From the NCBI GenBank assembly GCA_001695595.3, contig MBPM02000171.1:21237-85236 (forward strand): 64,000 nucleotides of DNA. Reading direction: 5' to 3'. The stretch is from Plasmopara viticola. Its lineage: Eukaryota > Oomycota > Peronosporomycetes > Peronosporales > Peronosporaceae. Positions 1 to 64,000 of this stretch are shown here, in pieces (the stretch's first letter is position 1; each line of letters starts with the position of its first letter). The position numbers and the translations under genes were made by a program. Under the pieces are notes generated by a model. The model saw only the letters and a program-made list of their open reading frames with translations. It was not told the origin of the DNA and made no database searches.

Positions 1-3000
1 GTATATGTGGACATCTCAGGAGCGCATTACTTTTGGTCAAATAAGTTTTTTTAATAAAAGACATTTGTAGCAAACTAACGGTGTTTATACATGTTGTAAA
101 AACCAGACGTGGTAATTACTTCGCGCGCTTTGTGTAGTCTTTTTCTTCGTAGCCAGGCGACGCATATTGTTAAAGCAGACATTTATACTACATTTAAAAT
201 CTCTCTTGAGCAGGCCTCTTCACCCCAGACACATTCCAGTGCTGCTCGGAAAACCTTTGCAATTGGCCGGACGCCTTGGTCCTATCTGCTGCATTGCATT
301 TTGTGTATCCCGATGCAGGCGACTACACAAGCCTCACGCGCAAAAACATGGCTTATTTACTGCTTGGTGGATATAATGCGGATCGTTTTGCTACGTCTAT
401 TGATGTGAGAGACATACTAAAGATCGCACACCATTTAATTTTAGCTACATGCGTCTTTTTTTCTAAAATGAAATGTGCACCATAAAGATACCCACCATTT
501 ATCTGGCACTGTCCGCAGAGACGCTAGCCGCTCGAATTCGAAGCTTTGATGGTTCAAAAAGGATTGTCTTCTAGGAGAATACAAATGGGCCGACTGTACC
601 TATAAGCGCAGAAGTTGGCTTTGATTTTGGCACGCAGATGCAAGAGGTATGCCTACTTTCTATCGACTGCATCATGACAGCACCACTACTAATCAACTAC
701 ACAATTTATCATTCGAAAGACGATAGGACCACATGGTCTACCGATTTAAAATTGAGAGCTAGTCCAAACGCATGGACGCGAGTCTACGAGATAATTTACG
801 GCAATCACCTATACGAGGGAAAGTGACTAAGTTTTCGCGACGTGCACATATTTTGCTGTTATAAAATACAGAGTACCTATACGTAGTCGAAAGATTATCG
901 CCCACAAAAATTATATGATGCCAAGTTGGGCCGCATGAAATTCACGAGACGTCTGAGATCCGTTCTCCCATCAGCGATTCAGAGCGTTTTTGTAGCAAAT
1001 CAGTCTATTCGCCACTCGCTTTCAAACTTTTAGGATTTTAAAATTTGCATAGACAAGTCACCGAATGCATGCGTCGTCCTCATCAATTTTGCAAAAGTCA
1101 CTGACAGCGTGTTGTGGCCGGCATTAAAACTGGTACTCTATCGCTTTGAATTTGTACAACATTTTGAGCGTGTATAAAAATGACCTTCTACAAGCAGACC
1201 TAAGTCAGTGTAGTATTAAACAACTCACCCGGTGATCTGTTTCTGCTTGGCGCGGGAGTACGCCAAAGGAATGTTCTTTTGCCAAGACCTTCTGAGCCCT
1301 TAAAGGAGCTGCAAATGAGCTACTTAAATGCTTGGCTCTTTGACTGCGGATCTATTGTTGATGTGTCATCTCTGCTCAGCGTTTGCCGATGACTGATCAG
1401 GCTTTTGATTTGGATAGCATAACCAAGTTTTTGGGAATATACATCGGCATCAAAAGTATGACCAAATGTAGAAGAATGTGTATTATGCCGTTCACGCACG
1501 AGGTCAATGTGGTGAAGCTGGCCCAGCATAAATTATCTACAACTTCTAAAGTACTGCTTTCGCCGGAGTGCGTATTGTTGAAAGCTGGCAACAGTAACAC
1601 CCAAACAGAGATAAGGTGATTCCTTTTCTAGATTACGAAGCCGCTGTGCAATATGAAAGTACCCTCCTTGTGCTCTATGCGGTGGTGCTGCTCTTATAAC
1701 ACGTAATCTTGCTTCGCTTTTGATTATCTGTAAGTGTTACCAGAATTTTAGCTTCCCAATGACCACGGCGGACACAATTGCAACTACGCTAACTACCGCT
1801 CGCTCGAAGAAAAAAGAAATATCACGGCAACAATTGCAAAATTTGACAAGGGATATAACAAAAGTGTCTCAAACGATCAAGTTGAGCTAAAGCATGCCAG
1901 AGTCTTCATTCAAGCGATGCGCTTAAAGACACGACGGGATGGAATCACCGCAATTTGTCAGGTCTACGTGCCTTCCAGATGAATTACTCCGGCTTTTGAA
2001 CTGTTCACAACTCCATTGGAATCACTAAGTGCCGACATCGACGTCTTGCACGCAGATATGACGGGACAACAATGGAGTGGCTTACCTGACTACCGGAGAT
2101 CTAATTTATGTTTCTGGGCAGAATTGAAAACTTCCCATGTTTCCATATATTGAGAGAAATTTGCGCAAACAACGCCTCTTAATAGCAATATGTACTTTAC
2201 TTTTGGAAAATCTAAATTCCCGTTGGCTCAAGTCGACGTAGGTGCTATTATCGTTGAAGCACTCGGTTTAGCCACCGACAAGATTTTGCGGATGGAATGG
2301 AAGTTTCGCGACTAAATTTTGCTGATAGACTTACTTTGTATAAAGGGCCTCGCCCGGCCTGCTTCGCGATCACAATATAGCCTCAAGGCTAAACAATTTT
2401 TATCGCAGCATAGTATTCACGAACTATATCGCTCATCAAAGGTCGAATGTGCAAATCATCCCGGGATATTTCTAGACAAGTAGTCATCTAATCGTTAAAA
2501 CGCAACTTTGTGAAACCACTAGTGCACACTTATTTTGCTGTACGGCCAGCTTCATATATTGGGTATCCTCCATCGAACGGCAGATGGTGCTTGGAACGCG
2601 TTTGAATTGACATATGCTACCAGCGTGCTTGGATATCAAATTTTTGACTACACTATAATGCTTAGAGCTGTCAATACAAGTTCTGATGGCGAACAAATGT
2701 CATATAGCCAGCACATGCATAAATGTTTATATCGAGATTGAAGACGCTCGTTACATTTATTACTATAAACTTTAGAGTTTTCTTCCGGCACAACGACTCT
2801 ACGGCCTGAATTTACTGCACAATATGGAATCTACGCAATACACGCGACATTTGCTATCGTGTACGTGTAGCTGTGTTCTTCGAGCACTTTGGCTATACAA
2901 CGCAAGCGTCTTGACTTTAAAGAGTATGTACTTATGCATACACGAATATACACTTTCGACAGTTTAAAAATCATGCAGAAATAGAAGGCGACCACAAATG

Positions 3001-4690
3001 TATCCATGTAGCTAATCAAGTGGAGAAAGGCGACAAGGTTTTACTCTTTAACATACACCACTACTATGCCAATTTTAATGCAAGCATTTAATTGATTAAT
3101 GCTACGACAGTGTTGATGAACTCATTAATCATTAATACATCAGCACCGACTATCGATACATACAGAAATCGAGATACATTTCAAGTGCAATGGATAGTCT
3201 GAAAACATCACCACGTATACGATGAAGATCATCCACCCGGTCTGACATTCAATATAGGTGCTTAAAGAGTGGAACGAGCTTGCTCACCCTTCCTTGAACT
3301 TTTAACTGTCACCCAGCTTTTAAAACTTAACGCAGGGCGGGCAAGCTCGTCTTCAGATTATAGAGGCCTTTCTATAAGTCGAAAAAACGTGTCCGCTGGC
3401 CGTGCTACAGATCATTTCTAATTGAAGGTTCATCGTTGCTTACTACAATACAAGTTTGTAGCAACTCTATTGACTGCTAGCTCCAGCGCTTAGCAACCAC
3501 CCTCACATTCGATCGCGCCTGGCAAACTATTTATATGGTATACGACGAAACATGCAGCACGTTTCTGTTGTCACAAGTCGTATACATTCTAGCATCCTAC
3601 AATCCAAACACAAGTCCTGGATAAGGTTGAGTGCTTACCCAGTTCCCAACCATGAAACATAGAGCTTGCGGGATTATTTTTATTAATCCCGACACGCATT
3701 CTTTTTGCTTCAGAAGTTATCACACGTCATTCACCGAAGAAATTAACGTCTCGTCCGATTTAGATTAGCCGTGAAATCAATTTTCAAGACCAACATGTGC
3801 CTCCGCGAACATTTTGGGTGCTCGTGACCCGAGAGACTTGATTTTATCTGCTGTATGCTACGATGAGTATCAAAGTGACCCCTTTAAAATTTCAAGCTAT
3901 CTACACTAAGTGTAGACTCTATTCAGTTTCAGAATATTAAGCCTAAATGCGCATCAGCGGCCATCGTCTGAGGTTTGATAGCCCAAACAGCACGCCAACA
4001 TTCGCTTATGAAGAGAAGGCAACGTGACAGATTAACACTATGTCAACCGTCGGCATAAATCAAAGATCGTGGGAGCATAACGACAAAATTTCTAGTCACG
4101 CAACTTCTACTTCACAGTGTGCAGTAAAAAGATTGCGATATTAAACAGCTAATTCGCCGCGAAAGATCCAGACGTCTACACTCCGATCTTTATTTGGCAT
4201 CTAATGATTCATCCCTAACTTTAAGTATTGTATTTCGGCTATTTGCCCCGCTATCGTTACATGTCTCTTAGGTTGCACGCTAAACAAGGTTGGCAAGGAC
4301 TCAACAGACTGTTCGAAAACATCGCTTGACCTATGCTGACAAGTTTTGGCGCATCAACTTAAGTTACTTTTAAACTTGTCTCAGCATCGGTAAGCTCACA
4401 CATTTCGTCTGAAAGTGTAAGAAAATTTTTATAATCTTATATATCAATAAGTTATAGTAGTCTTTTTAATTGATATCCATGTATTCACTATATATTTTAC
4501 TAATTTTTAAGTATCATGAGAATGTAAATTATAGATTAGAAATATTGAGAGAATTCCGATTTTATTTACCAATCATTTAAAAAATTGCCAGGCGTATTAG
4601 AGATTCCTTGTAAGAGGCTCTTAACTATAATACTTCGGGCATTTACTATTACATACCTTGCAGACACCGTTCGCAACCATCCAGCTAAGC
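1..4690. other. Gene-poor AT-rich stretch, no supported gene
   Basis: Both strands hold only short open frames (under about 80 codons), many beginning at TTG or GTG, with no recognisable motif. Base composition becomes strongly AT-rich at about 4430-4600, just upstream of the first real gene. I see no intact transposon, tRNA or tandem repeat here. It may contain decayed mobile DNA that I cannot identify by eye. Confidence 0.6.
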
Positions 4691-5307
4691 ATGTGGAAAC
4701 CTGGCGGTGATCGACCGCAAGACAAAGAACCTAACGCCAAGGCAAACAGTCACAAGGATAATGCAGCTCCAAACAAGAGTGACAGTATGCCAAAATGCCA
4801 TACGCAGAAGGCGTCAGCTAAGTTGTCGCAAAAGACATTAGCCATGAAGGTCTTTAATTCGACGCCTCTACCTAACTCACTGTTGAAGTAAATCCCAATG
4901 CAATTGTCCTTGTCTCTCTTCTACAGTTCATGCAACGCAAGAAGACGACGGAGGCGCAACGCATTGCTGCTGTCAAAGAACAGCATGAGCAGGACACATG
5001 GCAAGTAGCACCCGAAGCTGACAACCACGACGCCGACTCTTGCAAGATCATATGCATGCGCGATGTACCCGACCCGTCACTGCCGCTGTTGTTCGGTCGT
5101 CGCTCATTTAATGGTTTCAATAAGGGCATAGAAGACGAGGTTAAGGAGGCTTCGATGGCGCTACGCTTTGCTGCATCCGAGGAAAAAGAGCTTCGTGAGG
5201 AAGTCTCGGCTGAAGAGATGACGTCTCGCATGTTGAAATACACGGGGCTTGGTCGTCGCAACAGCAATGGCGGGCGACAAAAATGCATAAAGCGCCAGCG
5301 GAAATAG
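4691..5307 (+). CDS. MPHOSPH6: MPP6 / MPHOSPH6-like exosome cofactor
   Basis: Two exons, 4691-4849 and 4927-5307, joined by a 77-bp GT-AG phase-0 intron, give about 179 residues. The join creates LAMK-FMQRKK, matching the LLRMKFMQR block near the N-terminus of MPP6. A second family hallmark, GRRSFNGFN, corresponds to the GRMSFRGFN block. In other eukaryotes MPP6 binds RNA and docks the MTR4 helicase to the nuclear exosome for 5.8S rRNA maturation and nuclear RNA decay. The N-terminal extension of about 50 residues (Lys/Asn/Asp-rich) is longer than in the human protein (160 aa). I chose the ATG at 4691 because the frame upstream contains only a TTG. The gene is convergent with ZCRB1; the stop codons are 69 bp apart. 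Family identity is fairly sure; function is by homology. Confidence 0.82.
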
Positions 5308-5376
5308 AACTGCGTCTCCCTTCGAGTTGTTATTTTAGTGTCCACATTCCCTTTCGAATATTTACCTTGAACTTTT

Positions 5377-6187
5377 TCACTCCTCGTCGCTCGCATCTTC
5401 ATCACTAAAATAATTTGCAGCTTTTCGTCTCGGGCGACAGCGTGCGTATATGGCTGCTGAAGCTGCGGATACGGACGGTGCAAGCATCGGCGAAGGTGGC
5501 GCCTTGGTTGCAGAAGCTCCCGAAGGATACGCCAGTAGCGAGATGGATAGATCATCGTCGTCGGACCCTGTAGATGGCGCCCTTCATTCGACTGTTAGAC
5601 AGAGCTACCTTTTATCATTGAAAGACAACGTACAGCATATTAGAAACGCCCTCATCATTGAAATAGTGCGTGCGCTCTTGCAGGTCAAACTTTTTCTTCT
5701 TTTTCTTCAACTTTTTCCGGCTACTCTTGCCTCCTGTCGTCATAGGTCGCTCGCGTTTACCCAACACGTTGCGAGGGCATTCGTACGATACATGACCCAA
5801 TTGGCCGCACTCGAAGCAACGCTGGGATGTCGTGAATTTGCGCTTTTTAGCAAATTCGCGCGAGCGTCCGTTGTCCCGACAAAGAGAAACTGCCAATTTC
5901 ATCCCTTCAAGCTGCATATTGTCCATATTAGCTACTGCAGTGGCGCAATCCTCGGCTCTCGCAAACTGCACGAAGGCCACGCCGCGACTACGACGCGTCT
6001 TCTTATCTCGCAACACTAGCACACGCGCCAGCTTTCCAAAGGAAGCAAAGAGTTGCGCGACGTCATTGTTGGTGTAGGCATACGGAAGCATCGCGACGTA
6101 GGCTGTGCATGCCGATAGACGCGCTGTAGCTGTGGCGGTACTTTCAACTGCGGGGCTATGCATACCAAAGCTACCGCTGTACCACAT
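5377..6187 (-). CDS. ZCRB1: ZCRB1 / U11-U12 snRNP 31K-like protein
   Basis: One RRM domain (residues about 28-105, RNP1-like core RGVAFVQFA) is followed by a CCHC zinc knuckle (CFECGQLGHVSYEC, about 125-138), the block PRNVLGKRERP and a lysine run. This order is diagnostic of ZCRB1, a 31K component of the U11/U12 di-snRNP of the minor spliceosome. The first frame stops soon after HYFNDEG. A downstream exon on the same strand supplies an acidic/serine stretch and ends KAANYFSDEDASDEE, matching the KSTYFSDEEE end of ZCRB1. Best model: exons 6187-5650 and 5567-5377, 242 residues, joined by an 82-bp intron with a GC donor and AG acceptor, the only phase-1 choice. An alternative phase-2 GT donor lies upstream in the lysine run. 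Only 59 bp separate its ATG from the HECT gene stop. Confidence 0.8.
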
Positions 6188-6246
6188 AACTTCACACTTC
6201 TCAGTAAGAATTCATATATATATTTAATTAAGTTCGGGCCTAAAAG

Positions 6247-8890
6247 TTAGCGCAAGCCAAAACCTTCGGCTTGATTAATCGCTAACAGGAGGCGCTCTTT
6301 CAGCTTATCGTGGCTACTATACTCGGGTAGCAGTAGGTGGTTGAAGCTGTTCACGATCGTTTACATCACAAGGTGTTAGCTCTTACCCACTACTCCAGCT
6401 TGAAAAGCATGTTGTTCGTACCACGTGTGTGCTGTGGGAAGGCGGTCCGAGTCGGGCCCATTGCGAGAAATAACAAATACAAGAGTCGATAGTCCGCGAA
6501 TTGGCACACGATCGCTACCAGTTGCAAAACGCAAGAGCTTCTTCTTATCTTCTAAAGGAAGTGCGTGCACGATGACCCAAAAAGCTCTGTCATGAGAAGC
6601 GTGATACATGTGTTAGACCCTCTCCACATTGACAAGTCTTTGCAGTCACGCACCGAATAATCTCGCTGTCCTCTGTAAAGCCGTCTTCGTAGTGAGTAGC
6701 CTCTTCAAGTGCTTCAAAATCCAAGTCGCTGCTACCGCATATCAGCAGCTGCAACTCTTCCCACCGAAACAAACTGAGCACTTCGCGATTACAGACCTGG
6801 TGAAAGCCGTGGTGAAAGGCTGCGTATTGTCGAGCTATCGATTTGTTAAGCATGTAATCCACGTAAAGTGTGACGTATTCTTCGCGATTGTCATTGTTTA
6901 CAGAAATGGAGCTCCCTCCAGGTTTCAGCTCTACTGTCTTTACTTCGCCAAATACTTCGTACGAGTACTCGAAATTGCGCTGATAAACTTCCTCCACATT
7001 GCCTTGAAAGTTCAACAACTGCCGTAGACCTTGTCCGAGTCCCGGAAGATCTGACTCCAAATCCTCTAATCCAAGCGCACATCCCATCAATTTCTTGTAA
7101 ACAACCTGGGGAAAGCTTACGTCCAGAATGACGGCGTTGTAAATGGCAAGGCCAAGCAGTGTGCCAATGAGTTCGTACTCCATCGTAGCTTCCAACGAAT
7201 CGCTGTTAAACCACAGAGTGTGTGTCTCAATGTCGTATGTAAACATACCGTACGCTGGATCAAGTAATTGTCGAATGAGGATTTGAAAAAACTCTTTCTG
7301 TACGCCACCCTCATCGATCCCTTCCTCTCCGACAAATTTGACTTTCAGCGGCTTTTTCAGCGTCTCTGCTGACGTTGACAAGTGCACAATCTGTTGCATT
7401 GCGTCCTCCACAATATTCGCACGTCGGACCTTTAACACTAAATAAGGCGAAACCACACCATTCATTAGCGATCGAGACAGCACCGCATCTTGCGCACGTG
7501 CACGCTGCTCGAGGTCAGAGTCGATTTGCAAGACTTTGCTTTTCGATGCTGCGTCTAAGACAAAAGGAAAGTCGCAAAACGACATTTCCGATAGCTGGCG
7601 TTCGGGCATACATTCTCCTTTTCGATCTGCTATGTTTTGGTCCACCTCTCGCTCCTCAGTCCCATTCTCCAACCCGCTCAGCTGGCGCTGCTGCTGCTCT
7701 TCACAGTCTATTCGTCGAGCAGCACGTGTGGCAGCACGGCGCTTCTTCCAATAAATAACGGAACGCAAATAATCTTGCATGACATCCACCTCCAAATTCA
7801 CCGCATCGTTGTAAAACTCATTGTATGTGGCAAACGGCTCTGATCCGTTCACTCGTTCTCCATTCACGACATGAAGCTCGGCAAGAACACCACATGCTGC
7901 GTACACAAAGTCCATTTTACGAGAGCCATACAAGCAAATTGTAATCGCTTGCTGGAAAATGTCGAGTAATCGATGCAGCTCATCCGCTGAGGAAAATGCC
8001 ATCCACTGTGCACGAATGAGAGCCTTGGCATCCTTCGAAAGGTAGTAAAAGAGTCGGCACAGTCCACCGACCACGTTTAAATAGTCCGGATCGAGCATAA
8101 TTGGGTGCTCCAACAATACCAAAAAGAAACGCAGAGCACACGGGGTGTGCCAAGTTGAGCAAACATTCCACGGCTGCGTCACCAGCATCTCCAGTGCATT
8201 CCGGAACGTGTTCTGCATCACCTCGTGGTCGTTTCCTGTCATCACCGTACTTAAAAGCGAAAACACTCGCCTCATCTGGTCTCGATCAATGCCCCACCAC
8301 CGTAAGTTCGGGTCATTCTCAACCTTTTCAGCACTTGTCGTGATAAAAGCAGCACCAAGCGCGTTTGGATCAGAGAACAGCTGATACACCAGCCTCTTTA
8401 CCACACGGTAGTCGTCAGTCTCTATTGCAAGCTTTAAAGCATTCTCGAGTTGTGTTCCCATGGAAGTTGCACCACAAGTGGCGACGGCCCTCGATCCGTC
8501 CGTAGAAGTGGTCATAGCATCATAAGACTTTTGAGCAGCCAGAGGTGATCCGGCTGTAATCTTTAGAGGAGCTGCTGGAGCCCTAGCTTCGATGGTGCTC
8601 GAAGTGGACAATTCGGTGGACGTAGAAGCAGGCGATGTCGCCTCCTGAAGCGTCTCCATAACAATGTCTTGCTCCTGAGATAAGTGAGACTCGTCCTCCA
8701 CTTTGACGTTGTCACGGGAGGACATCGCCGCCGAGGGACTGGCCGCTGCAACGCCGCTACCTATGAGCTGCTGCATCTCCAGCAGCGCATGAGCCACTGC
8801 GTCATTAAGATCTAAGCCTTGCGACAAAAAGCGTGCGTACGATGAATGGAAAATCTTCTCCATTTGCTCATGTCGCTGCTGCGCATCCAT
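6247..8890 (-). CDS. HECT-type E3 ubiquitin ligase (UBE3A/HECTD2-like)
   Basis: Three exons, 8890-6654, 6586-6422 and 6346-6247, with introns of 67 and 75 bp (donors GTGCGT and GTACGA), encode 833 residues. The HECT domain fills the last 350 or so residues: [80 protein letters not shown]. The catalytic cysteine in HTCFN is encoded TG^C across the last intron. The C-terminus ends GFGLR, close to the usual final -4 Phe region. The N-terminal half is low-complexity Ser/Thr/Ala followed by helical segments like those of UBE3A and HECTD2 ([15 protein letters not shown]). It would accept ubiquitin from an E2 and pass it to substrates; the substrates are unknown. Start ATG at 8890. Confidence 0.93.
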
Positions 8891-11800
8891 CGTCAGCCAA
8901 CCTGCTTTCTCTTACCCTGTGTCGGCAATCCCCGAATCAGAAATACTGAAATAATAAATAGAAATAATAAACATTATCTTTCTTAAGGATAGTTAAACTT
9001 CATATTCAACCTGATCAATTAATGTTTGGAATTTATTTAAAAACCCGCAAAAAGGCCTGTTTCATAACCCCGAGCTTTTATGTTAAAGAGATGGCTTTTA
9101 TTTAATAGGAGCTTTAAAAGAAGCCATCACCCATGCCGTTCGAAATGACCGCTGCGAGGGACAATAACCAACTTCATTTGGAGATTATAGTTTATACACA
9201 ATATCTGAATATTTTGTTTAGCAACCCGTCCTATCAAAGTGGTCGCTAGGTAGGAATGCACTGCTCAGCATATTAAAAGCAAAGACTATTGGTCATTTCC
9301 GTTCGGCTTCCGAGCACAGGAAATTGGTAGAAATTATACTCTCATGTCAAGCCGAAGTTTACCCTTGTAGTGTTGAAAATATCAATGGGCTCAAGATACG
9401 CTCGTGGCAGTGAACATAGCATGCAAGCCTCTTAGCGGTGCTCGTCATCAGTATATGTAATACGTTTATGCTGGGCCCAAATCAAACTAAGAGGAATGCA
9501 ACCCTCCCAGCTGTGCCGAGGGAGCAAGTAATCACTGAGAGATGCCTGATAAAATACTTGCAGTGTGTCAAAGATCGTGTGGTTAAAAATAAATTTAAAG
9601 CCAAGGCAGTGTGGGTGAGTTCCGATCATTGCACGCGATATGGCGCGTAAATAACTGAATATGACGACACTCGCTGCATATCGTGTAGCTTCTAGTCATT
9701 GAGTCCAAAGGAAGGCTTTGCAGTCACATGTAGAGATGTACGTTATACACTCGGTAGCGCTCCTCGTATACAGCGTTCGCTGAATGATAAGGTAGTACGA
9801 CTGACTATTAGCCAAGGCATTACGGGCAAATCGCCAAACATATACGTGGAGATACATGCTAAGCTCGAAAGTTCCTAGCATCCATCATTCAATTTATTGT
9901 TTCGGATAAAAAAGTTCGGTCCCTTTGAGCCACTCACAAGAGCTCTGACTCATGATTGGCTACAGGTAGACATTAGATAGTATTTCCGTCATCTGACCAG
10001 CATATCATTACGTTTAATATAAGTGAAGCTTCGGTATGTACTTCGGTCACCTATGTATAAAACAAAAGTCCATGACATCACCCCTGCATACTCCCGTACT
10101 GTGAGTGCAGACTGAAATAATATCCGAAAGTGAGACTCGGCGGTGTAGGCGAAGCAATTGAATTTCAGCGAAGGCTTCTGTGAGATGTAAAATTTCTTTG
10201 GACTTGCTTAAAGTTCCAAGCAAAACACCAAAATAGTTCAGTGAGTAGAAGCAAAGTGGCCTCGGCATCATTGACGACAACGGTAGTCGCAAGCACGACA
10301 GCGGTGATGTCGATGCTAACGACGATGAATTGTAAATGGAGCGATCGTGCGCTACAAGCTTCAGTGTGTCTTCAAGATGAGTGTTGAACAGCGGCATCAA
10401 GTCATGGGCTCTTTGCAATATGTTCAGCTAAAATACTTAACTCGGTCAAAATTAACCTTAGACGATTTTAGTAGCCGCCCAAGCGGATAATGGATGGCAC
10501 ACCGTACAAAGAGCTTCAGCAACTTTGATGCAATTTCATTTGGCATTAGAATTAGATGCACGTAGCCGGAAACAGCTTTGTCGAGTGTTTAGATCGTACG
10601 CAACGAGAGTCGAGAGAGCGTCAATGTATTTACCGTTGATTGCGGTTTCTTCGATCCCTCCTAAAAGAAAAGCCTTCTGTAGCTGTGAGACGAATCATGG
10701 CTTATGATACCGGAGCTTGAGAATACCGAGCGTTGTTCACAAAAACATGTTCCGATCCATCGGCGTTTGCTCGTCTTTATTATAGAGCAAGCTTTACCAA
10801 AGGAATAAAAACATTTCTAAGTTAGCTTAGCTACATGAAAAAATTGTTAACATGCTCTTTGTATAGGTTTGTTTGTGTCCAGCCACTGATCAGAAATTAT
10901 TCAAAGAGCTTCGTTCAAAACATCGACGAGATTCTTCGATCTCGGTCCGGAAAAGTGGCCTCAGATAGACTGTGGTACCGTGATTGATAAAGAGAAGGGT
11001 CGGTATATTTTTGCTGTACCTGTATCTAAACACAAACATTATTATGCGACCTAGGAAGACCAAATACAAATTTGTCGACACTGGCAACTTATCATTTGTC
11101 GCCTGGAATGATATACGCAATTGACCCTTGCGTGTTGATTAGCGTCGTTCAAGCAGCTCACCGTCTAGCTGGTAGCAAAAGATCTGGTTGCGCAAATTTT
11201 GTTTTAGCGTCTTCTTCGCGGTTCACTTAGAGTCTTTAAGGCTTGGCAAAAATATACCAAGCTGCGTCGATGATAAAATTTGCCACAGACAACAAGATCC
11301 TCGTCATATTTGCGCCTGATCACAAACAGAGTCTGCGATCTAGTTTTTAGCGTTTCTAAATTTAGATGGATGGCAATTTAAATATTGTCGTGGTCTATAA
11401 TTTGGTCGCTGAGAAAACTCAGCTAGAAGTCTGGTCTTGAGTGTATCAATCAATCGTAATAAATAGTACGTCACCAAGCCATGCGCTAGAATAAACAAAA
11501 ATGTTGTCGCTGAACATAGCAGATCGTGTTCACTGTGAATAGAAATCGTTGGTTTGTCTAAATAGTGCACACCTCTGTCAACTAAAGGGTTGAGCATAAA
11601 AAGCAGTACTTTGTCCTCTATTTGGTAAACCATTTTGGCAAGTTTAATCTGTAGCTCACGGCGCACTCTTTGTCTTCGTCATTACGTTGCATGAAAGCAG
11701 CAGGTGACAAAGCCACTGGCACCGCAGATGATTAGATTGAGCATCTGGAAATCTGAAAGCGACAAGTTTAACGCCTCTTTAAGCTTTAACGGTAAGAAAT

Positions 11801-14269
11801 CTCGCTTGGTGCTCATCTTCGATTACTTGGTCCCGACCTTACATCGAGTTGTATTCGATTCAAAACCGGCTCTGATGCAAAAAATTGCGTTTTAAGCACG
11901 TCATGTCATTCTGTGTGAGAGCTATTAATATGCTATACTCAAAAAGAGCATACCATATATACCAGTAGTTTCAGTGATAAATCGTTATCAAAGCACAATT
12001 GGCGTAAGCGCAGATCTAAGGTAGGTGGGTTTCATATGTGCATGTCCGGCATCCAAAAGTCTGTTTATATTGCGTCTCTCGTTAGGTTGGCAAATGGTTT
12101 ACACAAGTATAAAGAGAGCTACGCTTAATTGGCTATAGAGAGCCATGTTTTTAAACGCAGCAGACGCGCTTTTCAAAGCTTTGTGGCATCGCGAGTCAAT
12201 CGTATAGCTAGTTGCTCGGTGTACTAGCTGTATTTAGCGGAACATGGTCGGGTATCATCGCTATCTGATAACGGTATCGATCGATTCGAATTAAAGACGT
12301 ATGGAGGTCAAAAAATGTATTTGCAAAAAAAGGAGTTGGAGACAAAAGTTGACGTCACTAAGCTTATTGAATGTAAACGTTGCGTGGTCACCTTAACGCA
12401 AAAGGTTGAGTTCAGTGCGAAGAAAACCTACCGGCCAAATGATCTGCTTTAATGCAAATTTTAAAATTCTCGTTGATTGCTTTGACTCGACCTCAAAGAA
12501 GGCGTCAAACCATATCTTATACTAAACACGAGATCAATTATAAAACCTATAAAGCTGCGGCAGTGTCAATCAGTTGCCTTTCAGATCTTCAAAGTATTCC
12601 CCATAATTGGTCCAGAATTTGCATTTTTGTGCTAAGATTTGGATTTAGCGACATCTGGCCGCGGCAGTAACTCTTTGCTATCGACTGCATGTTGGTCATG
12701 CACTCTTCATCTAAGAAGCTAATGCTTAAAAGGAGTTCTGGAATGCACATGATTGAAATGGCGTTTGCGACTTTTAGTGTACATGCGCGCTTTGAACTTC
12801 CCCACACGTATCCTTTCGCGTGATCCTTTTACATATCTCAACATATCTATGTGTGCACGAGCAGTTGTGCCTTTTCTTGTAGCACTGATTGCGCCGTTTC
12901 TTTTTCGGCCCGAGTGTGAGCTTGAGCTTGGTGATTGGCTATCGCTGGAAATTTCTCCGCATATAAACGGGATATTCTCCTAATCGTGACAATGCGGTAC
13001 ATTGATGATCCGCTCGGACGTCAAGTGAGCACCTCTGCTTGAATGCTGTGGGGAGCCTCAGCTCAAATACTCTGTTCCTGCTTGCCAAGCTCGCATACAT
13101 TCGCAATAGAGTATGTGCTTCAACGTTTTATCGTAAAAAGTTCTATGTTCGACCCCTGTTCTGCAAAGAGAAAGCCACTAATCAGCCGTATACCTTCGCT
13201 TTTGGAGTCCTCTCGACTACCCACATTTTTAAGCCCCCTGCTCGACTATTTCTTTGTAGCGCGATAGTCCCCGCCGGTGATTTAATCATATTTTACTGCT
13301 CCATCGTCGTTCGATGCGAAGGAGTCTTTAAAAAATTGGTGTCGAGGCGGGGTCTTGCTGGCCAATGAGTCGTCCAATATCACGGCACAAGCCGAGCAAA
13401 GAGGCCATGGCGCTCTTTGCGTGTTGTTGTAGCCTTGTCAATTGGTGACTTGAGGACACTTTCTTGGTGTAACAAAGAGATATGTAAATCACTTTACTTA
13501 GGCTTTCAACAAGAGGGCGCTTTATTGGTCTTGACAGTTATTGACTGGCTGGTACCGTGCTATCCACAAACCTCAGAAAAGAAAGCAAATGCTCAGACAA
13601 GCCGGTCTAGTACTGAAGCTGTCGTTGCTACAAAAGCCATCGAGCTTGTACGCGGGCGACAGCTCTCGTCGCGGCTCGAGGTATGGCTTATCGTCAAGTC
13701 TGACGATGGCTCTACTAAGACCTCAACAAATTGGAGTATTTAGTTTAAACACCGACAAGCACGGTGTGCAAAGGATTTTTTTGAAGCTTACGATTTTACG
13801 AGTACGCGAACCAGTTGTTGTACACTGATAATATGAAGCTAAATGGTAATTGAGTCGCTGCTGACAAGGATTGCAACAAAAGAATGTCATAGCGCATCGG
13901 GGAAAGATGCTTAGTCTTATGCCGAGAAACATGAGCCTATATCTTGGCCCTTGAGATGACCTATTTTTACTTGCAATCCAAGAAGTACATGTGAGATCGT
14001 TTGCTTTTACTAGAGTGCTGGCGGCGCATAATAGTGCAGTCACCGGGGCTTACTCGCTGAAAGCAAGAGGTTTGACATCCAGATCCGACGCAATAACAGA
14101 TGGATTTGTCGTTAGATTAGACACCGACCGTGGCTTGAGTGGTGCCTCGCTCGAATCAAGGCCGAAACATATCTCGTTCTAGACTAATGGGATCCGAGTT
14201 AATACCGTCAAAGGTTATTATGGTAAGCGAGCAACCACACCTAAATAGTGTCTGCCACTACCAAGTATT

Positions 14270-14345
14270 GATAAGAGTTGACGTGCGATAATTAGGTGGT
14301 CTAGACGCCCCACTAATCAAAACTCCCATACTGGAGTCGAAGCCA
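14270..14345 (+). repeat. Diverged dispersed repeat, copy A
   Basis: A segment containing GATAATTAGGTGGTCTAGAC then GCC resembles segments near 16030-16075 (GATAGTTGGGCGGGCTGGAC) and 20106-20140 (GATAGGTGGATGATTGGGAC), each followed by GCC. The three copies sit in the same orientation about 1.8 and 4.1 kb apart. They look like parts of one degraded element, perhaps ends of retroelements, but no coding sequence confirms this. Confidence 0.3.
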
Positions 14346-16009
14346 AAAAATGGTCTCAAAAATGAATCAGTTAACTATCAGCGTATTGCGTTGAAGACAT
14401 TTTATTCTAGTATATGAATTTTGGTAGCTTGAGTCTTTACCGACGTTGTGGCTCGAGCGATTAATTGCTTGACACAAAAAAGGGTTGCCTAATTTGACTC
14501 CCATAGGCTCTGTATCAAGGCTGCCGGAGATAGGCCACTGAAAATGGACGAGCAATCGCATTCAATTTTTTTACTGCCCTGTCGACCCGCATCCGGACTG
14601 AGTGTGTGACTACTTACCGAAAAGGCGCAATGAGGGGTACGTAATGTTATCTCAGTGACCGATGTTTATCCTTAAATATAAGAATTAAGCTGACTTCTGG
14701 CTTGGTGTATCACCAAAATCATTTTGACACGTGTGCCAGACGCGGCGACCTCGTCAATTTTTATTGACCTTAGCTTAGAGGCACAAAATTTCTTTCAGAG
14801 GGTCTAATGTATTTGACGGTCACACCAATGTTCGTGCGACGCTCAAGGGGAACAGCTCTTGCAAGCGAACAAATTTCGACATGACTCTCGAGTCATGCCT
14901 TTGTGCATGTCAAAAACAAAGACGTATACGTATGGGGTTATGTCCTTTAGCTTTGCGACAATGCGACTATGCAGCTTTTAGAATTACCTGCACATAGACG
15001 ATTTGCCATTTTCTTGTGCGAGAAGATCAGCGCAAGAGCACGAATGATTTGTAAGCGACTCAAACACTAGTCAAAACTCCCAGTAAATTTTACCTGGTAA
15101 TTCGCGACCAGCTCTAAAAGGTTCATTCCTTGGTCTTTCCGGACAGCCAAACTGGTAAGAAGATTGCGTTTGCCACCGACACCTTAATACATCGTGATGC
15201 GATGGCGATAGTGATCTTATTAAATCACCGTTCGAGTGTCGGTCGGTTAATCAATGCCGCACCACATTCACAATATTATCTTAGCTGTATCTTTCTCGAA
15301 GAGACCCGAAGGTATTCTTACTCGCCAATTTGCTTCGGTGAATGTTCATTTTGGGCTACTTGGTGCTGTCATTCTAGCGATGTTGACTTTAGCATAATTG
15401 ACGACAGCTGTCTCACCAGACATCGCTGCAAGGTTCCCTAGAGCGTATCACCACTCGCAAAATGCTGTGTGCTCCAGGATGATATCTTGTGTTTTAAAAA
15501 TTTGGCCTTGGTCCAATGCAAAGTTGGTCATGGGATGACTACAAGGTGGTGCTGTTGTTCTGGCGAGTCAAAGAGCAGCATAGCTGTGCTAAAAGCCGCT
15601 TTAGACACTGCCGCGAGTTAGTGTAGAGCTTTCTACTCTGGTCGTGAGAGATTTGCTCTTGGAACATCCTTGAAATTTCTGAAATATGTACTTAAACTTG
15701 GTCACGGAAAGGACTACAAAGTGCTATAAGGTGTGATATCTGGTAGTTGAAAATGTATACGAGAAGTGACCACTACCTCAAAATAGACGGTGGCTTGATG
15801 GCGCGATGCAGTCAAGACGCGCCAAGTCTCGTTAAGAAAGTCGATCTCTGTCAATAAAAAACAGCGACGAACAACTTTTATCTAGCAGCAGCACGTGGAA
15901 TTTTAAGTAGAGAGACCGACCCGGTGGCTTGAAGGGTTAGTCACTCGATCTGGGACCGAAGGTACCCGATTGTAAGATACAATTTAAAGCAGCCAGAGAT
16001 AGGTATACT

Positions 16010-16090
16010 ATAGTCACACCCAATGTGGATGTGCGATAGTTGGGCGGGCTGGACGCCCCTTGAATAAAATCCTCCATCGTGTAACTAGGG
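16010..16090 (+). repeat. Diverged dispersed repeat, copy B
   Basis: Second copy of the motif described at 14270. It is preceded by a stretch with a CAC-rich segment (TCACACCCAATGTGGATGTG) whose counterpart before copy A is only weakly similar. Confidence 0.3.
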
Positions 16091-19000
16091 ACGAGAGCCT
16101 GTAACTATCAGTGGCTTAAGTCTTAAAACGTAAGGAGTCAGATCTGAATTTGTCTACGAAGCATTAGCGGTCTACCGGACACTCAGGAAAGGAGACGATA
16201 TATGAACAATGACATTTAATGACCCGTCCTAATTGAAATAGCTTTGTTCGAGCTGCTAAAAGAAGATTACGGCTGATTGCGTAGCTAAAATAGCGTTTAT
16301 TTTTTTTTGAAGAAGAGATCAACTTCTTGTCGTAATTTGATGAAGTGGTCTGAGATAGCACTAAGAAGCGGCTTAATCCACGAAGGGAACCTTGTTCGAA
16401 AAGAACCCATCAGTTTTGTATCGATCAGAGTCAAACTGCCACCAGAATATATATTCATAAAACCTGCCTTTGGAAATATCACCAGATGCGGGTATCAGTC
16501 ATAAATTGACTTGGTATTGGAAACTAAATACTGTCTCATATGGCAACTTTTTTTAACAAATCAGAAAAGAAAGCCAATTTATCCACGTTGATAGTCTGTG
16601 TTAGAGAGTCTTGAGGCAGGTGGCGCATCGTGTAAAGTTTTATAAGCTCCTCGCGGTCAACATCCGGCACAGACTTAAATTTTTTGCAAGGATGTTATTA
16701 CAACGATATGATGGGATACTGATTGAATTTGAAAATCATTATACCAAGAGGCATTTGACAGAGTCAAAGAAAGCCTTTTGCAGGCACCGGTCCTCGCTTT
16801 GCGGGACAACTGTTTAGTATCGGCTAGACAATTCGAATCTTGCCATTGGCACCGAAGAATGCAAATTGAGTGGTTGCGATCGAGTTTTCGAAACGCAAAG
16901 CTGCAGAGCAGAACAAGCCTGTTGATGACAAAGAGCTGTTTGCAATTTAAGGGGCTTCATGCCGTGAAAGATTCACAACGATCATAAATCGCTGTACGCA
17001 CCATCACGGTCGCCTTATCTTTCGTGAAAAAAGGTAAGATAGCTCTGATGGTTTGCCAAAGGTATCTTCAGCGTTAATTACCAGTCAGATAATAAGGTGC
17101 GCAATCTGACGCCTTATCCCATCGTTTTCATTAGATGCTAGTTCATGTCAGCACAGTGACGTCATCTGCTAAGGGATCAATATGTCTCGTAGATGCGCGA
17201 GATATCATGCGCGTGGCTCAGCTATAGGCTCAGGAGAGCAATAACTTCATATGCTTAAAGAACGAAAAAGTAGGCGCGATTGAGCGTGAGGCTATATCGG
17301 CTATCGATGGAAGTCAGACCACTGGATAGAGACCATGGGCCGAAGTGCCTACTAATTGCAATGGTCCACCATGATAAGCAGTTATTATTAAAACCTTCGT
17401 GAGGCCTATGATGCACCTCGAAGTGTACATGCTGGTCAGGAAAGGACGCATATCGTGGTAAGCTCTCAGTACCATTGGGTGTGTCTGCACCATCGCACAT
17501 TACTAGGAAACATTTTTAAAATGCGTCTTAAAAGCTTAGTACATGTCAAAGAGTGGGCCGATTGACAAACGAAATTGGTGAAATGTGCTGTCGAAAATGT
17601 TACAAGGTGCTAGAGCAATATAATTTCACTTTGAAGGCTGCGTAGAAGAATGTCGCTTGTGCTAGCTTAGACAATATGCTGCTCTACGTGAATGGGTAAG
17701 TCAACACTCGCGGTCCTGAGTTTGGTGGACGAGAGCTAGTCTAACGGCTTGCTGATTTCACCCATCTCACGCTGAATGCTCAAGGCCCTAAAATTCAGCA
17801 AAGCTATTAAGATAAATATAACGATTGAAAAGCAGTGATTACGATATTGATCGTTGAATCAAATTAAATTAAATCAGGTTGATAGTATTCATCTAGCTTG
17901 CTAGAACATATATGTACCTATTAATGCAATTACAACAATCTTTGAGACTAAATTTCGTGAGCAATGAATTAAAACGTTTTAAAAGTCAAATTTAGTTTGA
18001 CGTACTCGATAACATTCAAGACTCTCACTCTTTTTAATTTAAGCAAAAATTTCTTTTTCTCTTTAGTGGGAAATTTTGCCCGCCATTACTCATGTTTGTA
18101 TCCACGTTTTTTCTACTTGTAAAATGAAATGCTCGTGTAAGAATGCAAAAAAACAATAAATTCTATTCATTTCAGGTGAACAGTACTTAAAGATACTTTA
18201 ATTCGACCGCTAGAAAGAATAAGTTGGTCATCGCAACAAAGTGAAGCACCCTTCATCGGATCATTTCTAGTCCTGTTGACATTTGATGCGGGGTAGCTTA
18301 GGCAAATCTGTGTCTTTACTCCTTAAGCACTCGATTGCCACTTCACTTGCTGGGTATCGCGCACCGTTTTGAGCAGAAAAGAAACAAGGCTGCGTAGCTC
18401 CTGATATATGGCACGTCTAAGCTAGACACATTGAACGCCCTACACAAGCTAACTTAAGCCGAAATATGATCCAGACCAAAATAACACGGAAGCGTTGGTT
18501 CTGGGTCATACGACACAGACACAGCTACTAAAGGCAGCTTCAATAAACGGAGCAAAAATTAATGCAGGTGGTGACAGCAACTACCTCCAAGGCTCGCAAT
18601 TTAAATGACTTGCTCCAAAGGCAACGCAATCATGTCACATAGACATTCAAACTGGCCGTTGAAGGCTTAAAGGCTCCAAAGGCGCGGTTTGACATGACGA
18701 AGACGGCCGAAGGCGTCGGCATCTCGTCTCATCGTTTAATATTTGCGTCTGCCATGCTCCTGGTGCGACCAAAGTCAAGCTTCAGAGCGCCTAGAGCGGC
18801 ACGCATTGATGATGAGTCTCATCAACTTAAGGGAAAAACACGAGTGATGTAAAGTTCGCGAGATATCGTCACCAGGGTCACATCCGTTACCGTTTGAAAA
18901 TGAGGAAAACTTCTGCTCCGAAATCTCAATGGAGTATGAGAATACACTTCGGGAAGATTTCTTCAGCTTCACAAACGCCTTCGTTAGTGAATGCTCAATG

Positions 19001-20039
19001 TTTTCAGTTAACTAACGCTCCTAGCGGCTATATTTGAGAGCGCGGAGGCCACGAGCAGAGCTTGACTTAGGATTGGCTAGCGCAATATATACGGCTCGAA
19101 AAGTATGACTTTTGTGCGGCGTTCTCGACAGATATTGAGAAGTATGTTTTCCTTAGTAATCACCTCACTCGCGTGTCACACTTTTTGAAACACAATCTGC
19201 TTCAAGTTTTCTTTTTGTGCTTTTGTAAGCGTCTGCAAATGGCCACCATTTGCATTTAGTAGCGGGGTTTTCAATATTGCTGCAACAACCTGTCATCTTT
19301 TCACCGAAGCTAATCAACGTTTTTTGACACGGTAAAGTACGTTGTGATCTTAGGTTTACCGATTATGAAAAAAAGACACTATATGTTGAAGCTGCATGAT
19401 ATGTTATCAAAAAAGATCAAACGTTTGCTGTGGTTGGGCGGTTATTGTAACGAGTCTTGCAAAAAGCCGGAATTTTCAGGGCTGAGTGCTGGCTTTTAAC
19501 AAACAAAGCCATTTAACAATGGTGCGCCATATTCAGGTTTTGCAAAGTAAGACATTTTGGCTTGAATCTCAAACGAAAGATTTGGACGCGATAACTTATT
19601 AGCCAATCTTTATCATAGTTTGGCAGAAGTAGAACATTCTTGAGCAAACTTAACAGTGCAGTCTATCGCACACTTCTATTGCTTAGAGCCCAGAAATTAT
19701 AAAAAAAGCGTATGGATTTTAGCTCGCTTTCTCTTTAAATGTGGTGTGTAAAATAGTAGCACTGTAGACCCATGCGAAAGAAATTGTCGGGTTAAACCCT
19801 CCATGAGACTCCGAATTGCTTTAGTTGAAAGCGCAATGCGCTGATCTTTAAACAATGCCGCTGGCTATTTCGGACCTGTTGAGGCAGCTTGCGGGCCTAA
19901 CGGCTTTTTCAGCCGCTTCGTGCCTGCGGCGGTCTAGCTCTATGTGCAGAGCTAACCGACCCTATCGCTTGAGTTATTGGTCACTTGACCCGAGACCGCA
20001 AAGTATCTGGTTTAGTATCCACAGAATGCGAACCAAGGT

Positions 20040-20150
20040 AGGTCAAAAGGTGGACGAGCAGTCATACCCACAAAGTGTGACTGATCTGCCAATCGCATTC
20101 AAAATGGGTGTCTGATAGGTGGATGATTGGGACGCCTCGATGGCCGAGAA
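20040..20150 (+). repeat. Diverged dispersed repeat, copy C
   Basis: Third copy of the motif. The upstream part contains GACGAGCAGTCATACC and AATCGCATTCA, which also resembles GACGAGCAATCGCATTCA at about 14545-14563, so the relatedness extends beyond the short core. Confidence 0.3.
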
Positions 20151-20409
20151 AGCCTTCCGGTGGAGCGGAACCCGGTCCCAAAAGTGGTCGGATAGCTACT
20201 AGTATTACGCCCTAGAAACAGCTTTGCAATTTTCGCATGTTGGTTCCAGTAGCTCAAAGCTTTATGAGCAGAGCTTTTATGCACACGTTGGTTCGCGGCC
20301 CGGGTCTACGAGACCTATGCTGGTCGAGCTTTGAGTTTACTTTTCATACATGCACATTTGTTCTTCTCCAATATTTAAACTTGACGAACTATGGAAAAAT
20401 TTTATGCAA

Positions 20410-20417
20410 TAAAAATA
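20410..20417. repeat. 8-bp target-site duplication, left
   Basis: TAAAAATA directly abuts the outer end of the left TIR, and an identical octamer abuts the right TIR at 21508-21515. Confidence 0.75.
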
Positions 20418-20532
20418 GGGAAATGATACCGGGCAGGCACTTTTTGCTAACGGGCAGGCACTGATGTTTATATGAATTAAATTGATTGGCATTTCTTCTC
20501 TGTGATTGGCTGGAGGGTTAAATCTCAGTCGT
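20418..20532 (+). repeat. Left terminal inverted repeat
   Basis: Begins GGGAAATGATACC and contains two direct copies of GGGCAGGCACT 21 bp apart (20431 and 20452), a plausible transposase-binding arrangement. It matches the reverse complement of 21393-21507 with about three mismatches, then similarity stops abruptly. Confidence 0.85.
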
Positions 20533-20836
20533 GAAATCAATAGTCATATGCAACACCAATCTCAGATGCAACTTATCCCAAAACTACTCTTCGACGTTAA
20601 AACCGCGACTTTCCACTCAACTTTGACGTATTCTTCCGCAGTAACATCAGCATGAACACCCTGCAAATTCTTGGCAAGCTCAATTACATCAACATATAGA
20701 GTTGGCGCGACGGGCAGCTTAGGTGCAGGAAGTAAAGAAGCAGCTGGCAGACGCATTGTCTGCCAAGTCCTTGAGAAGTCCGGCAGCTCGACAGCGACAG
20801 ACGCACTAGCAACAACAATTTGCTTTGTAAAAGAGT

Positions 20837-21390
20837 TTGCTGCTGCGACAAGTTGATAACGAATGTCGACGGGCAAGCGAAGCATTGCAAGCGGCGTTTG
20901 CTCTCAAAGATGACAAAGAGGCAGCCCAGCGAGAGCTTGATAGTGTCAAGGTGGAGCTATGTTCTCATTTAAGTTGTGGCCGTCAGGTCTTGAAGAAAAA
21001 TAGACACCAGTCGGTGATTAGTCTTGTGCGTAAGACTATCTCAGCGCTTAAAGAAGAGTTTTATACAAGGACTCAAGCACTGCAAGCATGCTGGAAACAA
21101 CACAATTTATCGGTGAATTCCAAGCTTGAGCACTTGGCGTCACAACTACGCTCTTGTCAAGGTAAGTTGGAGGTGTTGCAACGTTCCTCTGTTCATGCCA
21201 ACGATGCGATCAATCTTTGAAAAAGTCTTGGTCTTTCCGGTGCGAAGAGCTGCGTTTGGAGAACGATAATGAGCAAAGATCGCTTGAAAAGGAAATTTGT
21301 TATTTCCAAAAGAAAGCAGCCGAAGCACAAAAAACACTATTTTAAGCATCTGGCGAATTACGGACGTTAAAGCGAAGCCAAAAGAAGTTA
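20837..21390 (+). pseudogene. Decayed coiled-coil coding fragment carried inside the transposon
   Basis: An open frame 20837-21220 encodes a heptad-rich, Lys/Glu/Leu-rich coiled coil (for example EAAQRELDSVKVEL and SKLEHLASQLRSCQGKLEVL). It stops at 21220. The coiled-coil character then resumes in another frame (CEELRLENDNEQRSLEKEI), hits an in-frame TAA near 21345, and continues (ELRTLKRSQKKLIRLR) up to the right TIR. This is what a broken copy of a longer coiled-coil gene would look like, although an intron could explain the first break. On the opposite strand, 20885-20562 has a 107-codon open frame of ordinary protein-like composition that may be a second captured fragment. I do not recognise the source genes. 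Confidence 0.55.
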
Positions 21391-21392
21391 AT

Positions 21393-21507
21393 ACGACTGA
21401 GAATTAACCCTCCAGCCAATCACAGAGAAGAAATGCCAATCAAATTAATTCATATAAACATCAGTGCCTGCCCGTTAGCGAAAAGTGCCTGCCCGGTATC
21501 ATTTCCC
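21393..21507 (-). repeat. Right terminal inverted repeat
   Basis: Reverse complement of the left TIR over 115 bp, including both GGGCAGGCACT boxes. Confidence 0.85.
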
Positions 21508-21515
21508 TAAAAATA
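21508..21515. repeat. 8-bp target-site duplication, right
   Basis: TAAAAATA immediately outside the right TIR, identical to 20410-20417. Confidence 0.75.
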
Positions 21516-21925
21516 TTACATGTAGTTTCTAATTTAAATATCAATGCAATATTACACAGAAAGAAATACACTGGTAAATAGTGAGCGCAGCAGTGTTCTT
21601 ATAAAGGTCAACTGAGTGTGTGATGCAGCCGTCAACTTTTGAAGTGAGACCGCCAATCAGTCATTTAATTTTCATCTCTTCGGATGGAGTACTAAACATG
21701 GTGGTGTTGCTGGATTTCCCAAGTCGCACATAAAACTTCGACAAGTCTAGAATTGAGACGGAAGCCTACAATTTGTGAGTACGAAAAAGTGTCTCACGCT
21801 CAAACTTTTTTGTTTAAGATTACGCCTGGATATAATACATAGGCTTAAATACATAAATTCGGGGTTTCGCACGCAATAAACGTCTGAGAAACGATTCAAT
21901 CTTAAACGAACGCAACACCGCAGAC
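21516..21925. other. Intergenic space upstream of LEA-like gene
   Basis: About 410 bp between the transposon and the LEA-like start. It should contain the promoter of the 21926 gene, but I see no clear oomycete initiator. No other feature is visible. Confidence 0.4.
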
Positions 21926-22836
21926 ATGGCATCGACCGACCCGCACGAGCTCGACAATTTACAGAAGCAAATCCACCAGGGCGCTGAGGAGACCAAGTCG
22001 TACCTTGATGCGGTAAGATTGCCCCTTTTTCATTGTACCCTTCGTCTTAGTATCTGATTCTGGTCGTCCAGCTCAAGGCCAAGCTGGCAGAGTACGACGC
22101 GCACTACAGCGTCTCCGAGACGGCCAGTTCGTACCTTCAAGCGGCCATGGAGCGTACACACAAGTCGGTGGACGAGCTAAAGGAGCTAGGCGAGACCCTG
22201 AAAGAAAAGTCTAAGAGCACCTCGGCGCCCGTCGTGGACGTAGCGAAGGCTTCGTTCTGCAGAGTGCAAGAGGCGCTTGACGGCCTCAAAGAGCGCGGTC
22301 GAAGCTACGACGACACGATACGCGCTAGCATCTCAAGTTCCGTTGACACGGTCAAGGGTGGCGTCGCGTCGACTACGACGTCTGTGTCCACGTCCATTGA
22401 ACACATTGTCGTTGCTACGCGCGAGCGTAGCAACTCGAGTTTCGAGCAGCTAAAGGAGACGCTCTTTAGTGCCGGTTATGGGGCCTACGTCGTTGCAGGT
22501 GGCGTCGTGGGCAAGGCTGAGGAACTGGACGGTCGTTACGGCGTTGTGAGCACCGTCTCTGGAGTTGTGGGCGCTGTGGCGGAAAAGGTCTCAGACCTGG
22601 ACCGTGCACTGGGCGTGTCGGCTAATGCTATGAAAGTGGATGCAAAGATAACGGGAGGCATTGGCACGGACTTTGTGAACAAGGGTGTTGTACTCGTCAA
22701 CAATTCGTTGGAGTACGTGTCTGGTGCGTTGCAACAGGCCAAGATGGCTGCTACCGAAGAATCGAAAGAGAAAGAGCCTACCAAGTCGATTGAGTACACT
22801 GCGGAAGTCGTGAAATCGGGTGAAAAGGATCCTTAA
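21926..22836 (+). CDS. LEA-like protein A
   Basis: Exons 21926-22012 and 22072-22836 (59-bp GT-AG intron, phase 0) encode 283 residues. The protein is hydrophilic, Ala/Lys/Glu/Ser/Val-rich and helical, with no signal peptide or membrane span. The N-terminus has the block SYLDA-LKAKLAEYD...SSYLQAAMERTHKSVDELK shared with the three other LEA-like genes of this window. The middle has DLDRALGVSANAMKVDAKIT, closely matching DLDARLGVTAAAVKVDSTIT in LEA-like B. Proteins of this kind protect membranes and enzymes during water stress; in oomycetes a role in spores is plausible but inferred. The intron falls exactly at the position of the LEA-B intron, while genes C and D lack it. Confidence 0.75.
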
Positions 22837-23098
22837 AGCATCAACTAAAAGAATGGCAACAATCATAGTTTACAACTTGCTCATAACGTATTGCCCTTGA
22901 GGTTAAGCTTTAGAATTGTTGTCAAGGGTTGTTTGGCTGTATATTTAGAGCATACTAATTGTGGCACGCCTGTTGACTCAATCGGCTGAAACGCAACAAA
23001 TTTGGGTCTTGCGTCGTAATTTCCTAGTTGGCCTTGCGCATGTGCCAACTGGTTAATCTTTAAAGTATATATCTGGTCCAAAAGCTCGCGCTGTTCCG

Positions 23099-26000
23099 AT
23101 GAGAGGCATCATACACGCAAGTCGCAAGTGGAAGCGGCCAATGGTGCGAGATTTGCTGCGGCGGTTTTCCAAACGAATGCGAAGAGCTATTAAGCGACGA
23201 ATGAAGGGAGAAAGTAGACGACAATGGATTGAGAGAAATTTACACGATTCCGAAGTTGGGATTATGCTTGATGTAGTTCATTGTCTAGTAAGGTAAGTCG
23301 TGTCGATGACGGACGGTGCGTATAATGCTAACTTAGTGTCCTGTAGCATGGTAATGGTCATTTCCATGATCAAGCTGAATTGGAGACACCCCGTCACAGA
23401 GTTCGGCAGCAACTGTCTCGCAATCGACACGGTGAACCTATTAGTCACTGTCGCGGACCTCGGGTTAAGGTATGCGTGTGTGATTGGAGCTCGATGTGTC
23501 TTTTTGCGTCTTACGTGTTCGTCGATACTAGACTTTATTCAGCAAGCAATCGTAAAAGCTTCTTGTTGCACTGGCTATCAGTCATAGAGATGACTTGCGT
23601 GCTCCCTTTCTTGGTGGAAATTACTACCAGTGCAGCTGCTCCAATGTCAAGTACCTATACATTTCGTTTGCTCATGATGTTACGTATTATGAGATTACTG
23701 CAATTTTACCGTCTTTTACGACTCGCTAAAAGTGCAAAACTTCGGCAAGGTATATTGATCTGTTTGACCACTCTATGTATTATCTTGTGCGCGGCAACTT
23801 TCATGCAGGTAGCGTTGAATTTTATCATATGTAGCATTCATGTTAGACGAGCGACTCAAGTTGGAAAGTTTTGTTAGACTATCGAGTATTGCGATCCGAT
23901 GTACAAAGAGACGCAAGTTTCGGGCGAAAATTGTCAAGATATGACCTTCCTTGACGCCATTTACTTTGTTTGCATCACGATTGCCACAGTCGGGTACGAA
24001 TCTTCGTTTTGGTTCTCCTTTTACCCAACTCTTATCGGTTTTGTTTCTTTAAGATTTGGAGATGTGGCACCAAAAACAAATTTGGGCAAAGCGTTTGATG
24101 TGGGGCTCATTTTTTTTGCAGGCGGGTTGATCCCACTTCAAATTAGCGGCTATTCAGACATACTCAGTCGAGAGGTGATTAATCTAATTTTTCAACACAA
24201 TAGTGCATCTAGGTGATCACTGACGATTTTTTGTGGCAGACAGCATTTGATAAAAAGTATCAACCTGATAAAAGCACACAACACGTTTTGCTATGTGGTG
24301 AGGTGGAGAACGGAGCCTTGCTCTTCTTCTTGCACAATTGGCTGCACAAAGAGGAAGAGCGTCGAACACGGCGAAAAGTTGTGATTCTAGCCCCAAACTT
24401 ACCATCGAACGATTTGCGACGAGTGCTGCTCCATCCGGATTACGAGCAGCGAGTGATCTATCTCCAAGGTTCAGCTATGGTTGCAGGAGACCTTCAGCGC
24501 GCAGCGGCCCCAACAGCTGAATTTTGCTTTGTCATGGTAAAAAAACACAGCGGGACACTCGATCAAAACGATACAGCTGCCAATTTGATTACGTGCTCCG
24601 TGCGCAAGAACAACCGGCATGGTACGAAATATGTAACTGCAACTCAACTGACCATGTTTGCATTTTCAAACATTGGTCACTTTTAATTTCATGAAGTGAT
24701 GAATTCTCATGCTTTTGTGAGCAGCACCTTTGCACGTTCAGGTCTCTAAATTCGATAACACCAGGCATTTTCACATCTCCGGAGCCACAGCGGTGATTTG
24801 TCTCGAGCAGCTAAAGCTAGCCTTTTTTGGCAAGTGCCTATGGATTCGAGGATTGAATCCATTTCTTGGAAATCTCATTCAAAAATATTCTCATATTGAA
24901 GAGTGCAGGTACGGTTGTTGCTCAAACCTTTTGGTCAAGTGATTAACAATTATGTGCGTCTGCGTTATATTGAAGAGGGTACTGGCTTTCGGACTATCTC
25001 TTGGGGTGTGAGCAAAGGATTTGTGAAGGCGTTCTCCCTTCATTTCTGTTGACTATGGTCTCCTACCGCGCCCTGGCCGTGCTCTTTTACCGCGAATTCG
25101 GCGTTCCAGTGGTGGGCGTGCGAACCGTAGAAGACACAGCAACCATTTACCCAGTGAATGAGCAGCTGTCGGGAGCCGATTTTCGAAGTGTTTTTTTTAT
25201 TGGCCGTGGTAACGATGTCGCTTCGAAACTTGAGAAATTGACCCCGGCTGTTTTCGCTCGCCATCCGGATATTGCACCATCCATGGGGATGGATGACAAC
25301 CGTAATTCTCGATCAGTGGCAACGATACTTTCGGCCGCTATTGAAAACAAAAGGGCCTTTGGACGTCGTGTATCAATAGGCTTTAGCCGTGATCATCGCG
25401 CTAGCACATCGCTTGAGAAGACTTTTGTACGCACGAATACAACAAGAATGTCTGGTAAAAGTTTTCTTGAAAGAGTCTTTACCAGTCGACCACTTGACAA
25501 GATCTCACCTGTAGACAGAGGAGAAGATGAAACAGGCGTGCCAGAAAATGCTGGTGAGGATGATACAATCTCGAATTTACCACCGGGGAAAAGCATAGAC
25601 GGTCGACAAATTAACAATTTGCCTTCAGCCACAGCTAGTGTACCGAAGCACATATCGCTGAACCCAGTCATTCCCCTCGTCGCTTTGACCCATACTAAGC
25701 TTGTAGAAAGTGCCACTACGTCTCGTAGTGAGCCTAGAGACGCTGTTCTTAGACCTGAATTTAGCGATATTTTGTCAAGTGCTAGAAGTGCAAAACATGC
25801 CAGGAGTACCAGAGAACGAACAACGCAAGGTAATGGTGTTAAACACAAAGCTTCAAGTGAGAAATACTTGTATGATCAATCGAGCAAACTTTCACCAGAC
25901 TCAACTCAAGGGTCTAGTGCTGAAAACTTGATTGTGCGAGAAAATGAACAAAATGAAGAGATTTCTTCGACTGCGCGCAGTGAAAAGACTTCGATTGAGA

Positions 26001-27189
26001 CTTTACCTCTCTTTAATACACTATCAGCGCCAAAAGTTTCAGAACAATTAACGGAAGAAGAAGACGGAGATCATGCTTCAAATTGGGAACCTGCTCCTCT
26101 TGTACGACCATCCTTCGCAAACGGTGGAAATTTACGAGCGCGCGTCCGTCAAATGTCGCTTTGTTTTCGGCGTGACGCACCGCCGACAACCATGAGCGAC
26201 CACTACGTTGTATGCGGGATTCCCAGCAATTACGAGGACTTTCTCGCTAACCTCAGCGATTTGAACGAAGAAATCACTGGTGTGATTTTCATTACACAGC
26301 GGACGTTGCTAGAGAAGGACTTTAGAGCGCACCAGCTTCATGAGCGCTTGTACTTCGTGCATGGATCACCGCTTAGTATGCACATCTTTCACACAGCTCG
26401 AATGCTGCACGCGCGAAGTATTTTGATCATGTCATATTGCGGAATGGAGAACAACAGCAGCATGGATGTGGAAAATGACCACGAAAATGCGGATGAGAAC
26501 ATGGCAGACGTCGACGCCATCACGACGCACCGATTTATCAGTGAGGCGCTGCAGAACGAGGCGTCGAGATTGCTACTCAATCGCACGGATGAATCGAGAC
26601 CAACGCCTTTTATCGTCGCTGAAATGATCCGTCCTAGTAACGTCAAGTTTCTCATTGACCGAAATGGGTCTTTGTTCGACGCAAAGGCAGCAGCGAACGA
26701 GCCACGCCAACGTGAGTTGTTAAAGGACGTCAAACTTTTAGACAGCTCGTTCCTTAGCCCACTATACGCGTCTGGTCACATTTACTTTTCAAATGTGATG
26801 GATGCTCTCATGGGGTCATGTGCAAACCAACAACTCATGATTGAAATGGTGACACAACTTGTGATCAGTGGAAACATGAGTATGAAGATGCCAAACCGGG
26901 TACAGAGATCACGGCATCGTTTATCCCAGATCCCCGCTCCAGAAAGGTATCATTTCCGCCCATATGCGCTGCTTGTAGAAGGGTTGCTCCAGAATGAGGT
27001 GAATGCAGTTTAACTTGCTCACTTGCCTGATTTCTTGTTTCACTCACTGATTGCTATTACATCTAGGATATCATGACGTTGGGAATTTATCGAAGTGCCA
27101 GCACCTCATTTTCTCCACAGCATGTACTTACAAATCCACCAGGTGATGAGCTTGTCTCCCCGCAAGACTTGCTTTTCGTTATAAAATGA
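23099..27189 (+). CDS. BK/Slo-like potassium channel with two RCK domains
   Basis: Nine exons: 23099-23292, 23347-23469, 23532-23808, 23878-23993, 24054-24174, 24240-24621, 24725-24908, 24976-26998, 27067-27189; phases agree throughout and give 1180 residues. Hydrophobic segments S1-S3 are followed by an arginine-rich S4-like segment (FRLLMMLRIMRLLQFYRLLR, about 157-176), the pore with selectivity filter TVGFGD (about 234-239) and S6. A cytoplasmic RCK1 (about 280-560; HVLLCGEVENGALLFFL, FVMVKKHSGTLDQNDTAANL, GATAVICLEQLK) is linked by a Ser/Thr-rich stretch of roughly 270 residues to RCK2 (from about 870, HYVVCGIPSNYEDFL, PFIVAEMI). The C-terminus has the typical TLGIYR and NPP...DLLFVIK. 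Plasma- or endomembrane K+ efflux gated by ligands such as Ca2+ is expected by family. The stop is 104 bp from the convergent WRAP73 stop. Confidence 0.87.
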
Positions 27190-27293
27190 ACACGATTCGT
27201 GAGTGGAATTGGCCTTTTCAATATCGCCACCAAATAAGGATGGCTGTACAGTGAAATTAGAAGAAAATGGCATCGGCAATTTCCACGGCATGG

Positions 27294-29022
27294 CTAAAGC
27301 GTTATAAAGCAACACTCCTGACGATCTACAGCAACTAAAGCGTCACCAGACGGTGCCCATTGAATACCTAGTGCTTGAAATGAATCTTCCATTGATTAAA
27401 AGTGGCAATGAGCTTCCAAAGTCAGTAACACACATTTGTTGCAATAACGACGTACCCGATGGTATGTCGGCCCAAGAAACGCCTTCGATAGTCCAAAGAT
27501 AAACACGACTCTTTCCAGATGTAATGGCAAGACGCGTACGGACGGGATCCCATCGCAAGCTACGGATTGACTGGAGCAGCGATACAACTGAGTGCAACTG
27601 TAGAGTCTCTGTGCGCCAAATCCACACATTGTATGGCATTTGGTCGCACTTGGTCGCAAGAAATGCAGAGTCGGCGCTCCAAACAACTCGACTTATACCC
27701 ATTTTGGGATGTTTTGATCTGCGAACCATGGCATCGTGTAGCGTTAGTATGTCGACGCCAGCGTAGTCAATATCTTTAAGCGTACGTACAACGTATTAGA
27801 ATCTATTGTACGAACAGAGAATGGTGGCTCCCGGGTCACAAAGCAAATGTCACGAGATTTGCTGCTGCCGGCAGCCTCAGCGGCCGCGGATGCAGCCCGC
27901 AGCGAGTTTGATGGCAATGACGAATTCCGTTGTGGCACCGCAACGCGCTTTCCTTGCGGCCGATCCATGACTTTAACATCCACGAAAGTCTCTTCGTACT
28001 CGATCTGCGTGGCAAGCAAATCAGTGACACTTGTTATTTAAACTAGCTCCATCCTTACCGCTGCCTGGTTCGCATGAGATCTCGTGACGGCAATACTTTC
28101 GTGATCAAAGTCCGCAACGGGCTTCCAGTTAACATGACTCAGTACTCGCAGGTGATTATCGAAACTTCCAAGCGCAAGGAATTGGCCTGACGCCGACCAC
28201 GCCATGCTCTTCAACCCCAAAGCATTTTCATAAGCCTACAAGGCCGATAAATGTAGTTCAATACGAATCTTTCATGAGGCAAGTTAATTTGCGGCTCTAC
28301 TGGTACCTGGTACTTGGCTAACAGCGATCCATCGGGCGAATAGATTAAAAGTCTGAACTCTAAGTCGGAATCTCGCACAGCGATTGTTCTGCAATAAATA
28401 CTCAAAGTCAACACATTCCTTTGCTTTCACCTTGATGAACGTACGCATCATCGGATGACCAGGCAATATCGATGCAGTCGTAGCTTTCTGTGGCGAAATG
28501 AACTGTGAGCTCCCAGCACTCACAGCTGTAAATGCCTATAAAATCCTTGCAGTCATGACGCTCTACTATTGCTAGAAACAATCCATTTCTTGAGAAGCTG
28601 ATGCCGTCGACCGCCAATTTCGGATTGCGGATAGAGCAGCGGGCTGTCGGATCTTCAAGGGACCATACAGTCGCATGAAGTTGAAAGTCGGACACCGTCA
28701 CAACATGGCGCGCGTCAGGAGTCCATTCCACGTGGACTAGTCCAGCGACACCTTCCGAAATCTTGCAAGTCCAGGATGTGTCGTGCACGGACCAGAGTTG
28801 CACCACAGCCCGCTTGAATGAACCCGTCAACACGAGATGCGAGTCTTGGGACCATGCGAGCGTCTGTATCTCCTCCATTGTCGAGTAGCGTTGCACGATT
28901 TGCAATGAGCGAGCATCGCGAATGATCAAAGCGGTGCCGCTCGCAATCGCCAAGTACAGGCTGCACGGAGACCAGCGCACTAGCCCGTGCGACACACGCA
29001 TGGCCGATGACACATTTACCAT
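27294..29022 (-). CDS. WRAP73: WRAP73 (WDR8) WD-repeat protein
   Basis: Six exons: 29022-28445, 28388-28307, 28235-28059, 28004-27790, 27718-27456 and 27385-27294, total 468 residues, similar to the usual 460. Several blocks line up with WRAP73: LQIVQRYSTMEEIQTLAWS, DEGSAGLV-like SEGVAGLVHVEW, FHL-like DFQLHATVWSLE, ERHDCKDFIGIY, LGLKSMAWSASGQFLALGS, HPKMGISRVVW, and WDP...RLAI. The intron before exon 5 contains a perfect TACTAAC branch point. WRAP73 works with SSX2IP at centrosomes/spindle poles and in ciliogenesis; a basal-body role in flagellate zoospores is inferred. Start chosen at ATG 29022, which aligns with the family start. The last acceptor (GGAAG) is weak, but the exon it opens clearly matches the family C-terminus. 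Confidence 0.85.
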
Positions 29023-29108
29023 TGTGGCAACGTGGAAATGACCGATGTAGTCCACACAGGAGGTAATTTGTACGTTGAATCGACCCAATCTTCAATTTAC
29101 AGTAGGAA
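29023..29108. promoter_or_regulatory. Shared intergenic promoter, WRAP73 / Myb-like gene
   Basis: Only 86 bp separate the two divergent start codons, so both 5' leaders and core promoters must lie here or overlap the genes. I see no confident initiator sequence. Confidence 0.5.
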
Positions 29109-29906
29109 ATGGGTCATGGGAAAAAGTGGAAGGAGATTGAGGACAAAGCTTTAGCTTCTGCGTACGCAGAGCTCACGTGTGCAGGAATTAAGAGTGGCGT
29201 GACTTTTTGGAAGGCAGTACGTGATCGAATTCAGGGAGTGAGGAGTGCGCGATCACAGCAAAACCGGTGGACCCTCATCGCGCAAGACATCAAGATCTTC
29301 ATTGATTGTTTAGATAACGGAGCTGGCGGTGAGGAAGTAGGCAATGAAGCTCTAGAAAAAGCAAAGTGTAAGTTTAGGGTGCAAGAGGGTCGAGACTTTG
29401 AGTTTGTTGACTGTTGGAGGCTCGTGAGAAATTGCCCAAAGTTCAGCCCAGTCAAAGCGGTACCAACGTGCGAGACACCGGCTCTCAGCGGGCCTCTTCC
29501 TGCTGCTACTGAGACTAAGTCTCGTGTCTTCGCTGCGACTAGATCATTTCCTGAATCAAATAGAGCACCTAAAGCCACGACTGAGCTTCCTCATATTCTT
29601 ACTACAACATCGTCCGCTGCCGCAACTGGTCATGATAAGAATACAGAGATGAGAAATGCGAGCAAAACAATAGCATTGCCGAAGCTTGAACCGACATTTG
29701 TGCACCATCAGCTAACGAGTGAAATGCGTCGAAAAAATGATTTGCAAGAGGACGAATTGGCCATGAAGTTATTTGGTGAGCCACGCGAGTCAAAGGAGGC
29801 GCAGAGTTTTTTTAATTTGCTAAAGCGAAAGAAATTACTGCAGTTAGAACAAGATGTTTATGAACTAGAACAAGCTCAGCAGCGACGACGACAGCGCAGA
29901 AGCTAA
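29109..29906 (+). CDS. Myb/SANT-like (trihelix/NAM-associated type) protein
   Basis: Single-exon gene, 265 residues. The N-terminus (about 5-70) reads KWKEIEDKALASAYAEL...FWKAVRDRI...NRWTLIAQDIKIFIDCL, the tryptophan spacing of Myb/SANT-like DNA-binding domains found in plant trihelix or NAM-associated proteins and in many transposon-derived nuclear proteins. The centre is Ser/Thr/Ala/Pro-rich and unstructured. The C-terminus (KLFGEP...FFNLLKRKKLLQLEQDVYELEQAQQ) is a basic helix typical of that group. A nuclear DNA-binding role is likely; targets are unknown. It could be a domesticated or captured transposon gene, since such proteins expand in oomycetes. Confidence 0.65.
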   Translation: MGHGKKWKEIEDKALASAYAELTCAGIKSGVTFWKAVRDRIQGVRSARSQQNRWTLIAQDIKIFIDCLDNGAGGEEVGNEALEKAKCKFRVQEGRDFEFVDCWRLVRNCPKFSPVKAVPTCETPALSGPLPAATETKSRVFAATRSFPESNRAPKATTELPHILTTTSSAAATGHDKNTEMRNASKTIALPKLEPTFVHHQLTSEMRRKNDLQEDELAMKLFGEPRESKEAQSFFNLLKRKKLLQLEQDVYELEQAQQRRRQRRS

Positions 29907-31844
29907 CAGAAGGCAACGGCAAAGTGGAATTGAGTGGAAAAAATGCGATTTGGTGGGCTACTTGCCCATTTTAATCCCCTAGTCAAAGTAGTCACATTTA
30001 ATAGAATAGGCTTTTACAAGACGCTTCTATAACAAGGGTACAATTTTTGATGTATCAGTCATCGAAGCGTCGCAATGAGCCGAAAAGCGATGACCAAGAC
30101 AACGTAGTCGAAGTCAGTGATAAGGAGCAGATTATTTCGTAGACCGTAAATTCCTTCTGGTTATCTTACTGATCGCTAAAGTCGGTAATTTCAGTCCATT
30201 ACTTGCATAGCTCTCAAATCGCACCATGCTGTTCCCGGCTTTTAGAAGTCTGGTTAATAGGCTATCTACTCTAAACGCTCATTATACATTTGCTTGCTTT
30301 TACTGCAAAGCCGTAAATGCAGCAAATTACAGTAACACATTATGTAATGTTGAGGTCAAAGTCCATATGACCAGGAGAAGTACGAAATATATTTTGCAGA
30401 CGCCCCACACAAGTGCAAGACATTAATTAAAGGGTAGCCATCTCATTATCTGAATTACCTACCTTCTTCAACTACAAAGCGGAGGACATTTCGCTGGTGT
30501 TGTTAACGACTCGTAATACTTGATGATAAAAATCATACATTGCCATTCAGTGGTGTTTTATTGATTGTTTTCAGCGTGCAGCACCAACAAGCTATCTTTC
30601 TTGCTACGCTGCGTGATCTGATATTTATAGAAGAGTGGAGATTAAAAGCCCTTTCTCTTGCATCTACCGATACATTTATCTACGGTTTAAGCGGTGCAAT
30701 GTTATGATAAGTTCCCGAACGTTGTACTGTGTCCACCGTGTCGTAGCACTCGTGACGTATTTACACTTTAGAAGGCAGGTAAGATCACCCAGTCATAAAG
30801 GTAGTAGGATACTATAGATTGCAAATTAAAGACCGGTTTATCCGGTAGAGTATATATTTTTGATCTCTACCTTTAATTCCTAAAAAACTATGAGAGACTT
30901 TAAGAAAACAAAAAGAGTACCGACACAATTAGTCCCAAATATTAAAACCCTAGTTTTTGACAGTGTTATTTTAAAGATATTAGGAGAGGTTTAAGATATA
31001 GAGCTGGCGAGCTTCACCTACGCCCTGGATGGCGACGTCTGTGGTTGATCCTTCGATGCCGAGAAAGCTTTGATAATCATCTCGTTGGCTACCACAAAAT
31101 AAGCGTCTAATTTCTCCCCTTCGACAGGACAATTATGTATAAGAAGCTTCGATAAATGATAAGGTGACTAAGGGACTAAATTGTTAATGCCGCTGGTTTA
31201 GGGCCGTGCAAATTTTCGATAAAGGGTCTTAACACAATTTGTCGTCCTTTCAACTCACTCTTTTAAGAGCAGGTCAGATGAGAAGCTCGGTATCAGCTGG
31301 CCGATAAAGATTATGGCTTCGTTTAGCACGCTCGTTTTCATTCTCCAGACAAGGGCTTTCAGAGGGCATCCATTCAATGATATTACGTTTCTCATTTAAT
31401 TTTGAAAGAGCCTTGATTAAGAGCGTTTGAACGTCAGTTCCAACGGTACTTTACAAAAAGTGATGGAAATCGTCGAGCTCAACAAAATGTGTAAGTGAAA
31501 CAAAAAATACCATGTGTCAGCACCTTATCAGCACGGTACATTTCCAATGTGTTCACTTATTAGGTAAAGTCCTTGTTGGCAAACGGTTGACGATGGAGAG
31601 TTAAGCTATATATAATTGTTTTAAGTACCACCGGCTTGCAATGTCATGTCTCGAATGATGGTAATGGATTAAACTTCGATCGAGCACAGTACACAGTTCA
31701 GAATCAGAATAAATTGCTAGTTGCCTACCGTTTTTAATTATATGGGCAAGGCGATTTGGCTTGCGGGCTTGTACCTAATTTAACTTAAAGAAAGATCCGA
31801 AATTGCCAACGCACTATCACTTTCCATAATCAATAGTCGAATTC
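29907..31844. other. Intergenic stretch without recognised genes
   Basis: About 1.9 kb between the Myb-like and LEA-B stop codons. Only short open frames (66 codons or fewer) occur. No repeats, tRNA or transposon ends are evident by eye. Confidence 0.5.
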
Positions 31845-33191
31845 CTAATCCATCGCACGATTGGCTTTGCTTTTGATCGAATCCGTTGCTTTCCCAGCAT
31901 TATCCTCGACCGTTTTTTTTGTGTCTCCCATCTTTTCTTTGGTCTTATTAGTTGCTTCACCAGCCGCGTCCTTTGTCTGCTGTGCCTTGTCTTTCGCGAA
32001 GTCGGTCACTTCACCAGCTCTTTGTCGAGCGGCTCCAGTCTTCTCTTTTGCCATCTCCGCCGCTTGGCCAGCTTTGTTTTTTGCCAATTCTGACACGTCA
32101 CTAGCCTTGTCTCGTGCCTCTCCAGTTTTCTCTTTCGCCATTTCCGCAGCCTGGCCAGCCCTGTCCTTTGTCATTTCCGTCGCGTCACCAGCCTTGTCCT
32201 TCAATTGATCGGCTTTTTCTGTTGCCGCGTCCTTTAATTCCCCAGCCTTCTCTTCGGTCTTCTCCGTAGCCATGCCAATCGCCTCCTTGCCCTTCTCGGC
32301 TGCGCTAGTAAAGGTCTGCTGTACCTCATTTTTCTTGGCAACGGCTGCTCCTATAACAGTTGAACCCTTCGCCTCAACGCTTTGGGCTGTTTCTGAATTC
32401 TGAGCCGCCAGCTTAGCGTTCTGTAGCGTCTCGGAAATATAGTTCACACTTTCAGTCACGATGTCCACAGTCGTTGCAGTTAATTTACAGCCAAGGCCAC
32501 CCGTAATGGTCGAGTCAACTTTGACTGCCGCAGCCGTCACACCCAAGCGGGCGTCCAAATCGCGAACCTTTTGGACGACTCCTTCCGCCACGCTGCTCAC
32601 TCCCAGCTTCTCGTCGCCAAACTCGGCGGCACGTACTGCCTCACCCACAACCACTTGGGCACCATAAGTAGCTTGGCCAGCCATATTGCCAATAGCGTCG
32701 CGCAACCTCGTCAATTGATCATTCGCCGTCTCCACAGCGTCAGTGGCATGTTGACGACCACTATTGACAAAGTGTTGCAACGATTCTAGCCCATGCTGGC
32801 CACGCGAGCCTCCATACTTATCGTCGTAAGCAATCGCTTCCTTTTGCAGAGTGTCTAGAGAATCACGAATGGCGTGCATCCCATCCAACGCCACTGGAAC
32901 TGATCGCTCGGACAAATCCTGACCCTGGGTCTTCAACTTCTGCGTGGCTGAACGCGAAGCGTCGAGCGCCGACTTCAGATACTCGCCAGCTGGCTCAAAG
33001 CCTTTGTGATTATTCCCATATTCCTCAACACGCTTAGTTAACTGGAAGCGTTACATTCAATTAGCAAACCTTTCATCACGATTGTATATCTGTTGATAAA
33101 AACGCACCTCCGTCAGATAGGAATCAGCTTTCTGCGTCGTGAAATGGATTTGCTCTCTGGCACGATCAATGTCTTGCTGATGGGCGCTCAT
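31845..33191 (-). CDS. LEA-like protein B with LEA group-3 repeats
   Basis: Exons 33191-33108 and 33041-31845 (66-bp GT-AG intron, phase 0) encode 426 residues. The first ATG of the frame is at 33191; the open frame further upstream has no ATG. The N-terminal 220 or so residues resemble LEA-like A, including DLDARLGVTAAAVKVDSTIT. The last 155 residues (about 268-423) are 11-residue LEA group-3 type repeats such as TEKADQLKDKAGDATEMTKD and AGQAAEMAKEKTG, with a near-duplicate block repeating at a 29-residue period (about 321-347 and 350-376). Such repeats fold into amphipathic helices on drying and protect membranes and proteins. No targeting signal is visible. Function by homology only. Confidence 0.82.
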
Positions 33192-35149
33192 ATTGCTCGG
33201 TGTGTTCTTAAGTGTTGCTTGTGGCTGAAGCGGTAAATCGCACAATGAAAATGATTTAGATGCAGACGACCAAGCGCACCGTTAAGTTTGACCACGATTT
33301 TTAACAAGCACCTTGTCCCAAGAAGTGATGGGTGGGTCCGATTGACGAATAGATGATGACAACGGCCACTTTCCCTGCGAACGGGTGCGGAGGATAACTA
33401 TAAAGTCAGATAGAGGCTTTTGCTTTGAAAGAGAACTCTACATTGCAAGTTGAAGCCATTAAAATGTCGAAACCGAAAAAGTCTTTTCGACTGCTAGACT
33501 CAGTGGATTCGTCTAGATAGTCGAGCGTCCAAAGTATCTACTTGACGGCAAGGATCAAGGAGTGCTTACGACTACTTACTACCTACAACAGTGTCGTCTT
33601 ATGGTGATTGCTTTGCAGCCTCAGGATCGCGACTTTAGACTTGCGTTCGTAGAGCTTTCATTCATGCTCTAGGAAAAGGTGGGAGAAGCCGGACCAATCT
33701 TTAGCCGGTGATTAATTAATTTCAATCTGGCCGTTAGAAATGGAAAAGAAACGTGATTCCGTTTCGTACGTCTGCGTTTTGTTGATTGAAGAGAGCAATT
33801 CATCATTTTTGCTAGCAAACGCGACAATTTGATGTAGTTGGAAAATGGTTTTTAGGTCACACAGTTGACGTCGTACTACGGGTCGTTCTTTGTTCTACTG
33901 TATTTGCTTGCATATACAAATTGGCGGCTCGATGCTGACACAAATGGGAAAACCAAGATCACCGCGACCAAGAAAAGAAATTATATAAAAGTCACCGCTC
34001 GAGTGGACGTCATGTTCGTTGATCAAGCCGATAAATCGGTTGATCAGCTTGACGGCCACCGTAAACGCGTTGGATTTGGCTGTGCATACTTTGGACAGGA
34101 AAGTGGAGGATGTCGCACTGACATTCATCGTGAGCGCACAAGTCGCGACGGCAATTTACGAAGCTTCCGCGCGCATTTGTATGTCTAGTTAACCTTATAG
34201 TGGCCGCCAAGTTCGCTTACGACGCCTTTTTTGTTTACTGAACATTGTGTGCTTTTAAGAGCACACACAGCAACTGAACAAGGGGCGATCTAAATTACGT
34301 GAAGATAAGCATTATCAAAACATAACTGCATCAGAATGGACGACTGATATATATGTCCTTGCCCTGCTTAATGATAAGAGACTTGCGCTTTTCTAGCCAC
34401 GACATGTCAAGGGTGTAGGCATGCTTGTCATGTCAATGATAGAAAAGCTCGTGTTCTCAAAAAGCTTAAGCTTCACACCCAGGTCGATTTTGACCGTGCG
34501 ATAATTGAATCATCCCAATACCCAGTGCTCTCTATTAAAGTATCCAGTCAGTCTATTTCAGTTGATCGCAATCATTTGATGGCGTGCACGACGCCATCAA
34601 CGGTTGACATAACGGGCCTAAGTCAACCAAGGCTTGAAAAGAATTTCCGTACCATTCTCATGTGCGTGTACAGTCAACAGCCCATTGCTACTAGTTTATC
34701 ATTCAAAAAGCTGTCAAGCTTTCAGAGGCGAAAGTTTATCATGATGCGTATCAGCTACACATTTACTATGAAAACTTAGAGCTACCCTAGAAGGACATCC
34801 TTGCCTTTTAAGTGGCCAGCGTTTCTCTGGATCTTAAATATACCAGTGACGTTTAAAGTCCTTGGATGTTGCTTTGATCGAGCAATACTTATGCTTGTTG
34901 GCACAATATTCGAGTCAGCTGGCGTACATAAACCAATACTCTAGATAAAGAGCGGTAGTTTCTTATTTAATGATCGAACACCTTTAACTATGCGTCTAAA
35001 AAGCCATCTTCCTGCTTGTCTTAAAAAAATCTTGGACGGATGCAATCGCACTCTTTGCCATGTTAATTGCATTTGGCCGACTCTGTGCGAGGTCAGGTAA
35101 TTGTAACCACAAGTACAATGAGCTCACATTCAAGGTCAGAGATTAGAAA

Positions 35150-35365
35150 GTTTTCAATACAAAAGGCTTCTGAGCGCGTGTAAGTAGATGTGTGAGCATA
35201 GTATGTGGCGGCAGAAATGTATGGTTTAGCAAAGCGTATTGGTTTGTGAGTATCGTGAGAGACATTTATAACTTGCTTGGTGATTGTAGCATAGTTTTTT
35301 CTGTCAGTATTGTAGTAAAAAAAATTCGCCTGTCAAGTCTGACCCGGTCCCACTAATCTGGGTTT
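35150..35365 (+). repeat. tRNA-Asp-derived repeat, degraded copy 1
   Basis: Shares with the 63.3-63.6 kb unit the order: GTGGCGGCAGAAAT, GAGTATCGTGAGAG, TGATTGTAGCATA, then a decayed tRNA-like core with GCCTGTCA and a CCGGTCCC segment. Heavily diverged. Confidence 0.5.
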
Positions 35366-37173
35366 TCTTCGTCTTAATTTAGTGAATCTCTAGGATATTA
35401 AGCTAAGTGGGTATAAAGCATCATCTAGATGTGCGAATCGCATTATAAAGTGCTAACCTAATTATTAATAGCTTGTAAACCCACGATTGCATGCCTCAGC
35501 ACATATTTCACGGCCCATTCTCTTTTTCTGACTGAATAATCTACCACTGAGGGTCCCAAAATAAGCTATCGTGTTCATAAAGTACTGTGTACATTCACAC
35601 TGTTCTAAGACATCCTTGGAGCTGGACTTTCATAGAGGAAGGTTTTGATAAAATTGTTCATTCGCTAGTTTTATGCTGCTCTCAAGAACATTTAACAACG
35701 CTCTTCCATAAACTTCACATTGTCAAGACCAGGCGTGAATGGAACTTTAATCAGGATTATCAATCATAGCACTTGGGGTAGGGGGCAACCGGGAAATCAA
35801 GGACAATCTTGATCGAAAGATCTTCAGCACAATTTGCACGCCTTTTTTTTGCAAGGTGCTGTGTGACCCCGTAACACTATGCTAGATAGTAATTACTAGA
35901 TCTTTAACTTTGTGCACTACACTAAACTCTGCAATTTTCGCAGGGAATTTCCATGGCGGTAAACTCTAAAATACCATAGTATGTCAACTGCTTGTCGTGC
36001 ATTAAAACCCACTTTATATTCGGAATTTTTGAAAAAGAATCTCTTCTTAAGGCAAATGGTCGCTTTACCTAGCGGACTCACCAGCTAAGACTTGGATCAC
36101 ATCCAATAATAGTTAGATGAATAATCTAGATGTTAGTACGAAGTGTCAATTTGTCATCACAATGAACAAAAAGGCAGCGAAATTATCTAACGATAAACAA
36201 AGAAGGCTACTAGGTGCCGCTACACCTTACATATCCATAAAAAGAAAACTTAGGCATGCGTACGCCCCAGAAAGACATCGAAGCTATTGAAGATACTAAT
36301 ATTTTTGCGTAAATTGATGTGACGACGTCTTTGAAGCCTTCCTTGGCGGGTATCCAATTCTGATGGCGGGATTGCTTTCTGAAAGCGCTACAGACAAGAT
36401 GGTAACATCATAGTTAGATGCCATATGCTTTACGGCTCCAGATTCGTCCCTTACAAATATCTGAACATCCAAGGACGCAATTAAGCCACAACTACACATG
36501 TGATCACTCATTGAAAGCGCTAAGATGCATTTTGTGGGAGGCGAAAAGACTGCTTTGCTGTACGTATAACACGCTCCTCTTGTACATACAAAAAAGCAAA
36601 GCCTTTTTCAGACATAACCTCCAGAATATATACAATTCTGCAAAAACCGATGTGCTTGCCAATGCACATTGGCGCAGTCCAGACTATAATTGGACCACAT
36701 GAGCCGGTTTATAAGCTCTATAGACGAACGGATTTGTCAGACTTATAAACGAACAATAGCTTAGAACTAAACGTGAAGATCGACAAGATGAGTGACTAAC
36801 TTTTCGATATATATTGCAACTGCATCGCTTGAAGTGCGCAGACGGTCTGCTCGACTAGACGTTGAATCTTGCAGATCGAGCCCAAATCGCGGCTGCGAAC
36901 GCCAAAAGGTAAATACTTGTTCGTTAAAGAAACAAAATGCTCCAGCTAGCTGCCCTTTCGGCCTAGATTAGTGTTTCACGGTCTCTACAACATCCTGGTG
37001 TTCCCACGTGTGCAAGTGAATCGGGCGTTTGTATAAAGATCTGTGGTAACTGTCAGACAGTCCTTCCTGCGGCTCTTACGCCGACGCATATACAGAAGCC
37101 ACTACTAGTAAGCTCATAAGCCTCAACTTTGTTTTTGCTCATTGGCAACATGGGTGTACTGCTAATAAATTTA

Positions 37174-37240
37174 GCAGGTGCCAAGCGTGTAGGTGGCACA
37201 TATATGGTTTGTATGTGCCACTTACACGCTTGGCACCTGC
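37174..37240. repeat. 29-bp inverted repeat with 9-nt loop (hairpin)
   Basis: The arms 37174-37202 and 37212-37240 are reverse complements over 29 bp with one mismatch (C/T, still a G-U pair if transcribed one way). Core of the arm: GTGCCAAGCGTGTAGGTGGC. The loop is 37203-37211. It is not flanked by any recognised gene and is not an intrinsic terminator of one. Could be a small-RNA precursor or a relic of a palindromic insertion. Confidence 0.85.
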
Positions 37241-39042
37241 TCCAGCCATCATGACTGTGACGCAAACAGAGCTCATTAGCTTGCAAAAATCTATGCCTGT
37301 CTAACCGACCAGTATCACATCACACTGCTTCCAATAGAGTCTAGATTGCACACTTATGGGACACAATTGCAGAGAAACGATTTTGGAGATCGTTTGTTGA
37401 ACAAGGCTTGAGCGGCGAGCGCGGTGAAGTCGGTGAGGGAGGAGGAGTCTTTGTTGCTTTGAGCAAATTGAGAAGTGATATCAAGAGGAGGGCTCTAACG
37501 TATTTCTGCCTTGCTACACCCTTACAGGTGGCTTTCAATCATCTACTGCGAACATTTATAGGCCATCAGTCTCTTTTACTTTACCTGGCTCCTTACACAT
37601 CCTGTTATAGAAGATCTTTAACTTATAATGATTACGAGAAATCCTTCTGGTATGCGCCTATTCGTATGGATAGTACCAATGCATACTCATTTTCGAGATA
37701 TTGTGTTTATATGGCATAGTGACCGTTTCCCGCACATCTGTCGGTGACGACGGTTACATCGCGATAAGTACATTGTCTTTTCAGCAGCCTGACTGACATT
37801 GGCTGTAGGGATCTGAATGCAAGCCTCTCTAGTAGCATTCTTGGTCGTATTAGTATATTCCTGATGACGAGCTCTCGAGTGATTGCTTAATCAGCAATTC
37901 GTGATCTTGATGAAGTGAAGTGTATGTAAAATCCCCCCCTTTTTCTTTAAAAATGAGCAAATAACAGATGAGCGAACGTGACCAAAGGAACCTTTATTGA
38001 ACTCGAGATACTTACCTTTATACGAACGACAAGCGTCATACACACACACAATTTTAAATTCCACACACGATACTCACACGTTATCAAATTGTCTATTTCT
38101 GCCGCCACATCCTTTGATCACCATGCCTCCACAAGCCCTCTATGCAGCTCACCAGCTTGCCAAACTAGTATGCTTATCTGACCGGTACCCGATACGGTCC
38201 ACGCATTAATGCCGCTTGCACTATTATTTTTCGTCATAATCGAGCAATGGGCTCGAGTTGAGGTGCCGTCTCATTGCTGAAGTGCTTATGTAGACAACTA
38301 CAATGCTTTCTCCGCTTTGGATTCGATCTGCGGAATGCGATAAATCAGTTGCGCTTCGAGAAAATAAAGATCACGTCCGGCGCAGATGTGCCCTGTGAGT
38401 GTGCGTACGAACAATACGGCAAGCATATAGATGTGCAGTGGAAAAGTGTGCTTTTTCTGGGCGGATATTAGCTATAATATCTGATCAATCAATTTTGCTA
38501 CAAATGTGACATGACTTTGTTGGCACTGCCCGCTATGCATAAATTGAATACCGTATGAATAGCAGCTCGCAAACTAGGCCTCGCTAATGTGCCACATACC
38601 CTACCTATCACCCTAAAAAGTATTTGGCGTAATTTTAAGCATAGCAAAGTACCTTCAGCTGTATAGCACAAGTCATATCCTTCGCGGTTGCTGAGCAAAC
38701 CCTGGCCAATCGAGCACTAACGATTACATGCGTGGAGCCTGAGACAACTGCATATTTTTTGCTTGGGTAAGGTGTATTTCAAGAGAAAAAAAATCTACAA
38801 TTTAATTGACACGGCTCCCTGAAAATATTCATGTGTTAGACGGGTGGTCCACCTTTTTTATGAGCGCAAATCGATATTTATCTTGTAGGTAGTGCGAATA
38901 ATGATTGGGTTACGAATTAGTGGGAGCTGAACGGCAGTCTAAAATTTGGGATGAACACTTAACGGCAAAGTTTCATTTTTTTCTCGCAAAACCGTTTTTC
39001 CAGGCACGAGAAACTCTAGATGGAGGCAAGCATCATCCGATC

Positions 39043-39055
39043 TCATTTTCGATTT
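39043..39055 (+). promoter_or_regulatory. Oomycete initiator-like element of LEA-like C
   Basis: TCATTTTCGATTT fits the oomycete initiator consensus (TCATTYYNCAWTTT) at nearly all positions and lies about 42-54 bp upstream of the ATG at 39097, the normal distance. Match judged by eye. Confidence 0.45.
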
Positions 39056-39096
39056 CAATTCCAAGCACTCCAAGCACAACTCCGAACGAATTGACA

Positions 39097-39825
39097 ATGG
39101 CGATCTCTGATAGCTTAAGCAATTCCACCCACGAAGACTACTCTAAACTACACCAAATGTTGGAAAATAGTGCAAATGAGGCCTCAAGCTATCTTGACTC
39201 GCTCAAGTCCAAGTTCAACGACTACGACAACTCCAACAAATCTGCGAAGGAGACTACCACGTCGAAGGAGACTACCACGTCTTATTTTCAAAGTGCCATG
39301 GACCGTGCCAGAGCATCGGTGGATGAGTTCAAAAAGTCTGGAGAAAGCCTTCGCAAAGAAGGTAATAACGCATCGGACTCCGCTGTCAACGCTGCCAAGC
39401 GTTCCATGGAGCAAACGGGGTCGGCACTTGACAATCTTGGCAAATCTGCGCAGGATTACGATCAAAAGATGCGTGATTCGCTCAGCTCGCACGTAGACAA
39501 CGCCAAAGACAGCGGTTCCTCGACACTGTCGTCTCTGCAAAATTCTATTTCTTCTCTTATCAGTTCAACGCGCGATTCGACATTCCATGGCTTTGAGGCG
39601 CTGCAAAACCAATTTGTAGCCACTCAAAAGTCAATGGGAGAAAAGGCATCCGCTGCAGCTGACAGTGTTTCCAACAAAGGATCGGAGGCGTCGGAGAAAC
39701 TCACACCGTCATCGAAGACTAGCGACCAAGACAATTTGTTGGACCGTGCGGCAGGAGCGGTATCGTCGGGACTGGACTACGTGTCGAGTAAGCTTCATAA
39801 CTCCACGCCAGAAAATACCGTGTAG
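39097..39825 (+). CDS. LEA-like protein C (tandem pair, upstream copy)
   Basis: Intronless, 242 residues from the ATG at 39097; the frame is open upstream but MAISD aligns with the start of LEA-like D. The protein is rich in Ser, Lys, Asp and Ala, with no cysteine or signal peptide, and is predicted helical or disordered. It shares long identical stretches with LEA-like D, including SYFQSAMDRARA, RDSTFHGFEALQNQF and ASSYLDSLKSKF. It also shares the N-terminal SYL..LK module with LEA-like A and B. An 18-bp tandem duplication near 39242-39277 adds one KETTTS unit that LEA-like D lacks. Probably a stress-protective protein; role inferred. Confidence 0.78.
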   Translation: MAISDSLSNSTHEDYSKLHQMLENSANEASSYLDSLKSKFNDYDNSNKSAKETTTSKETTTSYFQSAMDRARASVDEFKKSGESLRKEGNNASDSAVNAAKRSMEQTGSALDNLGKSAQDYDQKMRDSLSSHVDNAKDSGSSTLSSLQNSISSLISSTRDSTFHGFEALQNQFVATQKSMGEKASAAADSVSNKGSEASEKLTPSSKTSDQDNLLDRAAGAVSSGLDYVSSKLHNSTPENTV

Positions 39826-39948
39826 ACGGATCGTAGGCAAATTAATTTGTTCTGTTAAGCTTTTCGAATCCAATCTATTTTCCCATATATATGCAAGTAA
39901 TTTTGAATTCTGTAACATTTTTATAAACTAAGTACTAAGTTAAGCGGA

Positions 39949-40218
39949 TCATTTGAAAACGGTAGGAATATATTTTGTCAAACACCTGATTTTGATCACT
40001 CTAAATACTTGTTTAATGGGTGAAGAAGCGCCCTCCAGCTCCTTCAATTCTCTCTCTTCGTGGGACGTCACCTCTTCTTGTCTCAACACTTCTAACTTTG
40101 CAACAGTCGCTTCAGCCAACGCCAACCTCTGCATCAGAACTTCATTTTCAATCGCGAGACGTTCATTCTCTTGCTTGAGCTCTAACGACAAGATTAAATG
40201 TCGCACTTGCTGTATCAT
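39949..40218 (-). CDS. Small predicted coiled-coil protein
   Basis: An ATG-started open frame of 89 codons on the strand opposite to, and lying between, the two LEA-like genes. Residues 10-62 form a strong leucine/glutamate heptad pattern (SLELKQENERLAIENEVLMQ and so on) of the kind found in zipper-type coiled coils. The tail after SSPIKQV looks non-coding, and the start lies close to a possible acceptor (GATACAG), so this may be one exon of a larger gene. I do not recognise a family. Confidence 0.4.
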   Translation of the reverse strand: MIQQVRHLILSLELKQENERLAIENEVLMQRLALAEATVAKLEVLRQEEVTSHEERELKELEGASSPIKQVFRVIKIRCLTKYIPTVFK

Positions 40219-40682
40219 TTACAAAACCACCTTACATGTAAGACCATTACTCAAAACAAACCAAACACATCTTCGAGCACGAAATACATTAATGCCAAGC
40301 ACACTACCATTGCGTTTTTTTCTTCGCCTCTTCCAAGATAAAGGTAACCACTTGTTGGATCTAGCAGTTAGCGTCTGAATTATTTATCGTAAGCTCGTTT
40401 CCTTTCAGCCGCTCTGCTATACCCACACGACGAGTCACTGCGTCGTTGGTTTATTTACTTTCAAACACCCATCAAATCCAAGCGTCAGAATTCCGTTTCA
40501 TCGCATCCATTAAACCATGATTTTTATACTGTCTTAAAATTACGGTTTCTGCCACCCATTAAGCGCTCTTCTTGCTATTGCTTTGATCGTGTAGCAGTAG
40601 CATTCCATTTCCACACTCACTTAAACAATTGATCCGAAGCGAGCAAGTCACATTTCCAAACTCTCAAACTACCAACCCAACC

Positions 40683-41351
40683 ATGGCGATCTCCGACAAC
40701 ATCAACAACACCTCCCAGCAAGAATACTCCAAGCTTCATGAAATGATGGATAACGGTGCGAACGAGGCGTCGAGCTATCTTGACTCGCTTAAGTCTAAGT
40801 TTGCCGACTACGACAAGTCCAATAAGTCTGCCAAAGAAACTACCACGTCTTACTTTCAAAGCGCCATGGATCGAGCTAGGGCAGCTCTTGATGAATTCAA
40901 GAAGTCAGCAGAAAACGTCCGCAACGAGGGAAACAACGTCTCTGACTCCGCCGTCGACGCCGCGAAACGCTCAATGGAACACACGAAGACAACTCTTGAC
41001 AACCTCGGAACGTCTGCGCACGAGTATGACCAGAAGTTGCGTGACTCTATCAATTCGAATGTGGACACTGCCAAAGACAAAGGCTCCTCGACACTATCGT
41101 CGTTGCAGGATTCCATTTCGTCACTAGTCAGCTCGACTCGCGACTCGACTTTTCACGGTTTCGAGGCATTGCAAAACCAGTTTGCGGCTACTAAAACAGC
41201 GATCGGGGAGCGTGCATCTGCCGCAGCCGACGGTATTTCCAATAAGGCGGCGGACGTCTCGGATAAGCTCAAGCCTGAATCAAACGATTCGTTGTTGGAC
41301 CGTGCGAAGGGTGCCGTGTCGTCAGGAGTGGAGTACGTAACTGGCAATTAA
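40683..41351 (+). CDS. LEA-like protein D (tandem pair, downstream copy)
   Basis: Intronless, 222 residues, start ATG 40683. Co-linear with LEA-like C over its whole length with conserved blocks at the N-terminus (EYSKLHEMMDNGANEASSYL), centre (TTSYFQSAMDRARAALDEFK) and C-terminus (LLDRAKGAVSSGVEYV). It lacks the KETTTS duplication and a few C-terminal residues. The pair clearly arose by tandem duplication with the small antisense ORF caught between them. Likely soluble, stress-protective. Confidence 0.78.
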   Translation: MAISDNINNTSQQEYSKLHEMMDNGANEASSYLDSLKSKFADYDKSNKSAKETTTSYFQSAMDRARAALDEFKKSAENVRNEGNNVSDSAVDAAKRSMEHTKTTLDNLGTSAHEYDQKLRDSINSNVDTAKDKGSSTLSSLQDSISSLVSSTRDSTFHGFEALQNQFAATKTAIGERASAAADGISNKAADVSDKLKPESNDSLLDRAKGAVSSGVEYVTGN

Positions 41352-44300
41352 AAATCAATGTCTTCTAACCTTGGAAGCGCGGAGCAGCCGTGCGAATGGA
41401 AGGAAGTTGACGACACGATTAGACCTTACAATGATGGTTTATATTTCGAAGTATGAAGAGTACATGTCTGTTGTACTTGAACTTCTCTTACTTAATAGTG
41501 AAAATCTAATTCAATATATCTTTACGCATTGATAATCACTGAAGACTAAATAGTCAACAAAACTGCAGTCTTTACTTTTGTAAGAACTTCGAAACTTTCA
41601 ATAGCTCAGCAAACGCGGTCTAAAACTTTGAATCTAATCACAACGAATTGCGATTATCATGAGTGGCCTATAGAATTTTGTTCGGCGATTGTAGTATAGC
41701 TTAGTAACTTTATAAGTATACTCGCCTGTCACGGGCGAACCGAATTCGAAACTTAAACGGGAATGTCTCTTCAAACTCGCTCTCTCACTCGTTGATTTGC
41801 TGTTTCCGAATAATACAACAACGCTCTAACATGCCCCTTAACATCATTACGACCTCGAACAGTTGGTAAGTCAAGCACTCGGGGACTCGTCATAAGAAAT
41901 AAGCTTACAAAGATAAAGACAAAAACATTTCTGACCGGAATGACCTCAAATATTTCTTCCCGACGTTTCATATGCTTAACAAGGGAATTAACTCTTTATG
42001 AGGCTTTCGAACTGTCAAGTGTGCCATCGCAACTCTAACAAGAGCAGTGTGGCAAAGTACTGGTTGACCAGACTTCTGGCAAATGGACGAGCTCTATAAA
42101 TGGCTCATAACCACGCGCAAGTAGAGGGGTGAGCAAAGTTTGCTCAATTGGCCTGTGCGTCAAGTCCGTGACTTGCAAAAAGGCAGAGTCAGCAACAAAG
42201 GCTACACCAACAATCAAAGATACGCCTGCAACTAGGACTACGCCTGCCAGAAAGGCTGAACCAGCAGTGGCAAGCCTTAAAACGCTCATTTCCCCTTTGC
42301 AATGGGATTCAGGCACCTAACGCGTACAGCTTTATCGGTTCGCAGCCCCTCAGTCTTACAACCAAAAAGGTGGTACGGCGAGCCGCCGTATGTCCATTTG
42401 TACTCACCTCATCAGTGAGTCTAAGCGCAAAAACAACGCTCCGAAGAGGCGCTGAGAGTACCTCAGGACTCGAGCGAGACTCGTAGTTCCGAGAATGATA
42501 ATGCCTCATGAGAAATTCCATGGGTACGATCGTCTCGGAACGGTGAAAGGTGTACGCCGACTCATGTCATTCTAGGACCGCGAGAAGTTTAACAAAACGA
42601 TATTTTGCAAAGCTGGCCCTTTCCAACAGTAAAGTTTTGTATCTAGCAATACTTCATCTCTTATTTTACATATTTGACTTCCCTCTTTTGTGTTCGTTCA
42701 ACAGATATCCTATCGTATATTTTGGGCAGACATAATCGATATTTCGCCCTGCTATTTGGTTCAGCTGACGTTAAGCAAAGCTAGATACCTGCTTTGTAGA
42801 AAACCTTGTCGCACATTGGGGACTTGAAAGAAGAAAATATCAGAGCCTCTTATCTACTTATAAAATAAGCATCTCTATAATAAGTATTTAATCTTTTCGC
42901 TTCGTCTTCCTCTCTATCGAAAAATTGCACGCTGCAGACATTGGCAAGCGCATTTCCGATCGCCGAAATATCCTTATCCAAAGCTCAACGATTAACCACG
43001 GGTCGCTATTCGACACCGATTTTTATGTAACAAATAATTGCTGGCTCAATAGGCAGCCTAAAGGGCCTTATTTCCGATCCGGTGGGAGTTTGCTGGTGCG
43101 TTTCTAGACACCAAATTTAAAAACCATGTCGGATCCTAAAAATCCTTCGAGTTTTCAGCCAGAAAACAACATTCGCTGCCATATGACTGATCCGAGACAT
43201 CTTCGTCGATGATGAAAGATGTTTTATATATTCAAAGGTATTTTCTTTTCCAGGAACACCACCTCTGAGATAATTGGCTTTTGCTGTAGCCAAGAGCTAT
43301 GAAGGTTCGAGGTTGAAAAACTTAACCACCTCGATAATGCCTTCAATCAGAGCATACCTGTCGAAATACAACGCTCTATATTATTTCTGCAGACAAGGTC
43401 CTTAGGTCTTGCCACGAAGTCGCTAGGATTCGTTTTCGTATTGCATCTCCATGCTCTATCAGCGGAGCCATGCTACCCTTTCTAAGTGGTACTTTGCACA
43501 TGTGTGATCTGATTGCAATATTTTGTTATCCGTTCTTGGTGGCTTTATATTGTCCACTCTTGGAACTATGTAATTGTGTGTTGCAGACATATGTTACCCG
43601 CTTGCAAAACTTTGCTACCTGCAGCTAATGCTCTATGTTTACCACCTGTAGAGCTATAGGACCTACAACACTTTTTTAAAGCCTCTCTGGCACCCGATGC
43701 TACCAGTGGAACTTTGCTGCCCGCTAAAGAAAGTTTTAGATGTGTTTTGAAATGTTCCTTCGGTAAAACATCAGTAAGTTACATAACTCTTATTTTTATC
43801 TTGGGCGTATGCTTCCCAGGTTTCCTATTGAAGAAGCCGTAGGCACCTGGGTACCCATGGCTTTTTATTGCCGAGTAATCTAGTGCTCGACTATTTCGAG
43901 CCAAAGCATGCCAAGAGTCGAATCATACTTGTCCATATAAAGAGCAAGAACTTAATTCGACTACATAGAATCATTGCAATTTACAGCCAGGTCAGTGCTA
44001 ATTCAAAAAATTAGAGTTGTTCAGTTAGCACGGCCTCAGTGCATACTTATCATTTCCTTTGCAACTTAAACAAATCGACAACAAGGCCGTCGGAAGCATT
44101 ATTTGTCTTCAGTATATAAATATATTCTTACGACGAGTCCTCGAGAGCCTTCACCAACTTTGAATGGTCTTTGTGATGTAAAGTGCACTAACAGCGTCGT
44201 TGTATGCTTTAAAAACAACAAACAGCGAGTGAATGAACGAGACCGAAGAGTGTCTCGTCCGAGAATTGAATAAGATCACTCGCGTGGCAGGCAAGTATAC

Positions 44301-45036
44301 TCATTTCTAAACCCAATAGGCTGTTTCAAAGCCTTCCTCGCCTCAGAGGCTCTCTGGCGGGTAAACCAAGGCTTGTCTCTTGCGGTACAGGTGCAGCCTT
44401 CGTTGCTTGTGCAGCCCTTGTAAATGACGCGCCCTTAAGTGTCGTGTGCCGAAGCAACATTTAATTGTGTTGGCTTTGTCACTGTGAAATGATCCAGCCT
44501 ACTGGCAGCCCTCTCAATTGCTAATTTAGTTATCGTTATGACCAATACGACTTTAAGATAAAATACCGAAGCACCATCCTTTCTATTAAATCCAATCCAT
44601 GTCTTAGTGAAGGAGGATGTAAATGGCTGTCTGAAACAAAGCTATTTCACGTCTTAAAAGAATGATGGACAGCAGGAATCCTACCAGCGATTTTGTTTCC
44701 TATGTACTGAATTTATTGCGTGTGAACAGTCCATCCTCGTCATCAGAATATAGAATATTGTCGTAAGGTAGCAAGGACTATTCCAAAAAATCAAAACTTG
44801 TTATAATGATTTTTATATCTACGTTTTATCAACCAATGGCACTAATGTGGTCAATAATCGCTTTGAGATATATTTCCTGGAGCCCTTAGCAGCTATATTA
44901 GTCGATGCATATGCGTTACCCCGAAAATAACTGAAGTCGGGTGCCTCCCCACGTCGTCACTCCCGCTTCTTCGTCTTGTACAGCGCCTTCAAGTAAACGT
45001 GCACTGTGCTATCTTCTCTGCTGACACTTGGCGACT
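41352..45036. other. 3.7-kb intergenic region, repeat-bearing
   Basis: No supported gene. A degraded tRNA-Asp-derived repeat covers about 41660-42130. Around 43450-43740 short degenerate phrases related to CTTTGCTACCTGCAG recur several times, suggesting an old minisatellite. Small open frames here lack family motifs. Confidence 0.45.
41660..42130 (+). repeat. tRNA-Asp-derived repeat, degraded copy 2
   Basis: Contains TGTAGTATAGCTTAGTAAC, then GTATACTCGCCTGTCACGGG, matching the anticodon arm of tRNA-Asp(GUC), and further on ACTGGTTGACCAGAC...CTCTATAAATGGCT...GCAAGTAGAGGGGTGAG, matching the 5' part of the 63.3 kb unit. The order suggests parts of two adjacent units. Confidence 0.55.
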
Positions 45037-46181
45037 ATGTCAAAGAAGGGTACCAATGAGATCGAGACGCTCGTAAAGGTGCTAGAGAAAGGTGACAAGG
45101 ATAAACGTGACATTGAGATTGACGACATCATTTCAAATCCCATATCATGTGGCTATTTGCTTGACTTTTGCCAGAAACAAGTACGAATGGGCTGTAGTAT
45201 TTTGTGTCGGATGAGTTGCTTATTCTACTTTATCTGAATTGGTGTAGTACTGTGCAGAGAATCTGAATTTTTTCATGGCTGTTGATAAATTTAAAGACGA
45301 GTGTGGATTGCTCGACTTTCGCGACCCAGAGTCCGTGCAGTCGTGTAAGGAGATGGCCGATCAAATTTGGGCCGATTTTTTATCGTTAAATTCACCTAAC
45401 GAGGTGAGTTTGCCATCTGATGATCGTAATCAGACCCAGGAACGCATGAAGCGTCCAGGTGAATACCGCGGCAAGCTCTTCGACGTAGCGCTGCAGGATG
45501 CCATCAAGACCTTGCAAAAAGACACACTCATGCGATTTCTTAAGGCGCAGCAGTACACAGAAATGGCTTCGAAAGTCACGGCCGTCCACAATTCGATTGT
45601 CAAAAAGGAGCTCGACTCGGACAATTCGTATCAGATTGACTTTCCGACAGTTACAACACTTACAGACGAAAAAATCGCGAAAGGCAACTACTCGCTTGAC
45701 GAAATATTAGACGACAAGATACTTTTTCGTGAAATGCTCGACTTTCTTGGAAAAAGTGAGTCTATAGTTATAGCCATGTGCGGTGCTCTTTCATTTAACA
45801 TTTTTTTTTTTAGAATTCAAAGCCGAAAATCTTAAGTGTGCGCGTCAGATCCGGCGGTACGAAGAATTGGCGTCGCAGATGAAGGGCGATGAACTCAAGA
45901 ACTTTGCGTGGAGCTTGTATCTTAACTTCATCGCTCCCAGCTCCCCATTTGAAGTTTCTTGTACAAATTTGGATCGCAAGTCTGTCCAACTGCGTCTTGG
46001 CTGCCCCACCAAGTCAATGTTTGAACCCATTAAAGAAAACACGATGCTAGTGCTCAGGCAAGACCAAAAAGCTTTTCTGCAGCAGCTGCAGCCCAAGACG
46101 CTCAAGGATCGTTTGAAAGCCGAAAAGACTGGGATGTCGTCTCAAAAAAGTGGTTTTCTTTCAAAGTTCAAAGTCTTTTAA
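45037..46181 (+). CDS. Protein with two tandem RGS domains
   Basis: Three exons, 45037-45180, 45248-45755 and 45814-46181 (introns of 67 and 58 bp, donors GTACGA and GTGAGT), give 339 residues. First RGS domain about 17-150: GYLLDFCQKQYCAENLNFFM, AVDKFKDEC, SPNEVSLPS, LFDVALQDAI, KDTLMRFLKAQQY. Second RGS-like domain about 190-320: LDEILDDKILFREMLDFLGK, RRYEELASQ, LYLNFIAPSSPFEVSC, TMLVLRQDQKAFLQQL. RGS proteins speed GTP hydrolysis by G-alpha subunits and so damp G-protein signalling, which in oomycetes affects zoospore behaviour and sporulation. No membrane segment. Start at ATG 45037; the preceding in-frame codon series has only TTG. Confidence 0.85.
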
Positions 46182-46304
46182 AGGTGGAAGAGAGACGCGC
46201 ATGCACAAACGCTTCTGGCGCTTTTACTTTCCTGTCTTGCACCCTTCGGCCTCTTTAATTGATATGAATATAGAGCTTCACTAATACAGTCTCATACTTT
46301 CTCT

Positions 46305-46856
46305 TCACAGTCCAGCCGCCGCACTTGATAGCTTCCGGTCGTGAATAGCCACAAAAGCCATTTCCATTTCCACGTCCTGCATAAGAGCAGAGTCTACAGG
46401 CGCGTCGTTCATGGTCAAATCCCTCTCCGTCTTATAAGGCGCATTCTGCACGGCTTTGACTCTGGCTAATTGTTCATAATTCTCTTCGTCATCATCTAGT
46501 TCTTCCTCCTCCTCATCGACGTCCTCGTCCAACTCCGCGACAGTGCGCACCACAGGGCCTTTCTTCAGCGCCTCTTGCGTCACATCAATCGCTGCTGTAA
46601 TCTCTTCGTTTTCGTACACAAATCGCGTGTGTTTGCCCTGAAAAACCGGAAGCCCTCTTGCCACATTCTCTTCGTTGTGAAAAAATTCAGAGCGAGCGCC
46701 GAGCTTTGGCTGCGCACGCACAATGGCGTTTAAACGCTCCACTTCTTGCGTCGTAAACTCCACCGCCTCGCGTTCATATTCAGAGATAGAAATTCGCTGT
46801 GCATACTGCTTTGGTCCTGAATACGAGACGTCGTCCATGGCGTAATCCGTGTCCAT
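46305..46856 (-). CDS. Conserved-looking acidic protein of unknown function
   Basis: Intact single-exon frame of 183 codons with ATG at 46856. It begins MDTDYAMDDVSYSGPKQYAQ, has a charged helical region (EYEREAVEFTTQEVERL), a segment with FFHNEENVARGLPVFQGK, then a strongly acidic run (about 108-127, Asp/Glu) and a hydrophilic end. No known domain, signal peptide or membrane span that I can see. It faces the 46965 gene head to head with 108 bp between start codons, so co-regulation is possible. Length, codon regularity and position in a dense island argue it is real. Confidence 0.65.
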   Translation of the reverse strand: MDTDYAMDDVSYSGPKQYAQRISISEYEREAVEFTTQEVERLNAIVRAQPKLGARSEFFHNEENVARGLPVFQGKHTRFVYENEEITAAIDVTQEALKKGPVVRTVAELDEDVDEEEEELDDDEENYEQLARVKAVQNAPYKTERDLTMNDAPVDSALMQDVEMEMAFVAIHDRKLSSAAAGL

Positions 46857-46964
46857 CGTAATGCTCGATCGGTTTTTGACAAAACCGCTTTCAAATTTGA
46901 ATGGTGACGGGCTTTCTGCATTAACTATTAAAACTTTTCGAAAATGATCTGCTCACTGTGAATA
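46857..46964. promoter_or_regulatory. Short divergent intergenic promoter region
   Basis: 108 bp between the start codons of two divergent unknown genes; it must hold both transcription starts. No clear core element was recognised. Confidence 0.45.
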
Positions 46965-47909
46965 ATGTCGAATGGAGCGTTTGACCATCGCGGCAGCAGT
47001 ATTGCAACCGAGGTGGATACTTGCATTGAGCGCATTGTCGACCATTTTGAAAGCAACGACTCGGCGCTTCGCTTGGATGTGCTGCGGGCTCTGAGTAACC
47101 AAGCAAAGTTGGCGTTCGAAACCACGCGCGTGCGTGAGCATCTCCTCAAGCACCCAGTGTCTTCTGATTTGTATGCAGGTCTGACGAGTCAATCGCCAGT
47201 GTATAAGATACTGGTCGAGCAGCTGACTGTGGACAGCTGCAGCTGCGTTTATGACTTTCAGCGCAACGTCGTCATGACCACGGACGTGCGGTGGACGCTC
47301 GAGTCAAAATGCAGCCCAAAACGCTCCAAGAAGCGCAAAACAACGTCGAATGCACTCTGTAAAGAGAAGAGAACGATGCTTACAACGTACAGATTTGAGA
47401 GAGTCAGAAATGTAGAGAGGGACGAACGAGAGACTCTGATCAAGTTTACAGTCATCGTGGCTTTTGGAGACGAGGATGCAACTCCACGAGAGCTGCTGCA
47501 CTTTGAGATGGCATGTGAGCATGCATACCCCAAGAGTTACTACGAATCTCAGCAGCAAGTAGCAAGTGAAGAAATAGAGGACGACACAAAGGAGGAGACA
47601 CAGACTCGACAGCAGCTCGAGGAAAAGGAGCAAGAGAACGACGGATTTGAGAGTATAGAATGGAACAAAAAGGATTTTGGCGAAGAGCTCCGTAGCTTCC
47701 GTTTTAGTAACGAGGTGCTGGTAGATATGGGTGGGTGGATGGGAGCTGGTGACGAGGAGTTGGACCCTGTGGACGTCATTGGCTTCTTCATGGCGCTGCC
47801 CGTGTACGAGGACGAGTGGCTGATGGACGAGCGCGTATGTGAGATTCTTTTTCAAGGCGAAGAGAGCCGCGAGAATGACGATGATGAGGTAGATGTAGAC
47901 GGGGAGTAA
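46965..47909 (+). CDS. Uncharacterised protein with acidic C-terminus
   Basis: Single exon, 314 residues, ATG at 46965. The N-terminal 100 residues are helical (HFESNDSALRLDVLRALSNQ), followed by a beta-like segment with a basic patch CSPKRSKKRKTTS that could be a nuclear signal (about 116-128). A second segment (TYRFERVRN...LIKFTVIVAFGDED) precedes a glutamate/glutamine-rich helix, then a conserved-looking MGGWMGAGDEELDPVDVIGF block and an Asp/Glu tail. No family recognised. It ends 150 bp before the EF-hand/FN3 gene on the same strand. Confidence 0.68.
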   Translation: MSNGAFDHRGSSIATEVDTCIERIVDHFESNDSALRLDVLRALSNQAKLAFETTRVREHLLKHPVSSDLYAGLTSQSPVYKILVEQLTVDSCSCVYDFQRNVVMTTDVRWTLESKCSPKRSKKRKTTSNALCKEKRTMLTTYRFERVRNVERDERETLIKFTVIVAFGDEDATPRELLHFEMACEHAYPKSYYESQQQVASEEIEDDTKEETQTRQQLEEKEQENDGFESIEWNKKDFGEELRSFRFSNEVLVDMGGWMGAGDEELDPVDVIGFFMALPVYEDEWLMDERVCEILFQGEESRENDDDEVDVDGE

Positions 47910-48059
47910 GTAGCAATCGTATAGCTTTGACTATTGAGACGCCTTCAGCCGTCACGCAATGCTATTTCAAGCCGACTGGTGTAAGACGTTTCAATTGCTT
48001 TCGTCGTGTTAAGCATATTTCTTCTGCCGATCCCTGTGCTTAAAAGAACAGCAAAGGAC

Positions 48060-51000
48060 ATGGTGGCGGCCAAGTATTTAAGCGCTCAAAGTAGCAAACA
48101 GACTCTACAACGCCCTCCGTCACTAACGCGCGACGATTGCATTGATGACTTGTATGAAAACAATGCATTTGGCGACGAAGACGATGCGCTCGAGAAGGCT
48201 ACAGCAAAGGCGGAAAGGAAAATGATGTCAAACGCTGTGGAGCCGCAAGGAGTCAAAGGGGCTTTTGACAGCAAAAGCCAGGGACACAAGGTGCACTTTG
48301 ACGTATGGGTAGCTCGAAAGGACAAGTATGAGCGTATGGCACGAGCATTGGCTCAGTTGGATTCGAGCCGCGCTGCTAGCGAGGATTCTTGGCTAGAGGT
48401 AGCGGTGGCCCTTGCAGCGACCGATTGTCAGCTCAAGACAGGCAAGACGTCGGCTTGTGACTGTGCAGGCGTGTGTCGTGAGCCTGCACATTCTGTGGTC
48501 AGGCAGCGCACGCGTTGTCAGTGTCCAGCACCGAAATGTTCTCTATGCAAACGCTGCGTTGGTACGAAGCCAGGAGCAATAACTCCAAAAGTGATTGCAG
48601 TGCTAGAGCAATACGAAGGAGTCCTAGGCAAATCCCTTGATAGTACGCGAGACATATTGACACTTGCAGGAAGACTCGTTCGCACCGGTGAAAGCCAGAG
48701 CCTTAGTTTGCAGAATGGAAACTCCATCCGCATCACCACAGCTGCTTATCGAATGGCGAAAACCGTCCTGGCGCAGTGCAGTGTTTTGGAATCAGCAGAA
48801 GGGGTGAGACTTCAACGCCCTTGCACGTGCCCCGTGCGCCCACTGGGAGACCTGTGGGTGAAGTGGAGCACGAAAAACCACACGTTCTCACGCGTACCGC
48901 TCACTGAAGACGAAGCGAAACAATTTTCAGCAGGCACGCGACAAATGATGGATTCCGAGAAAAGTGAAGACGGTGTTACGACATACTACATGACTCTGAA
49001 ATGGCACGCAGCCGTCAAGCCACAGAAGGGGGATACCGCCAAGATTGCTGCCCGGCGGGCGCTCTCGACAGACCAAAAGAGGCAAAACGCTTTTTTCCTT
49101 GGACTTTGTAAGAAATACTGGCAAAAAGCCCAACTACGCGTGGCTGAATATCTTCAAAAGACGTTGAGTGCAGCAAATGACAATGCGCAAGGCTCTGGCA
49201 AAGGAACGGCGGATGTCGAAATGGCGGCACTGAACTGTCTTGGCGTGCGGCGTATGTTGCATTGGTTAGAGGAAGATGCAGAAGCTTTGGAAAACGCTCG
49301 TCAGGAAGATGCTCGTGAGAAAGCCGAGGGAGGAATCGTGGCACACAATGCGTGGGTACGGCGGAAGGACCGCCTCCGTATTCGAATGCCAGCTTCGAAG
49401 GCAAATGACGGCGTGCGACCTACTCGACATATACCACCACCTCGTTTTGACTTTTCCATGGGCTCTGGTGTAGTGCGCCATAAGCGGCCTTGCCGTCCAC
49501 CAAGCTCGACCGCTGAGCTCATGCAGAATAGCGGGCTCAAGTACGTCCATGCAATGAGTGAAGGTTTCCAGGGTCGTGGTGGAGACTTGGAGAAAAGTAA
49601 GCAAGTGCTTGTCCAACAGGGCCATGTGCTGCGCGAGAACTTTGATCAAGACATCGCAGATGACGACGAAGATCCCGACTCAAAGCCATTTTCTAAAGAC
49701 CGCTATCTTTTTGAGCGCCGCAACAACCCAGCACTTCGTGAAAAAGTGGAAGGAGATCGCCGTCGACGAGAGCAAAGTCATGAAAGCTATGCAGCTTGGA
49801 TAGCACACAAGGCAATGCGAGACAAAGCAGTCAAGTTTATGAAGCACCTTCCATCGCCACGAGATGGGGCAAAGAGTGACTTGGCCGGCGACAGCAAGGC
49901 TGAGTACGAAAACGATTTCGATGAGGACTTATGTCCAAGTGGTCCTGTGACGCCAGCGGCGATGCGTTGGGAGGCGGTTGGGGAAGCACTTAAAGCCATA
50001 GACCGCAATTTGTTGGAGACGTGGGTGCGTTGGAGTCGTGGCTTTCGCAGTGCTGGGCGCTGCCGTGCATTCTGGGAAAGCTTTGCTCCAATAAGTTGTG
50101 ACGTCCATTGTGCGTCTTCGCCATTGCGAGATGTGTTTCTCAAGCTGCTACATCGTCCGTCGGGCGTTAATTATCGACAGGCTTGCGTTGAATTTTGCAC
50201 AAAGCGGTACAAACAGGCTTTGGCTCGCGGTGATAACGTCACTGAAGACGGCGACGAGCTTGACGAAGAGCTGCAGGATGACAAGCTTATCACACGGTAT
50301 GGTTTAATAACTGGACGTGAGCTAGCTGTCCTTGTTCGTGGTCTTGGGGTTGTGTTGCAGCCAGAGGAAACGCAGCGGCTCGTAGAATTCTTTACTGACC
50401 CTGAAGAGGTCCAAGAATCAAGAGTGGCAAACCGAATAAAGTTAAAGTCATTTCTAGCTGTCTTGGGAGACGAACGTCGCGCATTATGTCGTGGAGACAC
50501 GGAGCAATTGCTGAGCTCGATCTGTATGTGGGAGACTGTGTGCCACGAATGTGGCATGTTGAATGCCTTTCAGCTCGTACTCGGTACGGAAGGTTCCAGT
50601 CATCGACGTCGCGCAGAGCTTCCCGGACATGTGTGTCGGCGTGAAAGATATGGAGGCCGATTCAATTGTCGACCGGAAAGTGATATGATCGTTGTCCGGC
50701 GCGTAGCTCCTCGACGCTGTGCCTTTGCACAATGGGATGATTCAAATGCTACATTATCTCTAAAAAAACTAGAGCTGTGGTCCGCAGAGTCACGAGAGCA
50801 GCATGTTTTGCGTAGGTTAGTGACTTCTGGACAGCCTCCAGCTATCCCTACCTTTGAAAGAGATGACGATAGTGACACGCTGGACTTGACCACCATGCTA
50901 CGTTTGCGCTGGAGTATGCCTGAAACTGGGAATGGTGGAGCTCCAGCTTTCTACCAGCTCGAAACGGCGGGTGCCGAAGGATCAGCAACGTTTCGAGTGA

Positions 51001-53345
51001 ACACTTACCACGAGATCTGTCGAGATCCGAAAGACTACTCCGACAATGACGGTATGCCTCGCGGTACCTTTACGGTGACGGGTCTGTCGCCAAACACAAA
51101 GTACGCTTTCCGTGTTCGTGCACTAAACGGCTTTGGGGCTGGTGCTTATGCTTTCTCATACTTTGTAACGGCTCCAGCGAGGCCTGCTGAACCGCTGGCG
51201 ATCGCAATTGGCCCTCACAGTGTGAAACTCGCATGGGAATATTCCTCGTACTATACGCGTCGACTTCGAGAACTAGAAGAGGTTTTTCGAGAGGCTGATG
51301 CCGATGGCAATGGTCGGATCTCACGTGACGAGTTTATGGAGGAGATTGAACGCCGTAAGCCGAGACTCGTCGCTTTTCTCCAGCAGACTACAGCTGGTGT
51401 GACGGCGACCGATAGTGGAGCTGCACCATTAAGTGTCTTTGATGCCATCGAGACGGACGATAATGAGAGCATTTCATGGGACGAGTTCTTTCGGTTTTTC
51501 AGTGGTGTGTTGGACCTCGGCGATACAGCATCGCGGAGTTCTCGAACGTCTCAAAGTTCTTTGGGTTCCTCAACAAGCTCGCGTAAGCTGCTGAGTGGCT
51601 CAAAGTCATTTCGTGCCGCCGAAAAAAAGGTAAAAGGCAATAAGAAAGTGGCTTTAACTTGTCGGTACATTCTAAAGCAATGCTCAAACGAGTCCACGGG
51701 AGAATACATTGAGATCTACCGCGGTGCTGCGCCAAGGTTTGAGGTACTAGGACTGCACAGCGGTACGACCTATCAGTTCCGTGTGCAGGCGATTAATGCA
51801 GAGGGTCGCGCTAGTCTGCACAGTGAACCGGTCGTCGTTAATACACTCTTACCGACTCCAGCTCCTCCGATCGTCAATACGACATCTCTCGGGCCAGCAG
51901 TGCAAAGTGGCTGTTTGCAGCTACGTTGGTCCGTGGCTAAGGCCTTGTCAAGCCTCTCTGCTGCAGCGTCGCGGGCACCTAATGGAGCTGACGATCAAGT
52001 TTCTCGATTGCTCAAGGAGTGGGCACAGGAAACAAGTTTTGATGATGGTGCTGTCGACTTTAAAGCGCGGTTTGATCGCTACGATGTGGATGGCAGTGGA
52101 TACCTTGAGCAATCCGAGTTTCAGACACTTTTAAGCGAACTGGGTGTGCCACCGACACCAGAGCGACTCGCTGCATACCTCGCGGCCTTTGACCTCGATT
52201 CCGATGGCAAGATTTCATTCCCCGAATTCGCTCGTTGGTGGACACAGCCCGAGGTACACTACGTACTCAAACGTGACATAGGTTATCGGGATGAAAAGGA
52301 CGATAAAACGGACGTGCCCAATCTTCCGAACGCTGATAGTATGTGCCTCGTGTGTTACCGTGGGTCGGAAGCAATGACTACCGTAAGCGGACTGGAGCCC
52401 AACACGCAGTATCGTTTTCGCCTTCGAGTCGTGGGAGCTCATGCATCAAGTGCTCTCAGTGAAGCCTTAACAATTTGTACCGCCCCCAGCACTCCAGCGT
52501 GCGTTGGAAGAGTGAACGTGGGCTCCGACAAAGCACTAGTCCGCTGGCACCCAGGCCCTGGTGGTGCAGCACGATATGCAGTGGATTGCAAACGCATCAA
52601 GACTTTGATGCCACGAGCTGCCAGCTTAAACGATAGCCCCAGCGAATGGCGTCGTGCGTACGAAGGCCGCGAATCCGTGGCATGTATTCGTGAGCTGCAG
52701 CCTGAGACAACCTATCGTCTTCGTGTATTTGCAATCAACAGTGACGGTATCTCGAGTGCGCAGTCGACAGTCTCGCAACTTTGCACACTCAGTAAAGAGA
52801 ACGCACAGCGTCGTGCCCGGCTTGCGAAGCGACCAGCTGGAGCTGCCGACTACTTTACGATTGAATGTGGACCAGAGAAAGGAGACATCGTCCTTGGTGA
52901 TTCTATACTCTTTTGCGAGCGCCTTGTACGTCGCAGTAACGATGCTGATCTTTTCTCGAAACCAATCTCGGGTGTAGCGCAGACCTCAGTGTATTCTGCG
53001 ACCAGTTCATCAGGAGGCGCCGAGGCCGTCGGGGAACGCACCATCGCAGCGAAGGTCGTTGGAGTCTCTCGACATTCTCGGCACGGCAACGTATTAAATT
53101 TGAGTGTGATCTGGTGCACCGTGCAACTTTACGACGTCGAAACATCAAAGATTGCTCCAAGTCGTAATGACCACGGCAAGAAAAAGGTATCCTTCACTCG
53201 CGGCTCTGCAGCGAGCGTTGATAGCTTCTCGCTTACTCCTGAACTTAAGATATGGAGACGTGAGGGAGACTTGTACCGTTTCGACACCTTTCGAGCGGAA
53301 TGGGAAGACGAGGCTGCTCGGTACGCAAGTACGTGGGATAAGTAG
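48060..53345 (+). CDS. Large EF-hand and fibronectin type III protein
   Basis: Single exon, 1761 residues from the first in-frame ATG (48060); the frame runs open further upstream, so an earlier exon is possible. No signal peptide or membrane span. A cysteine-rich patch at about 134-170 (CDCAGVC...CQCPAPKCSLCKRC) may bind zinc. Residues about 924-1045, 1045-1265, 1265-1475 and 1478-1580 are four FN3 domains, each with the LxPxTxYxFRVxAxN-type motif. EF-hand loops are DADGNGRISRDE (1080-1091), a degenerate ETDDNESISWDE (1131-1142), DVDGSGYLEQSE (1342-1353) and DLDSDGKISFPE (1378-1389). Both EF-hand pairs lie between strand B and strand C of an FN3 domain, not between domains. Probably a cytoplasmic Ca2+-responsive scaffold; partners unknown. 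Convergent with METTL13, 67 bp apart. Confidence 0.85.
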   Translation: MVAAKYLSAQSSKQTLQRPPSLTRDDCIDDLYENNAFGDEDDALEKATAKAERKMMSNAVEPQGVKGAFDSKSQGHKVHFDVWVARKDKYERMARALAQLDSSRAASEDSWLEVAVALAATDCQLKTGKTSACDCAGVCREPAHSVVRQRTRCQCPAPKCSLCKRCVGTKPGAITPKVIAVLEQYEGVLGKSLDSTRDILTLAGRLVRTGESQSLSLQNGNSIRITTAAYRMAKTVLAQCSVLESAEGVRLQRPCTCPVRPLGDLWVKWSTKNHTFSRVPLTEDEAKQFSAGTRQMMDSEKSEDGVTTYYMTLKWHAAVKPQKGDTAKIAARRALSTDQKRQNAFFLGLCKKYWQKAQLRVAEYLQKTLSAANDNAQGSGKGTADVEMAALNCLGVRRMLHWLEEDAEALENARQEDAREKAEGGIVAHNAWVRRKDRLRIRMPASKANDGVRPTRHIPPPRFDFSMGSGVVRHKRPCRPPSSTAELMQNSGLKYVHAMSEGFQGRGGDLEKSKQVLVQQGHVLRENFDQDIADDDEDPDSKPFSKDRYLFERRNNPALREKVEGDRRRREQSHESYAAWIAHKAMRDKAVKFMKHLPSPRDGAKSDLAGDSKAEYENDFDEDLCPSGPVTPAAMRWEAVGEALKAIDRNLLETWVRWSRGFRSAGRCRAFWESFAPISCDVHCASSPLRDVFLKLLHRPSGVNYRQACVEFCTKRYKQALARGDNVTEDGDELDEELQDDKLITRYGLITGRELAVLVRGLGVVLQPEETQRLVEFFTDPEEVQESRVANRIKLKSFLAVLGDERRALCRGDTEQLLSSICMWETVCHECGMLNAFQLVLGTEGSSHRRRAELPGHVCRRERYGGRFNCRPESDMIVVRRVAPRRCAFAQWDDSNATLSLKKLELWSAESREQHVLRRLVTSGQPPAIPTFERDDDSDTLDLTTMLRLRWSMPETGNGGAPAFYQLETAGAEGSATFRVNTYHEICRDPKDYSDNDGMPRGTFTVTGLSPNTKYAFRVRALNGFGAGAYAFSYFVTAPARPAEPLAIAIGPHSVKLAWEYSSYYTRRLRELEEVFREADADGNGRISRDEFMEEIERRKPRLVAFLQQTTAGVTATDSGAAPLSVFDAIETDDNESISWDEFFRFFSGVLDLGDTASRSSRTSQSSLGSSTSSRKLLSGSKSFRAAEKKVKGNKKVALTCRYILKQCSNESTGEYIEIYRGAAPRFEVLGLHSGTTYQFRVQAINAEGRASLHSEPVVVNTLLPTPAPPIVNTTSLGPAVQSGCLQLRWSVAKALSSLSAAASRAPNGADDQVSRLLKEWAQETSFDDGAVDFKARFDRYDVDGSGYLEQSEFQTLLSELGVPPTPERLAAYLAAFDLDSDGKISFPEFARWWTQPEVHYVLKRDIGYRDEKDDKTDVPNLPNADSMCLVCYRGSEAMTTVSGLEPNTQYRFRLRVVGAHASSALSEALTICTAPSTPACVGRVNVGSDKALVRWHPGPGGAARYAVDCKRIKTLMPRAASLNDSPSEWRRAYEGRESVACIRELQPETTYRLRVFAINSDGISSAQSTVSQLCTLSKENAQRRARLAKRPAGAADYFTIECGPEKGDIVLGDSILFCERLVRRSNDADLFSKPISGVAQTSVYSATSSSGGAEAVGERTIAAKVVGVSRHSRHGNVLNLSVIWCTVQLYDVETSKIAPSRNDHGKKKVSFTRGSAASVDSFSLTPELKIWRREGDLYRFDTFRAEWEDEAARYASTWDK

Positions 53346-53412
53346 CATTTCAACTGCGTACAGGTAGGAAGATGACAGAGAGGATCTACTTACAATTGCT
53401 CAAATGAGGTGG

Positions 53413-55676
53413 TTACGTAATAATTTGAATGTTACGAATGAGCTCGCACAGCTCATCGTCCACGTAATGGGGTGTTACCTGGGGCTTCCCACGGTGACGA
53501 CCATGGTCATGCAGCTGTTGCAACAACGTCTTCGCATCGGGTTCATCTGAGTCTGCTTTACGAATAAAAACAACTGTATTCACATCTTGCTCACTGGGCT
53601 TCAGTTGCAGCACAGCACGTGCGTTTTTAAACACACGATGGAGTCGCGCAATAATGTCTTTAAACAAAGTGCTGTCACGACAGGAAACGTTGATTAGCAG
53701 CACACCGCGGGGAGCGAGCAAGTTGTGCACGTGCGCCAGGAACGCATCCTCCACGAAGCTTGTAGGCGGGCAACTCATGCCTACATCGCGCTGTTTGGCA
53801 TCCACATCCATTATGATGGAATCAAATTGTGGTTTCACTGCTGCCGTAGACTGCTCCGCCACGTACTCTAGTGCATCAGCCACTACCACGCGCATCCGCT
53901 GGTCTTGCTTGAATCCAAAGTATTGCTCGGCCACCATTACGATTGTCGGATCCAACTCGCACGCTGTCACGTCCATACATGGAATATTATCATGTAGGTA
54001 TTGGGCCAGACAGCCACCTCCGAGACCAAGCACCAACGTGCGGTGCAGTGAGTCAGTTGATAGTCTGGTCGACAGTGATGCCGCGTGAAGCGATGCGACC
54101 ATGCCTTTGTGATACTCAAACGCCAAGTAAGAAGTGTCACGCCAACTTGTTTGGCCTGCGCTTTCTTCTTCCTCTGCAGTTTTTTTTTCTTGTTCTTTTT
54201 CTTCTTGACGGCTGCAGCCTCCTTGGGCGTCGTGTCGATAGGTTGAGCGACGGAAGCCTCGATCAGAGCCGGATTGGCAGCGGATGGCGATGCAGGATGT
54301 TTACGAGTCAGCATTTTTATTTCACTCTGAATAACATTGGTATTACTGAGAAACACCAGACGACGCAGCGTCTCGTCGTCTTCCTGAATCTCTTCCACAA
54401 AAAAGGCACCACTGAGCGGTGACGTGCACTGATGCACAATGTTGCGCAAACCAAGACCTTCTTCCACCGTCAGGTACGGGATCTTCTCTTCTGGGCCAAG
54501 TGTATCGGGAGCCAACTCTACAACCTTAGCGTTCAACTCTTCCTGCACCTTAGCTGTGCTCTCAAAAGCGTGACCACTACGACCTAGAGCAACGATGATA
54601 AGGCGACTAAATCCAGCTCCAGCAGCAAGCTCATTTGCCCCTTCCTCGGTCGAAAACATCCACTCGTGCTCGCGACCCTGCGGGATCAAAAACACGGCAC
54701 AGCTTCCGTTGGGTCCGCGTTTGTGGATGTCTACTAAACGCAGCGTAAAGCGTGGATTGACTTGACCATTTACGCTATTTATTCGACCTAGACTTTTCAT
54801 CGCATCTTCCTCATCATTGACAATGAGCTCAATAACCTCTTGTCGGCCGACCTTAAGCTGACGTAGCGCCGCTTGTGTCATAGCAAACCACTGCGTAGCT
54901 TCCACTTCGTGCGTCAGCCACTGCAGACGCGCCTCACCAATGTCACTGACAAAAAGCTTTGCATTGTACTGCGCTTTCTTTGCTGTCTTTACATCCGATT
55001 TTGGACACTTCAGCGCAGCTACAAGAAATGGAACAAACGATTTGCGCCCATCACGCGGGAGCTCATGGACGCTAACGCTCCAGTGCGTTTGCTCTGCATC
55101 TGCTTCAACTGGCAGGATGAAGAAACTCAAAAGGTGCTGCAGAATAAAGTCTTGTGCCATGGTGACGCAGCAGTAGCGGCCGCCCGGCGCCAGGACACGC
55201 CGCACTTCACAAAGCATTTTCAAAGCATCGTGTTTGGTTTCAGCCGTGTTTTCAGCCATCAGTGCATCCATAGCGCCTTTGTCCATTACGAGATCGAAGC
55301 TTGCATTCTCCAGTGCGCGCATGTTTGTCATGTCCATTACCTGCCACTGTAGTGCAGGGTATTTGCGCTGCATCTCGTCAATTACGCGCGCACTGAAATC
55401 AACACTCAGGAGATTTGAAAAGCCATCTGCCGACAGGTCCGCACTCAGTGCCGAGTTCCCGCAACCCACGACAAGCACGCGCACTTTGGCCTTCAGACGA
55501 CGCAGAAGCGGTGGTGGTGCGGCATCGGGGAGATTCAGCAATGCCTGTAGCTTGAAACGCAATGAGTTGTAGTCTCCGTACCACTCGAAAGCTTTCTCAC
55601 CACGCTTTTGGAAAAACAGATCCCAGTACTCTTGCTTGCGGAAGTCTCCCGCCTTGTGCGGTAGCAACTCGGTCAT
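53413..55676 (-). CDS. METTL13: METTL13-like eEF1A methyltransferase, frame broken at an A9 run
   Basis: Two methyltransferase modules. The N-terminal one (from MTELLPHKAGDFRKQEYWD) has motif I VLVVGCGNSALS, DFSARVIDEM and VMDKGAMDAL; the C-terminal one, spermidine-synthase-like, has LVLGLGGGCL, CELDPTIVMVAEQYFGF and DSIIMDVDAK...GMSCPP. This is the METTL13 layout, which methylates the N-terminus and Lys55 of eEF1A. The two modules are in different frames. The change maps to a lysine-rich linker with a run of nine A (T on the given strand, 54180-54188); one extra A would join them into 754 residues and read into EEESAGQTSWRDTSYLAFEY, matching the family SYLCCEHHKAM block. Start ATG 55676; upstream in-frame codons lack ATG. 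Divergent from eRF3 with 135 bp between starts. Confidence 0.85.
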
Positions 55677-55811
55677 TCTCAAGAGGGCCGCTTTTGCGTA
55701 GCCATTCAATCTTGACCAAAGTGCACCTGCGCAAGTCGATTACCGGTATTTTGTCATACTGCTAATCTGAAGTAGCAATTAACAGTATTCCCGACAAGCG
55801 AAATTCCAAGG
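55677..55811. promoter_or_regulatory. Divergent METTL13 / eRF3 promoter region
   Basis: 135 bp between the METTL13 start and the proposed eRF3 start. Both genes serve translation (elongation-factor modification and termination), so shared control is plausible. No element recognised with confidence. Confidence 0.4.
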
Positions 55812-57605
55812 ATGGACGGCACCAACCCCCGTACGTGGCGGCTCTCTCAGTTCTTCCTACCTGACACCGCGTATTGATTGATATTGATTGCAAGTAAATA
55901 ACGTTCAATTTGCATTGTCTGGATGTGTTTTCTAGCCAAAAAACACTGAGCGCAACAGCCAAGGAGTTTTCTTTTAATCCCGGCGCCACTACCTGGACGC
56001 CACCCGCTCCCTCTATGCTGCCTCCAGCACCAGCTCCACCTCGAGCTTTCGATGTAGCTATGCCCATTCCTAAAAAAGGTGGCGCCGCTGTGCTAGGCGC
56101 TACGTCTACGCCCTCTATCCCTGAGCCTTTGGTTCAGGTGGAGAAGAATGTGCAGAATTTGACTCTTGAGGATCAAAGTGAAAAGGTTTCTATGGTTGAT
56201 GACTCGAAAGAAAGTAGTTCAAAAGACGAAGAGCCAAAGTTGAGGAGTCTAAAGATGACGAGGCAGCTGATGAGGACGACGCCTTTGACGAGGAGGCGGA
56301 AGTCGGTGACGAGGATCCGCGCGAGCACCTGAATGTCGTTCTCATTGGCCACGTCGACGCTGGAAAGTCCACACTGTCTGGAAATTACTGTATCTCATGG
56401 ACATGGTGGACAAACGCACCATTGAGCGCTATGAACGGGAGGCCAAGCAGCGCAACCGCGACAGTTGGTTCTTGGCTACATTATGGACACTGGTGAAGAA
56501 GAGCGTGCTAAAGGCAAAACTGTCGAGGTAGGCCGCGCCCATTTCGAGACAAAAACGCGTCGCTATACTATTCTCGATGCCCCTGGACACAAAGGTTACG
56601 TACCCAACATGATTCAGGGTGCGTCACAAGCTGATGTCGGTATTCTCGTGATTTCGGCTCGCAAGGGTGAATTTGAGACGGGATTCGAGCGTGGTGGACA
56701 GACTCGAGAGCACGCTATGCTGGCCAAGACTTTAGGTATTAATAAGCTTATCGTCGTCATTAACAAGATGGACGAGTGCAACTGGAGTTTGGAACGATTT
56801 GAAGAGTGTGCTACGAAGCTTCGTCCGTTTCTTCGAATGTGCGGCTTCGCCGTCAAGCGTGATGTCTCCTTCATCCCCGTCTCTGGTTTAAACGGCGACA
56901 ATGTAAGGTACGCGTGGACAAGGCTAAAGCTCCGTGGTACGAGGGTGAGTCGCTCATTGACCAAATGGATACTTTGCACATTGGTAACCGTAATCCGATG
57001 GCCCGCTGCGTGTCCCCATTCTGGACCGCTACGCCGAGCGCGGCACCATTGTTATGGGCAAAGTGGAGTCGGGTGTCCTCAAGACTGGCCAAAAGGTGCT
57101 GCTGATGCCGACAAACGCGGCGGCTGTCGTAAACCAAGTATATATAAATGAGCAGCCTGTTCGTACGGCAAAGCCCGGCGAGAATGTGACAATGCGTCTA
57201 TCTAGCGGCCTTGAAGACGTCCAAAAGGGTTTTGTCCTCTGTGGCACAAAGGAAGAGCCCCCTCCTCGCGCAATTTATGCTTTTGCTGCCCAGATTGCAT
57301 TGATTGACACACTGGAGCACCGTCCGTTGCTAACTGCAGGATATAAATGCGTCCTCCATATTCACACTGTGGCTCAAGAGTGCGTAGTCGCCAAGTTGCT
57401 GCGGTTTATTGATCCGAAAACGGGAAAGCCGGTGAAGAAGCACTTGACCTTCATTAAGCAGGGCCAATCGGTCATTTGCCGGATTGAAGTGGAGCAGAGC
57501 ATTACAATTGAAACGTTCGCCAACATGCCTCAGCTTGGTCGTCTCACCCTTCGTGATGAGGGAAAGACAATTGCCATTGGAAAGGTATTGGCGCTTGAGA
57601 AGTAG
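55812..57605 (+). CDS. ERF3: Translation release factor eRF3 (SUP35/GSPT-type GTPase), multiple frame breaks
   Basis: A PAM2-like motif (LSATAKEFSFNP) near the N-terminus, which binds poly(A)-binding protein, is followed by an acidic region and a translational GTPase: GHVDAGKST (G1), DAPGHKGYVPNM (G3), NKMD (G4), then beta-barrel domains 2 and 3 ending GKTIAIGKVLALEK. This order is eRF3, the partner of eRF1 in termination. As given, the frame breaks five times, each repaired by one added base, near 56240, 56385, 56476, 56905 and 57006. With exactly five additions the exon 55936-57605 closes perfectly. A short first exon 55812-55830 (MDGTNP, donor GTACGT) is proposed, and it too needs one more C in a C5 run to match phase. 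About 564 residues. Either low-quality sequence or a decayed copy. Confidence 0.82.
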
Positions 57606-57733
57606 AGCACAAGATGAGCTGCAGGTGGTGTTATAACGAAACAGGATAGATTTGGTTGGAGTAAGTCTCGTTTTAAGTGCTTTGCAGTATTTCTTCACCA
57701 GTGTGCTCCCGCACAAACCATGCCACGTTATTT

Positions 57734-58927
57734 CTACCCCCAATACTGCAGTTTCAACTCAATATTGATTTTCCTTTTAATCCGTTTCACTACAGTAGCT
57801 CTAAGGTTCAGACGAAGCAGCAATTGCATAAACATTTGCTTCCGCGCGATCGCAAAGATGGCAACTAATGAGGCCAGCTGCAGTTCCTCCATCGTGCCAT
57901 TAGACAGCCGGTGCTCGAGATGAGCCAGTTCGTCGTATATATACATGCGGCACCGCGGCGGCAGCTCTAATTCCATCGTGTAGCGATACACGTCCTGCAG
58001 GATATCGCTAGTTGCATAGCCCTTGATCTTTTGCATCTCGGCACACTTGCGCACAGCTGTTGGAAAGTTCTCGTTAAAAAGCCAGCGAGTTACCGACTCA
58101 ATATCCTTTGGCAGCGGATTGCCCGTACAAAGGTACACATTAGCCTCATTGACGACATCGTGGGCCATGGACGTTGCCTGCAAGACGTTAAGGATGCGGC
58201 GCATGTCGCCCTGGCCCAAACGCAGAATTGCGTCAAAGCCGTCTTCGGTGATATTTAACCTAGTAACAGCAGCACAGCAGCAACCTCATTGTCAAAGTCA
58301 TTTTCAGCATTGAAAAGCTCCAAAGACGCACTTTTCAAGATGTGCAATGTGCTTGACTCGGCCAATGACTTGGCTCTCACTTAACGGGGCGAAGCGAAAG
58401 CGCGTGCATCGCGACTGCAGCGCCGGGATGATCTTGCTTACGTAATTACAGATGAGGCAAAACCGTGCATTTTTTGTGTATTTTTCAATGACACGGCGCA
58501 ACGAAAACTGCGCATCATTGGTCATGGAATCAGCTTCGTCGAGTATGATGAGTTGATGCCCTGACTAAAAGCTTTTTGGTGCCAGCAAACTCCTTAATCT
58601 GATTGCGTACAACGTCGATGCCACGGTCATCTGATGCATTAAGCTCCAGTACCATGAGCTGTAGCTTTTGCCGTAGAGCCGTCGTGCCGCTGCAATGATC
58701 ATAGATGTCTTGCCTGTACCCGGAGGGCCATAAAACAGCAGGTGGGGTAGCTTTTGTGCATCAATAAGGCGATTAAGCGTTGATATGATTTCTTGGTGGG
58801 CTATAAGATCATCTAAAGATGACGGGCGATATTTCTCTACCCATGGCCATGTTTCGGTTGAGCGGTTACGGCTTGAGATTCCCTCAAACGCCGGCTCCTC
58901 CACTAACTTCATTTCTACGTCCGACAT
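57734..58927 (-). CDS. RFC5: Replication factor C subunit 5 (RFC5), frame breaks
   Basis: Clamp-loader AAA+ subunit: WVEKYRPSSLDDLIAHQEI, Walker A LLFYGPPGTGKTS, RFC box blocks, sensor-1 region FCLICNYVSKIIPALQSRCTRFRF and GQGDMRRILNVLQAT. SRC rather than other variants and the ICNY context fit RFC5 (yeast Rfc3). Two exons, 58927-58332 and 58259-57734, joined by a 72-bp GT-AG phase-2 intron (donor GTGCGT). Exon 1 needs three single-base additions (near 58655, 58568 and 58559) to restore the Walker B region (LIILDEAD expected); with exactly three the phase closes and gives 374 residues. RFC loads PCNA at primer ends. The C-terminal 30 residues exceed the human protein and may include unspliced intron. 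Convergent with eRF3, stops 128 bp apart. Confidence 0.83.
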
Positions 58928-61859
58928 CAGGCAGTCAATTCTGCAAAATTGATGAAATATCAATTTCCGGGTTTCTTGGCTACCGGTCTTTAGAGATATG
59001 AGCCTTGATTCGATGAATTTTGTGCCCAATTTACTAGCGGAGATACGTCCAATTAAGCTATTTATTTATTCCCACGGCCTTTTATATGAAAGGCTAAACG
59101 TATTCTATCGGTATCTATACCGGTTTCCGCACTTTCAGTACTATGTGACTGGTACCCAATCCTATGCCCACGCCGACATATTGACTATCTGAACCCTCGT
59201 AAAGTTCCAAAATGATAAAATCACCTTCCGTATCTGTTGGACAAGCAGATCGCGCTACTCGCCTGACATGCTCAGTTAATTGGCAAACAATGGAGCTCTC
59301 TTGGTCGCTATCGCACACAGGAAGCGTGCGAATGATGATCGTTCACTATGTGTGTGCAATCGATTGCCAGTTCATCCTATGTTGATCCTATCGATAGCTT
59401 TGTCAATGCACTGCCCAAAACTCTGAACTCAAAGTGGCTCAACTTAAAGATATTCTCTGTTTAGATTGCAGGCCGCAACGATGAAGCGCACTTTGAGAGA
59501 AGTACAGATATAGACAGACCGACTCCTTTGAATTGTCTTGAAAAGGCACTTGTTCGTTCTTGAAATTCGAGTGAAGTACTCTCCTGACTTAGTCCAGTCC
59601 CAGTAGGCTTAGTGGTGCCGAGCAAAGCAAAATTTGCTACAATAAAGTAGAAGCATAATTCGTGTCCGCCCCGAAGAAGGCCAGAGAAGAGGTTGTTGTC
59701 TCACCCGAGGGCCTTGAATAATCACTAAGAGAAGCGGTGCCCTCAGAGCCAGGGAGCCAGTAGTGGCAGGGCACCTTACGAGAAAAGCTTTGAGCCCTCA
59801 CAGTAGGTTTGTTGTTTATACACACCTTGGATTCTAAGCCCAGAACTCTTAAAGCAGCGGTGGATTGTAGTCTGTGCATGCAAGTATATTTACCCCTTTT
59901 GCGACTCAGATGCCTCTGATACGTTTACGTTTTCCGCACGCCGGCAAACAATCGTAATCAGCCAAACTATGCTGACAGGTGCTCGAAGGGTGAGCAACTA
60001 TATACGTTAGTTGCCGTCCGAATGGCTAATGGCGTGGTTCTAATTTCAGAATAAAACTGACCTGGTGGTAACATTTGACAATTTCGACAGCCAAGGTCAA
60101 TCGTCTTCTTTCACATGGCCAAGTATGACTCTTGTTGGGATTCAGTAAGCACGAGCACTGAATAAATTGGCAAAGCAAGACCAGAGAGGTCAGCCGCTCG
60201 ATTCGCGTTACAGGATTTAAATTGCACCCATGTAAGGCGTACGGGCTCCTTATCAGAGAGCATGGGAAAGAACAGGTCAAAGATTGATATGAAACATATA
60301 TACGTGATGGTGCCTCAGAAGCCTTACCCCAGCAAACAATAAAAGCTTGCTGAGAGCCCCGTCCTCGCTAGAGATGACGCTTTGAAGGGGCGTTACATAG
60401 CTCAGCAGGTGGATTAATTAGCGCTACTAATCGCGATTTTCGAAATGTCGCTACCCGATGGAATAGGTAAGTAATACAGATGTGTAATGAAGTATCACCA
60501 AGAGTGGTGGCATAGCTCCGCTAGAAGAGAATGAGAATCCGAAACTTTACCTATTTTTGGATATCACGAACGACCCAGTAGTTGACGAAGAGAGCTAATC
60601 CTCAACATTAAACAGTGGCTGTGTCACATCAGAGAAGGCACTTCTGGAAGAATTAGAGCTACCAGATTAGCTTTTTGAACTCGAGTTGTTTGATATTAAG
60701 TAAATTTGACACTTTTTTGACGGACACTTCATTAATGTAAGATTTTTGGTCTAGGCAAACTGTCTGATTCTTGCTAGACTGATCGATGCGAATTACTTAC
60801 AAAACATATGTTGGTAAATTGTCGAAGGTGCTTTAATAACGATAAGGTTCCTTCAAGGATATGTATACATACACCGAATTTGACGAAGAGATTATATATA
60901 TTAGCGTGCGCTACGCTAATCGTAAAGGGGTCAAAAATTTAATATACCAAATCTTAAAGTATTCTCAGATATGACGCCCAGCGACTAATTAACAAAAACT
61001 TTACCGAAAAGAAAAGTAAGGCACGCAACTGAATTCGTGTTAAGTATTGTCATGCGACAATGACTGCTAGGAGTGTAATGTAGGCTTATTGATGTCTTGT
61101 ACGCCAGAAAGTCGTAGAAGGGTGTGTTCAAAACCAAACGACTAATTTACGTTGATGATAAGCCGAACGTTGCAGCAAATTCTGCACATACAGTTATTTT
61201 AAAAAGGACGTGGAGCTACTCAGCATGTCCTGTATAGTCTCGTGGATGACTACCATCAAATTTGATTCGGCTAGTCAAAAAAGTCGGTAAGTATGCCTAG
61301 CAAAATGCGATGAGAGACCAGTGATTCCACAGCGGGTATTAATCGTCCCTACTACATTATTCAATGCGGTTTTACTAATTTATAATCTCAGAATGATTTT
61401 GTCTTAAAGAAAATTCACAGTGAGCTGAAGCAAAGCTGTTTTTGATCGAGCAAAGATGTTGTAATTATTTGTGATCACGAATTCTTATGTATTAATGACA
61501 CCCACGACCCAAAGCTGTAAATGAATATAAGAGCGGAAGCTATATTGATTTTGCAATTTTTGTCCGTTTAAATATTTGTGCCTACCTCCAGACTTTCGTT
61601 GGTATTCTGTAGTTACCGATCACAAACAAAAGTGGAAATAAGTTAACCAAATAGGTTCCATCGCATTTATACAACTTGAGAAATAAATTGTTTGACTTTG
61701 TTTGCTCACGCCAGCCCATGTATTTGAAAGCTTGCACTTGAAGCTTTGTTGTATCAAAGCTATTGTTTGAATGTACATGCTATTCGGACGGTGTGTGTGG
61801 AGGACTGTATTGCGTCTTGCTACTAGAAACAATGCTACGGGATCACAGCTCAAAGCAGG
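58928..61859. other. Gene-poor region upstream of the repeat array
   Basis: No open frame with an ATG and recognisable content. AT-rich in 60700-61550. I see no intact mobile element here. Confidence 0.5.
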
Positions 61860-62110
61860 CGCGCATGATGTTCAATTTTTTCTAGCGAGTAACAATTCAA
61901 TATCTAACACGCGGATGGCCCGCATAAACTTTCATGACGGGAAGGTGTATGAGGTCTCGTATGCCAGATCGCTTGTTCGCTAATTAAGATTCTTCAACGA
62001 AGCGCTCACAACCCTTGAAATCATGAAGATCACAAACACTTGGTCAGGTAAACTTGACATTAGCACTATACTTATGTACTGGAGACAAATAATGTTTATG
62101 GGGGGGTTGT
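61860..62110 (+). repeat. tRNA-Asp-derived repeat, degraded copy 3
   Basis: Contains AGCGAGTAACAATTCAATAT, a decayed core, then GACGGGAAGGTGTATGAGG and GCGCTCACAACC...ATCACAAACACTTGG, matching in order the acceptor-stem and 3' tail of the 63.5 kb unit. Confidence 0.5.
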
Positions 62111-62329
62111 CCCCGTGTCCTTCCGATTGACTTTCTTAAGGTATTTACAATCTCACCAAGGCTTTCAAGTAGCTACGTGTACATCGTGACTTTATTGAAA
62201 GAAATGTAATGGGGAGCTGGTTGGTTTGATTGGCAAACATTTTGGGCAAGATGGTGAGCAGTACAAATAATTTTGAGTGCATGAACCTTGAGAAGAAGGT
62301 AGCATGTATAACTTTCTATAGCAGAGCGC

Positions 62330-62560
62330 TTTCTTATATCTGTAAGTGGCATCTATGATATTTTCTGGTGGTTGTACCACAACGTTACCTATTAGTATAG
62401 TGGTTGGTATACCCATATGTAACGCAAGTGACCCAGGAAGTCTTTTTGGTCTCGCACACAAACTCGCTTTTGACTGTATTGCGTCAACTTCAACGACGCT
62501 CTTACAAAAATATTTCATCATCAAGACAACATACACTTGGTTGCGAATCACTTGAAAACA
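62330..62560 (+). repeat. tRNA-Asp-derived repeat, copy 4
   Basis: ATTAGTATAGTGGTTGGTAT reproduces the D-arm of tRNA-Asp; the anticodon arm has decayed (ACCCATATGTAACGCAAGTG) but the tail (GTCTTTTTGGTCTCGCACAC, TTCATCATCAAGACAACATA) matches the other units. Confidence 0.6.
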
Positions 62561-62759
62561 CGCCATGAGCAAAATACTATTATGTCAAAGGCATAAAATG
62601 TTTCTGACGAAGCTTGATCTTCTATTCTTATCGCTGACATTTACAAAGCTAGTTACTATTACACTGAGACTTTAAGATTGCTAAGTGTGAGATAGTAATT
62701 CTGCTAAGAGTTGTATAGCAGAACATCCGACAGGCAGGTTTTGAAAGCAGTGTAATACG

Positions 62760-63235
62760 GTACTGGTCGATCAGACAGGCAAACACTTTTGGCCAGCTAG
62801 TGAGCTGTATAAATGGCTTGTGCACGCGTGCATGTAGAGGAGTGAGTAGGGTATGCGGCAGCAGGGATATACAGCTAAAAACCGCGAAACAATTTAAGGG
62901 TATCGTGAGTGGCATGAATTACATCGTTGAGTGATTGTGGCATAACGATTCTCGTAAGTAAAGTATACCCGCTTGTCACGCAGGTGACCCGGGTCAATTC
63001 CCGGACGTAAAGGCGTCTTTGGTCTCGTTCGCATACTGCGTTTTTCAATTTTTATAAGTATTTGGAACCACTCACGAACACTTCGCATCATCAAGGCCAC
63101 AAATAGCTGAGGAGGAAGTCACTCAAGGACCAGTTCAAAGCAATACACTTCTATACAGAAGTCAAAAATTGTTTCTGATGTAGTTTAACCCAAATCCTTC
63201 CGGCTGACGTCAAGGCTACTAAAAAGGCCTTTGAA
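62760..63235 (+). repeat. tRNA-Asp-derived repeat unit, copy 5
   Basis: Full-length unit. Starts TACTGGTCGATCAGACAGGC, has a TATAAATGGCTTGTGCACGC segment, tRNA-like core at about 62946-63012 with a lost D-loop but a good T stem (CCCGGG...CCCGG), and a tail ending in CCTTCCGGCTGACGTCAAGG. About 530 bp from the equivalent point of copy 6. Confidence 0.7.
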
Positions 63236-63289
63236 CCTTTCTATTCGCTAAGTGTGTCATCTAACTCTATCAAAACCAGTGTGAATCGG

Positions 63290-63900
63290 CACTGGTTGAT
63301 CTGACAGGCAACGGCTTTTGGCCAGCTAGTGAGCTGTATAAATGGCTTGTGAACGCGTGCATGTAGAGGAGTGAGTAGGGTATGTGGCAGCAGAGATATA
63401 CGGCTATAAACCGCGAAGCAATTTGAGAGTATTGTGAGTGGCATCAATTACATCGTTTAGTGTTTGTGGCATAACGATTCTCGTGAGTATAGTGGTTAGT
63501 ATACCCGCCTGTCACGCGGGTGGCTCGGGTTCAATTCTAGGACGGGAAGGTGTTTTAGGTCTTATTTGCAAACTTGATTTTGATATCTTCAAAAGCATTA
63601 GGGCACTCACACAAACATTTCGCATTATCAAGACCACGAATAGTTGGGGAAGAGGTCACTTGAGACCAATTTAAAGCAATACATTTATATTGTTTTTGGT
63701 ATTTTTTCGAGCATTTGGCGATAATCACAAACACTTCGCATCATCAAGACCACGAATATCTGGTGAACAGCTCACTCGAGGACCAGTTCAAAGCAATACA
63801 CTTCTATACTGAAGTCAAGAATTGTTTCTGATGGAGCTTGACTCCGGATCCTTCCGGCTGACGTCAAGACTATTAAAGAGACCTTGAGCCTTTCTATTCC
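63290..63900 (+). repeat. tRNA-Asp-derived repeat unit, copy 6 (best preserved)
   Basis: Same order as copy 5, with the tail region partly duplicated inside the unit (two versions of ATCAAGACCACGAATA, near 63627 and 63747), which lengthens it to about 655 bp. Carries the tRNA-like gene at 63478-63548. Confidence 0.75.
63478..63548 (+). tRNA. tRNA-Asp(GUC)-like sequence, probably a pseudogene
   Basis: 71 nt fold as a cloverleaf: 7-bp acceptor stem TTCTCGT/ACGGGAA, D arm GTAT-AGTGGTTA-GTAT as in real tRNA-Asp, anticodon stem CCCGC/GCGGG with loop CTGTCAC (anticodon GTC), and T loop TTCAATT. The T stem (TCGGG/CTAGG) has mismatches, so function is doubtful. It sits inside a repeated unit, which suggests a tRNA-derived SINE or an old tandem tRNA array. 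Confidence 0.6.
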
Positions 63901-63944
63901 CTAAGTGTGTCGATGTAACTTTATTGAAAGCAGTGTGATACAGC

Positions 63945-64000
63945 ACTGGTTGATCTGACAGGCAACTGCTTTTGGCCAGCTAGTGAGCTGTTTAAATGGC
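63945..64000 (+). repeat. tRNA-Asp-derived repeat unit, copy 7 (cut by window end)
   Basis: CACTGGTTGATCTGACAGGC followed by TTTTGGCCAGCTAGTGAGCT repeats the start of copy 6 almost exactly; the array continues beyond the window. Confidence 0.75.

Follow-up and report, generated by a model that had tools for sequence, protein, structure and literature searches.

EF-hand pairs predicted to lie inside two FN3 domains of an oomycete protein, with a possible link to the zoospore

The window analysed here is a stretch of 64,000 nucleotides from a contig of the oomycete Plasmopara viticola, taken from a genome assembly of 92.9 Mb in 358 contigs. On the plus strand of the window an open frame runs from 48006 to 53345, and from its ATG at 48060 the whole gene (48060-53345) is a single open frame of 1761 residues plus a stop; the residue numbers of motifs and domains count from this ATG. 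Four tandem FN3 domains are recognized by Pfam. Over the whole protein, fn3 (PF00041) scores 89.6 bits in four stretches and EF-hand_7 (PF13499) scores 89.6 bits in two, and since these values lie above the curated cut-offs of 25 and 30 bits, respectively, the domain matches are not due to chance. Simple hydropathy gave neither a signal peptide nor a membrane segment (highest 19-residue mean, 1.44), and the protein is therefore treated as cytosolic. A second copy of the gene, 99% identical, lies on contig C68 and differs from the copy in the window (C171) at 61 bases and 17 residues, none of the 17 in the EF-hand lobes and six in the linker that leaves the first lobe. A third copy, at G000:C210:6938-12176, is interrupted by in-frame stops.

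A sequence-only reading of this DNA had proposed that the second and third FN3 domains (FN3-2 and FN3-3) are each interrupted by EF-hands between strands B and C. The motifs that it quoted are all present, in one open frame: VKLAWEYSS begins at residue 1055 (51222), one residue beyond the position of about 1054 given for it, RYILKQCSN at 1202 (51663), TYQFRVQAIN at 1237 (51768), LQLRW at 1286 (51915), and VHYVLKRD at 1399 (52254). All features of the protein are on the plus strand. FN3-1 (50865-51179, residues about 936-1040; Pfam and model) and FN3-4 (52497-52799, residues 1480-1580; Pfam and structural alignment) have no EF insert. Strands A and B of FN3-2 are placed at 51180-51239 (residues 1041-1060) by motifs and model, and its strands C to G at 51660-51854 (residues 1201-1265) by motifs, model, and structural alignment. 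For FN3-3, strands A and B are assigned to 51861-51932 (residues 1268-1291) from motifs and models, and strands C to G to 52251-52493 (residues 1398-1478) from models and structural alignment. From the strand-B Trp to where strand C starts, FN3-2 has 142 residues (1060-1201), its insert being real but longer than the roughly 130 residues first estimated, and FN3-3 has 108 (1291-1398).

Structure prediction confirmed, at the level of the models, that FN3-2 and FN3-3 each have an EF-hand pair lodged between strands B and C. In two AlphaFold models, of middling confidence (pTM 0.59 and 0.55), both halves of FN3-2 form one sandwich, as do both halves of FN3-3. Strand order and structural alignments give a seven-strand sandwich for each FN3 domain, as predicted in these models. 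The EF-hand pairs are thereby modelled inside the FN3 domains and in both cases at the B-C point, as the sequence-only reading had it, and the two halves of each split domain pack together rather than into separate domains.

Sequence comparisons bear differently on the two domains. With the inserts in place, Pfam sees only the C-terminal halves, positions 48-82 of the 84 in fn3 for FN3-2 (24.6 bits) and 48-81 for FN3-3 (19.9 bits), as would fit another arrangement, in which each EF pair follows one complete FN3 domain and precedes the next, with the strands on either side of it in separate sandwiches. Once the insert is removed and the halves of FN3-2 are joined, the match extends over positions 8-82 at 28.1 bits (right half alone, 25.4), which argues against that arrangement; the joined halves of FN3-3 cover positions 16-81 at 22.6 bits (right half alone, 21.2), by itself under the cut-off of 25. 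In profile comparisons with FN3-4, none of 60 random left halves did as well as the true left half of FN3-2; with FN3-1, one of 60 did. The left half of FN3-3 added no signal in these comparisons, being equalled or exceeded by 41/60 random halves against FN3-4 and 50/60 against FN3-1, and in hmmsearch, run with a profile built on FN3-1 and FN3-4, neither left half improved the score, with joined, right-only, and random-left constructs alike. Sequence alone, then, supports a split in FN3-2 and gives no such support for FN3-3; as the tests on FN3-3 are not significant, the case for its split is a structural one resting on the models, from which we infer by coverage that it is one domain. Both models need both halves for the full FN3 strand set, and known FN3 chains and tandems superpose on the models across the inserts at 2.3-3.1 A, so that an arrangement of EF pairs between complete domains appears highly improbable. 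A retained intron was also considered as the source of the inserts and was ruled out, the frame being open through them in 35 of 39 aligned rows; gene models P0012, P0014, P0015, and P0016 excise different pieces, and the two models from P. infestans, P0011 and P0014, are at odds.

The lobe nested in FN3-2, EF-a, occupies 51240-51527 (residues 1061-1156; Pfam, model, and alignment), with a canonical loop 1 at 51297-51332 (residues 1080-1091) and a non-canonical loop 2 at 51450-51485 (residues 1131-1142), both defined by motifs and alignment. It is followed by an exit linker at 51528-51659 (residues 1157-1200), identified as low-confidence and length-variable by pLDDT and alignment lengths; pLDDT is below 50 at model residues 221-269, equivalent to protein residues 1150-1198. 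In FN3-3, an entry linker at 51933-52022 (residues 1292-1321; models and alignment), part helix and again length-variable and of low confidence, leads to the second lobe. This lobe, EF-b, at 52023-52250 (residues 1322-1397), is calmodulin-like and, as the sequence-only reading stated, a canonical pair, with loops at 52083-52118 (residues 1342-1353) and 52191-52226 (residues 1378-1389) from motifs and alignment. By region, PF13499 scores 38.4 bits for EF-a and 59.9 bits for EF-b (cut-off 30). EF-b is matched in sequence by calmodulins, and 65/65 residues align with the structure 7vur_A, which we take to be the calmodulin-derived AlleyCat9, at an rmsd of 1.6 A.

Three of the loops, all but EF-a loop 2, have the canonical ligands at positions 1, 3, 5, and 12. 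These three start with Asp (position 1) and end with Glu (position 12) in 35/35 rows of the alignment, and from such conserved ligands the lobes would be expected to bind Ca2+. EF-a loop 2 does carry the Glu at position 1 that had been noticed in it, and the Gly at position 6 is missing as well. Across the alignment this loop is unusual yet strictly kept, with Glu1 in 35/35 rows and Gly6 in 1/35; with such residues it may not bind Ca2+.

The layout extends well beyond this species. An initial protein search gave 66 hits, among which 35 (P0002-P0036) were full relatives and the remainder FN3-only or EF-only; another search, with the most distant relative as query, gave 21 hits and added Tribonema minus (P0068), the proteins P0069 and P0070, and a cut P. 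cinnamomi gene model (P0076). The resulting alignment had 39 rows including the window, and 35 after four cut gene models (P0012, P0014, P0015, and P0016) were dropped. Both EF pairs are kept in 34 relatives, comprising oomycetes, the alga Tribonema, and metagenome proteins, so the B-C insertion is conserved in other stramenopiles and, judged from these sequences, the layout is old. Exceptions in the alignment are P0070, which starts after strand B of FN3-2, and P0036, where the FN3-2 Trp is Tyr. Spacings around the lobes were measured from loop end to strand mark and include the flanking EF helix. The distance from the FN3-2 strand-B Trp to the EF-a loop is 20 residues in 33 of 34 rows and 22 in the other, and that from EF-a to strand C is 39-68 residues (35 rows). 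In FN3-3 the spacing from the strand-B Trp to EF-b is 41-77 residues (33 rows), the two EF-b loops are 24 residues apart in 35/35 rows, and 9 or 10 residues separate the last loop from strand C, again in 35/35 rows. In terms of aligned spacing, the anchoring of the lobes is a mirror image, with EF-a tight to strand B and EF-b tight to strand C.

The shared B-C site of the inserts led the sequence-only reading to suggest a duplicated composite module, in which a single EF-bearing FN3 domain was copied. Comparison of the FN3 shells by hhalign is consistent with this, as within the protein the best match of the FN3-3 shell is the FN3-2 shell (74.5, compared with 58.1 for FN3-4 and 56.0 for FN3-1); the FN3-2 shell itself scores 76.6 against FN3-4, about equal to its match with FN3-3. 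The lobes and their mirror-imaged anchoring argue against it, and a duplicated module is not supported: EF-a and EF-b do not resemble sisters. In hhalign they score 49.2 with each other, and EF-b scores 55.2 with the N-terminal EF-like pair. An EF-b profile gave 29.5-40.8 bits for 7/7 other EF proteins of the same genome and only 10.2-14.4 for five EF-a sequences, and an EF-a profile gave 11.0-21.1 bits for the same seven and 8.7-17.0 for five EF-b sequences; the comparison set was the seven two-loop open frames from the best 30 of 133 matches, the others having been lost by the frame filter. At the sequence level, EF-b resembles ordinary EF pairs and EF-a is distant from all those tested, and this divergence could mask an old duplication. 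Separate acquisitions of the two lobes, perhaps into duplicated FN3 shells, are favoured with moderate confidence, and the copying of one composite module is unlikely, though it deserves some weight.

The distribution of the gene was set against that of its neighbour, a METTL13-like gene used as a control for species coverage. This neighbour lies at 53413-55709 of the window on the minus strand and apparently has two exons (two overlapping frames). The two genes have consecutive locus numbers in P. aleatoria, P. pseudosyringae, and P. infestans, which suggests that their order is conserved. The control is present in six azoosporic downy mildews, Peronospora effusa, P. belbahrii, P. destructor, Hyaloperonospora arabidopsidis, Bremia lactucae, and Peronosclerospora sorghi, and in 22 other oomycetes that we take, mostly on general knowledge, to form zoospores. 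In a protein database search the FN3/EF gene was named in 0/6 of the former and 13/22 of the latter (Fisher one-sided p = 0.013, uncorrected for the kinship of the six related azoosporic species and for the display of a single name per cluster). Zoosporic control species for which it was not named are Albugo laibachii, Thraustotheca clavata, Phytophthora citrophthora, megakarya, rubi, and boehmeriae, and Aphanomyces euteiches, invadans, and astaci. The species table holds one name per 90% cluster and candidates of 0.55-1.75 times the query length, with the control listed at E up to 1e-60 and the FN3/EF gene searched at E up to 0.001. Given the naming by cluster, the length limits, and the nine zoosporic species that are also missing, absence by name is weak evidence.

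Published work, in the sections available, provides a setting for this pattern. The azoosporic habit of the six downy mildews is described there, together with a loss of flagellar genes (PMC6264045, PMC6570648, PMC9997571), and EF-hand or calcium-associated genes were depleted along with flagella (PMC6264045, PMC6570648), the missing calcium genes being called good candidates for zoospore biology (PMC6264045). In spores of P. infestans, more than half of the genes for calcium-binding proteins are induced (PMC5322657, section 10); the number of the FN3/EF gene in P. infestans, PITG_05299, is absent from the main text of that paper. From the main text of a flagellar-proteome study (PMC3471859) both this gene number and the word 'fibronectin' are missing, and the Pfam table available from PMC7217449 covers secretomes, its EF-hand and FN3 rows being those of Albugo only, so that it lends no support here. 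The species pattern by itself is a faint indication that the FN3/EF protein may act in zoospores.

These observations can be brought together in a model towards which we lean, if without strong conviction: a cytosolic scaffold of four FN3 domains in which the EF lobes act as a docked Ca2+ switch, and which may well serve the zoospore. The four domains would form a rod, two of them carrying an EF-hand lobe in the B-C loop. EF-a would be joined closely to strand B of its host and EF-b to strand C, with the other ends on variable tethers, so that the close end could fix the position of the lobe and the loose end permit its opening without breaking the sandwich. Binding of Ca2+ would then open the lobe and present another partner or face, or alter its seating on its own FN3 domain. 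A possible setting is the flagellate zoospore, in its axoneme, basal body, or Ca2+ signalling. The specific proposal that two separately acquired lobes, joined to opposite strands (B in one, C in the other) of adjacent sandwiches, make a mechanical FN3 scaffold of the stramenopile flagellum Ca2+-gated, and so help to set zoospore swimming, is doubtful.

Other functions for the lobes have been weighed against this model. In the sequence-only reading, Ca2+ binding could deform the host sandwich. In a strain device of this kind, comparable to calmodulin set in a fluorescent protein, the opening lobes would pull on the B-C loop and soften or deform the fold; the near-fixed spacing that ties one side of each lobe to a core strand would suit it, and short linkers at both ends would speak for it. 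The other side varies in length (by the ranges of 39-68 and 41-77 residues, EF helix included) and in the models is partly of low predicted order, and would therefore absorb the movement; mechanical strain is accordingly improbable, and a docked lobe the likelier arrangement. The lobes might instead be structural, serving as permanently metal-loaded or metal-free spacers that stabilize the rod, with no connection to zoospores. The non-canonical EF-a loop 2 in 35/35 rows and the nine zoosporic control species, Albugo included, not named for the gene would fit such spacers; three loops, on the other hand, keep their ligands strictly, which speaks against them, and we regard this explanation as rather unlikely. 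The docked-lobe switch on a cytosolic FN3 scaffold is thus preferred to the strain device.

No EF-hand pair nested in an FN3 domain was found described in the accessible parts of the open-licence literature, in keeping with the sequence-only reading, which knew of no such case, and no paper bearing the number PITG_05299 was found in open-licence literature. EF-b is like a calmodulin-type EF-hand lobe (PF13499) in sequence and structure, and differs in sitting within an FN3 B-C loop. In Camgaroo and its kin, calmodulin is set in the beta-barrel of a fluorescent protein, an engineered arrangement with short linkers on both sides, and calmodulin-fluorescent protein fusions are among the sequence matches of EF-b. 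They share with the present protein a Ca2+ lobe in a loop of a beta-fold, whereas the lobes described here have one long variable side. The cytosolic Ca2+ sensor of the NCX exchanger also ties Ca2+ sensing to beta-sandwiches; there the sandwich loops themselves bind Ca2+, while separate EF-hands are present here. The insulin receptor has an insert in the C-C' loop of an FN3 domain. This large inserted segment of FnIII-2 is, in the sections available, presumed to be disordered and contains the alpha/beta cleavage site (PMC2577065). It lacks EF-hands and is part of a receptor ectodomain, unlike the present protein, in which a Pfam scan at E up to 1 gave no other receptor ectodomain or kinase domains, so the insulin receptor is an analogy only. 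Domain insertion is already known, and we rate EF lobes within an FN3 fold as a new form of it. FN3 domains are standard building blocks, at least one of them known with a large insert, and sensor lobes inside two in succession, retained in both oomycetes and a yellow-green alga, would constitute a natural Ca2+-responsive scaffold. For work on Ca2+ in zoospores the protein is a concrete candidate, and its nested layout is a template for engineered sensors.

The regions flanking the FN3 array are less readily assigned. At the C-terminus, a conserved beta-rich region at 52848-53342 (residues 1597-1761; searches and model) had no structural match among the best 50 listed, FN3 filling the listing, and the sole sequence match of known structure for the last 177 residues, at E 0.49, was not convincing. 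For the N-terminal 925 residues, no sequence relative of known structure was found at E up to 1. Before FN3-1, sequences and profile comparisons place an EF-like pair at 50262-50477 (residues about 735-806), the third such pair of the protein. Its second loop is canonical in Saprolegnia (P0033), P0036, and P0069, whereas both the window and P. infestans (P0011) have a degenerate version. P0069 also has a match to the Pfam family CCDC34, presumably linked to sperm flagella, which lies under the cut-off at E 0.00076. A W-x2-[RH]-K motif occurs three times in the N-terminal part (48294-49829, residues 79-590), and a conserved Cys-rich stretch at 48456-48557 (residues 133-166) resembles a metal-binding site.
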